From assembly GCF_028767125.1 (NCBI RefSeq), contig NZ_JAKCWP010000001.1, positions 186,001 through 250,000 on the forward strand: a stretch of DNA of 64,000 nt, in the 5' to 3' direction. Source of the DNA: Chelativorans sp. YIM 93263. GTDB taxonomy: Bacteria; Pseudomonadota; Alphaproteobacteria; Rhizobiales; Rhizobiaceae. This document shows, piece by piece, positions 1-64,000 of this stretch. Below the pieces are notes generated by a model, which ran no database searches, was not told the origin of the DNA, and saw only the letters and a program-made list of their open reading frames with translations. The translations under genes were made by a program, and so were the position numbers. Numbering within the stretch: the stretch's first letter is position 1; the number at the start of each line of letters is the position of its first letter.

Positions 1-3000
1 CCAGCGTTGATCGCGGTGCTGCCGACAAAACCAGCGCTGTCGCCGGTCAAAAGCACCGTTCCCTCCCCATCAAGCGAGAAATGGCCATTGCCTGAGATGG
101 TCCCGTCATAGGCAGCATTGTCGCTATCAGCAAAGCTGAGCGCCGTTCCCGCGCCGTCAAGTTGAACGTTGCCGCCAAACCGGGCTGCTTCGGTTTCAAG
201 TCCGCCTTCGGAAACAGTCCAGTCAAGGGTGGAGACGCCGTCGAGCGTAAGCGTCCCCGCGTCCTGCTTAACCATCTGGCCGTTGGTTCCGCCCAGCCCG
301 CCGATATCGCCGGCAAAGGCCGCATCATCGGCCTGGTCGAGCACGAGGGTCGCGCCGTTGCCGATACTGCCCCGGATCGAGGCCACATTGGCCACGAGCG
401 TGCCCGCCTCCACCAGCGTATCGCCTTCATAAGCGTTCGTGCCGGTCAGGACCAGAGTGCCCTCGCCCCGCTTGAGCACATCGCCTGCGCCTTCGATCGT
501 GCCGGATAGGCCAAGCGCTGTATCCGACGCCACGTCGAAAGCACCGGTGCCCGCCAGGGTAACCGAACGGGCACTGTCCATAGCGGCAGACGTTACGAGC
601 GTGCCACCATTGAGGCTGAGACCTCCACTTGCAGCGCCGAGATTGGCGTCCTCGGAGATCTCCACACTTCCCCCGAGAATGGAAGTGCCGCCGGTGTAGG
701 TGTTCGCTCCACTGAGGGTCAACTTGCCGGTGCCTGTCTTAATCAACGAACCGCCCGTGCCACCGAGAATGCCACCATCCTGAATGACGCCGCCGATCTC
801 CCCGTCATTGCCAAGCGCGCCAATGGCGAGATCATTGCCGCCCAGATACACATCGCCGTTGCCCGACAGCGCGCCGATGCCCAGGTGACCAGAATGTCCC
901 GACAAGTCGATGCCGCCGCTCGCCTCGTTGACGATCATGGCACCGTCGGCGGTACTTTTGCCGATAAAGCCGACCAGACCGCCGCTTCGGTTGACGATCG
1001 TGGCGCTGGCAACGGTGCTGCTGTCGACAAATACGAGTTGGCCGCCCCTTTGGTTCTCAAAGGTGGCGGATCCGGCCGAGGCGTCGTCCGTAAAGCCAAT
1101 GACGTCCTGGTTCGTAATGGTGGCACTCGCGGCGGAGGAGGAGGAGCCGAACTCCAGGGAGCCGTTATGAACCGTTATGTTTGAAGTTCCGGCGGTTGAG
1201 GCGACGAAAGTCGCCCCCGAAGTATCCTGATCGATGACGATCGTGGAGCTTCCGGCGCTAGCGCCGTTTCGGAAGAAGACCAGTCCGTCGTCGATATTGA
1301 GTTCGATATCACCCGCGCTGGCCCCGTCAAAGAAGAGCCTGGTCCAAGCGCCCCCGCCGTCGACACGAACAGGACCGGTGCCAAGTGCACCGTCGGCCTG
1401 CACCTCCAGTATGCCTTCAGCAACCATGGTGCCGCCGGTGTAATCGCTCTGGGCGGTCAGGATGAGGTCACCCGTACCGGTTTTGGTGAGTCCGCCAGTC
1501 CCGGTGATCGATCCGCCGAGTGTCGTTGTCGTCCCCACACCAGCAACAGTGAATGTGCCGCCCGCGGCCTCGAGCACGATGGCGCGTTCGATGGTCGACG
1601 TTGCCGTTGTCTGCAAGCTGCCGCCAGAAAATGTCAGCGATCCGTCCTGGTCTCCAAGCTGGGCATCCGAGGATATCGACAGCGTGCCTTCGTGTAGCGT
1701 CCAGGGCGTCACCTCGGTCGTCTCATTGGTCAGCGTCCACACGCTGGCGCCGGTCTTTTCGAACGCATCGAAACCGACGAACCACCCGTCCTCGGTTGAG
1801 GGCGCATCGGTCAGCGTGGAGACATCGAAGCTGGCGTTATCGTCACCGCCCAGGGCGAGGGTGCCAGTTGCGCCGCTTTCCACCACCACATTGCCCGTGA
1901 AATCAAAGCCGTCACGCAGTTCCAGTCGGTTGGTGCCGCCGGTGAAGGTGATGGCGTTCGTCTGGCCGGAATAGCCGGTTCCACCGGCGATCAGGCCGCT
2001 ATTGATGACCGAGAGGTCGGCGCCAATAACCCCGGCAGTGCCTTCACCTCGTGCAAGCTCATAAGGCACAAAGCCCGCCGCTCCTCCGCTTCCGGTGCCG
2101 CCAGCGGCACCTGGAAGCCCACCGGTCGAGCCCCCGCCACCATTCCCTCCTCGAATGGTCCCGGCATTGATAATGACACCACCGCCTGAAAGCCGCAGGC
2201 CCGCGCCGCCATCGCCGTTCCCATCTGCGTCGCCGCCCTCTATTACGGCATCCTCGTTGATCGTGGCGGTCACGGCGCTATCACTTGTGGTGACGACGCC
2301 GTCACCGCCATAACCGTCTCCATCTCCCTCGCCACCGTTCCCGCCGGTGATCAATCCAAAACCATCAAGGCGGAACGTAAGCGTTGCGCTGTCCGTCACC
2401 ACCACGCCAGCACCACCCCCGCCGCCGCCCCCGATGGCGCCGCCGCCGCCTCCGCTGCCGCCGGCGATCGTTCCCTCCATCGAGAGCGAGGGCGCTGCAT
2501 TTGTCCCGGTGACAAATAGGCCCGCACCACCACCTCCTCCTCCTCCGCCGCCGCCTGAGCCGTTCCCTCCCGCGCCACCATCACCACCTTGCCAGATGGT
2601 GCCTGCACCCAGGACATACTCAGCGTTTCCGGAACTGTCACCGATTATGGCGGCATCGCCGCCCGCACCACCACCACCACCGGCCGCGGCGAGCCCGTCA
2701 CCACCGTCGCCACCATCGCCACCATACATATCGCTGACGCTGCCTGCCACCGGCGAGCCATCATGCGCCCCGCCGCCGCCGCCACCACCGCCGCTGCCGC
2801 CATCGACGCCCGCATCGCCGTCACCGCCCGGCGCGGCACCGCCATCGCCACCTGAGCCATCAGAACCCACGCCGTCCGCTCCGTCCTGCCCGGGGAGACC
2901 GCCCACGCCGCCGTGCAAACCGCCCGATGCGCTACCGCCGTCTCCGCCTGTGGCATGGCCCAGGGTTTGCGCTTGAAGCGGCAGTGCTGAACCAAGAATA

Positions 3001-3080
3001 AGAGCAAGCGCCGTCCCGGCCAACACATGGTTTCTATGCCGCTTTGCACAATTGCCGTGGGTGACCGATCCCTGCCCCAT
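1..3080 (-). CDS. Giant Gly-rich autotransporter-type surface protein (C-terminus outside window)
   Basis: One frame stays open from ATG 3080 to the left edge, giving 1026 codons without a stop. The first 38 or so residues form a signal peptide (hydrophobic stretch LAGTALALILGSALPLQAQ). Residues of about 42-300 are extremely Gly-rich, with runs of GG and GGD. From about residue 500 the protein is built of autotransporter-associated beta-strand repeats of the type LTKTGTGDLILTAQSDYTGG, seen near residues 531, 780, 870 and 1005; such repeats form a surface-exposed beta-helix passenger. The outer-membrane barrel expected at the C-terminus is outside the window, so secretion by type V is inferred from the repeats. 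It is divergent from the winged-helix regulator starting at 3347, which may control it. Long Pro-rich frames on the other strand are shadows of the Gly codons. Confidence 0.85.
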   Translation of the reverse strand, partial: MGQGSVTHGNCAKRHRNHVLAGTALALILGSALPLQAQTLGHATGGDGGSASGGLHGGVGGLPGQDGADGVGSDGSGGDGGAAPGGDGDAGVDGGSGGGGGGGGAHDGSPVAGSVSDMYGGDGGDGGDGLAAAGGGGGAGGDAAIIGDSSGNAEYVLGAGTIWQGGDGGAGGNGSGGGGGGGGGGAGLFVTGTNAAPSLSMEGTIAGGSGGGGGAIGGGGGGGAGVVVTDSATLTFRLDGFGLITGGNGGEGDGDGYGGDGVVTTSDSAVTATINEDAVIEGGDADGNGDGGAGLRLSGGGVIINAGTIRGGNGGGGSTGGLPGAAGGTGSGGAAGFVPYELARGEGTAGVIGADLSVINSGLIAGGTGYSGQTNAITFTGGTNRLELRDGFDFTGNVVVESGATGTLALGGDDNASFDVSTLTDAPSTEDGWFVGFDAFEKTGASVWTLTNETTEVTPWTLHEGTLSISSDAQLGDQDGSLTFSGGSLQTTATSTIERAIVLEAAGGTFTVAGVGTTTTLGGSITGTGGLTKTGTGDLILTAQSDYTGGTMVAEGILEVQADGALGTGPVRVDGGGAWTRLFFDGASAGDIELNIDDGLVFFRNGASAGSSTIVIDQDTSGATFVASTAGTSNITVHNGSLEFGSSSSAASATITNQDVIGFTDDASAGSATFENQRGGQLVFVDSSTVASATIVNRSGGLVGFIGKSTADGAMIVNEASGGIDLSGHSGHLGIGALSGNGDVYLGGNDLAIGALGNDGEIGGVIQDGGILGGTGGSLIKTGTGKLTLSGANTYTGGTSILGGSVEISEDANLGAASGGLSLNGGTLVTSAAMDSARSVTLAGTGAFDVASDTALGLSGTIEGAGDVLKRGEGTLVLTGTNAYEGDTLVEAGTLVANVASIRGSIGNGATLVLDQADDAAFAGDIGGLGGTNGQMVKQDAGTLTLDGVSTLDWTVSEGGLETEAARFGGNVQLDGAGTALSFADSDNAAYDGTISGNGHFSLDGEGTVLLTGDSAGFVGSTAINA

Positions 3081-3346
3081 AGTACCCTCTCCAAGTCAAA
3101 TGCACGCGCAGCACGGGCTGCCCCAGCTCCTGCCGGTCGCTGCCCGTGTTGCGACTCAAGTCTGAGGACAGGCTAGCAAAACAATCTCGCACCAGTATTT
3201 GGTCAGACCGGATCTGGCCGAATTCGCTGAAATGATTTTCCAAATGTTCCTCCAAACGGGATCTGTTTTGCATGGGGGGCCCGATTGGACATTTAGGGAT
3301 CATCGGGCTACCCATTGACGGTTTCGGCTTGGGGACGGGGACAAAC

Positions 3347-4915
3347 ATGGTGCGCTACAACGATCTGGTCTTTGCGCGCGATATGATCAGCGCCGAGCAT
3401 GACGATGGCCGCACCGTCCGCTTTACCCGCCAAGAACGCGCCCTGCTCTTTCGGCTGGTCAGGGAACCGCAAACCCTCGTCACGCGCGCGCAACTGCTCG
3501 ACGCGCTGGGTGGGAGCGAAGCCACCCTGACCGAGCGCAATGTCGATTATCTCATCAACAGGCTGCGCAGCCGGTTGGGCGACAGCGCCCGTGCCGCGCG
3601 CTTTATCGTCACCCAATATGGCGAGGGCTATTACTGGGCCGCCAATCCGGTCAACAACGATCCGCTGAGCGGCTTTCTGCTCATCGGTCCCATCTCCGGG
3701 CTTGCCGACCTGAGGACCTCCGCCAACGGTTTTCCCGATCACCTCAAGCAGGAAATCAGTAGGGCTTTGGGTGGGCGGCGAAAGGTCCTGATCTGTCCCC
3801 ATTACCAGCCATCGGTGGAAGGTGGGGACCGGCTCGACTTTACCCTCGAGATCAGCGCCCATGCCGACAGCGATGTTTTGCACCTGGCACTTGTACTGCG
3901 CCAAGGGCGCACAATGCAGGTGGTCGATCGGTTCCGCCGGGCCTGGTCGCCCAGGCTGGAAAAAAGCTCCAATCAGGCCAGGGCGCTGGCAGGCGCCATC
4001 GCCGAGGCGCTCTGGCGCCATGAAGCCGACATCGCCCGAATCCACGCTAGCCCCACCGACCGGCCGGCGCATTTGCGTATTCATGACGCTGCGATGATGC
4101 TGACCGACGACACAAGAAGCTGGAAAGAGAATGCCTCACGGCTGCAATCGGCCTTTCAGGCCGACAAGGCCGACCCGCGCAACGCCGTCATGCTGGCGCT
4201 CAACCATTACAATCGGCTGCTCCAGAGTCTCGGAGAGACACCACCGCTTTCAGACGCGGACTGGACCGCACTTGAGGTCGAGATCGAAGCTTTTGCCCTG
4301 CGCGCCTTGCCCGAGGCTCATGATAATCCCGATCTGCTGCTGGCCATCGCCAAGCTCTTGCGTTTCATCGACAGAGGGTTTCTCGATCTGGCCGCGCGGC
4401 TGACCGACGAAGCGTTCGGCCAAAGCACGGCCTTTGCCGCCAGCTTTTCCATGAAGGCCCAGATCGCGGCCAGTCGGGGCGAAATCGATAACGCCACGGC
4501 GCTTTACGACAAAGCAATCGAGCTGGCCGAGCCCGGTTCGCAGTTCCATATCTACCTTTTGATCCTCAAAATCGTCGCCATGATGGCTGGCGACAAGCGC
4601 GGGATGGTTGAGCATCTTGCCGTCGAGCTGTATGATTTTGTGCCGCGCGCGCAAACCAGCTTCGGCTTGTTCTTCATCTCGCCGAAAGCGAAGCAGCTTG
4701 CTGCGCCCATGGAGCAGGCGCTTGCCTCGATGCCTGTTGCCCAAGCCCGGCAATTCTCTGACTATCTGTTCCGAATATCAGCCAGGCAATTCCAGCGCCG
4801 CGCGCACCAGCGCAATGTTCTCAAAGGACTGACAACGCATATCATGCGGCACCATGGGAACGAGGCTATCGCTCCGGTGATCCGCAAGAGGTTTCCCGAG
4901 CTCGTTATAGGATAA
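3347..4915 (+). CDS. Winged-helix transcriptional regulator with FlgO-like and TPR-like C-terminal regions (paralogue 1)
   Basis: This is a 522-residue cytoplasmic regulator. The first 100 residues are an OmpR/PhoB-type winged helix (core TERNVDYLINRLRSRLGD, wing FIVTQYGEGYYWA), here at the N-terminus with no receiver domain. Residues of about 110-235 resemble the TolB-N/FlgO-like domain often found after such winged helices, and the rest is all-helical and TPR-like. It has no membrane segment, unlike CadC. I chose the ATG at 3347 because GGGGACGGGGAC precedes it and the domain begins at once; an ATG at 3272 would add 25 Gly-rich residues. It is divergent from the giant autotransporter gene, the likely target. 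The protein at 12962-14761 is a full-length paralogue. The effector it senses cannot be read from the sequence. Confidence 0.8.
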   Translation: MVRYNDLVFARDMISAEHDDGRTVRFTRQERALLFRLVREPQTLVTRAQLLDALGGSEATLTERNVDYLINRLRSRLGDSARAARFIVTQYGEGYYWAANPVNNDPLSGFLLIGPISGLADLRTSANGFPDHLKQEISRALGGRRKVLICPHYQPSVEGGDRLDFTLEISAHADSDVLHLALVLRQGRTMQVVDRFRRAWSPRLEKSSNQARALAGAIAEALWRHEADIARIHASPTDRPAHLRIHDAAMMLTDDTRSWKENASRLQSAFQADKADPRNAVMLALNHYNRLLQSLGETPPLSDADWTALEVEIEAFALRALPEAHDNPDLLLAIAKLLRFIDRGFLDLAARLTDEAFGQSTAFAASFSMKAQIAASRGEIDNATALYDKAIELAEPGSQFHIYLLILKIVAMMAGDKRGMVEHLAVELYDFVPRAQTSFGLFFISPKAKQLAAPMEQALASMPVAQARQFSDYLFRISARQFQRRAHQRNVLKGLTTHIMRHHGNEAIAPVIRKRFPELVIG

Positions 4916-5194
4916 GATTGGAATAAGCGCAGCCGTTGAAACGTCCGCTAACAAGCGTTCAACTATCAGAACCAGAAGTCAGCAGTAGGTGTCGTAGATG
5001 TCGGACTGATCCGCTCCCAAATCGGGAAAATGATTACCCCCGTTGCAGATTCGGGGCCAGAGCTGACGGTCCGCTTTCAGGTGAACTTATAAGAAGCAGC
5101 CGTTCATCTGACGACCTCGTGAGGAAATTCGGGGTTTGCTCGCGCTACGACGAAGATTGGCCCTATCTGGATACATCGTGAACGACCGAAGAAG

Positions 5195-5797
5195 TCACGT
5201 CTCTTTGGCCTTCTCCGCATTCTCGAAAAGACGTTCGCTGATCAGGCGCAGGAAGAAAAAACCAAACTGGGGGTTTTGGAAATAGAGTTGCTTGAGATCG
5301 GAATAGGAGATCCGCCTCACCTGCCCGGACTCGACACATTCGAGGCTCTGCGTTCGCGCGTTTCCCGGCGACAGGAGACCCAGTTCGCCGACAATTGCCC
5401 CGCTGCGAAATTCGATGCCCGATTCCAGCAGGCGAAACAATCCGCTTTCAACATGAAGCATCTCGCCAGCAGGATCGCCCTTGCGGAATATGACCTCGCC
5501 GGCCGCATATCGGCGCATTGTTCCGTAGTTGCGCAACCATTCCATGGACAAATCACTGCGTGAAGCCACATCGACTTCGCGTATCAGCTGCAGCATCTGA
5601 TAAAGACGCCAGCCGTTGAGCGGCAGCAGGATGCCGGACATGGCGATCAACGGAAAGCTTTGCGTGACGACGCCGTAGAAGAGAAAGACAATATTGGCGG
5701 CGATGGCGAAGATGCGCAACGGGATGATCGTCGTTAGGGAATAGGTGATGATGGTCAGCGCAGTGCCGACGAAGCCGATTAGGTCGATCCACATCAA
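5195..5797 (-). CDS. Membrane-anchored cyclic-nucleotide-binding protein
   Basis: This 200-residue protein has about three N-terminal membrane segments (residues 3-75) followed by a CRP-type cyclic-nucleotide-binding domain (about 85-195). The phosphate-binding cassette reads GELGLLSPGNARTQS and keeps the Glu and Arg that contact the cyclic nucleotide in CRP. No helix-turn-helix follows, so it is not a CRP-type transcription factor. The layout, a small membrane domain followed by a cNMP domain, resembles Popeye-like proteins, but that is only a topological likeness. It is the last gene of a minus-strand series that contains a CHASE2 adenylate cyclase, 51 bases after the DUF3307 gene. Reading the cyclase product at the membrane is therefore a reasonable inference; its output is unknown. 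Confidence 0.8.
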   Translation of the reverse strand: MMWIDLIGFVGTALTIITYSLTTIIPLRIFAIAANIVFLFYGVVTQSFPLIAMSGILLPLNGWRLYQMLQLIREVDVASRSDLSMEWLRNYGTMRRYAAGEVIFRKGDPAGEMLHVESGLFRLLESGIEFRSGAIVGELGLLSPGNARTQSLECVESGQVRRISYSDLKQLYFQNPQFGFFFLRLISERLFENAEKAKET

Positions 5798-5848
5798 TTT
5801 ACGTCCTGGCGATTCTTTTAGAGCTGCTTTGCTGTTTGCCGGTTTCGA

Positions 5849-6226
5849 TCAGGAGTTGGCAATAAGGGCAATCGCGCAAACGGCAACATAGGTTACGTGG
5901 TGCAGAAACTGGTCCAGCCCGGTCATGCGCCAGAACCAGCTTTCATCTTTTCCCTCGGAGAATCTCGCGACCTGCTCCTTCGCCCAGTCCAGATGATAGT
6001 GCGCCACGAATTCGCCCGCGGCAATAAAGGCTGCAATATCTGCCTGCACCGACAGCAGGACCAACAGGAGAAAAGTGCCCGCCGCGTGAAGACCAGAGTG
6101 CAAAAGGCCGCCCGGATGTCCGTAAATGCCTTTGTTGCGCAGTTGGTAAGGCGTCTGGTATACGAAATCGAACAGGTAGTGCTTGAACTCGAGACCGACG
6201 AGCAGGAGAAGGGTTGTTAATGTCAT
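5849..6226 (-). CDS. DUF3307-like small membrane protein
   Basis: This 125-residue protein has about three hydrophobic segments and a His-rich pattern (FKHYLFDFVYQT, HSGLHA, EFVAHYHLDWAK, FLHHVTYVAV). The HxxHD-like spacing and KHYLFDFVYQT start recall the DUF3307 family, integral membrane proteins of unknown function often found in rhizobial and phage genomes. It starts 29 bases after the cyclase stop codon and precedes the cNMP-binding gene by 51 bases, so the three are probably co-transcribed. The conserved His residues in membrane segments could bind metal or haem; that is speculation. No catalytic motif is recognised. Confidence 0.7.
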   Translation of the reverse strand: MTLTTLLLLVGLEFKHYLFDFVYQTPYQLRNKGIYGHPGGLLHSGLHAAGTFLLLVLLSVQADIAAFIAAGEFVAHYHLDWAKEQVARFSEGKDESWFWRMTGLDQFLHHVTYVAVCAIALIANS

Positions 6227-6255
6227 GGTATGTTATGTCCCGTCCCGGCAGTTGA

Positions 6256-8577
6256 TCACTTGTTAGGCGCCACGAACACGCCGGTCCAGCCGGGTGGTGG
6301 CGGACCTTTCCGCATTGCATTCAAGCGCTCGCCGTAGACTTCGTAAACCCGGCTCAGCACCGTCGGTGCCCAGGCACGGGCCCGCGACAGCGCCGTTTCC
6401 GCTGCGTCAGGATCGGCACTTCTGTACGTTGCGATCAACCGGGCATGCGCGTCAGCCAGCTTTTCAAAGGCCGGCGTGCTGGCAAAATCCGCCCCGCCCA
6501 GCAACGCGTAAATTGTTACCGCTTCTGCGCGGCCCGTCACCTGCACCCGATCAACCTCCACGAAGGCCAGATCCCTGGCACCCGCCCGAGTCGCATCGCT
6601 GACCAGAACGGGCACGTCATAAAACTTGGTCAGGCCCTCGATGCGTGACGCCAGGTTAACCGTGTCGCCGATGGCAGAATAACTGAACCGCTGTGCCGAC
6701 CCCAAATTGCCGACGCAGCATGCGCCAGAGTGCAGGCCGATTCCAATTGACAGGCGCCCGTCCTCGTCGGCGTTCAGCCGCTCCAGCGCGTCTACCATGC
6801 CGAGAGCTGCAAGGCATGCTTTGCGGGGATGATCGGCGATATCGAGCGGCGCGTTCCAGAATGCCATGATTGCGTCGCCGATATATTTGTCGATGGTCGC
6901 GTCGTGGTGGAGGAGCACCTCGGTCATCGGAGTGAGAAAATCGTTTAAGAGACTGGTCAGCACGTCGGGATCAAGTCGTTCGGACAGGGACGTGAAGCCG
7001 CGAATATCGGAAAACAGCACCGTTAGTTCGCGTGTCTCGCCTTCGAGGTTGAGTGCCTGGGGATTTTGGGCCAGCCGCTCGACAAGCGTCGGGGAAAGAT
7101 AGCGGCCGAAGGCACCACGGATGAAACGTCGTTCACGGTCGGTGAAGAGAAGGAGCACCGGCATTGTAGCCGTGAAGACGGCCGCTGCGGCCAGCGCCGG
7201 CAATATTGGGTCGAACAGGATCTGTGCCCTGCTGAAGCAAAACCAGGAGATCACGATAGAGAGAGAGACGAGTATGGCGGCAGCGGCGCTGCTGACAAGC
7301 GGATTTGCGCGCAGGGCCAGGGCAAGTATGGCAAGGGCGAGGAGGACCGCCAGGAGGCTTTCCGCGCCGCCGATCCAGTCAGGGCGCGTCAGAAAAATTT
7401 GCCCCATAATCTGGTCGATGATTTCGGCATGCACGCGAGCGCCCGGCAGCGCCTCGTTGACTGGTGTCGTTACAAGATCGCGCAGGCCGACCGCGCTGGT
7501 CCCCACCAGCACAATGTGTCCGTCCACCAGTGGCCGAAGCTCGCGCTTTCCGGAAAGCAGATCTACGGCCGATATGGTCCTCATCCTGTCGAGACCGGAA
7601 TAATAGACGCGGAACTGTCCAGCGGGTCCCGTCGGCACGGAAAACATGCCGATCTTCACAGCTGTCATTGCCGGCGACCCCGCTCCGGCTTCGCCACTTG
7701 CGCCGGTGCTGCGAACGAGAATGGCGCCGGCGTCTTGCGCTACCCTCAAGGCCTCGATCGATAGGGCTGGATAAAGACGGCCCTGCGCATTGGCAACAAG
7801 CGGTAGAGCACGGACAACACCGTCACTGCCTATGGGAAATGAGAAAAAGCCGACACCGGATGCGGCTTTCGTCAGGATCGATAGATTGCGCACGCCGCCC
7901 CGGAGCTCGGGCAAGTATGTCTTGGGGTCGGCACCCCCGAAAGCGAAACCGGACTTGGCGGAGGGCAGCCTCGCGCCCGTTTCGTTGCTGATGGCGATGC
8001 CGTTGATAACCGGATTTCGCGAAAAGGCTTCGCCCAGCACGGCGTCATTGTCCAGTTCCGTTGCGTCACCGGAAAGTTCCACCGGGATCCCCGCCTTGGC
8101 CAACGCGGCGATTGCGCGAACGGGCGAAGTGCGGTCAGGCTCCGGGAAGACCATATCGAATGCAATCGCTGCCGCGCCGAGTTCACCGAGGCGATCGACG
8201 ATTTCAGCCATCGTCGTGCGCGGCCAGGGCCATTGCCCGAGCTGACGCAGCGAAGCTTCGTCGATGTCAACGATGACGACGGGGGCGCCCGCCTCAGTTC
8301 TCGGCTTAAAACGCTGATAAGCGTCGAAAACGATGTTGCTAAGGCGCGTGAAATCCTTCGGCACGGATAATGCGGCGAAGAGAACAGTTCCCAGCGCCGC
8401 AAGGCCGAAGCAACAGACCAGGAGATCCCGTCGCCTGTTGCCGTTTTTGCGGAAATGTCCGCCGAATATCCCGCGCCTTACCATGGGCAATCGCTGCTCA
8501 GCCCAGGAACGCCATCCCGCGGTGTCAGCGCCTCTGTCCGGCAAAGATACCGCTGGCGCGCCAGTTGGCGCCGTCAT
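6256..8577 (-). CDS. CHASE2-domain adenylate cyclase
   Basis: A 773-residue class III cyclase. One N-terminal membrane helix (about 50-70) is followed by a periplasmic CHASE2 sensor (about 75-375, with VVIVDIDEASLRQLGQWPWP), three membrane helices (about 395-475) and a cytoplasmic cyclase domain (about 515-700). Both metal-binding Asp residues are present (LFSDIRGF and DKYIGDAIMAF). The Lys of DKYIGD and the Asp of SAIGDTVNLASR favour adenine, so cAMP is the expected product. The ATG at 8577 lies inside the end of the preceding FecR gene, a 53-base overlap that suggests translational coupling; ATG 8484 is an alternative start just before the first membrane helix. It is the third gene of the five-gene series, and its CHASE2 domain could sense a periplasmic state linked to the neighbouring secretion pair. 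Confidence 0.9.
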   Translation of the reverse strand: MTAPTGAPAVSLPDRGADTAGWRSWAEQRLPMVRRGIFGGHFRKNGNRRRDLLVCCFGLAALGTVLFAALSVPKDFTRLSNIVFDAYQRFKPRTEAGAPVVIVDIDEASLRQLGQWPWPRTTMAEIVDRLGELGAAAIAFDMVFPEPDRTSPVRAIAALAKAGIPVELSGDATELDNDAVLGEAFSRNPVINGIAISNETGARLPSAKSGFAFGGADPKTYLPELRGGVRNLSILTKAASGVGFFSFPIGSDGVVRALPLVANAQGRLYPALSIEALRVAQDAGAILVRSTGASGEAGAGSPAMTAVKIGMFSVPTGPAGQFRVYYSGLDRMRTISAVDLLSGKRELRPLVDGHIVLVGTSAVGLRDLVTTPVNEALPGARVHAEIIDQIMGQIFLTRPDWIGGAESLLAVLLALAILALALRANPLVSSAAAAILVSLSIVISWFCFSRAQILFDPILPALAAAAVFTATMPVLLLFTDRERRFIRGAFGRYLSPTLVERLAQNPQALNLEGETRELTVLFSDIRGFTSLSERLDPDVLTSLLNDFLTPMTEVLLHHDATIDKYIGDAIMAFWNAPLDIADHPRKACLAALGMVDALERLNADEDGRLSIGIGLHSGACCVGNLGSAQRFSYSAIGDTVNLASRIEGLTKFYDVPVLVSDATRAGARDLAFVEVDRVQVTGRAEAVTIYALLGGADFASTPAFEKLADAHARLIATYRSADPDAAETALSRARAWAPTVLSRVYEVYGERLNAMRKGPPPPGWTGVFVAPNK

Positions 8578-11287
8578 TGACCTGGAAGTCGCCGATCACA
8601 CCCGCGGCAATATCACCTCCGTCATTGACGAACGCGCCGCTCGCCGAACCCTCAACGCCACCGCCACCCGCGAGGGCGCCCTCGAATGTCGCCTGGCCGC
8701 TGGTCGCTCCATTGACGGTGCCGCCGAAGTCGCGCCCGTCGAAGCCGGAGACGGAAACCTCTCCTGTTCCCAGACCGAAATTGTAATCCATATCCATTTC
8801 GCCTGCTGCGACATATGAGGCGTCATTGTTGATTACGTTGCCGACCGCGAGGCCCTGATATGTTGCCGTCGATGTAGAAAGCTCGCTCACATCGGCGATA
8901 TCGCCTACGGCCCAACTGCCGAGATGGACGCCGACGCGCTGGACGACCTCGGACGCATCGCCTTCGGAAACGGCCACCTCGGCCTGTGTCCCCCACCACC
9001 CCCATTTCAGGAAATCACACTCGGTACACCGGTGGTCAGCATCCACGCCGCTCATGAGCTCGCTTTCGGACAGCCCCTCCACCGCGCCGGAGGAGACGAA
9101 ATAGGTTGCCGCTTCCTGCGTATTCACCTGCTTTGCAACGAGCTCGTTTTGGATGACATAAGTTTTGTCATTGTTCGGATTGGCGGTGGCGCCGAACGTG
9201 TCGTCATCGATGTGTGCAGAAGCGCCGTCCTCAGTGTTTCCGTCAATCCCATCGCCGAACGGGACGATCAACTCGTCCGGCGTCCCCATCGGACCAATGC
9301 CTTCGACACGGATGGACCCGCCGAGACTGCGGTTCTCAGGATTGAAGATCACCTTCGCATCGGGGCCGCTGGTTTTTGCAAGAACCGGGTCGAAGGAACC
9401 ATAGTGGTTCGAATAGGCGCCTTCGATAACGCCTGCAGCATAGCCGTTGTATTCTCCCGAAAGCCCACGCGATGGCGCGGCTTTCTCGGCTTCCAGATTG
9501 CCCACATGGACGGTCGAGAAATCGGCTCCGGCGACAAACTTGTTCGATTGGGAGTCGTAGAAGTGGCCGGGTTCGAGCATTTCGTCGCTCACGACGAAAT
9601 TCTCTCCGTTGGAGCCGAAGATTGATCCCCCAGACACTCCGGCAATAGTTCCTGCCGTGCCGAACATCTGGAATGACGGTCCGTTGGCGGAAACGCGGTA
9701 GCTGCCACGACGGTCAAGACGAAAGCCTTTGCCGTCGGTGGAGACAGCGCCGACATTCACCCCGATGGCGCTTTTCTGATCCGCCCCCGTTCCATTGATG
9801 GAAACCCAGTTCTGGAACACACGCGCACTGCCATCAGCAACGTTTGCGGATTCGGCAAAGAAAAGGTCGGATGTCGCAGCCTCGGAGAAATCGAAATTGG
9901 GATTGTCAGTCACGAACGGCACAGTAACGCCCTGGAGCGGGTCGACCGTCAGGCTGTAGCGCCGAACACCTTTGCCCTGGAAAACCGAGAGGCCATTGGC
10001 CTCGGTTCCTCTGACGGCGTAAAAAGGCTGCGACGGATCCCCATCGATGCCGAGAAGGTAGGCGGTGAACGCGTCTGGGCCGCTATATGCCGTGCCCGAC
10101 AAGAGACCGAACGGAGACGAAGCCGCATCGACCTCGTGAGCGGTAAACGCCTCGTCCTCATAGACAGGCAGCGTCACGGTGCCCTGCTCAAGCTCCCCGG
10201 TTCCCTCACCCTTCCCATCTTCTACCTTGAGCGTGATGCTCTGGTCGTGAGCGGACGAGCCGCCGACAACTCCGTCTCCGCCCGCTTCTTGCGCCGTCAG
10301 AACCCGGAGCGGAACATATGAATATTCCGGCGGTTCCGGCGTACCGCCATCACCCTCGCCAGGGTTGCCGCCGTCTTCGTCGCCGCCGGGAGTTCCATCG
10401 CCATCATTATCGCCAGACTCTTTGTCGAGTTCCCTTCGAACTTTCTCTAGCCAAGCTTCCTGCGTAAGATTCACTTGAGCTTTTCGCTCCCTGACAAATT
10501 GCTCGAGCACCTTCTCCTGCGCTCGTTGTTGGGCTTGCCTGGCGAGAATTGCCTGCTGCTGCTGCGTCCGCTGCTCCATTCGATATTGTTCGAGCTTTTT
10601 ATTCACATACTCGGGGGGAGCCAGCGGCGGGAAATCTGGATCAGCGTTCTTAGCCCAAAGTAACCTGCCAATTTCATAGACCATTTCCGGAGAAATAATC
10701 CCCGTACTAACATCTAGAGATCCATCGGAAATACCCGCAATTATTCCTTGACCCTCCAGAACTTCATAGTTCTTTTGGGTGCCTGTCGCCTGATCCGTTG
10801 TCAGGCTGAGTTGCCTTCCGAACAGCAGTTGTCCCTCAAAGCTTACCGGGGTTACCCTCATATCGGCGATTGCGCCTCGAATGCCGACAGTCCCCACGGG
10901 CGTTTTAATGTTCACTCCGCCCTTGCGTTTCGATGCTATGCCGCCGATGAAGCGGAAGATTCCTTTGCTGGCAGAGGCAGTCAGCTCGGCTGTTCCGGTG
11001 TCCGGATCGTAAACAAAAGAATCGATCGTCAAGCTTGAGTCGGGCCCGACAGTGAAAGTAGTGCCATCCGCCAAGAGGATTTGCAGAAGGCCATCAGTAT
11101 CAGTTTCGACATGCTCGTTATGAACAATGCGATCACCCAATCGAATGGTGCGCATCGATTCACCAGGGTGTGTGCCGTACGCGGACGGAGTGACAGCTGC
11201 ACTTACCCCAACCTGTTCTGCGGATACTGGAGCCACCGTGAACACCAGGCAGAAAGCCGACGAAAGAAAGTCCCTACCAAGCGTCAT
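8525..11287 (-). CDS. FecR-domain exported protein with TbpB-like C-terminal barrel (candidate type XI cargo)
   Basis: A 920-residue exported protein with no lipobox. The signal peptide ends near residue 23 (APVSA). A FecR domain follows (about 35-145, with GDRIVHNEHVETDTDG and TPVGTVGIRG), then a Gln-rich coiled coil (about 225-285) and an acidic Gly/Asp linker (about 288-325). The long beta-rich part ends in repeated Gly-hydrophobic strands (ATFEGALAGGGGVEGSASG, FQVNDGANWRASGIFAGQR) that resemble the beta-barrel of TbpB/haemophilin-like proteins carried by Slam translocators. A CTECDFLKWGWWG motif precedes the barrel. TAGGAGAG precedes ATG 11287, only 9 bases after the Slam-like gene. Family knowledge: FecR domains in TonB systems transmit signals through the periplasm; here there is no sigma factor or TonB receptor nearby, so a secreted or surface role is inferred. 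Confidence 0.85.
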   Translation of the reverse strand: MTLGRDFLSSAFCLVFTVAPVSAEQVGVSAAVTPSAYGTHPGESMRTIRLGDRIVHNEHVETDTDGLLQILLADGTTFTVGPDSSLTIDSFVYDPDTGTAELTASASKGIFRFIGGIASKRKGGVNIKTPVGTVGIRGAIADMRVTPVSFEGQLLFGRQLSLTTDQATGTQKNYEVLEGQGIIAGISDGSLDVSTGIISPEMVYEIGRLLWAKNADPDFPPLAPPEYVNKKLEQYRMEQRTQQQQAILARQAQQRAQEKVLEQFVRERKAQVNLTQEAWLEKVRRELDKESGDNDGDGTPGGDEDGGNPGEGDGGTPEPPEYSYVPLRVLTAQEAGGDGVVGGSSAHDQSITLKVEDGKGEGTGELEQGTVTLPVYEDEAFTAHEVDAASSPFGLLSGTAYSGPDAFTAYLLGIDGDPSQPFYAVRGTEANGLSVFQGKGVRRYSLTVDPLQGVTVPFVTDNPNFDFSEAATSDLFFAESANVADGSARVFQNWVSINGTGADQKSAIGVNVGAVSTDGKGFRLDRRGSYRVSANGPSFQMFGTAGTIAGVSGGSIFGSNGENFVVSDEMLEPGHFYDSQSNKFVAGADFSTVHVGNLEAEKAAPSRGLSGEYNGYAAGVIEGAYSNHYGSFDPVLAKTSGPDAKVIFNPENRSLGGSIRVEGIGPMGTPDELIVPFGDGIDGNTEDGASAHIDDDTFGATANPNNDKTYVIQNELVAKQVNTQEAATYFVSSGAVEGLSESELMSGVDADHRCTECDFLKWGWWGTQAEVAVSEGDASEVVQRVGVHLGSWAVGDIADVSELSTSTATYQGLAVGNVINNDASYVAAGEMDMDYNFGLGTGEVSVSGFDGRDFGGTVNGATSGQATFEGALAGGGGVEGSASGAFVNDGGDIAAGVIGDFQVNDGANWRASGIFAGQRR

Positions 11288-11296
11288 ATGACTCTC

Positions 11297-12733
11297 CTAA
11301 AAGGTTCTCATGAGACCGATGGAAATAGTCGCGTTGTCGTGGGAGTTGATGTCGTAGTTCGAATCCACATCGCGGTAGCTAACCACCGTTTGAACGGCCC
11401 AGCTTTCTTTGAAGGGGACGGTTAGCATTCCGCGCACAAAGATTTCTGAATCGCGTTGCGCCGTAGAGGCCAAGATATTCGGATCGGCAGCACCGTATTC
11501 GCGTTCCAGGAATCCCGCTGCCAAACCGGCGACCCAGGGACGCTCTTGCTTGTCCAGGGGCGAAGCAAACCGGTAATTGCCGCCGAAGCTAAGGCCAAAC
11601 TCTTCGTTGCTCTTGAAATCCTTGCGGGCGTCGTGGCGCTGCGCCTCGGCCGTCACAAAGCCGGTTAGATTGCGGGTAAAGCGGTGTCGTACAGTGCCGC
11701 TGAGACGATATACGTCTCCGGTCTTGTAAGAGGAAGTGGGTCTCAAATCGGTGTTGTGATAATCTTCGTACCGGTATTCGGCGCCTATGCTCGCGATGGT
11801 GCGCTGGCTCAACGCCTTGTCGAATTCAAGCCCGGCGCCGACGCTTGTCCGGTACGTGTCGCCGTGAAGCGCGATCCCGCCAAGAATTCCGTAAATACCG
11901 ATACTGGAATCCTCTATGCCGAAGCGTTCGAGATCGACCACCGGACCGAACGTCAGCTCGCCAAGTGCGGTGTCGATCTCATCGTGCTCGGCAAAGAGCG
12001 CACCATAGGTTCGCAAATCCACATCGAAACGGTCACCCAGGGAAGAAAGCTTCCGCGAGTAGCGAAAATTGCCGGAAATGAAAGCGTTCGCGTCTGAGTC
12101 TGCGAGCGCAGTATCGTTGAGAATGAAATCAAGGCCGTTGAGGTTGATGATTTCGTCCTGCGGACCGCCATTCGCGTTCGTCTGATACCGAGCGCCAATC
12201 ATGATGCCGCCGTGGAACTGGTTAACTGCGGTCCTTTCCTCAATCGCTTTGAGATAGGGGGCGACGTTGGCCTGCACGGCCTGCGGAATGTTCGGCGCTG
12301 CAAGAGCTCGATCGAGATATTCCTTTGCCATCTCGTAGGACCCCAAGCGGAAATAGAGCACGCCCAATTCGAGCTGCAGCCGTGGAACGCCTGGGACCAG
12401 AATAAGCATACGCTGAAATGTGGAGATCGCCGCCTCGAGATCGCCCGCGCGCGAGGAAAGCGTCGCGTACTCGAATGCGGCGTCGAGATTGGCGGGATCC
12501 GCCATCATCATCTGGAGAAGCTTTTCGCGGCGCTCCTGAATGGCTGCGAGTGTCTCGCCGGTTACTTGCGGCATGACATTCGCCGTGTCCCGCGCTTGTG
12601 CCGGCAATGTCCACGGCAAGATCGCCAGAAGCGTGCATAAGACAGTGATTATGCACCTAGGCATCCTGTCGTTGAATGCCGAGTGCATTGTGCCGAGTAC
12701 CGGATCAAGTGGGGGACGCAGAGTGCGTGGCAT
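11297..12733 (-). CDS. Slam-like outer-membrane translocator (TPR plus beta-barrel)
   Basis: A 478-residue protein. The signal peptide is MPRCIITVLCTLLAILPWT with a 23-residue lead when started at ATG 12733. That start follows AAGGA at good spacing; ATG 12664 is the alternative, giving a shorter signal. Residues of about 50-165 hold TPR-like repeats (ANLDAAFEYATLSSRAGDLE, LQLELGVLYFRLGSYEMAKE), and the remaining part is amphipathic beta-barrel ending in Phe (IGLMRTF), as in outer-membrane proteins. A periplasmic TPR domain fused to a barrel is the architecture of Slam/DUF560 translocators (type XI secretion), which move TbpB-like proteins to the surface or medium. The next gene, 9 bases on, encodes a protein with a TbpB-like C-terminus, supporting a translocator-cargo pair. 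It is the first gene of the five-gene series. Confidence 0.8.
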   Translation of the reverse strand: MPRTLRPPLDPVLGTMHSAFNDRMPRCIITVLCTLLAILPWTLPAQARDTANVMPQVTGETLAAIQERREKLLQMMMADPANLDAAFEYATLSSRAGDLEAAISTFQRMLILVPGVPRLQLELGVLYFRLGSYEMAKEYLDRALAAPNIPQAVQANVAPYLKAIEERTAVNQFHGGIMIGARYQTNANGGPQDEIINLNGLDFILNDTALADSDANAFISGNFRYSRKLSSLGDRFDVDLRTYGALFAEHDEIDTALGELTFGPVVDLERFGIEDSSIGIYGILGGIALHGDTYRTSVGAGLEFDKALSQRTIASIGAEYRYEDYHNTDLRPTSSYKTGDVYRLSGTVRHRFTRNLTGFVTAEAQRHDARKDFKSNEEFGLSFGGNYRFASPLDKQERPWVAGLAAGFLEREYGAADPNILASTAQRDSEIFVRGMLTVPFKESWAVQTVVSYRDVDSNYDINSHDNATISIGLMRTF

Positions 12734-12961
12734 GCTGGTCTTTTCCTTGGCAGCGGTGATTAGGCTGAGCGGTTGTTCCGATCCACTGCGAGTGACGAAA
12801 AGAACCGCCGCCGCCAGTACGTCCTGCGGCACGACGCCCCAGCGGCGCTGTGCAACGTAATCGACAATTGTCGCACAATTATTTGATGTTTTGGGTGGCG
12901 GTCAGGGCGGAGCGCCCTCTCGCGAATTCCGCGCTCGTGTGCGCAAAGACTTTCTACTGAA

Positions 12962-14761
12962 TTACCGGTGTTCCACCGAACCAGACCAGTCCGGCTCGAT
13001 TCTGCCTCTAGCTGTCCGGCTCAGGGGTCTAGGAATACTCATCGTAGCGGCGACCTCTCTGGGAACACAAGCATCGCCAAAGCAATCGGTAAGAAGGTTA
13101 AATGGCCGCTGTAAAATGTTGCACTGCTTTTGTGGATGCAGGAACAGCCGTGCGCAGATAAAGTGAACCTGCCGCAAACCGGCATAGGCCTGTTGACAAT
13201 TCATGCCGGCCAACATCGCTTCGAGATCCCCGCTCACATCGAGGCTTGGCGGCGGCTGGAAAAGCAGCGGGAACAGCCGGCGGTTTTGCGGGCCGCGATC
13301 GCACAGCCCTTTCAGCGCCCACCCCAAGGCTTCGGGATTTCCCGCAGCCGTGTGCGCCTGGCAAATCAGAACAAGCAGGTACAGGTGGAAGTGCGTTTCC
13401 GGTTGCGTGAAGCCAAGCGCCTTGTCGTAGAGCAGGAGCGCCTGCTCAATGTCGCCATTCCACATCTGGAGTTGCCCGTAGAGTGAACAGGCTGCTCCGA
13501 AGGCGGGGGTGGTCTCGAAGGCGCGCTTTCCAATTTTCATAGCAAGCGGCCTGTGGGCCGGATTGACGAACCACAGGAGCTTAGCCGCGGTAAGGGCGTG
13601 CACGCCGTTCTCCTGGATCCCGGGCAGCGCCCCACAAACCAGCTCTTCCATCTCGGCGATGTCTTCTTCGCGCGGATCCGACGACGAGAATATTTCGATA
13701 CCCGAGAGCACATATTTTGTGTGCAGCGCAATTGCGAGCATCAGTCTGGCTTCGGCATCATTTGGCCGTTCGTTAAGAACCGCACGCAGCCGATCCTCGT
13801 TATCCTTCCAGCTGTACTCCGGCACCGTGCCGACGACTTGCGCGGCTTCGTGCATCCGCACCGCCGTCGGGAGGGCGGTGGGCGCCTCCAGCGCAGATGC
13901 TTTGATGCCCACAAGATCCCAGATGCGGGCGACGATATCGGTGACCAGTCGATCAGCCACCGCGGTATTTTTTTCCGGGCTCCGTTCCACCTCGATCCGC
14001 GTAATCGCAACCACATCTTCGCTTTCGGAGCGTTTAAGGGTAACTGCGCAGTCGAGGCGATTGTCGATTTCGAGAAATGCAAGCTCCAGACGGAAGGCAC
14101 CGTCAGCGTGCTTCAGTTTCCGCGGAGAGGCAAGATCCGCCGCTCCGAAAATCGGCGTGGTGACCGAACGTAACTCTTCCTGTAGCCGCTGTCTTATTCT
14201 ACCGGTAAAACGCTCACCGGCCTTCCTGAACCGCTTACATTTACTCAGCCCCGTGAGCGGTCCCAGGATAATCGGTCCGGCGGGATCGCCGTTCGCCGCC
14301 CCACTATCGGCAATCCAGATATAGCCCTCGCCGTACTGCGTGGCGATAAACTTTGGGTCGTGCGCAGAATCGCCCAGTTTGCGTCTCAGCCGATTGACCA
14401 GATGGTCGATGTTTCGGTCGTTGACGTCGGACCCGTGGCCGGATACCGCATCGAGCAGAACATCGCGAGGAAGAACATGCCCCGCGCGTTGTGAAAACAG
14501 GAACAGAAGCTTTCGCTCAGAACGGCTGAAGCGGATCGTCTCTCCCTGCTCATCCACGGCTGTGGTAAAGTGCGCGTCAAACGCCAGATGCCCCCGCCGA
14601 ACCGGTTTACCCACCTTAGTGGCTCTCCCAACTATATCGCGGCCGCCTTCAGAAACCGATGCGACGCACAACTTGCCTTCAGAATGCAGTGAAAGCACCA
14701 CATTTTCAAGTGTACGGTCAGACTCGGGTGCGAAGAGCAGAAGTGCGCGATCTAATGACAT
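12962..14761 (-). CDS. Winged-helix transcriptional regulator with FlgO-like and TPR-like C-terminal regions (paralogue 2)
   Basis: This 599-residue protein matches the regulator at 3347-4915 along its whole length: winged helix (DRNIDHLVNRLRRKLGD, FIATQYGEGYIWIAD), a following GP-TGL segment, the FlgO-like region, and the helical tail with GDIEQALLLYDKALGFTQPE against GEIDNATALYDKAIELAEPG in the paralogue. It has about 50 extra residues before the winged helix. ATG 14761 is the first ATG; a GTG at 14836 would add 25 residues. It lies 228 bases upstream of, and on the same strand as, the secretion/cyclase operon, which it probably regulates by analogy with its paralogue beside the giant autotransporter. 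No membrane segment is present. Its 5' side abuts the decayed transporter gene, so its own promoter must lie in that remnant. Confidence 0.8.
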   Translation of the reverse strand: MSLDRALLLFAPESDRTLENVVLSLHSEGKLCVASVSEGGRDIVGRATKVGKPVRRGHLAFDAHFTTAVDEQGETIRFSRSERKLLFLFSQRAGHVLPRDVLLDAVSGHGSDVNDRNIDHLVNRLRRKLGDSAHDPKFIATQYGEGYIWIADSGAANGDPAGPIILGPLTGLSKCKRFRKAGERFTGRIRQRLQEELRSVTTPIFGAADLASPRKLKHADGAFRLELAFLEIDNRLDCAVTLKRSESEDVVAITRIEVERSPEKNTAVADRLVTDIVARIWDLVGIKASALEAPTALPTAVRMHEAAQVVGTVPEYSWKDNEDRLRAVLNERPNDAEARLMLAIALHTKYVLSGIEIFSSSDPREEDIAEMEELVCGALPGIQENGVHALTAAKLLWFVNPAHRPLAMKIGKRAFETTPAFGAACSLYGQLQMWNGDIEQALLLYDKALGFTQPETHFHLYLLVLICQAHTAAGNPEALGWALKGLCDRGPQNRRLFPLLFQPPPSLDVSGDLEAMLAGMNCQQAYAGLRQVHFICARLFLHPQKQCNILQRPFNLLTDCFGDACVPREVAATMSIPRPLSRTARGRIEPDWSGSVEHR

Positions 14762-14825
14762 GCTGCAGTGTTTGATCTGAAAACTCACAGAGGCCTCACC
14801 CTTCGCGACCGGGCTCTTTACTACA

Positions 14826-15605
14826 TTCAAGAACACGACCTTTGAGCTGCCGGTGATCTATCGCTCGGCGGTGTCCAACCTGCTGCCGGGCCGCTACTGG
14901 GGCAACATCTATGGCGGTGTGGAGTTCAAGACGCTCGATCTCGACACCTCCTTCGTGGGCATCCCGGTCGTCCATGACGAGGCCGATCTTTTCCAGATCG
15001 TCATCGGCTGGTCTGAGACCTGGGCGGATTCGTTCGGCTGCACGTCGGTCGACGCCCGCATCAAAGGGAACCCCGGCGGTGTTCTGTCGGCAACCATGCG
15101 GCTGCATGGGCGACCTTCTCCAACCGGCGTGTCGACGAAGTCACCTATTCCTATGGCGCCTTGGATGCGACACGCCAGACGGACCTGCCGGACCTGATCC
15201 TGGATCAGGCGCCTTCTCCGGCATCCTTGCCGGTCAGCCTCTGCCCGACACCGAACGGCTCTCGCTCGGCGGTTATTACGCCACGCGCCGCTACGACTTT
15301 GATGACGTAAGCGTCGACCGCGGTTTCGTTTGGCGCAACGGACTGCGCGCGCCCACCGTTTCGCCGCTTCAAAGGTAGCCGGGGAACCCTAGCGTCGTCA
15401 CCTTTTCTCTTCAGCGATCTAGGCGACGGCAAGGACCTCTTCAGTTCGCAAGCGTTCACGCTGGCCAGTGTGGCGCCGGCCTCGACTACACTGTCGCCGA
15501 CCACTTCAAATGCAATGGTTTTCCGCCGGATACGCCCTCAGGGACGCCGGCCTTACGGAGGCGGGCGACTGGACGATTCCGGCAAGAGTGAGCGCAACTC
15601 ATGCC
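14826..15605 (+). pseudogene. Decayed two-partner-secretion transporter (FhaC/ShlB/HecB type)
   Basis: Three reading frames together spell the C-terminal barrel of a TpsB transporter. One frame (from 14835) reads TFELPVIYRSAVSNLLPG and then WADSFGCTSVDARIKGNPGG; a second (from about 15095) reads RRVDEVTYSYGALDATRQTD; a third (to 15378) reads LAGQPLPDTERLSLGGYYAT and FVWRNGLRAP. After another break FLFSDLGDGKDLFSSQAF appears near 15405-15450. The order matches ShlB/FhaC barrels, including the LGG...R and VWRNELRAP-like strands. The N-terminal signal peptide and POTRA domains are absent and at least three frameshifts are present, so it cannot make a working protein. It overlaps the promoter side of the neighbouring regulator. 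Its partner exoprotein is not recognisable in the window. Confidence 0.75.
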
Positions 15606-15700
15606 ACGCCATCGCGAACTGCGCGTCAGAGCTTCGCAAAGGGTCGCCGGTTGCGGCTACCAGAACGAATGACCGCTTCCGCGATCCAAGCCAGTTCACT

Positions 15701-15794
15701 GAGCGACCGAAAATAGGCGCGTTGCAGCCCGGCAGTCCTGGAGCCGGTTGCGGCCCGTCCGGTTCTGGCGAAGAAAATGGGAAAGCTGCCATTC
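15701..15794 (+). repeat. Dispersed intergenic repeat, copy A
   Basis: This segment contains two exact 17-base blocks, CGGCAGTCCTGGAGCCG at 15730-15746 and TGGGAAAGCTGCCATTC at 15778-15794. Both recur in the same order, orientation and near-identical spacing at 20045-20061 and 20094-20110. The bases between are more diverged. It lies in the gap between the decayed transporter and the end of the Ig-repeat autotransporter. No coding sequence is supported in 15606-15893. Confidence 0.65.
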
Positions 15795-15893
15795 GGTTGT
15801 CGACCGCCATCTCGGCCTTTCGTGCCGACGGTCATCACGATTGGAACCGGACATCGGTCGAGATCGACGGTCTCCATCATACTCTTCTCTACT

Positions 15894-18800
15894 TCAGAAC
15901 TGCCCTCCGACCTTTACGGCCAACGTGTGGTCGCGGCTTCTCCCGCCGGAGCCGAAGGCGGTTCGGTAATCGAAGCTCAGGTTCCAGCTCTCGCCGATCA
16001 GCGCATCGAAGCCAAGGCCGATGGTCAAACGGTCTCTGGAGAGAGGGTCAAACTCAATGGCGTATGGCAGGCTTCCGACGTCCGTGTAGCTAAGGCTGGC
16101 ACGGCTCGATCCCTCGAAGTCATGGGTGTATTCGATCCGCCCGCGGGGTGTCAGGACACCCCAGGCCCTCGGTATCGCATGTTCAAATCGCAAGCCCAAC
16201 GTTCCGTAGAGCGTGTCGAGCGTCTGGTCTCCGTAGGTCAGCCCCCAGATGCCGCCCCCGATTTCGCTGAAGCCGTCGAGCTTCGACCTCGAGGCTTCCA
16301 AACCGCCATAGGGGGAGATCAGCCAGTGGTCCTGCCGATACTCGTAGCCCGCCGATACGGAGCCGAAGACCTGTGTGCCGTCGCGCGAACCCGTGACGAT
16401 GTCTCCCGTCTCCGTCACGTAGCGGCGGCTGTCGAAGTCCATAAAGCCGTAACCGATCAGGCCGTCGATGAAGATGGACGGCATCGGCTTGTAGCTGCCG
16501 TAAGCGGCCACCGACCAGGCGTAGGCCTTACTCTCGGTGCCGTTGTCGCCCACCTCGGTCTTGTCACGGCCATATCCGAAGCCGAGGCCCGCCACGAATT
16601 TTCGCGAGAAACGGTAGTCAATCCCGCCGCTGACGCCCGCCATGGTGCTATCGAGGTCGAGACCGCCGCTGTCAGCTTCGGAAAAGTTGACGTATCCGCC
16701 TGTCCAGAAGGCGAGGCTGCTCGGCAGCCTGTCCGCAGCATGCGAGGCTGCATCCACTTTGGGAGCCCCTTGCATGCTCCGGAACGCCTCAAGCGCCGGA
16801 TCGGCTTCGATCTCCTGCCCGTAGGCGGTGCGCAAGGAATCGTCCTGCATCCCGATGTTAAGGTTCAAGGAGTTGCTGCGGCGATCGCCCTCATTGTGAA
16901 GTTGCTCGAGGCGGCGGTTAAAGTTCCCCGTCTGCGTCACGGCGAACCGCTTGGCGGTCTCGGCCTGCGCCCGCAGAATCCCGATCACTTCCTGGTCCTG
17001 AGACGGATCAGGGCGCGCGATCACGTTGACGGTGACTGTTGCCGGATCCGACGTGCCATCGGCGTTTGACAACGTGTATTGAAGGATGGACGTTCCCGAA
17101 AAGGTAGCGGAAGCCTGGAAGTTCAGCTCATAACTGTCCCTTTTCCGATCTATCGATGCTTTGCCCGCCTCGGCAGCAGGATGCGCAACGATCACTGCCG
17201 CAGTGAATGGACCGCCCGTCGCTCCGTCTGTCAGGTCGACGGCACCGCTGGTTCCCGCCATGACCTCCAGGACCATGTCCCGGGCGACCGGGATGTTCAG
17301 CGGTTCGATCTTGAGCGTGGCATTTGCCGCGCCTTCGAAACCGAAATTGTCGGTAGCTTTGACAGTAAAAGCGAAATCGCCCGCTTCCGTCGGTGTGCCA
17401 GACAGTGTGCCGTCTGAGGCGATCGTCAAGCCATCCGGCAGGTTGCCTGAAATCAGAGCGAACGCATAGGGCTCCGTGCCGCCCGAGGCCGACACGCTGA
17501 AGGGCCCGAATTCCGTGTTCACCTTGCCGTTAGGCAGGCCCGGCATGGTGACGGAGAGTTCCGGGGTGTCGATGGCAAGAGTGTATTCGCGCGTGGCCGT
17601 TACGTTGTTGGCATCAGTTACGCTCACGGTGAAAGTGAAACTTCCCGCAGCGGTCGGCAAGCCTGAGAGCGTGCCGTTGTCGAAGACCAGTCCATCGGGG
17701 AGATCGCCCGCCAAGGCAAAACGGAAGGGAGCAGTGCCGTCCTCGACAACGAAGGTCACCGGATCGTAGGCCGTTCCCGCTGATCCGTCGGGCAGGCTGG
17801 TCGGCGTCAGGGTGATCGGCGGGGCCACGGTCCATGGCGTCGCGCTCGTAAAGGCCGCATTGCTGTTACCGGCGAGGTTGTTTACCGCATTTGCCAAGAC
17901 GTCGAGGCGAAGGATGCCCGATCCGGAAATGTTGTCGACTCGAACGGTGTAAGCAATATCGTCCGCGGTCTGTATTGCGGTCAATGTCCCGGAGGCCGTG
18001 CCGGTTGACGCCAGCACCATATCGGCCAAGGCAAAGCCCGTAACGGCTTCGGAAAACGTGACCTCGAAGATCACGCTGTCGGCGTCAGGTGCAGGGTTGC
18101 CGGCAACTTCGATCGAAACAACCGCGGGATTGACGGCATATACCAAGACACTGCTGGTGGGGCCGACGTTCTTGAGCGCGAGAACCGCATCTGTGCCATT
18201 AGCATCTTGAATGGTGCCGCCGTTCGGGACAATCGCCGTTCCCAGCTCTATACCGTCGAGGTCCATCTCCTCCGGCTGGATTGTGTATCCGAATATAGGA
18301 TCTTTTGTTCCGCTGCCGGTTATATATGCCGCCGATCGTGTTGCCGCGCCGATGGTCAAAGGGATATAGGGCGTCCCTCCGGTCGTGTTTACAAAGATAT
18401 TTTCGTCCCAATGCACTCTGAAAATGAGCGTGTCTCCGGTCCGGTAATAGCCATTGGCCGGAACGGAAACGGATGTCACAGACGGCGGAATCGCTTCCAC
18501 GTTGTAGTTGTCGATCGTGCTGCCGGAGGCCAGATGGTTTGCGTCGCCATCGTATTCAGCACTGATTTCGTATGCTCCTCCGTCGTTGAAGGTGTGCGTG
18601 AAGACGGCTTCCCCGCTTGAATTCAGAGCCACGTCCTGTGGGGATGCACCATCGATCGTGAAGGTGACGTTCCCGCTGGGCACCGTACCATTGCTGCCGG
18701 AAACGGCAGCGGTAAAGGTGACGCTTTCTCCGGCGGCGCCCGAGGCCGAACCCGGAACCAGTGACATTGACGTGGCAGCTTTGGTGACTTGGATCGTTCC

Positions 18801-19526
18801 AGTCGAGAATCCGGTGCTGCCTCCGAAATCATCATCCCCGGAATACGAAGCCTGGTAGGAATGCACTCCGACGGGCACTGTGGTCGTGGTGTGTGTGGCC
18901 GTGGTCCCGACCAGCGGTGCCACGGCTGAATAAGCGGGCGCAAAAAAATCCCCGACTCTGAACGTAACGTCGCCAGTGGGTGTGCCGACGCCATTGGGGC
19001 TGATCGTTGCCGTGAACGTCACCGCCTCTCCGTATTCAACCGTGCCGGGGCTGGCCGACACTGTGGTAGTAGTCCCGCCGCCGCCATCGCGATTGACGCG
19101 GTGAACGTTCGATGAGGCGGTCCAACTGCCACCCACTCGGGTTGCTGAAATCGAGAAGCTCTCTATGACCAACCCGCTTGCCATGTCAGCTGCGGTAATC
19201 TGATAGCTCGCACTGCACTCGTACGGATCCGGCAGGGGGTTCGTGGCAGTCGGACAATTCGGAGTCAATCCCAGCCGCGTCGGCGTTTCAACTTCGAGCG
19301 ACGTAACGGTATATGATCCCGGATAGACCGTATAGCTGAAGACAATTGTCTCGCCCTCAGTGGTGAAAGTGTTCTTGTCGGATGTCACTTCGATGTGCTG
19401 CGCATATGCAGCTGTCGCCACGAAAATTGAGCAGACAAGGACAAGCAATGCGGCAGCCCGCTCGATCAGCAGACGATCAACATTTCCGTGAGAACGACTC
19501 ACGGCAGCAATAGAACCGGATTGCAT
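15894..19526 (-). CDS. Ig-repeat autotransporter adhesin-like protein
   Basis: A 1210-residue protein that is intact from signal peptide to barrel. The signal peptide ends at about residue 42 (FVATAAYA). Two bacterial Ig-like repeats follow (about 155-345; GEAVTFTATISP, GESVTFTAAVSG, each ending in a DVTF/NVTF strand), then a Big_5-like stretch with conserved SEAVTGFALADMV, and two dystroglycan-type putative Ig repeats (about 570-735; GDLPDGLVFDNGTLSG and GNLPDGLTIASDGTLSGTPT). The last 280 residues form an autotransporter beta-domain ending in VKVGGQF. GGAGGG precedes ATG 19526. This predicts a type Va surface protein, probably an adhesin, although no ligand can be inferred. It is bracketed by the two copies of the dispersed repeat, and decayed genes lie on both sides. 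Confidence 0.88.
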   Translation of the reverse strand: MQSGSIAAVSRSHGNVDRLLIERAAALLVLVCSIFVATAAYAQHIEVTSDKNTFTTEGETIVFSYTVYPGSYTVTSLEVETPTRLGLTPNCPTATNPLPDPYECSASYQITAADMASGLVIESFSISATRVGGSWTASSNVHRVNRDGGGGTTTTVSASPGTVEYGEAVTFTATISPNGVGTPTGDVTFRVGDFFAPAYSAVAPLVGTTATHTTTTVPVGVHSYQASYSGDDDFGGSTGFSTGTIQVTKAATSMSLVPGSASGAAGESVTFTAAVSGSNGTVPSGNVTFTIDGASPQDVALNSSGEAVFTHTFNDGGAYEISAEYDGDANHLASGSTIDNYNVEAIPPSVTSVSVPANGYYRTGDTLIFRVHWDENIFVNTTGGTPYIPLTIGAATRSAAYITGSGTKDPIFGYTIQPEEMDLDGIELGTAIVPNGGTIQDANGTDAVLALKNVGPTSSVLVYAVNPAVVSIEVAGNPAPDADSVIFEVTFSEAVTGFALADMVLASTGTASGTLTAIQTADDIAYTVRVDNISGSGILRLDVLANAVNNLAGNSNAAFTSATPWTVAPPITLTPTSLPDGSAGTAYDPVTFVVEDGTAPFRFALAGDLPDGLVFDNGTLSGLPTAAGSFTFTVSVTDANNVTATREYTLAIDTPELSVTMPGLPNGKVNTEFGPFSVSASGGTEPYAFALISGNLPDGLTIASDGTLSGTPTEAGDFAFTVKATDNFGFEGAANATLKIEPLNIPVARDMVLEVMAGTSGAVDLTDGATGGPFTAAVIVAHPAAEAGKASIDRKRDSYELNFQASATFSGTSILQYTLSNADGTSDPATVTVNVIARPDPSQDQEVIGILRAQAETAKRFAVTQTGNFNRRLEQLHNEGDRRSNSLNLNIGMQDDSLRTAYGQEIEADPALEAFRSMQGAPKVDAASHAADRLPSSLAFWTGGYVNFSEADSGGLDLDSTMAGVSGGIDYRFSRKFVAGLGFGYGRDKTEVGDNGTESKAYAWSVAAYGSYKPMPSIFIDGLIGYGFMDFDSRRYVTETGDIVTGSRDGTQVFGSVSAGYEYRQDHWLISPYGGLEASRSKLDGFSEIGGGIWGLTYGDQTLDTLYGTLGLRFEHAIPRAWGVLTPRGRIEYTHDFEGSSRASLSYTDVGSLPYAIEFDPLSRDRLTIGLGFDALIGESWNLSFDYRTAFGSGGRSRDHTLAVKVGGQF

Positions 19527-19749
19527 TTAGCCCTCCAACCACATCAAAGTGGAAGGTACCCCTTCGCTCGAAGAGGTATCGGATTTATAGCCGAGTATCG
19601 ATAGTCATTAAAAAGGCAAGTCCGACAGTTAACGATAGCATTTCATCTCATCGTTAGCCAATCCGTCAAATTCGATTGATACGTCGTTCGGCATTGCCCC
19701 GTCGACAAGGCATCCATCCGATGTCCCCACGTTTCGTACCGAGAACGGC

Positions 19750-19975
19750 ATGGGAGAACGGCTCCCACACTCAAGACACGCTGGCCGACGGCGACCATGG
19801 CTCCGCTCCGGTCGACCGTTTTTAGCCAAACCCAATCGGCCTCTACAGCATTGCTTGGCAATGTCTGGGAGTGGTGCGCCGAACCCTTCCGCGTGCGGTT
19901 GGGAAGCTTGACCGATGAAAAAAGCCTTGCCCGAAATCGCAAGAAAGTCCGCGCAGATGTTCAAGGGTTGAACTG
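19750..19975 (+). pseudogene. Remnant of a formylglycine-generating (sulfatase-modifying) enzyme gene
   Basis: Two frames together read like the C-terminal half of an FGE-sulfatase (SUMF1-type) protein. The first gives DTLADGDHGSAPVDRF, an in-frame stop, then PNPIGLYS; after a one-base shift the second gives LLGNVWEWCAEPFRVRLGS. In intact family members the corresponding parts are DGY-GTAPV-F-PN-GLY directly followed by GNVWEWC. The stop and frameshift show that it is dead. Only about 75 codons remain, in a 780-base stretch (19527-20309) that otherwise holds the repeat copy B and no supported gene. The family enzyme converts a sulfatase Cys or Ser to formylglycine; no sulfatase gene is in the window. 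Confidence 0.6.
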
Positions 19976-20014
19976 TCCTCGATGTAGGCTTTAGGCGAGC
20001 GAACAGAACTGTTG

Positions 20015-20110
20015 GAACGACCGACTTCGGGACGCGTTCCTGCACGGCAGTCCTGGAGCCGATTCCAGACAGACCGCTTTTCGGCACTGATGGTGGGAAA
20101 GCTGCCATTC
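20015..20110 (+). repeat. Dispersed intergenic repeat, copy B
   Basis: Second copy of the element at 15701-15794, in direct orientation about 4.3 kb away. The two 17-base exact blocks are at 20045-20061 and 20094-20110, separated by 32 bases against 31 in copy A. A GACCGA start is also shared. The pair encloses the Ig-repeat autotransporter and the decayed FGE gene. Confidence 0.65.
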
Positions 20111-20309
20111 TGTCACGCAGCGCACACTACGACCGGTTCCGATACCAAGCAAGATGTTCCGAACCGATGCCGCGAGAATCCAGAAGGTGACATTCACCCG
20201 GCTAAGGTAGAAGATTGCGGTTTTGCTCCCGAAAGGGATCGGCTGCTTCAGCGTCATCACGATGAGAACAGCCGTTCAAAACCGCTTTAGCGCCGGTAGC
20301 GAATGCGGG

Positions 20310-21026
20310 TTAGTCGCCGGCGTCGGCCACGTCGCAGCCGGATCGTCGATCCGTGATCTTCGGTTCTACGCGCGATTTTGCGGCAATCGCGAGGATGCTC
20401 TCGACAGTCTGCCTGCGAATGCACTCCTGCGCGTCGTCACCGAACAACCCTGCCCCGAAGATAGCCGAGAAAGTCGGGCGGTTCGAGACGTTGAAGAAGC
20501 TCGCAGCGCTGATTTGCCAGTGCAAAGCAACTGGGTCGAGGCCCTTCCGGAACACGCCCTCTTCCTCACCTCGGCGGCAAATCGTCGCCAGCTTCTCGAT
20601 CGCAGCCATGTTCATGTCGCGGATGACCTGTGACGCGGCGAGGTTCTCGGCATTATGGATGTTCTCGATCATCACCATCCGGATAAAATCCGGATTCTTC
20701 TTATGATGATCAAAGGTAAAGGCGACCAGGCGCGTTAAAGCCTCCTCAGGCGGCAGATGGTCCAGGTTAAGCGCCGCCTCTCCCTCACGGACCTTCAGGT
20801 AGGCCGCCTCGAGTGCCCGCGTGTAAAGCCCCAGCTTGTCGCCGAAATAATAATAGATCATTCGTTTGGACGTCCGGGTTCGGGAGGCGATCGTGTCGAC
20901 CCTGGCGCCCGAGAGGCCATTGGAGGCGAACTCGGAGATTGCGACGGACAGGATGTCCTGCTTCACCGCCTCGGGATTCTGTGTCCAGCCACGCCGCTCA
21001 ATGCCCGTTTTCATGCCGTTTTCCAT
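20310..21026 (-). CDS. TetR/AcrR-family regulator of the quinate/shikimate cluster
   Basis: About 238 residues if started at ATG 21026 (ATG 21014 is as likely). The N-terminal DNA-binding domain is typical of TetR: DILSVAISEFASNGLSGARV, then TIASRTRTSKRMIYYYFGDK. The C-terminal ligand domain resembles the TetR_C_6/PsrA-like type with HHKKNPDFIRMVMIENIHNA. It is divergent from the AroE-like dehydrogenase, with a perfect TGTAC-N6-GTACA inverted repeat at 21084-21099 between them. The usual role of such a regulator is repression lifted by a pathway ligand; that the ligand is a quinate-pathway compound is inferred from position only. Confidence 0.85.
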   Translation of the reverse strand: MENGMKTGIERRGWTQNPEAVKQDILSVAISEFASNGLSGARVDTIASRTRTSKRMIYYYFGDKLGLYTRALEAAYLKVREGEAALNLDHLPPEEALTRLVAFTFDHHKKNPDFIRMVMIENIHNAENLAASQVIRDMNMAAIEKLATICRRGEEEGVFRKGLDPVALHWQISAASFFNVSNRPTFSAIFGAGLFGDDAQECIRRQTVESILAIAAKSRVEPKITDRRSGCDVADAGD

Positions 21027-21074
21027 ACCAATATCCGTACCAGAAGCAAAATGATCGAGATAGTACATTTGGCC

Positions 21075-21103
21075 TTGACGAATTGTACTGCATGGTACAT
21101 TTT
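21075..21103 (+). promoter_or_regulatory. Candidate promoter and operator for the quinate/shikimate operon
   Basis: TTGACG at 21075-21080 resembles a -35 box. It is followed by the perfect inverted repeat TGTAC-N6-GTACA at 21084-21099, inside the spacer and touching the place of a -10 box. An additional GTACA half-site lies at 21063-21067. A repressor bound here would block the plus-strand promoter, and the divergent TetR gene is the natural candidate. Confidence 0.5.
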
Positions 21104-21132
21104 GATGGCGCGGAAAGGAAGGCCACGGAGGC

Positions 21133-22002
21133 ATGCGGTTGGACCAGGTCCAGGACAGATCGACCATCTACGCTGGCGCTTTGCGTCTGGGCTTGGTCGG
21201 CCGTGGAATCGGTCCATCCCGAACTCCCGCGATGCACGAGGCTGAAGCTGCCACCCAGGGGCTCTCCTGCAGCTACGAGCTACTGGACATGGATACTGTT
21301 ACAGGGGAGGCCTCGCTTCGCGAAACTCTCCAACGCTGCGAAGCAGAGGGCTTCGTTGGGCTCAACGTGACGTTTCCCTACAAGCGGGAAATCATCTTCC
21401 ACCTGGACCAGCTTTCACAGGCCGCGCAGCGTGTTGAGGCTGTCAACACCATCGTCTTCCGCGATGGCAGGCGCCTCGGACACAACACCGATTTCTGGGG
21501 TTTTTCCGAAAGTATGCGGCGCGGACTGACTGACGCGCCGCTAGATTCGGTGTTTCTGATCGGCGCAGGCGGCGCAGGCGGTGCCGTTGCCCACGCCTTG
21601 ATCGCGCTGGGCGTAAGGCGCCTCACGATGTTCGATAAACGTGAGGGCGCCGCTGAGGATCTAGCACGGACCATCGGGCCGCAGGCCGAAGCGGTAACCG
21701 ATATCGCCGCTGCAGTGGAGGAAGCGGACGGCATCGTCAATGCAACCCCGGTCGGCATGGCCAAGTTGCCGCACTTGCCGATCGACCCTGCCCTCATAGA
21801 GACGCGGCACTGGGTGGCGGACATCGTATATTTTCCGCTGGAAACACCGCTCCTGAAGGCCGCGCGGGCACGCGGTTGCCGGACACTTAGCGGCGAGGGC
21901 ATGGCCGTTTTCCAAGCCGTGCGAGCCTTCGAGCTCTTCACCGGGCAACCTGCTAACGCGGACCGGATGCTCAATACCTTTCGCCGTTTGGGTCGGATGT
22001 GA
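21133..22002 (+). CDS. Quinate/shikimate dehydrogenase, AroE family
   Basis: A 289-residue member of the shikimate dehydrogenase family. The substrate-binding N-terminal domain has the catalytic Lys in NVTFPYKREI and the partner Asp in HNTDFWGF; the Rossmann domain has GAGGAGGAVAHAL. After the second strand it has FDKREG where NADP-dependent AroE has NRT, and an Asp there favours NAD, as in catabolic quinate dehydrogenases. It would oxidise quinate to 3-dehydroquinate and/or shikimate to 3-dehydroshikimate. It is the first gene of the operon and lies 7 bases before the dehydroshikimate dehydratase gene, which supports a catabolic role over aromatic amino acid synthesis. AAGGAAGG lies upstream of ATG 21133. 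Confidence 0.85.
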   Translation: MRLDQVQDRSTIYAGALRLGLVGRGIGPSRTPAMHEAEAATQGLSCSYELLDMDTVTGEASLRETLQRCEAEGFVGLNVTFPYKREIIFHLDQLSQAAQRVEAVNTIVFRDGRRLGHNTDFWGFSESMRRGLTDAPLDSVFLIGAGGAGGAVAHALIALGVRRLTMFDKREGAAEDLARTIGPQAEAVTDIAAAVEEADGIVNATPVGMAKLPHLPIDPALIETRHWVADIVYFPLETPLLKAARARGCRTLSGEGMAVFQAVRAFELFTGQPANADRMLNTFRRLGRM

Positions 22003-22009
22003 GGGGCGC

Positions 22010-23881
22010 ATGAAGACAGGCATCGCAACAGTCTCTATCTCCGGCAATCTCGAGGAAAAGATCGAGACCATCGCGGCCGCCGGCTTTTCCGGCATCGAGA
22101 TCTTCGAGCAAGACTTCATCGCCGACGTCCGAAGCCCGAGAGTGATCGGCGAGCGCATCCGGGAAGCCGGGCTGGAGGTCATGCTCTTCCAGCCCTTCCG
22201 CGATTTCGAGGGCCTCCCGGGGGCGCTGCGGGCCAAGGCGTTCGACCGGGCCGAGCGCAAGTTCGACGTCATGCAGGAACTCGGCTGCGACCTGATGCTG
22301 GTCTGCTCCTCGGTCCACTCGGAGGCGCTCGGCGGAATCGACAGGGCGGCGGCGGATTTCGCCGCGCTCGGGGAGCGCGCCGCCAGCCGGGGACTGCGCG
22401 TCGGCTACGAGGCGCTGGCCTGGGGGCGGCATATCAACGACCACCGCGACGCATGGGAAATCGTGCGGAGGGCCGACCACGACGCCATCGGCCTGATTCT
22501 CGATAGTTTCCACACGCTCGGACGCGGTATCGACACCGAATCGATCCGCCGTATACCGGGCGAGCGCATCTTCTTCGTCCAACTCGCGGACGCCCCGGCG
22601 ATCGAGATGGACCTGCTTTACTGGTCCCGCCATTTCCGCAACATGCCGGGCGAGGGCGATCTTGCCGTGACGGATTTCATGCGGGCGGTAATGGCGACAG
22701 GCTACGCCGGTCCGGTCAGTCTCGAGATCTTCAACGACCAGTTCCGCGGCGGCAGTCCGGACACAATCGCGCAGGATGGCTACCGGTCCCTGATCGCGCT
22801 CATGGACGAGGTGCGCCGGGTCGAGCCCGAGGCTGCTCCCGAAATCCGACCCTTGCCCAAGCCGATCCCGGTCCGTGACACGGCCTTCGTCGAATTCGCC
22901 GCGCAGGGTGAGGAACTTGCGGCGCTCGAAAGCCTGCTGGAGAGCCTCGGCTTCCGGCAGGTGGGACGGCACGTGTCCAAGCACGTGACGCTGTGGCAGC
23001 AAGGGGCGATCCGCATCGTTCTGAATGCCGAAACCACAGGCCATGCCGGCACCGCCTGGAACGCGCGCGGTCCCACGGTCTGCGACATCGGCCTGTCTGT
23101 CGGCTCGGCAGCGGATACCGTGACGCGGGCCACCGCGCTTGGGGCGAAAACCTTCTCCCAACCTCTCGGACCGGGCGAGTTGCCCATACCCGCCATCCGG
23201 GGACTTGGCGGCAGCGTGATGCACTTCATTGACGACGGCGCGCTGTCGCAGGTCTGGGATGTCGAGTTCTTGTCCGAAGATCACGCCGGACAGGATGCCG
23301 GCTTGACCCGGATCGATCACATCGCGCAGACCATGTCCTATGACGAGATGCTGTCCTGGTCGTTGTTCTACACGACGCTCTTCGACATGGAGAGGGCGCC
23401 GATGGTGGATGTGGTCGATCCGGACGGCCTGGTGCGTAGCCGCGCCATCGCCACGCCGGCGGGCGATTTCCGGATCACCCTGAACGGGGCGGAAACCCGC
23501 CGCACACTTGCCGGATCCTTCCTGGCCGAAGGCTCCGGCGGCACGGTCCAGCATGTCGCGCTGGCTACCGACGATATCTTCTCGACGGCAAAAGTCTTGC
23601 GGGAAAAAGGTTTTCCCGTCCTGCAGCTGTCTCCCAACTATTTCGATGACCTGGCGGCACGGTTCGAGATTGACCCAAGCATGCTGGAGCGCATGCGTGA
23701 GGCCAACATCCTCTACGACGCGGACAGTAACGGAGAGTATTTCCAACTCTACTCCCAGCCCTTCGCCAGGCAGATGTTCATGGAAATCGTCGAACGCCGG
23801 GGCGGATATTCCGGCTACGGCGCCCCCAACGCGCCATTCCGCATTGCAGCGCAGAAGCGGCATCAGAAACAGAAAGGATGA
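22010..23881 (+). CDS. quiC: 3-Dehydroshikimate dehydratase, bacterial QuiC type with HPPD-like C-terminus
   Basis: This 623-residue fusion has an N-terminal AP-endonuclease-2/sugar-isomerase TIM barrel (about 1-275; MKTGIATVSISGNLEEKIET, GIEIFEQDFI, SLEIFNDQFR) and a C-terminal half with two vicinal-oxygen-chelate domains like 4-hydroxyphenylpyruvate dioxygenase (about 290-610; DHIAQTMSYDEMLSWSLFYT, VQHVALATDDIF, EYFQLYSQPF). The same fusion is known for bacterial QuiC/AsbF-like enzymes, in which the barrel dehydrates 3-dehydroshikimate to protocatechuate with a divalent metal (candidate ligands include the Glu residues of IEIFE and LEIFN). The C-terminal half is thought to be largely structural. 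It sits between quinate/shikimate dehydrogenase and a TRAP transporter, as expected for quinate catabolism. Confidence 0.88.
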   Translation: MKTGIATVSISGNLEEKIETIAAAGFSGIEIFEQDFIADVRSPRVIGERIREAGLEVMLFQPFRDFEGLPGALRAKAFDRAERKFDVMQELGCDLMLVCSSVHSEALGGIDRAAADFAALGERAASRGLRVGYEALAWGRHINDHRDAWEIVRRADHDAIGLILDSFHTLGRGIDTESIRRIPGERIFFVQLADAPAIEMDLLYWSRHFRNMPGEGDLAVTDFMRAVMATGYAGPVSLEIFNDQFRGGSPDTIAQDGYRSLIALMDEVRRVEPEAAPEIRPLPKPIPVRDTAFVEFAAQGEELAALESLLESLGFRQVGRHVSKHVTLWQQGAIRIVLNAETTGHAGTAWNARGPTVCDIGLSVGSAADTVTRATALGAKTFSQPLGPGELPIPAIRGLGGSVMHFIDDGALSQVWDVEFLSEDHAGQDAGLTRIDHIAQTMSYDEMLSWSLFYTTLFDMERAPMVDVVDPDGLVRSRAIATPAGDFRITLNGAETRRTLAGSFLAEGSGGTVQHVALATDDIFSTAKVLREKGFPVLQLSPNYFDDLAARFEIDPSMLERMREANILYDADSNGEYFQLYSQPFARQMFMEIVERRGGYSGYGAPNAPFRIAAQKRHQKQKG

Positions 23882-23974
23882 TGCCTGCATAGAAACGTAT
23901 GAGATTTCGTGTTACATCATATAAAACTTTCAACCTGCCGGGGATCCGGTGACAACGTCATAGGGAGGAAACCA

Positions 23975-24967
23975 ATGACACGCATGACCCGACGCGCGGC
24001 ACTTGCGGCCGCAATCGGCACGTCCACCGCATTGGCCGTGCCAGGTGCCGCCTTCGCACAGGACAAGCCGACCTTGCGGCTGAGTTCCGTCGTTTCGGAA
24101 AACGATATTCGTGCGGAAGCCTTCGCCGAAATTGCGGAAGCCGTTTCGGATACCTTCGACATGCAGGTGTTCAACGGCGCCACGCTCGTCTCTCAAGGTT
24201 CCGAGATGACGGCCATTCAGCGCGGCAACCTCGAAATGGGCCTGATAGCTCCGCAAACGATAGCCGAGCAGATCCCTGAATGGTCCATCGTGACCTCGGC
24301 GTATCTCTTCAGCGATGCCGATCATCTGAAGGCGACCTTCGAAAGCGAAGTCGGCGAAGAACTGAAATCGATGGCCGAGGAAGCAGGTATCCATGTGCTC
24401 GCGCCCGTCTATTTCGGGACACGGCACGTGAACCTCGCGCCCGATATCGAAGTAATGACGCCCGAGGATCTGAACGGCATCACGCTGCGCATGCCCGGTG
24501 GCGACGCATGGCAGTTCCTGGGCGAGGCTATAGGTGCGAATCCGACGCCGCTGGCCTATGCGGAAGTCTACACCGCGCTCCAGACCGGCGCGATCGACGG
24601 GCAGGACAACCCGCTGCCGAACGACTACAATATGAAGTTCTATGAGGTGACGAGCCAGATCGTCCTGACAGGGCATCTTGTCGGCTTCGATGTGCTGGCG
24701 ATCAGTTCTGAACTCTGGGAGAGCTTTACGCCCGAGCAGCAGGAAACCCTTCAGACGGCTACCGACGGAGCGATCGAGAAGTCGACGCAAAGGCATCTCG
24801 ACCGCGAGGCGGAACTGGTTCAGTTCTTCAAGGACGAAGGCCTGAGGGTCTACGAACCCGACCGGATTGCCTTCAGGGACTATGCCCAGCAGAAGTACCT
24901 TGAGTCGGAGTTCGCTGAGAGCTGGCCCGAGGGTATGGTCGAAGAGATCAACGCCTTGGCTGAATAA
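23975..24967 (+). CDS. TRAP transporter substrate-binding protein, DctP family
   Basis: A 330-residue periplasmic binding protein. ATG 23975 follows AGGGAGGAAACC. The signal peptide carries two Arg (MTRRAALAAAIGTSTALAV) and ends at AAFAQ, so Tat or Sec export is possible. DctP family features include LRMPGGDAWQFLGEAIGANP, in which the Arg usually pairs with the substrate carboxylate, AYAEVYTALQTGAIDGQDNP, and the terminal LESEFAESWPEGMVEEINAL. In the operon it should bind quinate, shikimate or a related hydroxy-acid; the ligand is inferred from neighbouring enzymes. Confidence 0.88.
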   Translation: MTRMTRRAALAAAIGTSTALAVPGAAFAQDKPTLRLSSVVSENDIRAEAFAEIAEAVSDTFDMQVFNGATLVSQGSEMTAIQRGNLEMGLIAPQTIAEQIPEWSIVTSAYLFSDADHLKATFESEVGEELKSMAEEAGIHVLAPVYFGTRHVNLAPDIEVMTPEDLNGITLRMPGGDAWQFLGEAIGANPTPLAYAEVYTALQTGAIDGQDNPLPNDYNMKFYEVTSQIVLTGHLVGFDVLAISSELWESFTPEQQETLQTATDGAIEKSTQRHLDREAELVQFFKDEGLRVYEPDRIAFRDYAQQKYLESEFAESWPEGMVEEINALAE

Positions 24968-25032
24968 GCCTTCCGCAAACAATCCTGCCGGGCCCGTGCG
25001 CTGCGCGGGCCCGCTTTCTACGGATCCTGCCC

Positions 25033-25557
25033 ATGACGTCGGCGCCCCGATTTATCAAGCTGCTGCGCTGCCTCGCCGACGCAGTGCCCGCCATTCTGCT
25101 GGTTGCGATGTTTTTGTGTTTCATCATCCAGGTGTTCATGCGCTATGTCATGGACAATCCGGTCGGCTGGACCGTGGAAGTCTGTGTGATCGCTTGGCTG
25201 TGGATCCTGCTCTGGGGCCAGTCGGTTTCGGCCGAGGAAATTGACGAGATCCGTTTCGACATCGTCTACGGCAGCGTTCCCGACGCGGTCCGCCGCTGGT
25301 TCCGCGTGATCTTCTCGATCCTCCTCGTCGGGATCTACGCCTGGTCACTGCCGGCGCTCTGGGACTTCGTAACCTTCATGAAGATCCAGGAGACCTCGTA
25401 CCTCGATATAGGGTTTAACTGGGTCTATTCGATTGCGCTGATCTTTTCCTTCGTGACGATCCTGCGATATCTCTGGATCTTCTGGACCGCCGCGCAAGGC
25501 CGGCACGTCGGGCACAGCACCGCCGACGACATCGGCCGCAAGGATTTTTCCGAATGA
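25033..25557 (+). CDS. TRAP transporter small permease subunit, DctQ family
   Basis: 174 residues with four membrane helices, typical of DctQ (FIKLLRCLADAVPAILLVAM, QVFMRYVMDNPVGWTVEV, IAWLWILLWGQSVSAEEIDE). The Arg-Tyr-x-x-x-x-P segment after the first helix is the family hallmark. It overlaps the large permease gene by four bases (ATGA), so the two subunits are translationally coupled. It forms the membrane complex with the adjacent DctM-type protein. Confidence 0.87.
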   Translation: MTSAPRFIKLLRCLADAVPAILLVAMFLCFIIQVFMRYVMDNPVGWTVEVCVIAWLWILLWGQSVSAEEIDEIRFDIVYGSVPDAVRRWFRVIFSILLVGIYAWSLPALWDFVTFMKIQETSYLDIGFNWVYSIALIFSFVTILRYLWIFWTAAQGRHVGHSTADDIGRKDFSE

Positions 25558-26849
25558 GTTGGGAGTTCGGCGTCACCGTCGCCGCCATCGTCGTGACGGC
25601 CATCATCGGTCTGCCGATCGGTCATGCCATGCTGGCGTCCTCCGTCCTCTACCTGCTGCTGCAGGGCCAGGACATGTCGATCGCCTTCGAACAGATGCTG
25701 ACGGGGCTTTACGGGTCCTACGTGCTGCTCGCAATCCCGCTCTTCATCTTCGCCGCTGACCTGATGAACGTCGGGTCGCTTTCGGATCGGCTGCTGGATT
25801 TCTGCCGCGCGCTCGTAGGCCGGTTTCGCGGCGGGCTCGGCCACGTGAACGTCGTCTCCTCGTTGATCTTTTCGGGCATGTCCGGGTCCGCTATCGCCGA
25901 CGCAGTGGGAATGGGCCGCATCATCATCAACCTGATGACCAAGGACGGGAAATATCCCGGTGCCTACGCCGGTGCGATCACGGCGGCCTCGGCAATCATC
26001 GGCCCGATCATCCCGCCGTCCATCCCGATGGTGCTCTATGCCCTCGTCTCGGACACGTCGATCGGCTTCCTGTTCCTGGGAGGCGTCGCGCCGGGCCTGA
26101 TCCTCGGCGTCCTGTTGATGGCGATGAACGCCTGGCAGGCGCGAATCCACGGCTACCCGGTCGAGGACCCGGTTCCCGTGCGCGAGTTGCCGCGGATCAC
26201 GTTGCGGGCCGTGCCCGCCCTTTTGATGCCGGTCATCCTGCTGGTGGGCATCTATGGCGGAGTCACGACACCCACCGAGGCCGCGGCTTTGGCGGCTCTT
26301 TACGCTTTTCTCGTATCGACACTTTTCTACCGCTCGGTCTCGCTGCAGACGGCATACAACACCGTTCGCCACAGCGCCAAGTCCACCGCCGCGGTGGGCT
26401 TCCTGATCGCCGGGGCACTTGCCTTCAACTATGTCGTCACTATCGAGCAGGTTCCGAACGCGATCAGCAATGCGCTGGGCGACACGCAACTGAACCGCGT
26501 GACCTTCCTGCTCATGGTCAACGCGATCCTGCTGGTCCTCGGCTGCCTCCTAGAGGCCAATGCGATCCTTCTCGTGATCGTGCCGATTTTTCTGCCCACG
26601 GCGGTCTCGCTGGGCGTCGATCCAGTGCATTTCGGCGTTATCGTTGTCGTCAACACAATGATCGGCCTCGCCACTCCACCCTATGGGCTGCTTCTCTTCG
26701 TCGTGAGCTCGATCACGCGATCACCGATACGCGATACCATCTACTTTCTGCTGCCGTTCCTCGGGATCACGATCGCGGGGCTCGTCACCATCACCTTCCT
26801 GCCCGACGTCGTTCTCTGGCTCCCGCGCCTATACGGCTACAACGGCTGA
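25554..26849 (+). CDS. TRAP transporter large permease subunit, DctM family
   Basis: 431 residues, almost entirely hydrophobic, with about 12 membrane segments. Family motifs include IPLFIFAADLMNVGSLSDRL, SSLIFSGMSGSAIADAVGMG, ITAASAIIGPIIPPSIPMV, YGGVTTPTEAAALAALYAFL and FGVIVVVNTMIGLATPPYGL. It is the sodium-coupled translocating subunit that works with DctQ and the soluble DctP protein. The cluster has all three TRAP parts in the order P-Q-M and is followed 15 bases on by type II dehydroquinase. Confidence 0.9.
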   Translation: MSWEFGVTVAAIVVTAIIGLPIGHAMLASSVLYLLLQGQDMSIAFEQMLTGLYGSYVLLAIPLFIFAADLMNVGSLSDRLLDFCRALVGRFRGGLGHVNVVSSLIFSGMSGSAIADAVGMGRIIINLMTKDGKYPGAYAGAITAASAIIGPIIPPSIPMVLYALVSDTSIGFLFLGGVAPGLILGVLLMAMNAWQARIHGYPVEDPVPVRELPRITLRAVPALLMPVILLVGIYGGVTTPTEAAALAALYAFLVSTLFYRSVSLQTAYNTVRHSAKSTAAVGFLIAGALAFNYVVTIEQVPNAISNALGDTQLNRVTFLLMVNAILLVLGCLLEANAILLVIVPIFLPTAVSLGVDPVHFGVIVVVNTMIGLATPPYGLLLFVVSSITRSPIRDTIYFLLPFLGITIAGLVTITFLPDVVLWLPRLYGYNG

Positions 26850-26864
26850 TATATGGAGAAATCG

Positions 26865-27305
26865 ATGGCCGACAGTATCCTCATTATCAACGGGCCTAAT
26901 CTCGATATGCTCGGAACACGTCAGCCCGAGGTCTACGGGCATGACACGCTCGATGACGTCGAAGCGCTCTGCCGGCGGGTCGCCGAAAAGGAGGGCGTGA
27001 CCATCGATTTTCGCCAGAGTGACAGCGAAGCCGAGATCATGAAGTGGATCAAACAAGGCCGCGGCACGAGCGCAGGTCTGCTGATTAATCCCGCAGGCTT
27101 CACATCCACTTCGATCGCAATTCTCGACAGTCTGTTGATCTACGACCGCCCGATCATCGAGGTGCATATCTCTCCTTTGTTCAAGCGCGACGAGTTTCGT
27201 CACTGGTCCTATGTTTCCAAGGCGGCTTCGGCAAAGATCGAAGGCTTCGGCATCCGTGGCTACGAATTCGCCCTGCGCAAACTGGCGGAGTGGGCCAGGG
27301 GCTGA
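26865..27305 (+). CDS. aroQ: Type II 3-dehydroquinate dehydratase
   Basis: 146 residues, the usual length for the family. Signature pieces are ILIINGPNLDMLGTRQPEVY (catalytic Arg and Tyr), FRQSDSEAEIMKWI, LLINPAGFTSTSIAILDSL, IEVHISPLFKRDEFR and the terminal YEFALRKLA. It interconverts 3-dehydroquinate and 3-dehydroshikimate and forms dodecamers. ATG 26865 has GGAG seven bases upstream and is preferred over ATG 26853. As the last gene of the cluster it links quinate dehydrogenase to the QuiC step, so a catabolic role is inferred; the same reaction serves the shikimate pathway. It is convergent with the GntR gene, 21 bases apart. Confidence 0.9.
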   Translation: MADSILIINGPNLDMLGTRQPEVYGHDTLDDVEALCRRVAEKEGVTIDFRQSDSEAEIMKWIKQGRGTSAGLLINPAGFTSTSIAILDSLLIYDRPIIEVHISPLFKRDEFRHWSYVSKAASAKIEGFGIRGYEFALRKLAEWARG

Positions 27306-27326
27306 GTGGTCAAGACCCCGGCCGGC

Positions 27327-28025
27327 TCAGCCGAACCCGCCAGAAGCCATTATGTGTTCGACGCCGCTGCGGATGTGCCGCGTCAGCAGGTCGACGGCCG
27401 CGTCCGTCTTGCGCCCGATGACCAGGTCACGCAGTTCGGCGTGTTCCTCCGCGACCGGCTTACCGCGAAAATCCAGCGCCAGCATGTGATAGCGCGCGAA
27501 ACGGTCGAAGATCGAGATGTGGGTGCGCGCCAGCACCGGCATGTTGCACGCCGAGATCGTGGCGTAATGAAAGCCCCAGTCCGAAACGACCCACTCACCG
27601 ACCGCATTCGCCTCGTCCTCTACTAGCGCGCCTTCGAGGACGGACAGCTTGTAGTGAGCAGCCACCACACGCGCTTCCCAGTCGAGATCTCCAAGCGCGA
27701 TGGACTGGCGCAGCGCATGGGTCTCCAAAAGGATCCGCAGATCGGCCAGATCTTGCAATTCGTCATCGCTGACGGCGGCCACGCGAAACCCGCGCTGGCC
27801 CTCGGCTGCGACAAGTTCCTCCACGGCCAGCCGGTTGAGGATTTCTCGAAGCGTCGTAACGCTGGCGCCGTAGACTTGCTTCATGTGATCGAGCTTCAGT
27901 TTCTCGCGTGGTTTCAGATGCCCGTTGACGATATGTAGTCGAATGCGCCGATACGCGGTGTCGCCGATTGTCTCGCCGTCGCGAAGCGATGTTTCGAACC
28001 GCAGATTTTCCAAATGATCCAGCAT
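27327..28025 (-). CDS. GntR-family regulator, FCD subgroup
   Basis: 232 residues from ATG 28025. The winged helix is at the N-terminus (TAYRRIRLHIVNGHLKPREK, VTTLREILNRLAVEELVAAE) and the FCD ligand domain follows (RILLETHALRQSIALGDLDW, HYATISACNMPVLARTHISI, and EEHAELRDLVIGRKTDAAVD), with His residues of the usual metal site. It converges on aroQ at the end of the quinate/shikimate cluster and is the second candidate regulator of it. FCD members commonly sense organic acids. The long upstream extension to 28400 is not needed for the domain and is left out. Confidence 0.87.
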   Translation of the reverse strand: MLDHLENLRFETSLRDGETIGDTAYRRIRLHIVNGHLKPREKLKLDHMKQVYGASVTTLREILNRLAVEELVAAEGQRGFRVAAVSDDELQDLADLRILLETHALRQSIALGDLDWEARVVAAHYKLSVLEGALVEDEANAVGEWVVSDWGFHYATISACNMPVLARTHISIFDRFARYHMLALDFRGKPVAEEHAELRDLVIGRKTDAAVDLLTRHIRSGVEHIMASGGFG

Positions 28026-28461
28026 GGTAGTAATCAATATACACGTCGAGGATTGTTGGTGTAACGGGGAAACGTTTCCGCATGGCCGCACGATACCGGG
28101 GGGAGCCAAGTTCCACCGCGATATCAATTTTGGAACGATAACAGAAGCATCGAAACACAGTCGGACTGGAGCTTTAAGCTCCGCCGAGAGCGTCTGCTTT
28201 CGTAGCGAATAGACTCCGCGAAATAAGTGGCAGGGACGGCGGCTTTCGGGAAACCTCAATATCCGGCACCACGACCGATTTTGGGCGCAAAGCTGCCGAC
28301 CCTCCGCGATGCACTCCGAAACGATCGTCGAGGGTAGCTTCTGTGACAGAAGGCGAGCCATCGCCCCGATTTTCTGCGGCCACGAGGTTTTCGACTTCAA
28401 TGCTCAGAGGCATGGCGCCAGTTATCATGGTATAACTTGTCCCCGCATAAGCGAGATCAGA
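28026..28461 (+). other. Intergenic stretch without a supported gene
   Basis: This 436-base gap between the GntR gene and the broken MmyB-like gene must hold the GntR promoter. I see no conserved coding signal, tRNA or strong terminator. Frames on both strands read as low-complexity Arg-rich translations. Confidence 0.5.
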
Positions 28462-29298
28462 GTGTTGAAAGCCGACCAGAAGCTCGAACTCGCCCGCTTC
28501 CTCAAGAATTGCCGGGCACGGCTAAGCCCTGAGGATGTGGGGCTTGTCAGAGGGCGGCGCAGGCGCACGCCCGGGTTGCGTCGAGAAGAGGTGGCCCAAC
28601 TCGCCGACATTCCGTGGAATGGTACAAATGGCTTGAGCAGGCACGCGACCTAAGGGCGTCTGCGCAAACGCTGGAACGGATTGGACATGCGTTGCGTCTG
28701 GAACCTGCCGAGATACGGCACCTTCTGCTTCTTTCCAATCATACGCCTGAGAAACATGGTTCCTTTGCGGAAGGACAAGGCATCAGCGGAAGACTCCAGC
28801 GTGTTCTGGATGAACTCCTTCCCTGCCCAGCCTACATTCACGGCAGACGTTGGGACGTCCTTGCATGGAAATGCCGCTAACCTCGTTCTCGGAGACTTTC
28901 GCGGCGCTCAGCGGGGTCGAGCGCAATTGCCTGTATATGGGTCTGATCGGTCCCTTGCAGGACATGATCCCGAAGTGGGAGGAGCACGCCAAGGGATTGG
29001 TCGCCGCGTTTCGCGCCGACTATGCCCGATACCGGGGAGAGCCCTGGTTCGATGAATTGACATCCATCCTCTTGCAGAAGAGTCCCGAATTTTCACGTTG
29101 GTGGGCAGAACCGAACGTTCGCGGATGGCGGGATGGCATGAAGCATTTTCACCATCCACCCTTGGTGAACTTGCTTTCGAGCATACGGGCTTTGATCTTG
29201 CTGATGAACGCCTGACAAGTCTCCGGCTAGTCATCATGCAGCCCGCCGAAGAGACTGATACGCGGAAGCGACTAACGTCCGCACTTCAGGCACTCTAG
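28462..29298 (+). pseudogene. Frameshifted MmyB-like XRE-family regulator
   Basis: Four pieces in changing frames make up one MmyB-like protein of about 275 residues. The first (GTG 28462) has LELARFLKNCRARLSPEDVG and RRRTPGLRREEVAQLADI; the second (from about 28610) has WYKWLEQARDLRASAQTLER and GHALRLEPAEIRHLLLL then RRWDVLAWK; the third (from 28850) carries the ligand domain with WEEHAKGLVAAFRADYARY; the fourth ends with ELAFEHTGFDLADERLTSLR, the normal C-terminal strand region. At least three frameshifts separate them (near 28615, 28865 and 29150). All domains are still recognisable, so the decay is recent. Intact proteins are helix-turn-helix regulators with a PAS-like MmyB domain, often beside a short-chain dehydrogenase, which is absent here. 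Confidence 0.82.
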
Positions 29299-29444
29299 AG
29301 TTACGCTACAGGTGGCACCTATAGCTTGCTACGAAACTGAACCGCCCTGCAGAACGCCCATGACCTCGCAGCCGAGGTGACGATCGATGATCGGCCGCCA
29401 GGGGCCAAGAGTGAATATTGTGGCGGAACACGCCGTGTGGCACG

Positions 29445-30010
29445 GCGCCTGGCTTCGACAAGGTTGCGACGATGCAAAGGCGGCGCGAGCGGTTGGCGGA
29501 GCAGGCGAAGCGATACGCCAGGATGGTTAGAACGATCGACCGCACCATTGCCAAACTGAAAGCAGATCGCGTCATGAAGGACGCAGATTTGTAATTGGGC
29601 GTCGTGTCGCCCGAGAAGCAAGCCGAATACGAGCAGTGGCTTATCGAGCGTTACGGCGACGAGATGAAGAACCATATCCAGTCTAGTCGTGAACGTTCTG
29701 AGAAAATGACTGAGGAGGGATGGGAACGGGCGATGAGGGAACTCAACGAGATCTTAGAACCAAATTGTCGAGGGTTTCAGGCAAGGAATTGCCACCTCAG
29801 GCCCATTCCTTGGATGCAGCCATCGAACGACACCGGAAATGGTTAACATGGGCTTGGGAGAGAGAAGCGACACCTGAGGCATATGCAGGATTGGCCGATG
29901 TCTACGAACATCCTGACTTTGTCACCCGCTTCGACAAGGCCGGGGAGGGCTTCACCACGTATCTCACGACTGCCATGCGTTCGTGGGCCAAGCGGCCGGA
30001 ATCCAACTAG
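29445..30010 (+). pseudogene. Broken MerR-family regulator with TipAS domain
   Basis: The sequence from about 29445 reads PGFDKVATMQRRRERLAEQA and MVRTIDRTIAKLKADRVMKD, the dimerisation helix of TipA-type MerR proteins. After a stop or shift near 29592 comes VSPEKQAEYEQWLIERYGDE, the start of the TipAS antibiotic-recognition domain. Another frameshift near 29765 is needed to reach AAIERHRKWLTWAWEREATP and EAYAGLADVYEHPDFVTRFD, which complete that domain. The N-terminal MerR helix-turn-helix is missing, so the gene is both 5'-truncated and frameshifted. Intact TipAS proteins bind thiopeptides or other drugs and activate efflux genes. Confidence 0.8.
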
Positions 30011-31057
30011 GATGTTCCGCAATAGTCCAACTTCGGGTGCGGAATCGCCGCTATGAAATAGCGGCGTCGCCATTGCGCGGGCGTGATGCCTGCCAACCTG
30101 CGGAAAAGCCGGCTGAAGTGAGCCGGATCGGCATAACCGATCTCGGCGGCAACCGCTTCGACCGAAATGCTCGAAGTCTCGAGCATGTGCTTCGCCTCCT
30201 CCACGCGCAGGGCGTGAACATAGTCGATAGGCGTGTAACCGGTCGCCTGTCGGAAACGGCGCTTGAAGGTGCGGTCATGCAGCCCGGAACGCCTGGCCAT
30301 TTGCGCCACAGGGTTTGGCTGAGCCAAGTTCTCGGCTATCCAGCCTTGGACTTCGGCTATGACGGAATCCTCATGACGGCGTGGTGTAGCCATCGTCGAG
30401 AAGGGCAACTGCCCGTTCCCTCGATCTCCAATGACGAACAGCCGTGCTATGCGTGCAGCCTCGACCGCGCCGCAGAACCGGCCGATGAGATAAAGCGCCA
30501 GATCCTGCCAGGAGGATGCACCTCCGGTGGTGACAATCCTGCCGTGGTGTCCGCTGTCACACAAAATACGCTCGGGACGGAACCGTACGGCCGGATAATA
30601 GTCGCGGAACAATGCTGCCGTCGCCCAATGCGATGTCGCTTCATGGCCGTCGAGTAGACCCGCCTCGGCCAGAACGACGGCCACCGCTGCAGGTCGAGCA
30701 GATCGTGGCGCCACCTTCAAGCCGCCGGCGCAACCACACGATCTCATCATGCCACCTGCCTTCCGGAGTCTCGCCCGGCTGCAACTCCGCATCGCACACG
30801 ATAATCAGTCCGGCGTCATTATTCTCCGAAATCGAGAACTGAGGTGTCAGGGGAATTCCTATGGAAGAGATGAACGGCTCGTTCCGGAGTGCGACGAGTC
30901 GTGGCTTGAAACGCACGGGAATACCCGGTTCCGCCCCAGGTTCACCAGTAGCCTGCAGAACCTCATAAAGACCGTAGGGAGCCATTGGCCCCGTCTCGGG
31001 CAGTACCAGAATGCTGACGTCAACGATCGGAGGAGTGCTTCGAATAAATGGCCGCAT
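30007..31057 (-). pseudogene. Frameshifted GlxA-type AraC-family regulator (DJ-1/PfpI plus AraC HTH)
   Basis: The N-terminal DJ-1/PfpI-like domain is read from ATG 31057 (VDVSILVLPETGPMAPYGLY, WLRRRLEGGATICSTCSGG). The continuation is in another frame from about 30683 (VVLAEAGLLDGHEATSHWAT) through the AraC DNA-binding domain (MARRSGLHDRTFKRRFRQAT, VEAVAAEIGYADPAHFSRLF). One extra G in a GGTGGCC run near 30678-30685 explains the shift, since CSGAVVLAEAGLLDG is the expected joint. Everything else looks intact, so this is a single-base break that could be a very recent loss, a phase-variable change or a sequencing error. It ends next to the TipAS remnant and is divergent from the hydrolase gene. 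Confidence 0.85.
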
Positions 31058-31165
31058 TATTGGAGATTGTCACATATGGACATTTCTTGTCCATTCTCAA
31101 TCTGGAATTGATGGCTGGTGCGTGTGATCTGAAGGCATCTAACGCAGGTCAAAGAAAGTACAGCC

Positions 31166-32152
31166 ATGACAGACTTCAGTATCTTACCTGGAAGCGTGCG
31201 CCTGACCCGTCGCGCTCTGCTGCACTCGGCGGCGGTGTTTAGCGCTGGAACAATCACATCTCAGTTTTCTGCTGCTTCATCCTATGCAAAGGGAGAACCC
31301 GTTCAAATGAGTGAACGCATCATCAATGCCGACGGCGTGGAGATTGCCACAGAGGCTTTTGGCGACCCGTCTCACGAGCCTATTCTGCTTATCATGGGTG
31401 CCATGGCCTCGATGCTATGGTGGCCGGAAGAATTTTGCCAAAAGCTCGCCGCCCAAGGTCGCTATGTCATTCGCTATGACAATCGCGACACTGGCCTTTC
31501 GACCTTCTACGAGCCGGGCAGCCCGCCCTATACGAAGGACGACATGGCCGAGGACGCAATGCGCGTTCTCGTCGCCTATGGTATCGAAAGAGCCCACCTG
31601 GTCGGTATGTCGCTCGGCGGGGAGATCGCACAGATTGCTGCCCTCGCTCATCCGGCGCGGGTGAGAACGCTGACGCTCATTTCCTCCACGCCGGTGGGTA
31701 TCGACACCTCCACCCTGCCGCAGACCAGCGATACCTATATGGAGCACGCGGCTGCTGGCGAGAGCATCGACTGGACCGACAACGAACAGGTGATCGACTT
31801 CATCGTCAAGGACACCCGGATGATTGCTGGTACGGCGCACCCCTATGATGAGGTGCGTGCCCGTAACCTTGTGGAGCATGACGTCAAGCGCGCCAGCAAT
31901 TTTGTCAGCGCCACCAACCATTTCATACTGAAGAGCGGCCAGGCATGGGAGGGAAAACTGGGCCAATTGGCTGCGCCCCTCCTCGTCATTCACGGAACTG
32001 TCGATCCGATCTTTCCCATTGAGCATGGCGAATTGCTGGCACAAACTGTCGATGGAGCAGAGCTCATTCGACTCGAAGGGGGTGGCCACGAAATTCATCC
32101 CGACGATTGGGAGGTGATCATCTCTGCCGTCGAAGTTCGAACTGAGGAATAG
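31166..32152 (+). CDS. Exported alpha/beta hydrolase
   Basis: 328 residues. The N-terminus RLTRRALLHSAAVFSAG has the paired Arg and hydrophobic stretch of a Tat-type signal, which suggests periplasmic location. The alpha/beta hydrolase core shows the nucleophile elbow LVGMSLGGEIAQ, the acid in HGTVDPIFPIEHG, and the catalytic His in GGGHEIH. It resembles the epoxide hydrolase/haloperoxidase-like esterase group; the substrate cannot be told. It is divergent from the broken GlxA-type regulator, which may once have controlled it. No other intact gene lies within 900 bases. Confidence 0.85.
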   Translation: MTDFSILPGSVRLTRRALLHSAAVFSAGTITSQFSAASSYAKGEPVQMSERIINADGVEIATEAFGDPSHEPILLIMGAMASMLWWPEEFCQKLAAQGRYVIRYDNRDTGLSTFYEPGSPPYTKDDMAEDAMRVLVAYGIERAHLVGMSLGGEIAQIAALAHPARVRTLTLISSTPVGIDTSTLPQTSDTYMEHAAAGESIDWTDNEQVIDFIVKDTRMIAGTAHPYDEVRARNLVEHDVKRASNFVSATNHFILKSGQAWEGKLGQLAAPLLVIHGTVDPIFPIEHGELLAQTVDGAELIRLEGGGHEIHPDDWEVIISAVEVRTEE

Positions 32153-32267
32153 CGTTGGGAACCTGCTTCAGGCCACAGTTTGGATGGTCACGGACGGTCG
32201 AAAGACCGCACCGTTATTATAGCAGCTCGATTCATCTTGGTGTGTGCAGCGAAATTCGGTAAGCCTT

Positions 32268-32558
32268 TCAGCGTAACCACTCCTTCAACACCCGCTTGAT
32301 CGCCCTGTCAGGTGGCTCCTCGCGCGTGAAGGCCCACCACGTGTGTGCGCCCTGCCATAGGCTCGCCATCTGCCAGCCGAGACGTTTCCCTTCCGCCGGG
32401 TCCTCCGACAGGCGGCGGCCCAGAGCTTCAGCAAGACGGTGACCCCAGGCGGCGCCGCGGGCGCGGAGCGTGGGATTAGAGATGTCTTCCCTCAACAGCA
32501 GCAGGCCTTGGGTGGCGTTTCGCTCAGCGGCTTCTGGGGCGCGAAGCGGAAATCCGCT
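32268..32558 (-). pseudogene. Orphan regulator-like C-terminal fragment
   Basis: The open frame begins after a TAA at 32559-32561 and has no ATG; a TTG at 32495 would give 75 residues. The translation has AERNATQGLLLLREDISNP and then GHRLAEALGRRLSEDPAEGK and MASLWQGAHTWWAFTRE. The helical, Trp-rich tail resembles the C-terminal ligand domain of a TetR-type regulator without its DNA-binding part. I class it as a 5'-truncated remnant, with low certainty about family. It sits between the hydrolase and the integrase remnant. Confidence 0.4.
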
Positions 32559-32658
32559 TTACGGCTTAATAGCCAGTGTCGGCTCATTGCGCTGAACGGC
32601 CGTCCGCGCCACGTTAAGATGAAGGTGCCGCCGGGTCACTCAGTGTGGGCATGCCGGC

Positions 32659-32940
32659 TCAAAAGCCGGTATTGTGCTGGTGGGCGACAGTGTCGGGCCG
32701 GGCGCGCTTCTTCGGGTTTCGCCATTTGCGCACCTGATCTTTGGACATGCGGCCGAGGATCGTACTTTGCAGGGCCTCGTATTCGTCGAGCAGGTCCGAG
32801 AGCATAAGGGACGGGCGGTCCTCACCACCGAGAACGGCGGCAACATCTTGCTCATCCTCGACAGCGTCGCGATTCAGGACGAGCGTGATGCGCTGCAACA
32901 GGTTCTCGATGGAGCCCTCTCGCTTTGCGCGTGACGTCAA
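32659..32940 (-). pseudogene. N-terminal remnant of a tyrosine-type integrase beside tRNA-Ser
   Basis: The frame starts 48 bases from the 3' end of tRNA-Ser and runs away from it. It encodes SIENLLQRITLVLNRDAVED, LSDLLDEYEALQSTILGRMS and KDQVRKWRNPKKRA, resembling the start of the SAM-like core-binding domain of rhizobial site-specific recombinases. After KKRA the family similarity stops and the frame ends within 18 residues, so the catalytic domain (Arg, His, Tyr) is absent. An integrase next to a tRNA 3' end is the classic border of an integrated element. Identification rests on a short segment. Confidence 0.5.
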
Positions 32941-32987
32941 GAGAACGCTAAAAAGGCGGAAATGCGGGGCTTTTGGCCTGTCTTAGA

Positions 32988-33077
32988 TGGCGGAGAGGGA
33001 GGGATTCGAACCCCCGATACCCTTGCGAGTATGCCGCATTTCGAGTGCGGTGCTTTCAACCACTCAGCCACCTCTCC
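32988..33077 (-). tRNA. tRNA-Ser (CGA)
   Basis: The minus strand begins GGAGAGGTGGCTGAGTGG and ends with GGTTCGAATCCC, CTCTCC and an encoded CCA. The anticodon stem CCGCA/TGCGG encloses the loop CTCGAAA, giving anticodon CGA (codon UCG). The long variable arm (ATACTCGCAAGGGTAT) is that of a class II Ser tRNA. The acceptor stem GGAGAGG/CCTCTCC pairs fully. It marks the change from accessory DNA on the left to conserved chromosome on the right. Confidence 0.97.
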
Positions 33078-33340
33078 GCGCGGGCGCGAGACCGCGCCCT
33101 TGTGCAGCGGCGCTTAGATAACGACCAAAAGCCGCCGAGACAAGGCCAAATCCGGCAAGACTCACCGCTATCGGCCTTGACGTTTTCGCTTCTTGCCGGT
33201 ATGGGACCCATCGTTGCGGCGTGGGCATGCCCTGCGCCGCTTATTTCGTGGCCCATGGGCCAATCTGGAACGACTGACAAAAAGACGGCAGGTTTCGCTC
33301 GTGAAACCCAAGCCGGACCGGACACTGAAAGGCAAGAAAG

Positions 33341-34063
33341 ATGTTCGCAGTCATTAAAGCAGGCGGTAAGCAATACCGCGTTTCCGCCGATGACGTGCTC
33401 AAGGTCGAGCGCGTGGCCGGCGAGCCCGGCGAGATCGTCCAGTTCGGCGATGTGCTTGCCGTCGGCGAAGGTGAAAACGTGACGATCGGCGCCCCCCTGG
33501 TGGACGGCGCCAGCGTTGCGGCTGAAGTGGTCGAGCAGGGCCGTGGGCCGAAGGTCATCGCCTTCAAGAAGCGCAGGCGCCAGAATTCGCGCCGCAAGCG
33601 GGGCCATCGTCAGCTTCTGACGACGGTTCGCATCTCGGAGATCCTCACGAACGGCGCCAAGCCTTCGAAGAAGGCCGCCGCGAAGCCCGCTGCCAAGGCC
33701 GAAGAGAAGCCGGAAGTAAAGAAGGCGGAAACGAAGCCCGCGGAGACGGCAAAGGCCGATACGAAGCAGGCTGACGAAAAGTCCGCCGCCAAGAAGGAAG
33801 CCGCGCCGAAAAAGACCGAGTCCAAGGGCGAAAGCGCTGCCAAGCCGCTCTTCACCGCGCCCAAGGGCGAAGCGGACGATCTGACGAAGCTCAAGGGCGT
33901 CGGGCCGGTGGCGGCCGGCCAGCTCAAGGAGCAGGGCATCACCACCTTTGCCCAGGTCGCGGCGCTCACGGACGAGGACGTTGCGCGCATTGACGAGGCC
34001 ATGCCCTTCAGCGCCGATCAGATCAACGACTGGCGTGAGCAGGCCAAAGAACTGGCGCAATAA
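33341..34063 (+). CDS. rplU: 50S ribosomal protein L21 with long C-terminal extension
   Basis: Residues 1-102 are ordinary L21 ([51 protein letters not shown]), which binds 23S rRNA early in 50S assembly. Residues of about 105-180 are a Lys/Ala/Glu-rich linker, and 185-240 form a helix-hairpin-helix-like domain ([39 protein letters not shown]) of the kind found in rhizobial L21 proteins but not in other bacteria. At 240 residues it is more than twice the usual length. The 260-base leader between tRNA-Ser and the ATG has GC-rich hairpins and could carry regulation. rpmA follows, as in nearly all bacteria. Confidence 0.95.
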
Positions 34064-34162
34064 ATCGGGGCGCTGGCCCCAGAGTTTGGAATTGCAATTG
34101 GGCGCGTGAACGCCCATAAAGAGCGACAAGAGGCGTTCCTCAGGACGCAAAGGAGTAACACC

Positions 34163-34432
<270 letters not shown>

Positions 34433-34502
34433 CCGGTTCCGCATTAAAAACACCGGCGACCCATCTTAGGCGCCGGTGTCCGGGATAATCCGGAAAAGGT
34501 TC

Positions 34503-34536
34503 AGGGGAGATGGGTCGCCATCTCCCCTTAATTTTT
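34503..34536 (+). terminator. Rho-independent terminator after rpmA
   Basis: An 11-base perfect stem (AGGGGAGATGG at 34503-34513 with CCATCTCCCCT at 34518-34528) is followed by TAATTTTT. A second hairpin, CACCGGCG with CGCCGGTG, lies just before it at about 34452-34478. The T-run overlaps the ribosome-binding region of the next gene. Confidence 0.85.
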
Positions 34537-34552
34537 GTCCGGAGGGAAAACG

Positions 34553-37369
<2,817 letters not shown>

Positions 37370-37400
37370 GATTCAAGGCTGTATGAGGCGGAGGAAATAA

Positions 37401-38687
37401 ATGCTCAAAGCGCATGATAATTCGAATACCGATGTCGCCGCACTCATGGCTGACATGGGAGCGCGCGCGCGCGCCGCCGCCCGCCCGCTGGCCATCGCTA
37501 CTGCCGAGCAGAAGAACGAGGCGCTGAATGCCATGGCCGATGCGCTGGAAGCGCGCACGGCCGAGATCCTGGCCGAGAATGCCATAGACATGGAACAGGG
37601 CGAAGCGGCCGGACTTTCCGGAGCTCTTCTCGACCGCCTAAAGCTCGATGAAGAACGTGTGGCCGCCATCGCGCGGGGTCTGCGCGAGATTGCTGCGCTC
37701 GATGACCCGGTCGGCCATGTGATCGCGGAGTGGGACCGGCCAAACGGGCTGCATATCGAACGCGTACGCACGCCGCTCGGGGTTATCGGCGTGATTTATG
37801 AAAGCCGGCCCAACGTAACGGCGGATGCCGGTGCGCTTTGCCTGAAGGCCGGAAACGCGGTCATCCTGCGCAGCGGGTCGGATTCGGCACATTCCTCTGC
37901 CGCCATTCACGCCTGCCTGGCCGAGGGGCTGAGGAAAGCCGGCCTTCCGGAAGATGCCATTCAGCGTGTACCGATGACGGACCGCGCCGCAGTGGGCGAG
38001 ATGCTGAAGGGTCTGGGCGGCAATCTGGACGTGATCGTGCCGCGCGGGGGAAAGGGCCTTGTCGGACGCGTTCAAAGCGAGGCACGGGTGCCGGTATTTG
38101 CCCATCTGGAAGGCATTTGCCACCTTTATATCGACAAATCCGCCGATGCGGAGATGGCAGTCTCCGTGGCCGTCAACGCGAAGATGCGGCGTACGGGCAT
38201 TTGCGGCGCGGCCGAAACGCTTCTGGTGGACCGTGCAGTGCTGGATACGCACCTTCGGCCCGTTCTGGAGAGCCTTTCGGCGGCCGGTTGCGAAGTTCGC
38301 GGCGACGAGGAGGTCTGCGCTCGGTTTCCCTCGGCGCGGGAGGCGAACGAGGAGGATTGGCGCACGGAATATCTCGACGCGATCATCTCGGTGCGCGTTG
38401 TGGACGGCATCGCGGGGGCGATCGAGCACATCGAGACCTATTCGTCCCACCACACCGAAGGGCTTGTGGCCGAAGACGCGGAGGTGGTCGAGCGCTTTTT
38501 CAATGAGATCGATTCGGCGATCCTCCTGCACAATGCCTCGACGCAGTTCGCAGACGGCGGCGAGTTTGGCATGGGCGCGGAGATCGGGATCGCCACCGGC
38601 AAGATGCATGCGCGCGGCCCCGTCGGTGTGGAGCAGCTCACCTCCTTCAAGTACCGCGTGCGCGGTTCCGGTCAGACCCGGCCCTGA
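37401..38687 (+). CDS. proA: Gamma-glutamyl phosphate reductase
   Basis: 428 residues. Aldehyde-dehydrogenase fold with family motifs [60 protein letters not shown] and the catalytic Cys region [16 protein letters not shown]. It reduces gamma-glutamyl phosphate to the semialdehyde that cyclises to pyrroline-5-carboxylate. It follows proB by 31 bases, and nadD begins 5 bases after its stop. Confidence 0.96.
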
Positions 38688-38692
38688 TCGCC

Positions 38693-39337
38693 ATGGAAGC
38701 GTCCAGCGAGGTGGTGCCGGCGCGTTATTTGCGCATGCCCCATGTGGAGCCGGGCATGGCGGTGGGGCTGTTCGGCGGCTCCTTCAACCCGCCGCACGCA
38801 GGTCATGCGCTGGTGGCCGAGACGGCAATCCGCCGCCTGCGGCTCGACCAGCTCTGGTGGATGGTCACGCCCGGCAATCCGTTGAAGGAGAACGGCGGCC
38901 TCGCCCCGCTTTCCCGGCGCATCGCACTGTCGGAGGCTCATGCCGAGGATCCACGGATCAAGGTGACCGCGTTCGAAGCCGGATTCCACGTCCGCTATAC
39001 GGCCGACACGTTAGCGCTCATCCAGGCGCGCAATCCGGGGGTAAATTTCGTCTGGCTCATGGGGGCGGACAGCCTGCGCGATTTTCATCGCTGGGAGCGC
39101 TGGCGCAAAATTGCCTGCCGGGTACCCATTGCGGTGTTCGATCGCCCCGGCGCGACGCTGTCGTTCCTCTCCTCGACCATGACCAAGACGTTTGCGCGGG
39201 CGCGCCTCGACGAATCGGATGCCCCCGTGCTTGCGCGCACGAAACCGCCGGCCTGGACCTTCATTCACGGCCCCCGCTCTTCGCTTTCCTCCACCGCGCT
39301 TCGCCGTGGTGACGGCAATCCAGCGTCTCGTGAATAA
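38693..39337 (+). CDS. nadD: Nicotinate-nucleotide adenylyltransferase
   Basis: 214 residues. The nucleotidyltransferase signature GLFGGSFNPPHAGHALVAE holds the HxGH motif and SSTALRR near the end is the ISSTxxR motif. It makes nicotinate adenine dinucleotide from nicotinate mononucleotide and ATP in NAD synthesis. ATG 38693 gives a roughly 20-residue N-terminal lead before the fold; ATG 38735 is an alternative. The position between proA and rsfS is the standard order. Confidence 0.95.
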   Translation: MEASSEVVPARYLRMPHVEPGMAVGLFGGSFNPPHAGHALVAETAIRRLRLDQLWWMVTPGNPLKENGGLAPLSRRIALSEAHAEDPRIKVTAFEAGFHVRYTADTLALIQARNPGVNFVWLMGADSLRDFHRWERWRKIACRVPIAVFDRPGATLSFLSSTMTKTFARARLDESDAPVLARTKPPAWTFIHGPRSSLSSTALRRGDGNPASRE

Positions 39338-39485
39338 AATTTACCGGGTTGGGAACACGTGTTGTCTTGAAACTGACAACCATGTCTGCCTATCTTTTAT
39401 GTATTGCGTGGGACCCACGTGATACCGTTGTTCTTATTGGAAAGGGAAGACACTGAGAACAGCACTGCAGAAGAAGGCGAATATC

Positions 39486-39860
39486 GTGCCTTCACCGGCA
39501 GGGACAAGCGAGGACAGCCTGTCTCGTGCCGTTCAAACCGCGCTGACGAGTCTTGAAGACTCCAAGGCGGAAAACATCGTTTCCATCGACATTCAGGGCA
39601 AGTCTCCGCTGGCGGACTACATGATCGTCGCCTCCGGCCGGTCGCATCGCCATGTTTCGGCGGTGGCCGATCATCTCATCCGCGCATTCAAGGAGACCGG
39701 CCTGGGCTCCGCCCGCGTGGAGGGGCTGTCCGGTGCGGACTGGGTGTTGATCGACGCGGGCGACATCGTCGTGCACGTGTTTCGCCCGGAAGTCCGGGAG
39801 TTCTACAACATCGAGAAGATGTGGCAGGCACCGGACTTGGAGGACGAGACGGTGCACTAG
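39486..39860 (+). CDS. rsfS: Ribosomal silencing factor RsfS
   Basis: 124 residues from GTG 39486 with AAGAAGG upstream. Family features: DSKAENIVSIDIQGKSPLAD, YMIVASGRSHRHVSAVADHL, ADWVLIDAGDIVVHVFRPEV and the terminal REFYNIEKMW. It binds L14 and keeps 30S and 50S subunits apart in starved cells. The 148-base gap after nadD could hold its own promoter. Confidence 0.94.
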   Translation: MPSPAGTSEDSLSRAVQTALTSLEDSKAENIVSIDIQGKSPLADYMIVASGRSHRHVSAVADHLIRAFKETGLGSARVEGLSGADWVLIDAGDIVVHVFRPEVREFYNIEKMWQAPDLEDETVH

Positions 39861-39955
39861 CGCCGCCGGCATCACGGCCCTGATATGACGGGGCATGGTC
39901 GAGAGGCCCGCTGCCCCTGGGGGCTTTTGCTTGTTTAAGGTTCAAGAGGGTCGAC

Positions 39956-40435
39956 ATCCGCATCGTCATTCACGCCGTCGGCCGGATGAAGGCAGGCCCC
40001 GAGAAGGAACTCGCGGAACGCTACCTCGACCGGCTGGCCAAAGCCGGTCCCGCAGTCGGTCTCTCCCTCGCCGGGGTAACGGAAACGGCTGAAAGCCGTG
40101 CGAAGACCGAAACCGAGCGCAAGCGCGACGAGTCGCGCAAACTGGCCGAAGCAAGCGAGGGCGGCGCCCTCATCCTGCTTGATGAGCGCGGCCGCGATCT
40201 CACTTCACGCCAACTCAGCCGGAAGATCGCTTCCTTTCGCGACAGCGGCATACAGCGCCTGACGGTTGCGATCGGCGGGCCGGATGGCCACGACCCTGAC
40301 ATGCGAGAAAAGGCCGATCTCTGCATGGCCTTCGGTGCGCAGACCTGGCCGCACCAGCTCGTGCGTGTCATGCTCGCCGAACAGCTTTATCGGGCCGCCA
40401 CGATCCTGGCCGGACATCCCTATCACCGGGACTGA
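39956..40435 (+). CDS. rlmH: 23S rRNA pseudouridine-1915 N3-methyltransferase, apparent ATC start
   Basis: The SPOUT-family enzyme RlmH (YbeA). The recognisable protein begins IRIVIHAVGRMKAGPEKELA and ends TWPHQLVRVMLAEQLYRAAT then GHPYHRD, 159 residues in total, the usual length. At the place of the expected start codon the sequence is ATC (39956), with AGAGGG five bases before; no ATG, GTG or TTG lies in frame just upstream. The first in-frame ATG (39986) would remove the first beta strand of the fold. Either ATC is used, or the base is a mutation or sequencing error. CTG codons at 39911 and 39917 are weaker options. It follows rsfS, as usual. Confidence 0.88.
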   Translation: MRIVIHAVGRMKAGPEKELAERYLDRLAKAGPAVGLSLAGVTETAESRAKTETERKRDESRKLAEASEGGALILLDERGRDLTSRQLSRKIASFRDSGIQRLTVAIGGPDGHDPDMREKADLCMAFGAQTWPHQLVRVMLAEQLYRAATILAGHPYHRD

Positions 40436-40553
40436 CCTTCACCATTAAGTGATGGCACGTTTAAGTGATGGCACGAATCGCCTGATCACGAGTTCGTGAG
40501 GCCGTGAGTTGATATGGCCCTGTGGAAGAACCCCCGGGGGATGGTTGATGTTT

Positions 40554-40575
40554 CCTTAACGATGCTGCGTTAAGG
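40554..40575. promoter_or_regulatory. Perfect inverted repeat at the envC start
   Basis: CCTTAACG at 40554-40561 and CGTTAAGG at 40568-40575 form a perfect 8+8 palindrome around ATGCTG. The right arm touches the possible GTG start at 40575. TTAAC-type halves recall CtrA boxes, but the spacing (TTAA-N10-TTAA) does not match the usual N7. Confidence 0.35.
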
Positions 40576-41876
40576 TGCGTGAAAGAGCCGGCGACGAGGT
40601 AACGGTGCAAGGAAGCCCGGGCACAGCAGTGGTGCTGTTTGCGGCGGTGTTGCTTTTGGCAACGCCGGGCCATCTGCGCGCCCAGACCGTGGACAACCTG
40701 GAAATGCGCCAGAGCGAGACGGTGGAGGAGTATGAGCGCCTCAACCGGGAGATCGCACTTTCCGAGCAGCACCAGGAGGAATTGGAAGCCGAGATCGCCG
40801 CCATCAAGGGCGATAGCGCGGCGCTGACAGCCGCGCTCATCCAGACGGTGAAGACCGAACGCAAGCTCGGCGAGGACATCGGAGACATCCTGGCCCGGCT
40901 CGAGACCCTCGGCCGCGAGGAAGGGGAACTGAGACAATCCCTGGTAAGCCGACGGGGCGTGCTGGCTGAAGTGCTGGCCGGACTGCAGCGCATGGGGCTC
41001 AACCCACCGCCAGCTATTCTCGTGCGGCCGGAAGACGCGCTTTCTTCTGTGCGCAGCGCCATTCTGCTCGGCGCGGTGGTGCCGGAACTGCGTTCGGAAA
41101 CGGAAATGCTCGCACGCGATCTGAAGGATCTCAACCGCGTCATGACCTCGATCGGGAGGGAGCATGCGCGGCTTGAGGAGAAGAGAACACAGCAGGCTGA
41201 AGAGAAAGAACGCCTGACACTGCTCCTGGCGGAAAAGCGGCGGTTGCAGGCAGAGGCCGAAGAGCGCATCGAAGAAGAGCGCCAGCAGGCCGAGAAGCTC
41301 GCCGAGCGGGCGAGCGGGCTTGAGAGCCTGATCGCTTCGCTGGAAACGGAGATCGAGAGCTTGCGCGAGGCGCTGGAGCAAAGCACCACGGAAGGCAAAG
41401 GCGAAAACCAGCTCGCCGAGGCTTTGCCCTTCGCACAGCGCGCGGGCCTTCTGCCGCTGCCCGTTTCAGGCCAGTTCGCCCGGCAGTTCGGCGAGGAAGA
41501 CGGGGCCGGCAGACCACTGAACGGAGACATTTTAAGGACACAATCGGGAGCGATCGTCACAGCACCAGCGAGCGGGACGGTTGTCTATGCGGGTCCGTTC
41601 CGTTCTTATGGTCAGCTATTGATACTGAACCCCGGCGACGGTTATCATATTGTGATGGCGGGTATGGACCGGTTGAATGTTTCGTTGGGCCAGCCAGTGC
41701 TGTTGGGAGAACCGGTTGGGATGATGGGCGAAGCACGATTGGCAAGCATCGCGGATTCGGGTTTGGGAAACGCCACACCGGAACTATATATTGAGTTCAG
41801 GAAAGACGGGAAACCGGTCGATCCGAGGCGCTGGTGGTCTCGGGAGCTATCTGGAAGGACGGGAAATGATACGTAA
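40575..41876 (+). CDS. envC: EnvC-like murein hydrolase activator (degenerate M23 peptidase domain)
   Basis: 433 residues from GTG 40575; GTG 40605, which has GAGG at good spacing, is an alternative that shortens the signal peptide lead. The signal peptide is VVLFAAVLLLATPGHLRAQ. Residues of about 40-275 are two long coiled-coil stretches (EYERLNREIALSEQHQEELE, EEKRTQQAEEKERLTLLLAE), and the C-terminal LytM/M23 domain reads IVTAPASGTVVYAGPFRSYG with GDGYHIVMAGMDRL. The zinc ligands are incomplete, as in EnvC, which activates amidases at the septum without being a peptidase. It overlaps ctpA by 11 bases. Confidence 0.88.
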   Translation: MRERAGDEVTVQGSPGTAVVLFAAVLLLATPGHLRAQTVDNLEMRQSETVEEYERLNREIALSEQHQEELEAEIAAIKGDSAALTAALIQTVKTERKLGEDIGDILARLETLGREEGELRQSLVSRRGVLAEVLAGLQRMGLNPPPAILVRPEDALSSVRSAILLGAVVPELRSETEMLARDLKDLNRVMTSIGREHARLEEKRTQQAEEKERLTLLLAEKRRLQAEAEERIEEERQQAEKLAERASGLESLIASLETEIESLREALEQSTTEGKGENQLAEALPFAQRAGLLPLPVSGQFARQFGEEDGAGRPLNGDILRTQSGAIVTAPASGTVVYAGPFRSYGQLLILNPGDGYHIVMAGMDRLNVSLGQPVLLGEPVGMMGEARLASIADSGLGNATPELYIEFRKDGKPVDPRRWWSRELSGRTGNDT

Positions 41877-43191
41877 GTTGTCGCTGCTTTTCGCCGGCGC
41901 GCTCATGGGAGCATCGGCGATGGGCCTGGTTTACGGCTCGGTCGGTCCGGCAGCGAGCGCTGCGGATACGGACACCTATCGTCAGCTCGCCATTTTCGGT
42001 GACATTTTCGAGCGGGTGCGTGCGCAGTATGTCACGCCGCCTGACGAAAAGGAGCTGGTGGAGAGCGCCATTAACGGGATGCTCGGTTCCCTGGATCCGC
42101 ATTCTTCCTACCTCACGCCCGATGCCGCGCAGGATATGCGCGTCCAGACGAAGGGTGAATTCGGTGGTCTCGGCATTGAGGTCACGATGGAAGACGAATT
42201 GGTCAAGGTTGTTGCGCCCATCGACGATACGCCGGCGGCACGGGCCGGCATTCTCGCGGGAGATATGATCGAGAAGATCGACGGTGAGGAAGTGCGCGGC
42301 ATGACGTTGAGCGATGCCGTGGACAAGATGCGCGGTCTGGTCAACACGCCGATCGATCTCACGGTGCTCCGCGAAGGCAACGATGAGCCGCTGGAGATCA
42401 CCATAATCCGCGATATCATCGAGGTGGTTGCGGTCAAGCACCGGGTCGAAGAGGATGTCGGATACCTTCGGGTCACTTCCTTCACGGAAAAGACGGGCGC
42501 GGATCTGCGCAAGGCGATCGAAGAAATTCGCGAGGAAGTGGGTGAGGACGATCTGAAGGGCTATGTGCTCGATCTTCGGCTCAATCCCGGCGGACTTCTC
42601 GATCAGGCCGTGAATGTGTCGGACGCGTTCCTGGATCAGGGCGAAATTGTATCGACGCGGGGCCGCGAGGCCGGTGATATCGCCCGCTTCGGCTCGAAGC
42701 CTGGGGATCTGACCGACGGCAAGCCGCTGGTGGTGCTGATAAATGGCGGTTCGGCCAGTGCCTCCGAGATCGTGGCCGGCGCCCTGCAGGACCATCGCCG
42801 TGCCACCATTCTCGGCACGAAGTCCTTCGGCAAGGGTTCGGTCCAGACGATCATTCCTCTTGGCGAGAACGGAGCGCTCAGGCTGACGACGGCACTTTAC
42901 TACACGCCGTCGGGCGTATCGATCCAGGGCACCGGCATCGTGCCGGATATCGAGATCGAGCAGCCGTTGCCCGAGGACATGCAGAGCGCTGATCTCTCGC
43001 GCGGCGAGTCCGACCTGCCCGGCCATATCCGGGGTGAGGGTGAAAGCGAGGAAGGTTCCGGCTCCATTGCCTATGTTCCGCAGGATCCGGAAGAGGACGT
43101 TCAGCTCAAATATGCGCTTGAACTCCTGCGTGGCGAGACGACCAACGCCGCCTTTCCGCCGAGCCCCGACAAGGCCGTAATGAACCAGTAA
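41866..43191 (+). CDS. ctpA: Carboxyl-terminal processing protease, S41 family
   Basis: 441 residues from ATG 41866 (GGAAGGACGGG upstream). The N-terminal signal segment MIRKLSLLFAGALMGASAM is followed by a PDZ domain (about 95-175; FGGLGIEVTMEDELVKVVAP) and the S41 protease core (YVLDLRLNPGGLLDQAVNVS, then GGSASASEIVAGALQDHRRA with the nucleophile Ser, and GTKSFGKGSVQTI with the catalytic Lys). It acts in the periplasm, often on cell-wall hydrolases and lipoproteins. Its overlap with envC and the downstream YibQ gene form a cell-envelope operon conserved in Rhizobiales. Confidence 0.93.
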   Translation: MIRKLSLLFAGALMGASAMGLVYGSVGPAASAADTDTYRQLAIFGDIFERVRAQYVTPPDEKELVESAINGMLGSLDPHSSYLTPDAAQDMRVQTKGEFGGLGIEVTMEDELVKVVAPIDDTPAARAGILAGDMIEKIDGEEVRGMTLSDAVDKMRGLVNTPIDLTVLREGNDEPLEITIIRDIIEVVAVKHRVEEDVGYLRVTSFTEKTGADLRKAIEEIREEVGEDDLKGYVLDLRLNPGGLLDQAVNVSDAFLDQGEIVSTRGREAGDIARFGSKPGDLTDGKPLVVLINGGSASASEIVAGALQDHRRATILGTKSFGKGSVQTIIPLGENGALRLTTALYYTPSGVSIQGTGIVPDIEIEQPLPEDMQSADLSRGESDLPGHIRGEGESEEGSGSIAYVPQDPEEDVQLKYALELLRGETTNAAFPPSPDKAVMNQ

Positions 43192-43258
43192 CAAGCGAGC
43201 GCACTCCGCTTCGGCGGGGTGCGCCTTTCGCCGACCGTGGGCGGGCGGATAGCGGCGC

Positions 43259-44416
43259 ATGGAACCAGATCCCGACGACATCGATCAGCCGCTCGGCCGC
43301 CATTGCCGATCGAGCGGAGTATGGCGCCGGCCGCGGGCCGGCAGCATTGTTTTCGCTTTATGTGTTTTGGTGATCTTCGCCGGTTCGAGCGCCATCGCTC
43401 TCAGGGACCGGTCCTTTCAGCAGCCGCCTGAAATCGCGGATGCTGACGCGCAAGCACCCGAGGCCGAGGTGAGTGCGGGACAGACCGCCGGCAGTTCGGT
43501 CGGGAGCAGCCGGACCGGGTCCGGGCCGGCCGTCATTCAGGTGGACCGGGAAGCTTTGCCGCACAGCAATGACATTGTCATCCGCGATCCGGCAGCGCTC
43601 AATCACGACCCCCGATTGGCTCACCTGCCGGATCGCTCTCTGATCGAGGAAACGGATTTCGGGCCGCTGCCCATCCGAAGCGCGGAAGGTTTGCGGCCTT
43701 TCGATGCCTATGCTCGACCATGGTCCGGAGCGCGCGGTGCGCGCATCGCCATCGTCGTTGGAGGGCTCGGCATTTCCCAGACCGGCACTCAAGCGGCGAT
43801 CGAGAAGCTGCCGGAAGAGATTACGCTGGCATTCGCACCGCAAGGCAACAGCCTCGATCGCTGGATGCGCACCGCCCGGCAGGAGGGCCACGAAATCATC
43901 CTGCAGGTGCCTCTGGAGCCGTTCGACTACAGTGGAGACAACCACACGCGCCATATGCTCCTGGTGAACGCCTCCGCGCGGGAGAACCGGGAAGAACTGC
44001 ACCGGGTTTTGGCCCGCATCACCAACTATACGGGTGTGATGAACTACCAGGGCGCGCGCTTTACGGCGGACGAAGCGGCAACCGAGGCGCTCATGCAGGA
44101 ACTCGGTGACCGTGGCCTGCTCTTTCTGGACGACGGCACCTCAGCGCGCAGCCTGACCGAGACGGTCGCGGCGAGGAGCGGCGTGCCTTTCGCCGAAAGC
44201 GACGATGTCATAGATGCCCGGCCCCAGCGCGGCCCTATCCTCGAAGCACTGGATTCACTTGAACGTGTGGCCCGCGCGCGAGGCTTTGCGGTGGGGGTCG
44301 GCTCCGCGCTCGATACCACCGTGAACACCGTGGCGGATTGGGCCCGGGAAGCGCGTAAACGCGGAATCGAACTCGTGCCGATCTCCGCTGTCGCATTCGA
44401 TCCGGAACGGGACTGA
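43259..44416 (+). CDS. Divergent polysaccharide deacetylase family protein (YibQ-like)
   Basis: 385 residues with one N-terminal membrane segment ([18 protein letters not shown]) and a periplasmic low-complexity Ser/Gly/Ala linker to about residue 110. The C-terminal domain has the NodB-like fold of DUF610: [25 protein letters not shown]-like [19 protein letters not shown] and [20 protein letters not shown]. Position in the envC-ctpA operon is conserved from enterics to rhizobia and suggests a role in peptidoglycan turnover, but no deacetylase activity is established for the family. The downstream rppH starts four bases after its stop. Confidence 0.88.
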
Positions 44417-44420
44417 AGCT

Positions 44421-44927
44421 ATGGAAACAATACAAGATCTACCCTATCGGCCCTGCGTGGGCGTCATGGTGCTCAACGGGGAGGGCCGCGTCTGGGCGGG
44501 TCGGCGCATCATGGTGCCCAACGGCGAGATGGAGGGCGCCACCATGCTGTGGCAAATGCCGCAAGGCGGAATCGACGAGGGCGAGGAGCCGCTCGAAGCG
44601 GCGCGGCGCGAACTCTATGAGGAAACCGGCATTCACAGCGCGTCTTTGCTCGCCGAGGCGCCGGATTGGATCACCTACGACCTCCCGGAGCATCTGGTCG
44701 GAATCGCGCTCCACGGACGCTATTGCGGCCAGAAACAGAAATGGTTCGCCTTTCGCTTTGAGGGCGATGACAGCGAGATCGCGATCAATCCGCCGCCCGG
44801 TGGGCACGAGCCGGAATTCGACGCCTGGGCGTGGAAGCCCATGGATGAATTGCCGAAGCTGATCGTGCCTTTCAAGCGGCCGGTCTATGAAGCGGTGCTG
44901 GCCACATTCCGCCACCTGGCACCCTGA
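44421..44927 (+). CDS. rppH: RNA pyrophosphohydrolase, Nudix family
   Basis: 168 residues. N-terminus [20 protein letters not shown], Nudix box [20 protein letters not shown] plus TGI, and the alphaproteobacterial [12 protein letters not shown] and [17 protein letters not shown]. It removes pyrophosphate from 5' triphosphate RNA ends to start mRNA decay. It is the last gene of the series that begins with envC; a 1-kb non-coding region follows. Confidence 0.95.
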
Positions 44928-44983
44928 GGAAGCCTGAGGGCGAGACCGGTTCTGTTCTGTCATTCGTTGAACAGCGAACGCCC

Positions 44984-45151
44984 CGCTAATCGCCTACGTA
45001 AGCGATTAGCTGCGAGGCCGATGCCGGCGTTATCCCTCCCTCGTGGGGCGATAAAGCGATTCAACATCTTAGTTGGAGCGCAGCAGAAGCTAAGTGTTGG
45101 AAATCGCAAGAGAGGGGCTCGCCGGCTGCAGCGTAGCGCGCCAACCACTCT
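44984..45151. ncRNA. Candidate structured RNA 1 between rppH and leuC
   Basis: No gene is supported here, yet the sequence folds well by eye. GCTAATCGC and GCGATTAGC form a perfect 9-base stem at about 44984-45009. A longer nested structure follows: GCCGGCG near 45033 pairs with CGCCGGC near 45119, and inside it GCGATT-CAACA-CTTAG (about 45054-45073) pairs with CTAAG-TGTTG-AATCGC (about 45090-45108). A long hairpin with internal loops is the general shape of 6S RNA, but I cannot confirm that family. Strand and ends are unknown; an AT-rich terminator-like hairpin follows at 45152. Confidence 0.4.
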
Positions 45152-45189
45152 CCGAATTTTTTCATCCTCGCGCGGGGATAAAAAATTGG
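45152..45189. terminator. Bidirectional terminator-like hairpin
   Basis: CCGAATTTTTTCATCC and GGGATAAAAAATTGG flank CGCGCG-rich bases and form a long AT-rich outer stem with a GC core. Runs of T are present on either strand. It lies between the convergent rppH and leuC genes. Confidence 0.6.
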
Positions 45190-45332
45190 CGCCTCAAACA
45201 TTTTTCAGCAGATAAGCAGTTGTTTTTGCTCGATATCAGAAGAAAGTTCGAACTTTTTTCGGCTGTTTTCATCCTACAACGCCCAGCCGCACTTATCATC
45301 CAACCCATCGCCCTCGCGGGAACCGGATGCGC

Positions 45333-45663
45333 ACCGGGTGTTCGGGAGGGCGGCGGCAGCCTCCCCCTCCAGGGATCCGGTACCTGGAGGCATGTGAGGG
45401 CCCGCAACAGGCCGGCGGCGCCGGGGTGCTGGGTGACAGACAGCATCGCCGGAAAAACCGGGCACCGGGTGAGAGACGGTGTCGGGCAGCCGCGGAGAAG
45501 CCGCTAGGGCTTCTTCTTCGGCCCGGCCAAGACCACCCCCTAATTGGGTGCAGCCGGGAAGGAGGGGAGGCCCGAGTGACCGGCCAACCGCGGGACAGCG
45601 GCCGACGGGGCGCGTGGAACGCGCCACTTAAATTAATAGAGAGGCACGGACCACGCGCCCCGT
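45333..45663. ncRNA. Candidate structured RNA 2: hairpin-rich non-coding segment
   Basis: This stretch holds a chain of perfect or near-perfect hairpins: GGGAGG with CCTCCC (45344-45365), CTCCAGG with CCTGGAG (45367-45389), TGCTG with CAGCA (45427-45445) around the loop GGTGACAGA, CACCG with CGGTG (45463-45481) around the very similar loop GGTGAGAGA, and a 13-base perfect repeat ACGGGGCGCGTGG with CCACGCGCCCCGT (45605-45617 and 45651-45663). Translations on either strand are Pro/Arg/Ala-rich with no recognisable domain. It does not contain the conserved blocks of RNase P RNA, tmRNA or SRP RNA. A structured RNA or long leader is inferred. Confidence 0.4.
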
Positions 45664-45714
45664 TTCCCGATCTTTGACAAGCCCCGGCGGACCACCGCGC
45701 GGGAACGAATAGGT

Positions 45715-45944
45715 ATGCCTTCACCTCATGCTGAGGTGCGGAGCCTCGGAGGGTGCGATGAAGACAGGCACGAGCGGGGGTGATGATACGCCCCCACCTC
45801 CCCTCGACGGGGGAGGTGCCGAGCGCCGTGAGGCGGAGGGGGTACGCCAGAGGCCGGGACCGTCGCAGCCGAGGGCTGCCCGCTTTCATCCTGACGCGCG
45901 GAGCGCAGCAGGACCCGCGAAGGGCGAAATGCAAATATCCGCAG
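45715..45944. repeat. Rhizobial-type intergenic repeat elements
   Basis: Three palindromic pieces typical of repeats scattered in rhizobial intergenic DNA are joined here: CCTCATGCTGAGGTGCGGAG with GCCTCGGAGG (45723-45755), CCCCCACCTCCCCTCGACGG and GGGAGGTGCCGAGCG (45790-45826), and TCATCCTGACGCGCGGAGCG with CAGCAGGACCC (45892-45922). They sit directly after the leuC stop codon on its 3' side. No coding content is supported. Confidence 0.55.
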
Positions 45945-47354
45945 CTACTCCCACTCGCGAATATCGACGAAATGGCCGGCGATTGCCGCCGCAGCCGCCA
46001 TGGCGGGCGAGACCAGATGCGTGCGGCCCTTGAAGCCCTGGCGTCCCTCGAAGTTTCGGTTCGAGGTCGAGGCGCAGCGCTCCTGCGGCTTCAGTCGGTC
46101 CTCGTTCATGGCCAGACACATGGAGCATCCCGGTTCGCGCCACTCAAAGCCGGCCTCGATGAGCACCTTGTCCAGCCCCTCGGCCTCAGCTTGCGCCTTC
46201 ACGAGGCCCGAGCCCGGCACGATCATGGCGTTGACGTTCTCATGCACCTTCCGGCCCTGCGCCACCTTTGCCACCGCACGAAGATCCTCGATCCGGCCAT
46301 TGGTGCACGAGCCGATGAACACGCGGTCGAGCGGGATATCGATTATCTTCGTGCCCGGCGTCAGCCCCATATACTCCAGCGCACGTTGCTTCGATTTACG
46401 CTTGTTCTCATCCGCAATCTCAGCGGGATCGGGGACTGTTCCCGTGACCGAAACGACATCCTCGGGCGAGGAGCCCCAGGTGACGATGGGCGGCAGGTTG
46501 GCCGCGTCGAGCTTCACGACACGGTCGAAATGGGCGCCCTCGTCCGAGCGCAGCGTCTCCCAATAGGCGCGGGCCATATCCCAGGCCTTGCCCTTGGGTG
46601 CGCGCGGACGATCCTTGATGTACTCGAAGGTCGTTTCGTCCGGCGCGATCATGCCAGCACGTGCGCCGCCCTCGATGGACATGTTGCAGACCGTCATGCG
46701 GCCTTCCATGGAAAGTGCGCGGATCGCCTCGCCCGCATATTCGATGACGTGGCCTGTGCCGCCAGCCGTGCCGATCTCGCCGATGATGGCGAGGATGATG
46801 TCCTTCGCGGTGACGCCTTCCGGCAGCTTGCCGTCCACCTGCACCAGCATGTTCTTGGCTTTGCGCTGGATCAGCGTCTGTGTGGCCAGCACATGCTCGA
46901 CCTCGGAGGTGCCGATGCCGTGCGCCAGCGCGCCAAAGGCACCGTGGGTGGAGGTGTGACTGTCGCCGCAGACGATCGTCATGCCAGGCAGGGTGAAGCC
47001 CTGCTCGGGGCCGACAATGTGGACGATGCCCTGCCGGCTATCGGACTCGTTATAGTACTCGATGTCGAATTCGGCGGCATTCTTCGCCAGCGCCTCGACT
47101 TGAATGCGGCTTTCCTCGTTCTTGATGCCGAATTTACGGTCCGGCGAGGTCGGCACGTTGTGATCGACCACGGCGAGGGTTTTCTCCGGATGGCGCACCA
47201 TGCGGGAGGCCATACGTAAACCCTCGAAGGCCTGCGGGCTCGTCACCTCATGCACCAGATGCCGGTCAATATAGATCAGGCTGGTGCCGTCTTCCTGCTG
47301 GTCGACCAGATGGTCGTCGAAAACCTTGTCGTAAAGCGTGCGGGGTTTTGTCAT
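45945..47354 (-). CDS. leuC: 3-Isopropylmalate dehydratase large subunit
   Basis: 469 residues, full length. Aconitase-family motifs include [40 protein letters not shown] and [15 protein letters not shown]. The 4Fe-4S cluster Cys residues are in [20 protein letters not shown] and [11 protein letters not shown]. With the small subunit LeuD (not in the window) it isomerises 2-isopropylmalate in leucine synthesis. It is transcribed toward the repeat-rich gap. The roughly 250-base region upstream to the MgtC gene has no gene and should hold its promoter. Confidence 0.96.
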
Positions 47355-47605
47355 GGTGATCCTCGATAGCGGAAAAGAATAGGTTGATTACGGGTCTTGT
47401 CCGCTAGGAAAGTCGGCACAGGAGAGCACCGGAGATGCGCGCAAAAAAGCGGCCCGGCAGGCGCTTCACATCCTGAAGCACAAAATTTTTCTGCTGCGAT
47501 CTTTCCATACCCCGGTCATACCAGTGTTTTCCGTCGGCGGCAATTGCTATGCGGTCGCAGCCATTCTACTGGAGGCGGTCAAGACCATCGGTTTGGCGAA
47601 AACCG

Positions 47606-48106
47606 TCACTCCACATCCCGTGCCCCGGGTTGCTTGAGCTCAAACTGGTACTCGACCCGGCGAAGGACGGCCAGCACGATCGTTCCCAAGAGGCAAGACA
47701 TGGCGGCTATAAGCCAAAGCCCGAGGCCGGCTGCAAGGCCCGACGCGGCCGCGAGCCACATGCCGGCGCCGGTCGTCAGCCCACGCACATGGCCGCGCTT
47801 GAAGATGATGAAACCGGCCGCCAGGAATGCCACGCCTGATGTGATCGCCTCGACGAGGCGGACCGGGTCTGCCTGAACACGGTCATCGGAGAACGCGCGC
47901 ATCGAGACAATCTCGACCGCGACAATGGCGAAGGTGGCCGAGGCGAGACAGACGAGCATGTGCGTTCTCAGCCCGGCCGGCCGCTCGGCGAGCTCACGCT
48001 CGAACCCCAGGATGCCGCCGAACAGGATCGAGAATACCAGACGGACCGCGATTACCTGCCAGGGCAGCGCGGTCTCGGGCGTAAATTCATGAAAAAGTGC
48101 TTCCAT
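47606..48106 (-). CDS. MgtC/SapB-family membrane protein
   Basis: 166 residues with about four membrane helices and the MgtC signature: VIAVRLVFSILFGGILGFER, ELAERPAGLRTHMLVCLASA, then AFLAAGFIIFKRGHVRGLTT and GAGMWLAAASGLAAGLGLWL. It lacks the C-terminal ACT-like domain of Salmonella MgtC. Family members help growth at low magnesium and modulate ATP synthase in pathogens; the role here is not known. It stands alone between leuC and rpmE on the same strand. Confidence 0.88.
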   Translation of the reverse strand: MEALFHEFTPETALPWQVIAVRLVFSILFGGILGFERELAERPAGLRTHMLVCLASATFAIVAVEIVSMRAFSDDRVQADPVRLVEAITSGVAFLAAGFIIFKRGHVRGLTTGAGMWLAAASGLAAGLGLWLIAAMSCLLGTIVLAVLRRVEYQFELKQPGARDVE

Positions 48107-48194
48107 GCCGTTCGAAACGACAAGTCAGGCGCTGCGGTTCCGCAGACTCGGCACATCGAGCTCCGCACAGCCATTTGCACGCTTCAAGCCAGCG

Positions 48195-48220
48195 CGAAAA
48201 AGGACCGCGAGAGCGGTCCT
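48195..48220 (-). terminator. Rho-independent terminator of rpmE
   Basis: On the minus strand AAGGACCGC and GCGGTCCTT form a perfect 9-base stem with loop TCTC, followed by TTTTTCGC. It lies 50 bases after the rpmE stop codon. Confidence 0.85.
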
Positions 48221-48270
48221 TGCCTTGCAGGCAGCCCGCGAGCAGGCTGCCGCATCGGGAGGGGAAAGGC

Positions 48271-48492
48271 TTAGATGCCCAGTCCCTCGTAGCGCTTCTT
48301 GAAGCGGGAGACGCGACCACCGCGATCCAGCAGCGTCTGCGATCCGCCGGTCCAGGCGGGGTGCGTGGTGGGATCGATGTCCAGGTGCAAGGTGTCGCCT
48401 TCCTGCCCCCAGGTCGAACGTGTCTCGTATTCGGTGCCGTCGGTCATGACGACCTTGATCGTGTGGTAGTCGGGATGAATATCGGCTTTCAT
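48271..48492 (-). CDS. rpmE: 50S ribosomal protein L31
   Basis: 73 residues from ATG 48492 with CAGGACAG upstream. The sequence [20 protein letters not shown] and [20 protein letters not shown] and [15 protein letters not shown] is typical of the zinc-independent (Cys-free) rhizobial L31. L31 bridges the two ribosomal subunits. A strong terminator follows. The gene is divergent from the ABC transporter at 48668. Confidence 0.95.
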
Positions 48493-48667
48493 CGGTCTGT
48501 CCTGATTTTCTCTGTTCCGGGCGCGGCCAATATCCGCTGCGGCAATGTCGCCCATACCGAAATCTTGCAGCCATCGCCTATGGCGGCTACGGCTTAAGGT
48601 TCGCGTGCCTATACATCAGGCTTCCAGGTGATACAAGGCCGATGGAACGGGAATTTCGGAGTACCGG

Positions 48668-50485
48668 ATGGACGAGGCCATGGCAGATAGACGCACGGCG
48701 CCGGATGAGAAGGCACGGCGTTCGCTGAAGCCGCTTCGCAAGCTTTTGCCCTATGTGGGGCGCTACCGCAAGACAGCGTTCGGCGCTGCCCTGTCGCTGC
48801 TTCTTGCCGCGCTGGCGACACTGACACTGCCGCTTGCCGTGCGGCGCATGATCGACCATGGCTTCTCGGAGGCCGACAGCGCATTCATCGCCAACTATTT
48901 CTCCATGCTGATCGCCGTCGCCGCGGTGCTGGCGGTGGCTTCGGCCTGCCGGTACTATTTTGTCGTGACGCTGGGCGAACGGGTCGTCGCCGACCTTAGG
49001 CGCGATGTCTTCGCTCATGTGACGCGCCTTTCCCCCGCTTTCTTCGACAGGGCGCAATCGGGTGAGATCGTTTCGCGCCTGACGGCCGACGCCACGCAGA
49101 TCAAGGCGGCCGTGGGCGCCACGGTTTCGGTCGCATTGCGCAACATCATCATGGGCGTGGGTGCGGTGGCCATGATGGTTGTGACGAGCCCGCGCCTTTC
49201 GACGCTCGTTGTCGCAGCCATTCCGGTTATTGTCCTTCCCCTCGTCGCTTTCGGGCGATCGGTGCGCCGGCGGGCGCGCCTTGCGCAGGATACGCTGGCA
49301 GAGGCCACGGCCTTCGCGGGTGAGCAAATCGGCGCGGTTCGCCTGCTCCAGGCGTTCACCAGCGAAGAGGGCGTGTCGCGGCGCTTCTCAGGAGCGGTGG
49401 AAAGTGCGTTTCAGGCCGCGCGCAAATCGGTTTTCGCGCGCTCGCTCCTGACCTTCTTTGCCATTTTCACGACCTTCACCTCGGTGGTCGCGGTGCTGTG
49501 GGTCGGCTCCCACGATGTACTGGCCGGCTCCATGACCGCCGGTACGCTGGGGCAGTTCCTGCTTTACGCGGTGCTGGCGGCCGGTGCGCTTGGCGCGCTT
49601 TCGGAAGTCTGGGGCGAACTTGCCCAGGCGGCAGGCGCGGCGGAGCGGATGAGCGAGCTTCTGGCCGAGGAGCCGACAATCGCCGCGCCCGAGAAACCTG
49701 CCGCCCTGCCCGTTCCGGCCTCAGGCGCGGTCTCGTTCCGGAAAGTCGGCTTCTCCTACCCCGTGCGGCCGGACCAGGCAGCGCTTCACGATCTCTCCTT
49801 CGATGTGGCTCCCGGTGAGACAGTGGCCATCGTCGGCCCGTCCGGGGCAGGCAAGAGCACGGTCTTCTCGCTGCTTCTGCGCTACTACGACCCCGCCCGA
49901 GGCCAAGTGGCCATGGACGGCGTAGATATCCGGCAGGCCGCCCCCCAGGCCGTGCGCAGCCGTATTGCCATCGTGCCGCAGGATGTCACGATCTTCGCCG
50001 CCAGCGCTGCGGAGAACATCGCCTATGGCCGGCCGGAAGCCACGCGCGACGAGGTCGAGGAGGCGGCACGTTCAGCGCTCGCTCATGAGTTCATTTCCGA
50101 CCTTGCGGACGGCTACGACACTCCGCTTGGAGAACGTGGGGTTACGCTATCGGGCGGACAGCGCCAGAGGATTGCCATTGCACGCGCCATTCTGCGTGAT
50201 GCGCCGGTGCTTCTTCTCGACGAGGCAACCTCGGCGCTCGATGCCGAAAGTGAGACCTTGGTGCAGACCGCGCTGGAGCGTTTGATGGAGGGGCGGACAA
50301 CGCTCGTCATTGCCCATCGTCTTGCGACGATTCTCAAGGCCGACCGCATTCTGGTGATGGAGGCCGGCCGGATCGTCGAAGAGGGAACGCACGCCGCCCT
50401 GGTTGCACGCGGTGGTGTTTATGCGCGCCTCGCCAGCCTTCAATTCGAAGCGGGGGCGGATGTGTTCAAAGGTGCAGCCGAGTAG
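48668..50485 (+). CDS. ABC transporter, fused membrane and ATPase domains (lipid/multidrug exporter type)
   Basis: 605-residue half-transporter. The six-helix membrane domain occupies about residues 30-325, and the ATPase about 345-590 with Walker A VGPSGAGKST, signature LSGGQRQRIAIARAI, and Walker B VLLLDEATSALD followed by the H-loop IAHRLATI. Such exporters (MsbA/BmrA-like; ABC-B type) work as homodimers in the inner membrane and move lipids or drugs outward. The rpmE-ABC transporter divergent pair is common in Rhizobiales. Substrate cannot be told from sequence. Confidence 0.92.
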   Translation: MDEAMADRRTAPDEKARRSLKPLRKLLPYVGRYRKTAFGAALSLLLAALATLTLPLAVRRMIDHGFSEADSAFIANYFSMLIAVAAVLAVASACRYYFVVTLGERVVADLRRDVFAHVTRLSPAFFDRAQSGEIVSRLTADATQIKAAVGATVSVALRNIIMGVGAVAMMVVTSPRLSTLVVAAIPVIVLPLVAFGRSVRRRARLAQDTLAEATAFAGEQIGAVRLLQAFTSEEGVSRRFSGAVESAFQAARKSVFARSLLTFFAIFTTFTSVVAVLWVGSHDVLAGSMTAGTLGQFLLYAVLAAGALGALSEVWGELAQAAGAAERMSELLAEEPTIAAPEKPAALPVPASGAVSFRKVGFSYPVRPDQAALHDLSFDVAPGETVAIVGPSGAGKSTVFSLLLRYYDPARGQVAMDGVDIRQAAPQAVRSRIAIVPQDVTIFAASAAENIAYGRPEATRDEVEEAARSALAHEFISDLADGYDTPLGERGVTLSGGQRQRIAIARAILRDAPVLLLDEATSALDAESETLVQTALERLMEGRTTLVIAHRLATILKADRILVMEAGRIVEEGTHAALVARGGVYARLASLQFEAGADVFKGAAE

Positions 50486-50519
50486 GGACGACCGGTGGCC
50501 CTAGGCGGTGCGTACCGTG

Positions 50520-51551
50520 CTACCGCTCAGTCAATTTCAGCTCGATTCGTCGATTCTGGGCGCGCGCTTCCGGCGTGTCGGAAGGATCAAGCGGCTGATG
50601 CTCGCCGAAGCCGGCCGCGGCCAACCGGTTGGCCGGTACACCCTGGTCGATAAGATAGCTGACCACAGCGGTCGCACGGGCTGTGGAGAGCTCCCAGTTG
50701 TTGCGGTAGCGGCCCGTGCCGGACAGCGGCACGTCATCCGTATGCCCATCGACCCGCAGCACCCAATTGATCTCCGGCGGAATTTCATCCTGCAGATCGA
50801 GAATGGCATCCGCCAGTTTTTGCATCTCCTCTTGGCCCGAGGGGTTGATCACCGTCGAGCCGGAGGGGAACAGCACTTCCGACTGGAAGACGAAGCGGTC
50901 GCCCACAATGCGGATGTTCTCCCGATCCGAAAGGATCTCCCGCAGGCGGCCAAAGAAATCCGAGCGGTAACGGTTCAGCTCCTGGACGCGCTGCGCCAGG
51001 GCGACATTCAGGCGCCGGCCAAGATCCGCTATCTTCGCCCTCGCCTCATGATCACGCGCTTCGGAGGCGTCGAGAGCGGCTTCCAGAGCCCCGATCTGCT
51101 GGCGCAGCGCGGCAATCTGCTGGCTCAGAAGTTCCACCTGAGACTCCGCGCGCTGGCTGCTCTGCCGTTCCTCTTCGAGCCGCTCGGTCAGAGAATCGAT
51201 CTGCGCGCTCGCCGCGGCGCTTTGTCCGCTGTCATCTTCCAGCAGTTGTTGAAGACGCGACTGCTCGGCCTCGGCCTCGGCCAGCGAGGCGCGGAGACTT
51301 GCCAAAGCGTCCTCTGCATCCTGTGAATTGGCCCGCTCGAGCGCCAGGAGCTGGGTCAACTCGTTTACCTGGGCGTTCAAACGGTCCAGAACCGCATCTT
51401 TGCCCGTGATTTCCTGGCTGAGGAGAAACTGCGCCAGCACGAAAACGGACAACAGAAACATGATGGCGAGCAAAAGCGTCGCCATGGCATCGACGAAGCC
51501 CGGCCAATAGTCGACAGTCCTTTCTCTGCGGCGAGCGCGTGCCAGCGCCAT
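50520..51551 (-). CDS. MotB/OmpA-like peptidoglycan-binding protein
   Basis: 343 residues. One membrane helix near the N-terminus carries a MotB-like Asp just before it (YWPGFVDAMATLLLAIMFLL). A coiled coil follows (about 55-185) and a C-terminal OmpA domain (about 215-340; LRVDGHTDDVPLSGTGRYRN, NWELSTARATAVVSYLIDQG, EARAQNRRIELKL) binds peptidoglycan. It is the partner of the MotA/TolQ-like protein whose gene ends on the same base where this gene starts. The pair is found next to inositol monophosphatase in rhizobia outside flagellar clusters. A proton-driven envelope stator is inferred; the biological role is unknown. Confidence 0.87.
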   Translation of the reverse strand: MALARARRRERTVDYWPGFVDAMATLLLAIMFLLSVFVLAQFLLSQEITGKDAVLDRLNAQVNELTQLLALERANSQDAEDALASLRASLAEAEAEQSRLQQLLEDDSGQSAAASAQIDSLTERLEEERQSSQRAESQVELLSQQIAALRQQIGALEAALDASEARDHEARAKIADLGRRLNVALAQRVQELNRYRSDFFGRLREILSDRENIRIVGDRFVFQSEVLFPSGSTVINPSGQEEMQKLADAILDLQDEIPPEINWVLRVDGHTDDVPLSGTGRYRNNWELSTARATAVVSYLIDQGVPANRLAAAGFGEHQPLDPSDTPEARAQNRRIELKLTER

Positions 51552-52564
51552 CAGCTATTTTCCCGCTTCTTCAGTGATTCAGCGATCTTCTCCAGCGTCT
51601 CGCGCAATTCCTTCTGATCGCTGGCCTGGGATTCCACCCAGTCGCGCATCATCTGCTGCTCCTGACGCATGTTCTTCACCAGCCCGGAAATCCCGTCGGC
51701 GAGAGAGGCCATTGCGGCGGCGGTGCGTGGATTGCTTTGCCCCGACTCCTGCATGGTTTGCAGCTTCTCGGAGAGTTCGCGCAATTCCTGAGAGCCACCG
51801 CTCTTGTCCACTTCCGCCATCTCCGAACCGAGATCGGTGACAGTGGAAAGCCAGTTTTCCAGCTCCGTATAGAAGCGATTCTGCGCGCGCCCGGCCTGCA
51901 GATCGAGGAAACCGAGGATGAGCGATCCCGACAGGCCGAAAAGGGAAGAGGAGAAGGCCGTTCCCATGCCGGCCAGCGGAGCCGTAAGCCCGGCTTTCAG
52001 CGTATCGAGGATGTCATTCGCATCCCCTGTGCCGGGGTCGAGGGACTGGATCGTATCGCCGATGGAGCCGATGGTCTGCAAGAGGCCCCAGAAGGTGCCG
52101 AGCAGGCCCAGGAAGACAAGCAGGCCGATGAGATAGCGCGATATGTCGCGGCTTTCATCCAGACGGGTCGCGATAGAGTCGAGGATCGAACGCATGGAGC
52201 TCGTAGAGAGCGCCATGGCGGAGGACCGGCTCAGAAGCGCTTTCATCGGGGCGAGCAATACCGGGTGTGTCGCTTCCGTTCCCGCGAGAAAGGAGTTGAC
52301 CCAGCGCACCTCCCGAAAAAGCCGGACGACCTGCGCAAACGCAAGCAGAATCCCGATTGCCAGAACGCCGATAATAAGGCCGTTCAGACCGGGATTGCTT
52401 TGAAAAGCGGCCGAAATCTGACGATAGAGAATAGCCGCGACAAACCCGGAAATGGCGAGGAAGACCAGCATGGAATATAAAAAGACATGGGGGCTTGAGA
52501 GACTGCGCGGATCATAGCCCTCGTCCGAAGTCCCGTTCGTCCCCAGCGATTTCAGCAAGGCCAT
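51551..52564 (-). CDS. MotA/TolQ/ExbB-like membrane protein
   Basis: 337 residues with four membrane segments: two near the N-terminus (VFLYSMLVFLAISGFVAAIL and LIIGVLAIGILLAFAQVV) and two in the middle (YLIGLLVFLGLLGTFWGLLQ, then LAGMGTAFSSSLFGLSGSLI), the latter with the family's LGTFWGL and GMGTAFSSSL pieces. The C-terminal third is a helical cytoplasmic region (RELSEKLQTMQESGQSNPRT). With the OmpA-type protein encoded next it should form a proton-channel complex like MotAB or TolQR. A third TolA/TonB-like component is not present nearby. Confidence 0.86.
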   Translation of the reverse strand: MALLKSLGTNGTSDEGYDPRSLSSPHVFLYSMLVFLAISGFVAAILYRQISAAFQSNPGLNGLIIGVLAIGILLAFAQVVRLFREVRWVNSFLAGTEATHPVLLAPMKALLSRSSAMALSTSSMRSILDSIATRLDESRDISRYLIGLLVFLGLLGTFWGLLQTIGSIGDTIQSLDPGTGDANDILDTLKAGLTAPLAGMGTAFSSSLFGLSGSLILGFLDLQAGRAQNRFYTELENWLSTVTDLGSEMAEVDKSGGSQELRELSEKLQTMQESGQSNPRTAAAMASLADGISGLVKNMRQEQQMMRDWVESQASDQKELRETLEKIAESLKKRENS

Positions 52565-52696
52565 CTGTTCCTCAAATTTCGTTTCAGCCCGAAAGTCGCC
52601 GAGACTCTAAACGGAATTGTGACGAAATTGAAAGTGGAAGTGTGGCGCGGCATCTGCTTTCGCGCCGGATCCATTGGGCGCCCCGCTTTTCCAGCA

Positions 52697-53503
52697 TCAG
52701 CCGCGCTGCTCGGGAACCGGGCTCTGCAATGTCTTGAGCAGGGCGCGATGGATAACCTCGTTCCCGGCGACAACGGAACCTTTCTCGAGCATGTTCTGGC
52801 TGCCCGACATATCGGTAATGAAACCGCCGGCCTCGCGCACCATAAGAATGCCTGCTGCAAGATCCCAGGGCGCTAGCGCTTCCTCCCAGAACCCGTCCAT
52901 GCGGCCCGCCGCCACGTAAGCAAGATCGAGCGCCACCGATCCCAGGCGGCGGATACCGGCGACCTCTCCCATAACCTTGCGCAGGTCCATCAGGGCCTTT
53001 CCGTGGTGGCCGCGGCCGAGATGGGGAATGCCGGTGCCCATCACCGCATCGGAAAGCTGTCTGCGGGCCGCTACCCGCATGCGCCGGTCGTTCAGAAAGG
53101 CGCCGCCGCCGCGTTCAGCCGTATAAAGCTCATCCATGATCGGATTGTAGATGAGGCCGGCGACCAATTGCCCCTGCCTCTCGAGCGCGATCGAAATAGA
53201 GAAAAGGGGAATGCCATGCAGGAAATTCGTCGTGCCATCCAGCGGGTCGACCAGCCAGCGGTGCTGCGCGTCAACGCCATCGACAACGCCCCGCTCCTCC
53301 ATCAGGAAGGAATATCCCGGACGGGCGCGCGAAAGTTCGGTGTACAGAATTTCCTCCGCCCGGCGATCGGCCTGGCTGACATAGTCTCCCGGCCCCTTGA
53401 GCGAGACCTGCAGGTTCTGCACCTCGCCGAAGTCGCGCGCGAGCGAACGGCCGGCCTTCATGGCCGACTGCACCATGACGTTGATGATCGCCGAACGCGG
53501 CAT
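52697..53503 (-). CDS. suhB: Inositol monophosphatase family protein (SuhB-like)
   Basis: 268 residues. Metal-binding motifs of the family are all present: DYVSQADRRAEEI, EERG, WLVDPLDGTTNFLHGIPLFS and the later APWDLAAGILMVREAGGFIT. It hydrolyses inositol-1-phosphate or related sugar phosphates with magnesium; SuhB proteins also act in rRNA transcription in E. coli. ATG 53503 begins MPRSAIINVMVQSAMKAGRS. It is followed by efp on the same strand, 43 bases apart, a neighbourhood usual in rhizobia. Confidence 0.92.
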   Translation of the reverse strand: MPRSAIINVMVQSAMKAGRSLARDFGEVQNLQVSLKGPGDYVSQADRRAEEILYTELSRARPGYSFLMEERGVVDGVDAQHRWLVDPLDGTTNFLHGIPLFSISIALERQGQLVAGLIYNPIMDELYTAERGGGAFLNDRRMRVAARRQLSDAVMGTGIPHLGRGHHGKALMDLRKVMGEVAGIRRLGSVALDLAYVAAGRMDGFWEEALAPWDLAAGILMVREAGGFITDMSGSQNMLEKGSVVAGNEVIHRALLKTLQSPVPEQRG

Positions 53504-53546
53504 GAGTGGGCTTCCTCGGTGGTTGTCTGTTTTTCAGGTACCGTCG

Positions 53547-54110
53547 TCAGTCGGCCCGGCGCACATAGGTGATTTCGCTTGTATCGACCACGATTTTCTC
53601 GCCGGAGGTCACAAAGGGCGGCACCATGACGCGCACCCCGTTTTCCATCACTGCAGGCTTATACGAGGCGGTCGCGGTCTGCCCTTTAACGACCGGATCG
53701 GCCTCGACGACTACGAGCGTCACCTGGTCGGGCAGGGAGATGCCAATGGGCTTTTCCTCGTAAAGTTCCACTGTCACCGTCATGCCGTCCTGCAGGAAGG
53801 CGGCACGATCGCCCACGAAATCCTTTTGCAGCTCAAGCTGCTCGTAGGTTTCGGCGTCCATGAAAACCAGCGCTTCGCCCTGTTCGTACAGATAGGTAAA
53901 CTCCTTCTGCTCCAGGCGCACCTTTTCCACGGTCTCGGCGGCGCGGAAGCGCTCATTGAGCTTGGTGCTGTCGATCAGGTTCTTGAGTTCGACCTGGTTG
54001 TAGGCGCCGCCCTTGCCGGGCTTCACGTGATTTGTCTTGACCGCGACCCAAAGGCCGCCATTGTGCTCGATAACGTTCCCGGGGCGGATTTCGTTGCCGT
54101 TGATTTTCAT
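53547..54110 (-). CDS. efp: Translation elongation factor P
   Basis: 187 residues from ATG 54110. [20 protein letters not shown], the loop [10 protein letters not shown] with the Lys that may be modified, and YVRRAD at the end are typical. EF-P rescues ribosomes stalled on polyproline stretches. Longer frames upstream are unsupported. No EpmA/EpmB genes are visible. Confidence 0.95.
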
Positions 54111-54205
54111 TACCGATCTGTCCTGAATTCTGCGCAGCGTGACCGCGCCCCCAAGACCATAATTCGGGCGGATAGGCAAGATGGGGCGTGGGCGGGAGCG
54201 GATTT

Positions 54206-55198
54206 TCAGCGCAAACTGTCGGCGCGTGTGGCTGCTTGTTCGAGCTGTTCTTCCGTCAGCCCATGCAGAAAATCCTCCATGAGGAAATCCTCGAGCCCGG
54301 CGCGGCGGGCCAGCATATACCAGGCGGCGGCGAGGATCGCGTCGGGCTCCGTGCCGATGCCTGCGCGATAGAGTTTGGCGAGACGGTTCTGCGCGGCGAC
54401 GTTCCCGCCCTCGGCCGCGCGTTTCAGCCAAGCGAAACCTTGCTCCGGATCCGCATCGCCGCCGCGCCCCTCGACCAGCCAGGTGCCAAGATCGAGCTGG
54501 GCCGTGTCGTAGTTCTGGCGCGCGGCGCGCAAAAGCCAGCGCCGCGCCTCCGCCTCGTCGGGCTTTCTGTTGCCGGCGCCATGCACACTGATCTGCGCCA
54601 GGGAGTATTGTGCGTCCGCCAGGCCGGCCTCGGCGGCCCGTTCGTACCATTCCACGGCTTCGTCTTCCGCGCCGCTTTCCAGCAGCATCTGCGCCAAGTT
54701 GAACTGAGCCATTGTCTCGCCAGCCCGTGCTGCGCTGCGCATCAGGGAGAAAGCTTTGTCCCGATCTCGTTCGACCAGCTCACCGTCGGCCAGAATCAGG
54801 GCATATTGCATCTGAGCTTCCGGCACGCCTTGTTCCGCCGCCTTGGCGTACCATTCGGCGGCCTTCTCGGCGCTGCGCGGCACGCCAAGGCCGCGGGCAT
54901 AGATTTCCGCGATCAATGCCTGTGCGGCGGGGTCGCCCGCCTCCGCGCGCGGTCGGGCATGTTCGAGTGCGGTGAGATAGTGCCCGCGCTGATAGGCACC
55001 GAAGGCCTTGTCCAGTGTTTTGCCGAAGCGCGCGGGATCGACGGGACTCTGGTTGTCCGTTTCGCCAACGCTCTCACCGGCTTGAGAATCCTCTGATCCC
55101 GGGCGGCTCGCCTTCTCGTCGGTCTCCCCCTGCCCCCAGGCGAGCGGAGAGCCGGCGAAAAACACGAGGGGAAGGAGGATGACGAGAAATCGTTTCAT
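54206..55198 (-). CDS. Exported Sel1-repeat protein
   Basis: 330 residues with a signal peptide ([20 protein letters not shown]) and an acidic low-complexity stretch to about residue 55. Residues of about 60-310 hold Sel1-like repeats such as [40 protein letters not shown] and [20 protein letters not shown]. Sel1 repeats are TPR-like and mediate protein contacts. Periplasmic location is inferred. The start overlaps the stop of the ThiE-like gene by four bases, so both are in one operon reading toward efp. Confidence 0.87.
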
Positions 55199-55872
55199 TT
55201 GATCACAGCGTCGAGAGCAGGCGCATGCCGGTCAAGCAGTTCATTGGCCGTTGCGATTGCCTGGGCGGGATCGATATCGGGCGCGAAAACGGCGCGTCCG
55301 AGCGCGACGAATTCCGCGTCGGTCTCGGCCACGGCGGAAACCGAATTAACGTCGGCACCGGCCAGGACAATGCACGGAACCTCGATCATCTCCGACCACC
55401 AGCCAGCGAGCGCCAGATTCCGCGGGTGCGGCTCCGCTTTCGAATCATAGCCGAAACGGCCGAAGAAGATGTAGTCGGGCTGTGTTTCTCCGAGTTCAAG
55501 CGCGTGATCCCGGCTCTTCGCGCCGCCGCAGCCGACCATCATGCGGGAATGATGCTTGGCGATGATTTCTGCCAGCTCCGATTTCCGGCCCTCGAAATGA
55601 ATGCCGTCAGCCTGAACACGCGCGGCAATGCGCGGCTCACCGGCTAGGACAACCGCGACACCCTGGTTCTGCGCAATTGGCGTCAGTCGTGCGGCCCGCA
55701 TCTGAAAGGCATCCTCGTCCTCTTCGTAAGCGGGGATGATGAGCGAAGCGACATCGCCACCGGAAAGGGCAGCTTCGAGACGTGCTGCATCATCCGCGCC
55801 GGGCTCCGGCGCGATCAGCACGATTCGGCAGCGGTTCGGGGGTGCGGTCTGTTCGCTCATTCGCTCTGCCAT
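55195..55872 (-). CDS. ThiE-like thiamine-phosphate synthase family protein, divergent
   Basis: 225 residues from ATG 55872. TIM-barrel protein with ThiE-like strands: VAVVLAGEPRIAARVQADGI, HHSRMMVGCGGAKSRDHAL, DYIFFGRFG and CIVLAGADVNSVSAVAETDA, then FVALGRAVF. The canonical ThiE motifs for the pyrimidine pyrophosphate (QxRxK and GPxxxTxTK) are missing or altered; the last reads FGRFGYDSKAEPHPRNLAL. It may therefore be a paralogue with another function. It is translationally coupled to the Sel1-repeat gene and divergent from the TauE/SafE permease. Confidence 0.75.
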   Translation of the reverse strand: MAERMSEQTAPPNRCRIVLIAPEPGADDAARLEAALSGGDVASLIIPAYEEDEDAFQMRAARLTPIAQNQGVAVVLAGEPRIAARVQADGIHFEGRKSELAEIIAKHHSRMMVGCGGAKSRDHALELGETQPDYIFFGRFGYDSKAEPHPRNLALAGWWSEMIEVPCIVLAGADVNSVSAVAETDAEFVALGRAVFAPDIDPAQAIATANELLDRHAPALDAVIK

Positions 55873-55989
55873 TCGTTCCGGGCTTACTTGCGTGCGTATT
55901 TTGGTCTCAATCGGGCATAGAGAAGCCGTTGCCGGGCCACAAGCAAGAAATCATTCCCTGCCCCCTCGTCAAATACAGACAACAGGTTT

Positions 55990-56784
55990 ATGCCACGCGC
56001 AAAAGCCACTACCGCCAGTATGACACCAATTCTTTACGATCCCACCTTCTACTTGGCCGCCATCCCCGCCGTCATCCTCATCGGTCTGGCAAAGGGCGGT
56101 CTCGGTGGTGCGATGGCGCTGGTCGGCGTTCCGCTGATGGCGCTCGTGGTTCCGCCCGTCCAGGCGGCAGCTATACTTTTACCGATTCTGATCGTCATGG
56201 ATATCGTTTCGCTCTGGGCTTGGTGGGGAATTTTCGATCGGCGCCTGCTTGCCGTCATGCTGCCCGGCGCGATGATCGGCATCCTGGTGGGCTGGCTCAC
56301 CGCCGCCTTCGTGACGGAAGCGCATGTACGGCTCATCGTCGGCGTCATTACCCTGCTCTTCTTTCTGCGGTGGCTCCTAGACAAAGTACGCCGCGACGAA
56401 CGCGTGGCGGAACACAATTGGCTGAAGGGTACATTCTGGGGTTCGATTTCCGGCTTCACGAGCTTCGTGGCCCATGCCGGCGGACCGCCCTACCAGGTCT
56501 ATGCATTGCCGCTCCGGCACGATCCGAAGCTCTTTGTTGGGACGAGCGTTATTTTCTTCGCCGTGGTCAACACGGTGAAACTGGTTCCGTATTTTGCGCT
56601 GGGCCAGTTCGACGCGACCAACCTTACCGCCTCGCTCATTCTCGTTCCGCTGGCGCCGCTTGCCACGCTGGCCGGGGCCTGGGTGGTACGCCGTATGCGG
56701 GCCGATATATTCTATCCGATGATGTACATCATGATCTTTTTCATATCACTCAAGCTGATCCACGACGGCTTAGGCGGACTGTAG
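55990..56784 (+). CDS. TauE/SafE-family membrane permease
   Basis: 264 residues with about eight membrane helices and the TauE/SafE patterns AVILIGLAKGGLGGAMALVG near the start and GTFWGSISGFTSFVAHAGGP in the middle. The family exports or imports sulfite, sulfoacetate and other sulfonates or organic anions. Nothing in the neighbourhood points to a sulfur substrate. ATG 56020 is an alternative start ten residues on. Confidence 0.88.
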   Translation: MPRAKATTASMTPILYDPTFYLAAIPAVILIGLAKGGLGGAMALVGVPLMALVVPPVQAAAILLPILIVMDIVSLWAWWGIFDRRLLAVMLPGAMIGILVGWLTAAFVTEAHVRLIVGVITLLFFLRWLLDKVRRDERVAEHNWLKGTFWGSISGFTSFVAHAGGPPYQVYALPLRHDPKLFVGTSVIFFAVVNTVKLVPYFALGQFDATNLTASLILVPLAPLATLAGAWVVRRMRADIFYPMMYIMIFFISLKLIHDGLGGL

Positions 56785-56842
56785 GACTGGAGGACGCGCC
56801 GTCCTTGTGGTTAAGAATGTGCGGGAACTCCGGGAGGTGCAG

Positions 56843-58486
56843 ATGACGAATAATCCTTACGAGCAGGATCTTGGCAGGAATGCCGCGAACCATCAGCCGC
56901 TGACACCGCTTGCGCTGCTGGAGCGTGCGGCGAAGGTGTTTCCCGATCAGACTGCCATCATCCACGGCTCTCTGCGCCAGAATTACCGCACATTCTGGCA
57001 GCGCTCCGTTAAGCTCGCTTCGGCGCTCGCGCGCCACGGCATCGAACAGGGCGACACCGTAACGGCCATGCTTTCCAACACGCCGCCCATGCTCGAAGCG
57101 CATCACGGGGTGCCCATGACAGGCGCTGTGCTGCATTCCATCAACACCAGGCTCGATGCGGCGACGGTGGCTTTCCAGCTTGACCATGCCGAAAGCAAGG
57201 TCGTCATTGTCGATCGGGAGTTTTCCGGCGTGATGAAGGAAGCACTGGCGCGAGCCGAGGCAAAGCCGTTGGTCATCGATTTCGATGATCCCGAATATCC
57301 CGAAGATGCGCCCTATCCGAAGGGCGAGCGCATCGGCACGGTCGATTACGAGGAATTCGTCGCCTCAGGCGATCCGGAATTTGCCTGGCGGATGCCGGAC
57401 GACGAATGGGATGCGATCGCGCTCAACTACACCTCGGGCACGACCGGCAATCCCAAGGGCGTCGTCTACCACCATCGCGGGGCGACGCTGATGGCCTATT
57501 CCAACACCGTTCACGCGGGCATGGGCCGGCATCCCGTCTATCTGTGGACGCTGCCGATGTTCCACTGCAATGGATGGTGCTTCCCCTGGACGCTCGCCCT
57601 TCAGGCGGGAACGCACGTCTGCCTGCGCTGGGTGCGGGCCAAATCCATGTATGACGCCATTGCCGATCACGGCGTGACGCATCTGTGCGGCGCGCCGGTC
57701 GTCATGTCGGCGCTGCTCAACGCATCGGAAAGCGAAAAGCGCGATTTTCCGCAGACCGTGACGTTCAACACCGCCGCCGCCCCGCCGCCGGAGTCGGTGC
57801 TTTCGGCGATGGCGGAGGCGGGCTTCGCGGTCACTCATCTCTACGGATTGACCGAGACCTACGGACCGGCGGTCGTCAACGAGTGGAAGCAGGAATGGGA
57901 CGAACTCGACGGTCCCGCCCAGGCGACGCGCAAGGCGCGGCAGGGCGTACGCTATGCCGTCCTCGAAGACCTCACCGTGCTCGACCCGGAAACGATGGAG
58001 CCTGTACCCGCCGACGGCGAGACGTTGGGCGAGGTAATGTTCCGCGGCAATATCGTCATGAAGGGCTATCTGAAAAACAAGGACGCCACGGAGAAGGCTT
58101 TCGCCGGCGGCTGGTTCCACTCCGGCGATCTCGGCGTTCTTCATCCGGACGGCTACATCCAGCTCAAGGACCGCTCCAAGGATATCATCATCTCCGGCGG
58201 CGAGAACATATCCTCCATCGAGGTGGAAGACGCGCTCTATAAGCACCCGGCCATCGCGGCCTGCGGAGTGGTCGCTAAGCCGCATGAGAAATGGGGAGAA
58301 ACGCCCGTCGCTTTTGTCGAGCTCAAACCGGGCGCCGCGGCGGATGCAGAGGAGATCATCGCGCATTGCCGCGCGCTTCTGGCTGCTTTCAAGTGTCCGC
58401 GGGAGATTGTCTTTGCTGAAATTCCGAAGACTTCGACCGGTAAGATCCAGAAATTTCGGCTGCGTGAACAGGCGAGCACGCGATAG
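56843..58486 (+). CDS. Acyl-CoA synthetase, AMP-binding family
   Basis: 547 residues from ATG 56843, which follows GGGAGGTGCAG. ATP motif YTSGTTGNPKG, adenylate motif YGLTETYGP, hinge region KDRSKDIIISGGENISSIEV and catalytic Lys in PKTSTGKIQKFRLRE. The combination FHCNGWCFPWTLALQAGTHV is typical of the group that includes medium-chain and methylmercaptopropionate-CoA ligases (DmdB-like). The acid used is not certain. It is transcribed convergently with the LysR gene. Confidence 0.9.
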   Translation: MTNNPYEQDLGRNAANHQPLTPLALLERAAKVFPDQTAIIHGSLRQNYRTFWQRSVKLASALARHGIEQGDTVTAMLSNTPPMLEAHHGVPMTGAVLHSINTRLDAATVAFQLDHAESKVVIVDREFSGVMKEALARAEAKPLVIDFDDPEYPEDAPYPKGERIGTVDYEEFVASGDPEFAWRMPDDEWDAIALNYTSGTTGNPKGVVYHHRGATLMAYSNTVHAGMGRHPVYLWTLPMFHCNGWCFPWTLALQAGTHVCLRWVRAKSMYDAIADHGVTHLCGAPVVMSALLNASESEKRDFPQTVTFNTAAAPPPESVLSAMAEAGFAVTHLYGLTETYGPAVVNEWKQEWDELDGPAQATRKARQGVRYAVLEDLTVLDPETMEPVPADGETLGEVMFRGNIVMKGYLKNKDATEKAFAGGWFHSGDLGVLHPDGYIQLKDRSKDIIISGGENISSIEVEDALYKHPAIAACGVVAKPHEKWGETPVAFVELKPGAAADAEEIIAHCRALLAAFKCPREIVFAEIPKTSTGKIQKFRLREQASTR

Positions 58487-58552
58487 CCAAAGAGATACGT
58501 TTTCGATGTGAGGAGGGGCGCTGAGCGTCTTGATACCGGTTTACAGCAGCCT

Positions 58553-59434
58553 CTAGACGAACAGCCTGCGCTCCTGTTCGACGATCTCGCCGATAAAGGC
58601 GCCGACAGCCTGTATGCGGCGGGTGGGGCGCATGGATTCGTGATAGACCAGCCAGTAATTACGGCGGATCGGTTCCGCGAAAGGGATGCGCACCAGGTCT
58701 TCGTGGCGATGTGCGATGAAGCTGTGCAGTATGCCAATGCCGGCACCGGACCGCACGGCTTCCACCTGTCCCATGGCCGAAGAGACGGCGAAGGACGCGC
58801 TCCACGTGTCTGAGATTTCAGCCGCGTAATCCAGTGTCGGGCTGATGACGAGGTCAGGCACATAGCCCACCAGCCGGTGCTTGCTCAGTTCCTCCGCACT
58901 TTGCGGCAGGCCGTGTTCCGCCGCATATGCACGAGACGCGTAAAGCGCCAGCGAGTAATCGATCAGTTTGGCCGCGATCAACCGCCCTTCCGTGGGCCGG
59001 TCGACGGTGATGGCTATATCGGCCTCGCGCTTGGAAAGCGAAAAGGAGCGCGGAACGGGCACGAGCTGGATGGAGAGCTCCGGATAGCGGACCGTAAGCG
59101 CACCGAGCCTCGGCGCCAGGAAGGAAACGCCAAACCCGTCCGGCGCACCGATGCGCACGGTCCCGGAGATCTTTTCCCCCTCACCGCCGACTTCCGCACG
59201 CACCGAAATCATGTCCGCTTCCATCCGCTCGGCGGAATTGAGCAGGCGCTCACCAGCCGGCGTCAACTCGCTTCCGGTGGGCTGCCGGCGGAAAAGCTTC
59301 GCGCCGACGGCCTCCTCCAGCGCCGCGACGCGGCGGGAAACGGTGGCATGGTTGAGGCCAAGCCGTCGCGCGGCGCCAAGGATCTGGCCCGCCCGCGCCA
59401 CGGCCAGGAAAATGCGCACGTCGTCCCAGTTCAT
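58553..59434 (-). CDS. LysR-family transcriptional regulator
   Basis: 293 residues. The N-terminal winged helix reads MNWDDVRIFLAVARAGQILG, AARRLGLNHATVSRRVAALE, EAVGAKLFRRQPTGSELTPA; the LysR substrate domain follows to the end. The Asn-His-Ala-Thr-Val-Ser-Arg-Arg recognition helix belongs to the GcvA/AaeR-like subgroup. It is divergent from mmsA and probably regulates it; an imperfect inverted repeat, ATGCACAACG with CGTTGCAT, lies between them at 59486-59519. Confidence 0.9.
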   Translation of the reverse strand: MNWDDVRIFLAVARAGQILGAARRLGLNHATVSRRVAALEEAVGAKLFRRQPTGSELTPAGERLLNSAERMEADMISVRAEVGGEGEKISGTVRIGAPDGFGVSFLAPRLGALTVRYPELSIQLVPVPRSFSLSKREADIAITVDRPTEGRLIAAKLIDYSLALYASRAYAAEHGLPQSAEELSKHRLVGYVPDLVISPTLDYAAEISDTWSASFAVSSAMGQVEAVRSGAGIGILHSFIAHRHEDLVRIPFAEPIRRNYWLVYHESMRPTRRIQAVGAFIGEIVEQERRLFV

Positions 59435-59485
59435 GTTCGCCCCTTGCGCATCTATGCACGGCCATTTTTAACAGGCCTTTAAATG

Positions 59486-59519
59486 ATGCACAACGGCTGC
59501 GATTTTCATCGCGTTGCAT
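59486..59519. promoter_or_regulatory. Candidate LysR operator in the LysR-mmsA divergent region
   Basis: ATGCACAACG at 59486-59495 and CGTTGCAT at 59512-59519 are imperfect inverted repeats. Between them GCGAT-TTTC-ATCGC forms a smaller perfect palindrome. Position between the divergent starts fits a LysR site. Confidence 0.35.
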
Positions 59520-59571
59520 TCCCCGCGCCAAAGCGAGACAATCGGGGCAGAAAAACAGGGGAGACGACCTC

Positions 59572-61068
59572 ATGGAAGATATCGGTCACTTTATCGGCGG
59601 CAAGCGCGTGGCGGGCACGAGCGGCCGCGCGCAAGACGTTTTGCAGCCCATGGACGGCTCGGTCCGGGGCAAAGTCGCGCTCGCCTCCGCGCAGGAGGTG
59701 CGCCAGGCAGTGGAGAACGCCAAGAACGCCCAGCCGAAATGGGCGGCCACAAACCCGCAGCGGCGTGTCCGCGTGCTCATGAAATTCCTCGAGCTGGTGC
59801 ACAAGGAATATGACGAGCTCGCCGAACTTCTGGCGCGCGAGCACGGCAAGACGATCCCCGACGCGAAGGGCGATATCCAGCGCGGTCTGGAGGTCGTGGA
59901 AGTGTGCATCGGCGCCCCGCACATGATGAAGGGCGAGTACACCGAAGGCGCCGGGCCGGGCATCGACGTCTATTCCATGCGCCAGCCGCTAGGCGTTGTC
60001 GCGGGGATCACGCCGTTCAACTTCCCGGCCATGATCCCGCTCTGGAAGATCGCCCCGGCGATCGCCAGCGGCAACGCCTTCGTGCTCAAGCCTTCGGAGC
60101 GCGATCCCGGCGTGCCCATGCGCATTGCAGAACTCTTCATCGAGGCGGGGCTGCCCGAAGGCATTCTCAACGTGGTCAATGGCGATAAGGAGGCCGTCGA
60201 CGCCCTTCTGGACGATCCGGATATCCAGGCCGTCGGCTTTGTCGGCTCCACGCCCATCGCGCAATATATCTATGGCCGCGCCACGGCGAACGGTAAGCGC
60301 GCCCAGTGTTTCGGCGGGGCGAAGAACCACCTCATTGTGATGCCCGACGCAGACATGGACCAGACGGTGGACGCCCTGATCGGCGCCGGCTACGGCTCGG
60401 CTGGCGAGCGCTGCATGGCCGTGTCCGTGGCCGTTCCCGTCGGCCAGGAGACGGCGGACCGGCTGGTGGAAAAGCTGATTCCGCGCGTGGAAAGTCTGAA
60501 GGTAGGCCCGTCGACCGATGCTTCCGCCGATTTCGGCCCTCTGGTGACGAAAGAGGCCCTGGAGCGCGTGAAGAACTATGTCGACCTTGGCGTTGAGGAA
60601 GGCGCGAAACTCCGCGTCGACGGCCGCGGCTTCAAGATGCAGGGGTATGAGAACGGCTATTACATGGGTGGTTGCCTCTTCGATGAAGTGACCCCTGACA
60701 TGCGTATCTACAAGGAAGAGATCTTCGGGCCGGTTCTCTCCGTCGTGCGCGCCGATACTTATGATGAAGCGCTTGCACTGCCGAACGACCACGAATACGG
60801 CAATGGCGTCGCCATTTTCACGCGTGACGGCGATGCCGCGCGTGACTTCGCCGCCCGTGTCGATGTCGGCATGGTAGGCGTCAACGTGCCAATCCCCGTG
60901 CCGATCGCCTACTACACCTTCGGCGGCTGGAAGGCCTCCCATTTCGGCGATCTGAACCAGCACGGCGCGGACGCATTCCGCTTCTACACTAAGACCAAGA
61001 CGGTCACCTCGCGCTGGCCGTCCGGCATCAAGGATGGCGCGGAATTCGCCATTCCGACGATGCGTTAG
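59572..61068 (+). CDS. mmsA: CoA-acylating methylmalonate-semialdehyde dehydrogenase
   Basis: 498 residues, full length. Aldehyde dehydrogenase motifs: GVVAGITPFNFPAMIPLWKI, GFVGSTPIAQYIYGRATANG, the catalytic Cys in AGYGSAGERCMAVSVAVPVG, and the C-terminal TFGGWKASHFGDLNQHGADA characteristic of MmsA/IolA. It converts methylmalonate (or malonate) semialdehyde to propionyl-CoA (or acetyl-CoA) in valine, inositol or beta-alanine breakdown. No mmsB or iol genes are adjacent. Divergent from LysR; a 12-base perfect hairpin follows the stop. Confidence 0.95.
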   Translation: MEDIGHFIGGKRVAGTSGRAQDVLQPMDGSVRGKVALASAQEVRQAVENAKNAQPKWAATNPQRRVRVLMKFLELVHKEYDELAELLAREHGKTIPDAKGDIQRGLEVVEVCIGAPHMMKGEYTEGAGPGIDVYSMRQPLGVVAGITPFNFPAMIPLWKIAPAIASGNAFVLKPSERDPGVPMRIAELFIEAGLPEGILNVVNGDKEAVDALLDDPDIQAVGFVGSTPIAQYIYGRATANGKRAQCFGGAKNHLIVMPDADMDQTVDALIGAGYGSAGERCMAVSVAVPVGQETADRLVEKLIPRVESLKVGPSTDASADFGPLVTKEALERVKNYVDLGVEEGAKLRVDGRGFKMQGYENGYYMGGCLFDEVTPDMRIYKEEIFGPVLSVVRADTYDEALALPNDHEYGNGVAIFTRDGDAARDFAARVDVGMVGVNVPIPVPIAYYTFGGWKASHFGDLNQHGADAFRFYTKTKTVTSRWPSGIKDGAEFAIPTMR

Positions 61069-61074
61069 GACACG

Positions 61075-61106
61075 AACGCTCCGCCGACTTATGCCGGCGG
61101 AGCGTT
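61075..61106 (+). terminator. Hairpin terminator candidate after mmsA
   Basis: AACGCTCCGCCG at 61075-61086 and CGGCGGAGCGTT at 61095-61106 form a perfect 12-base stem with an 8-base loop, 6 bases after the stop codon. No T-run follows, so termination could be Rho-assisted. Confidence 0.6.
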
Positions 61107-61235
61107 CACGTTCTCGCGAGTGCGATGGAACGGCGCACCTCCTCAGCCGTTATCAGGACCAACAAAAGCGCGACAGCGCAACAATGATAGCGGCGCCAGA
61201 AAGCACACCAGTGCCTTTGGCAGTAGGAGACGAAA

Positions 61236-61553
61236 ATGAGAAAGACCATGATGGGCGGTGCCGGCTTGGCGGCACTCGCGGCAGGTGTTCTTTTTATCGG
61301 TGCGCAACAGGCAACCAGTGAAAACAACGTTTGCGCCCCGCGCGAGGATCTGGTCGCTCAACTCGACGCCCAGTTTGCCGAGAGACAGAAGGCCGTTGGC
61401 CTGCTTGGCGAGCAGGCAGTAATGGAGGTCTACGCGTCCGACCAAGGAAGCTGGACCATTCTGAGCACGGACACCGACGGAACAAGCTGCATCATCGCCG
61501 CCGGTGAAGGTTGGGACGATACCTTCACGACCCAGGTGGGTCAAGGGGTTTGA
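61236..61553 (+). CDS. Small exported protein of unknown function
   Basis: 105 residues from ATG 61236, preceded by TAGGAGACG. A signal peptide (MMGGAGLAALAAGVLFIGAQ) is followed by about 80 residues with DLVAQLDAQFAERQKAVGLL, EVYASDQGSWTILSTDTDGT and CIIAAGEGWDD. Two Cys (in NNVCAPRE and TSCIIAAGEGW) could form a disulfide. Small exported proteins with the pattern GxWTILxTxxxGxSCIxxxGxxW are common hypotheticals in alphaproteobacteria. Function unknown. It stands alone between mmsA and the GntR gene. Confidence 0.78.
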   Translation: MRKTMMGGAGLAALAAGVLFIGAQQATSENNVCAPREDLVAQLDAQFAERQKAVGLLGEQAVMEVYASDQGSWTILSTDTDGTSCIIAAGEGWDDTFTTQVGQGV

Positions 61554-61683
61554 GGGCCTGAACCTGAAGCCGGTTGGACATGGCGAAGATGGGGATTTCG
61601 AAACCGGAGCGAGGCACCGGAAGCACGGAGAATCGCCATCTTGCAATACGCCCAGGCGACTTTCAGCCACGCTCCGAGGCGGC

Positions 61684-62346
61684 CTATGAGCGGGCGGCAC
61701 CTTTCGCGTATTCCCTGAGAAGGCGCATCAGGGCTTCCGCCTCGCGCTCGGCAGTTTTCGGATCGCGGTTCAGTATGGCGCGGATGACGCCGACGTGCTG
61801 CCGCGCAGCGCTCGCGAAGCTCGAATCCGCGCGGTACCGGAACCAGAAGCGGCGGCTGTGCGTGCGCAGCGGCGCGACGAGCCGGGCGGCATAGGGATTT
61901 TCCGCGGCAGCCGCAACAGCCTCGTCCATCTCCTTGTCCGCATCGAGAAAGCTTTGGGGGTCGTTGTGGGCGGTCGCCTTCTGCATATGCTTGCCGGCTT
62001 CCTGAAAACGAGCTCCAAGCGAGGGGTGTAGGTGACGAGCGGCATCTCCCGCCAGAAGCACCTCCACCCCGGTGCGCGCATCGATGACCTTCACCCAGTC
62101 CCCCGCGTGAATCGGCGTGATCGCGAGCCCGGCTCGCGGACGGATCTCGATCAATCCCTCCCAGGCCAACCGTTGAATCGCCTCCCGCACAGGCGTGCGG
62201 CCGAGGCCCAGCATCTCGATAAGGGCGCTCTCCGTCGTCACCTCGCCCGGTGGGAGTTCGAGCGTGACGATCATCCGCTCCAGAAGATGGTAGGCCTGAG
62301 CCGAAGCGGGCTGGCCGGATCGAGCTGCCTGTGCCGGGAATGTCAT
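61684..62346 (-). CDS. GntR-family regulator, FCD subgroup (HypR-like)
   Basis: 220 residues. The winged helix is at the N-terminus (AQAYHLLERMIVTLELPPGE, ALIEMLGLGRTPVREAIQRL) and the FCD domain follows (VIDARTGVEVLLAGDAARHL, KEMDEAVAAAAENPYAARLV). It is divergent from the DapA-like gene, with two 21-base AT-rich palindromic sites between them. The layout is like rhizobial hydroxyproline (hyp) regulons, in which a GntR regulator represses the catabolic genes; the assignment here is inference from context. Confidence 0.87.
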   Translation of the reverse strand: MTFPAQAARSGQPASAQAYHLLERMIVTLELPPGEVTTESALIEMLGLGRTPVREAIQRLAWEGLIEIRPRAGLAITPIHAGDWVKVIDARTGVEVLLAGDAARHLHPSLGARFQEAGKHMQKATAHNDPQSFLDADKEMDEAVAAAAENPYAARLVAPLRTHSRRFWFRYRADSSFASAARQHVGVIRAILNRDPKTAEREAEALMRLLREYAKGAARS

Positions 62347-62359
62347 CCGTCCCTTCCTG

Positions 62360-62438
62360 TGATATATTTCAAATATATCAGACGAGCGCCACGCTTGACC
62401 AGCATCTAAAGTGCTCGTAATATATCACTGATATATCA
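62360..62438. promoter_or_regulatory. Twin GntR operators
   Basis: Site 1 (62360-62380) is TGATATATTT-C-AAATATATCA, a perfect inverted repeat. Site 2 (62418-62438) is TAATATATCA-C-TGATATATCA, one mismatch from the same half-site arrangement. The TGATATATCA half is itself palindromic. Site 1 lies close to the GntR start and site 2 lies 13 bases before the DapA-like ATG, so one regulator could control both directions. Confidence 0.7.
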
Positions 62439-62450
62439 GCGGAGACGACC

Positions 62451-63347
62451 ATGTGGCAAGGCATCCTGCCGGCGGTAACGACGAAGTTCACGCCGGATGA
62501 CTCGCTCGATCACCTCGAGATGGAGCGCTGCTTCGGGCTTCTGATGGAGGCGGGGTGCGACGGCCTGATCGTCGCCGGGTCGCTGGGCGAAGGACCGATG
62601 CTCACCCACGACGAAAAGCTTTCGCTCTTGAAAACCGCGCGGGGCGTGGCCCAAGGCAAACCAGTGCTCCTGACGATCAACGAGGCGGCAACCCGAGATG
62701 GCGCCGAGCTTGCGCGCCGCGCCGCGGCCGCCGGCGCGGACGGGCTGATGATCGTGCCGAGCCCGATCTATCACACCGACGAGGAAGAGACGGTCGCCAC
62801 CCTCAAGGCGATCGCCGCGGCCGGCGGACTTCCGGTGATGATCTACTCGAACCGTGTTGCCTACCGCGTGGATGTGACCGTTGCGGCAATGGATAAGCTC
62901 GCCGCTGACGATCTCTTCGTCGCCGTGAAGGAATCCAGCGACGATATCCGCCGCACGACCGAAATCGTCAACGCGTTCGGCGACCGCTTCGACGTCTTTA
63001 CCGGGGTCGACAACCTTGCCTACGAGGCCCTGGCCGCGGGTGCGGTCGGCTGGGTTGCCGGCTTGGTGACGGCCTTCCCGCGCGAGACGGTCGCCATTTA
63101 CCGGCTGATGAAGGCCGGCCGGCAGCAAGAGGCGCTCGCCCTTTATCGCTGGTTCCGCCCCCTTCTTGATCTGGACGTCTCCACCTATCTGGTGCAGAAC
63201 ATCAAGCTGGCGGAGGCGATCGAGATCGGCTCCAACGAACGGGTGCGCATGCCGCGTCAGCCACTCTCGGGCGAACGGCGAGAACGGGTCGAACGGATCA
63301 TCAAAGAGGCAATTGCGGACCGGCCCGCGCTCCCAAACGGGCTGTGA
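62451..63347 (+). CDS. DapA-family lyase/deaminase, likely pyrroline-4-hydroxy-2-carboxylate deaminase
   Basis: 298 residues, dihydrodipicolinate synthase superfamily. Family features are the N-terminal GILPAVTTKFTPDD, GSLGEGPMLTHDEKLSLLKT, the Tyr in GLPVMIYSNRVAYRVDVTVA and the Schiff-base Lys in LFVAVKESSDDIRRTTEIV. GCDGLIVAGSLGEGPML departs from the GTTGE motif of true DapA, so lysine synthesis is unlikely. With an FAD amino-acid dehydrogenase next and a GntR regulator divergent, it resembles HypD/LhpC of hydroxyproline breakdown. N-acetylneuraminate- or sugar-acid-type aldolases remain possible. Confidence 0.82.
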   Translation: MWQGILPAVTTKFTPDDSLDHLEMERCFGLLMEAGCDGLIVAGSLGEGPMLTHDEKLSLLKTARGVAQGKPVLLTINEAATRDGAELARRAAAAGADGLMIVPSPIYHTDEEETVATLKAIAAAGGLPVMIYSNRVAYRVDVTVAAMDKLAADDLFVAVKESSDDIRRTTEIVNAFGDRFDVFTGVDNLAYEALAAGAVGWVAGLVTAFPRETVAIYRLMKAGRQQEALALYRWFRPLLDLDVSTYLVQNIKLAEAIEIGSNERVRMPRQPLSGERRERVERIIKEAIADRPALPNGL

Positions 63348-63366
63348 AGGATTCCAGGTGTAGCAA

Positions 63367-64000
63367 ATGGCCGGAGGGCATGCGCAGGTCGCCATTCTGG
63401 GCGGCGGCATCATCGGCGTGGCAACCGCCGCTTACCTGGCGGAAGCGGGCCACGATGTGCTGGTACTCGACCGCTCCGGCATCTGCGAGGAGACGAGCGC
63501 CGGTAATGCCGGTGCCTTCGCCTTCTCGGACATTCTTCCGATGGCACACAAGGACATGCTCTCGCAGGTGCCGCGCTGGCTGGCCGACCCGCTTGGGCCA
63601 CTGTCCATTCCGCCGACCTATCTCCCAAAACTTTTGCCCTGGCTATGGCGCTTTCTGAAAGCCGGGCGGCCTGCCCGGTTCGAGGCAGCCGTTTCGGCCC
63701 AGGCCTCCATGATGATGCTTGCCGAGCGCGAATGGAGCGCGCTGATGGCGCGATCGGCAACACAGGAATTCGAGCGCGAGGACGGCTGTCTTGAACTGTA
63801 CGAGAGCGAAGCCGAGTTCCGCGCGAGGGAGGACGACTGGCGGCTGAGGCGTCGTTTTCATTTCCGCTTCCGCCACCTGAGGAAAGAGGAGATCGCCGAT
63901 TATCAGCCGGGCCTTTCGGACCTCTTCGAACGTGCCACCTTCGTGCCGGGATGGAAGACGGTGACCGATCCGCAGCGTCTCGGACAAGCGATCTGGGCGC
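63367..64000 (+). CDS. FAD-dependent amino-acid dehydrogenase, DadA family (C-terminus outside window)
   Basis: The first 211 codons are present, open to the right edge. The N-terminal FAD site is VAILGGGIIGVATAAYLAEA followed by VLVLDRSG, and CEETSAGNAGAFAFSDILPM is typical of the DadA/hydroxyproline dehydrogenase group. Such enzymes oxidise D-amino acids (or cis-4-hydroxy-D-proline) and pass electrons to quinone. It starts 19 bases after the DapA-like gene and is co-transcribed with it. Substrate is inferred from the neighbour gene. Confidence 0.85.
   Translation, partial: MAGGHAQVAILGGGIIGVATAAYLAEAGHDVLVLDRSGICEETSAGNAGAFAFSDILPMAHKDMLSQVPRWLADPLGPLSIPPTYLPKLLPWLWRFLKAGRPARFEAAVSAQASMMMLAEREWSALMARSATQEFEREDGCLELYESEAEFRAREDDWRLRRRFHFRFRHLRKEEIADYQPGLSDLFERATFVPGWKTVTDPQRLGQAIWA

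Follow-up and report, generated by a model that had tools for sequence, protein, structure and literature searches.

A gene cluster for a predicted outer-membrane exporter, its predicted FecR-domain cargo and a CHASE2 adenylate cyclase by which a cell may monitor an exported surface protein

Analysis of a 64,000-nucleotide stretch of DNA from Chelativorans sp. YIM 93263 (the window) revealed a cluster of genes for a predicted outer-membrane exporter, a predicted surface cargo and a cAMP-making cyclase with a putative periplasmic sensor, through which the cell may be able to monitor a surface protein that it exports. A first-pass annotation of the same DNA had described five genes as one unit. 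When 100 distinct cyclase loci were compared, a sample that includes the best 80 of 575 relatives, all five parts were found together in the window alone, and the cyclase was accompanied by both FecR and a Slam-like translocator match in 43. Conservation as a unit thus extends to three of the five genes, and the composition of this trio as a recurrent composite system is well supported. In the functional reading, the unit sends a protein to the cell surface and signals this export through cAMP, the FecR protein acting as a reporter that is kept in the periplasm and read by CHASE2; we give this reading about an even chance.

Gene calls were stop-to-stop open reading frames. The five minus-strand reading frames at 5195–12733 are present in the ORF listing as described, and the spacings of 9, 53 (an overlap), 29 and 51 bases were reproduced from the ORF ends, two of them hinging on the choice of start codon. 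Inspection by eye showed an in-frame internal ATG at 8484 in the cyclase gene; a start at this position would abolish the 53-base overlap with the FecR gene. In the cNMP gene, ATG 5794 is preceded by AGGA (by eye) and is the likely start, as an alternative to TTG 5797. Neither promoter-like sites (3 versus 3.6 in shuffled sequence) nor terminator-like sites (7 versus 11.0) exceeded the shuffles. The cluster is flanked by regulators that combine a winged helix with TPRs and are paralogues of each other (E 2e-58). They were rejected as parts of the system, as loci L032–L201 gave only partial matches to the DNA-binding domain.

Table 1. Features of the gene cluster in the window (all on the minus strand)
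Feature	Positions	Strand	Basis
Slam/DUF560-like outer-membrane translocator	11297..12733	-	TPR domain and 14-strand barrel (model)
FecR-domain cargo protein (predicted), 920 aa	8525..11287	-	Pfam FecR 3e-7; model mean pLDDT 63.7
FecR / retention-module-like N-terminal domain, aa 25-165	10793..11215	-	within FecR protein
TbpB-like lobe at the C-terminus (aa 604-920), its barrel strands starting at aa 760	8528..9478	-	within FecR protein
Cys pair C754, C757 just ahead of barrel	9017..9028	-	invariant Cys columns
Class III adenylate cyclase with CHASE2 domain (773 aa; 8484 as alternative start)	6256..8577	-	CHASE2 2.5e-55, Guanylate_cyc 2e-25
CHASE2 sensor region, aa 65-415	7333..8385	-	Pfam
DUF3307-family small membrane protein	5849..6226	-	Pfam 1e-6, 29.2 bits vs cut-off 23
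Membrane-anchored cNMP-binding protein (predicted)	5195..5797	-	PF00027 1e-12; hydrophobic N-terminal third and cNMP domain

The putative exporter models as a protein resembling type XI (Slam/DUF560) translocators. Pfam TPR families define its N-terminal TPR domain, with helices at residues 62–168 of the model, and the C-terminal barrel was predicted to contain 14 long strands, its best structure matches being CymA and OmpG. A C-terminal barrel of 14 strands has been described for DUF560 translocators, and one of 16 for PgaA (PMC8406197). Against PF04575 (SlipAM) the window protein scored 21.9 bits and missed the cut-off of 22 by 0.1 bit; six of 14 members of its family matched SlipAM at E 0.01 or better, the best at 8.9e-10. 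Top matches in Foldseek were the polysaccharide exporters PelB and BcsC. Slam was absent among the 50 structure entries listed, and we draw no conclusion from this absence. A signal-peptide-like stretch was recognized by eye if the protein is started at the internal ATG 12664.

FecR (PF04773, residues 60–141) is the sole Pfam family above cut-off in the predicted cargo protein, in agreement with the first-pass annotation. Its N-terminus is hydrophobic and signal-peptide-like, ending in VSA (by eye). The structure model, in which residues 166–320 have pLDDT values below 50, consists of a FecR domain fitting the FecR/PupR fold (periplasmic PupR domain) and a C-terminal TbpB/NHBA-like lobe, so that the TbpB-like C-terminus suggested earlier was recovered by modelling. 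The window protein gave no match to Pfam TbpB_B_D or FHBP_C, while among ten family members FHBP_C was found in seven and TbpB_B_D in one. Both cysteine columns were invariant in all ten sequences of alignment A3, with a Cx(1-2)C spacing. A search of the FecR profile against PDB sequences returned a lone match, the RTX-adhesin anchoring domain 5ix9 (E 2.5e-10). The LapA retention model NF033682 matched 11 of 12 family members; the window protein scored 26.8 bits, below the cut-off of 50. A C-terminal 8-stranded barrel encoded beside a DUF560-type outer-membrane protein has been given as a mark of T11SS cargo (PMC8406197), and export of the FecR protein across the outer membrane is likely. The possibility that it is a classical anti-sigma regulator of the FecIRA type was rejected, as Pfam gave no match to an anti-sigma N-terminal domain.

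Both domains of the cyclase scored above their cut-offs (CHASE2 188.3 bits, Guanylate_cyc 89.9 bits), and the proteins of solved structure that come closest to it in sequence are adenylate cyclases. Asp 524, Asp 568, Lys 564, Asp 638, Asn 641 and Arg 645 were identical in 13 of 13 cyclases (alignment A1), including the two metal Asp residues and the adenine Lys that had been noted in the first pass. We take Asp 524 and Asp 568 to be the metal residues and Lys 564 and Asp 638 to belong to the adenine site; together the six presumably comprise metal, adenine and transition-state positions. Profile searches of this genome found PF00211 once (the window cyclase), CHASE2 once, FecR once and PF00027 four times; a PF01295 cyclase was not found in it. 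Among 199 genomes searched, both genomes of the same genus gave no match to the window cyclase, so the unit is patchy in its distribution.

To describe the neighbourhood of such cyclases, the loci of the best 80 of 575 relatives, of 20 further relatives and of the window were compared. L055 duplicates L044 and was removed, which left 100 distinct loci; the sample leans to close kin. A Slam-like match was present within 6 kb of the cyclase in 44 of them and was accompanied by FecR in 43 of these 44. Rhizobium straminoryzae (L054) is one of the carriers of the trio. Six of the matches (L084, L085, L087, L095, L110 and L112) are ORFs of 133–176 aa, the size of the TPR part, in which a barrel was not evident. 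The TbpB-like C-terminal part was found in 17 of the 44 loci, and 26 of the 43 loci with both genes carried a FecR protein without a match to it. Many of these FecR proteins are short, which indicates that the barrel is not always needed; the one in L118 may carry an undetected barrel, as judged by eye.

In 13 other loci of the 100, genes for HlyD and a T1SS-type ABC protein were located within 5 kb of the cyclase. FecR was present within 6 kb of the cyclase in six of these 13 and was not found within that distance in the remaining seven. Adhesin repeats (VCBS, tandem-95 or OmpL47/Ca-tandemer) were detected in five of these six FecR proteins; in the sixth, that of L131, no repeat family was found. 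A long FecR protein with adhesin-type repeats is also encoded in L119, where no T1SS gene was found near the cyclase, so that the scan of seven long FecR proteins detected repeats in six. Among the 79 distinct loci of the best 80 of 575 relatives, 59 were readable and divided into 30 with Slam, 13 with T1SS, 3 with FecR only and 13 with no partner; another 20 were too short to classify. Where FecR accompanies the cyclase, the order of the genes varies between several arrangements, and the records include Elusimicrobia, Omnitrophica and Myxococcales. The best topology of the cyclase tree requires two changes between Slam and T1SS. Two independent exporter swaps were nevertheless dismissed as a conclusion, since a single T1SS origin was not rejected (p-AU 0.365).

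Searching from the other side, the Slam profile matched 67 of 297 genomes of the order, many of the matches being short, weak and confined to the TPR part. FecR (N- or C-terminal part) was near in 33 of 34 Slam-side loci, which are mostly the strongest among the matches listed, and a CHASE2 cyclase was near in 13 of the 34, including one that is cut off by the end of its locus; the Slam-FecR pair therefore often occurs without the cyclase. A 5'-nucleotidase gene lies between FecR and Slam in L162 and L173, and L182 encodes a cyclase-TPR protein without CHASE2.

The two remaining genes of the cluster are less regularly linked. A DUF3307 gene is situated immediately 3' of the cyclase and on the same strand in the window, L033, L065 and L075. 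The background search for DUF3307 matched 6 of 96 genomes yet missed the window's own DUF3307 gene; it is lossy, and absences in the genome searches are soft. The cNMP protein matched PF00027 with 48.3 bits (cut-off 27.5) and has hydrophobic segments within residues 3–56. In its cassette (GELGLL...ART) the Glu and Arg align with those of solved cNMP domains, consistent with the earlier statement that both are retained; we assume that they are the functional residues of the domain. Membrane cNMP proteins with 51% identity are encoded 3' of the cyclase in two T1SS-type loci, L074 and L077, with a gene for an MBL-fold hydrolase in between. Relatives of the membrane cNMP protein at E 1e-15 were found in 12 of 385 genomes of the class, the window's included. 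A cyclase was near none of 11 class-level loci (11 of the 12 non-window matches), nor near any of four loci from a separate search. In L197 the module is fused to HlyD, and in L223 and L225 to an MCP signalling domain; it therefore looks like a membrane cAMP-responsive input module.

A cNMP gene was present within 6 kb of the cyclase in 14 of 79 distinct loci (best 80 of 575). The domains in or beside the cyclase loci are combined with EAL (L109, L131, L125), SpoIIE (L126) or a sulphate transporter (L056, L075), are Crp-like (L061, L047) or stand alone, and in L186 a cNMP ion channel directly follows FecR. The loci of the best 80 of 575 relatives contain 18 cNMP ORFs in 1.26 Mb, two of them weak or short (L098; L118 1674-1931), versus 84 matches among 13 genomes that together hold about 58 Mb, a comparison of a custom HMM on loci with a Pfam HMM on genomes of differing taxa, the 58 Mb being a sum of rounded genome sizes. 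The first-pass annotation had proposed that cAMP is read locally at the membrane. The data did not support this: the genome has one PF00211 cyclase and four cNMP-domain genes, and the cNMP relatives lacked a nearby cyclase in 11 of 11 class-level loci, versus L074 and L077, which have one. Searches of the genome gave no further cyclase of the PF00211 or PF01295 family, and the cAMP pool is therefore probably global.

A relation between FecR and the sensor domain was suggested by sequence divergence. Across 55 loci, pairwise FecR distances correlated with those of CHASE2 with r 0.61 and with those of the catalytic domain of the same protein with r 0.49. The partial correlations were 0.46 and 0.22, respectively, with a bootstrap interval of the difference from 0.015 to 0.198, and none of 60 column-matched subsamples dropped to the catalytic-domain value. 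The loci share phylogeny, and the correlation measures co-divergence, not contact; it is consistent with contact, and shared periplasmic selection could also explain it. Judged from sequence and analogy, sensing of the cargo by CHASE2 is plausible because FecR divergence tracks CHASE2 above the catalytic domain, because members of the same cyclase family have type I exporters and FecR proteins with adhesin repeats as neighbours, and because operons of FecR and a CHASE2 histidine kinase have been published (PMC5192318).

Based on fold, adjacency and family, we propose that the TbpB-like lobe at the C-terminus would pass through the outer membrane by way of the Slam/DUF560-like barrel. The FecR domain at the other end, a homologue of the anchoring or retention module of an RTX adhesin, would remain in the periplasm and tether the cargo to its exporter. 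The periplasmic CHASE2 domain might then read the retained FecR domain, or its displacement once the cargo is bound, strained or lost. The cAMP produced would bind effectors, which may include the membrane cNMP protein of the same gene run, as its cassette residues suggest. The DUF3307 protein would be a recurrent accessory.

Three other explanations of the cluster were weighed. The cyclase could sense something unrelated through CHASE2 and its cAMP could govern the making or release of the surface protein, with FecR as mere cargo. Such coupling on the output side would fit the variety of cNMP effectors (EAL, SpoIIE, sulphate transporter, ion channel, Crp-like) and a report that Clr, and thus cAMP, targets smc02177, a FecR gene of S. 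meliloti (PMC5498481). We consider it unlikely, given that FecR divergence follows the sensor more closely than the catalytic domain and that CHASE2 kinases, too, are paired with FecR (PMC5192318). A neighbourhood without a common pathway, in which Slam and FecR form an ordinary surface-protein pair and are linked with the genes for the cyclase, the DUF3307 protein and the cNMP protein only by a shared promoter, appears very unlikely to us. The proximity of the cyclase in only 13 of the 34 Slam-side loci (mostly the strongest matches listed), the single occurrence of the five-gene set in 100 distinct loci and the 13 partnerless loci among the 59 readable ones (from the best 80 of 575) argue for it; the recurrence of FecR as a neighbour of the cyclase across several phyla and in varying gene order, beside two types of exporter, argues against it.

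Alternatively, FecR might be a wholly periplasmic, ligand-binding subunit of CHASE2. In this case the TPR-barrel protein would serve as a porin or scaffold, and the TbpB-like lobe would not be exported but act as a binding domain within the periplasm. This would account for the 26 of 43 FecR proteins that lack a barrel-part match next to the same outer-membrane protein family, and it agrees with the match to the periplasmic PupR fold, with the SlipAM score slightly below cut-off and with PelB and BcsC as top Foldseek hits of the outer-membrane protein. The C-terminal 8-stranded barrel beside a DUF560-type protein points instead to T11SS cargo (PMC8406197), and adhesin repeats are present in five of six FecR proteins near T1SS genes; we regard a wholly periplasmic FecR protein as rather improbable.

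In the reading that we prefer, an exported FecR protein whose retained domain is reported on by CHASE2, the loci point to a concrete candidate for a CHASE2 ligand, namely the FecR domain of the exported partner; such ligands were stated in 2016 as not known (PMC5192318). Proteins encoded next to type XI-like exporters and those next to type I exporters have this domain in common, and proteins of the window type would form a predicted class of type XI cargo whose N-terminal part is a FecR domain. If the reading is right, the state of a surface protein is read by cAMP, parallel to the control of adhesins by c-di-GMP and Lap. A wider generalization is offered tentatively, as something possible that we would not yet expect to hold: CHASE2 domains might be receptors for FecR or retention modules, an outside-in counterpart of Lap with a type XI or type I exporter and a cAMP or kinase output. 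CHASE2 would then gain a defined ligand, and its output would switch upon engagement or loss of the surface protein.

The earlier statement that no such unit was known to be described is only partly correct. In a survey of the open-access literature, no paper was found that connects FecR with type XI secretion, with retention modules, with the surface lipoprotein assembly modifier, or with adenylate cyclase and type I secretion together, and none on CHASE2 with cyclic nucleotide-gated proteins. Combinations with a CHASE2 cyclase have, however, been published for Campylobacterota (PMC9239204) and magnetotactic bacteria (PMC4439547). In the former, a CHASE2 cyclase, a FecR outer-membrane protein, a TPR protein and a phosphodiesterase were proposed as one pathway, and the first three are adjacent as in the window. 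In section 9 of this account, neither is the TPR protein named as a DUF560 translocator nor the FecR protein as TbpB-type cargo, and no T1SS variant appears; no MBL-family phosphodiesterase was found in the first 25 kb of the window. In the latter, the Magnetospirillum gene mtxA, for an exported protein, is likewise followed by a CHASE2-cyclase gene, and the protein differs from the window's by its Ig-like and TPR C-terminus.

Type XI systems (Slam, NilB, HrpB) share with the window a TPR and 14-strand outer-membrane protein encoded beside a cargo with an 8-stranded TbpB-type barrel (PMC8406197, PMC12282271); HrpB/HrpC have been expressed in E. coli (PMC8406197). The window differs from them by its divergent sequence, the FecR/retention N-terminus of the cargo and the linkage to a cyclase, and the words FecR and cyclase are absent from the main texts of both papers. 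In comparison with FecR/PupR anti-sigma regulators, the FecR protein of the window gave no match to an anti-sigma domain and is paired with a cyclase. The Burkholderia operon of a FecR-LysM protein and a CHASE2 histidine kinase (PMC5192318) also places a FecR protein beside a CHASE2 receptor, but has a kinase output and LysM in place of an exported barrel. In the Lap system the retention module stays periplasmic and anchors the adhesin in its exporter, which can be of the T1SS or type Vb kind (PMC13090378). Lap and Dvh thereby resemble the proposed unit, with an N-terminal periplasmic module that retains a surface protein and a link to a second messenger (PMC13090378, PMC6890996). Control in these systems runs inside-out, through c-di-GMP, LapD, LapG and proteolysis, whereas the cAMP cyclase of the window is proposed to read outside-in.

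An invariant Cx(1-2)C motif precedes the C-terminal TbpB-like barrel in all ten long FecR proteins, including that of the window (9017-9028) and those encoded at L033, L039, L040, L047 and L053 (L-numbers denote loci fetched around relatives of the cyclase, the Slam-like translocator or the cNMP protein). At least two cysteines were present within the final 60 residues of 14 of the 32 FecR ORFs shorter than 650 aa. It is possible that the cysteines of FecR proteins act as a tether or redox switch. Among Slam-FecR loci, the 5′-nucleotidase of L162 and L173 is possibly another exported partner.

A gene for an MBL-fold hydrolase was found in the cyclase loci L074, L077, L108, L118 and L187, and in L074 and L077 it is flanked by the cyclase and cNMP genes. 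This hydrolase is perhaps the cAMP off-switch. The membrane-cNMP module also occurs fused to HlyD or an MCP signalling domain (L197, L223 and L225). Contig C23 of the searched genome G000 encodes, at 17223-17303 inside a 93-aa frame, a 27-residue stretch with 70% identity to residues 170-196 of the window cNMP protein, a possible partial duplicate.

Both same-genus genomes searched (G090 and G167) were devoid of a cyclase match, and the unit therefore looks patchy within its genus. The two flanking regulators are paralogous (phmmer E 2e-58); both are candidates for control of the unit.

Regulators flanking the unit, an autotransporter of the window and 5′-nucleotidase genes of Slam-FecR loci
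Feature	Location	Strand	Remarks
OmpR-type winged-helix + TPR regulator	window 3272-4915	+	beside unit; paralogue of 12962-14836 gene
OmpR-type winged-helix + TPR regulator	window 12962-14836	-	beside unit; paralogue of 3272-4915 gene
Autotransporter with bacterial Ig-like repeats	window 15894-19526	-	Autotransporter 7.7e-55
5′-nucleotidase gene	L162:6657-8384		FecR and Slam genes on either side; no CHASE2-cyclase near
5′-nucleotidase gene	L173:10639-12414		FecR and Slam genes on either side; no CHASE2-cyclase near
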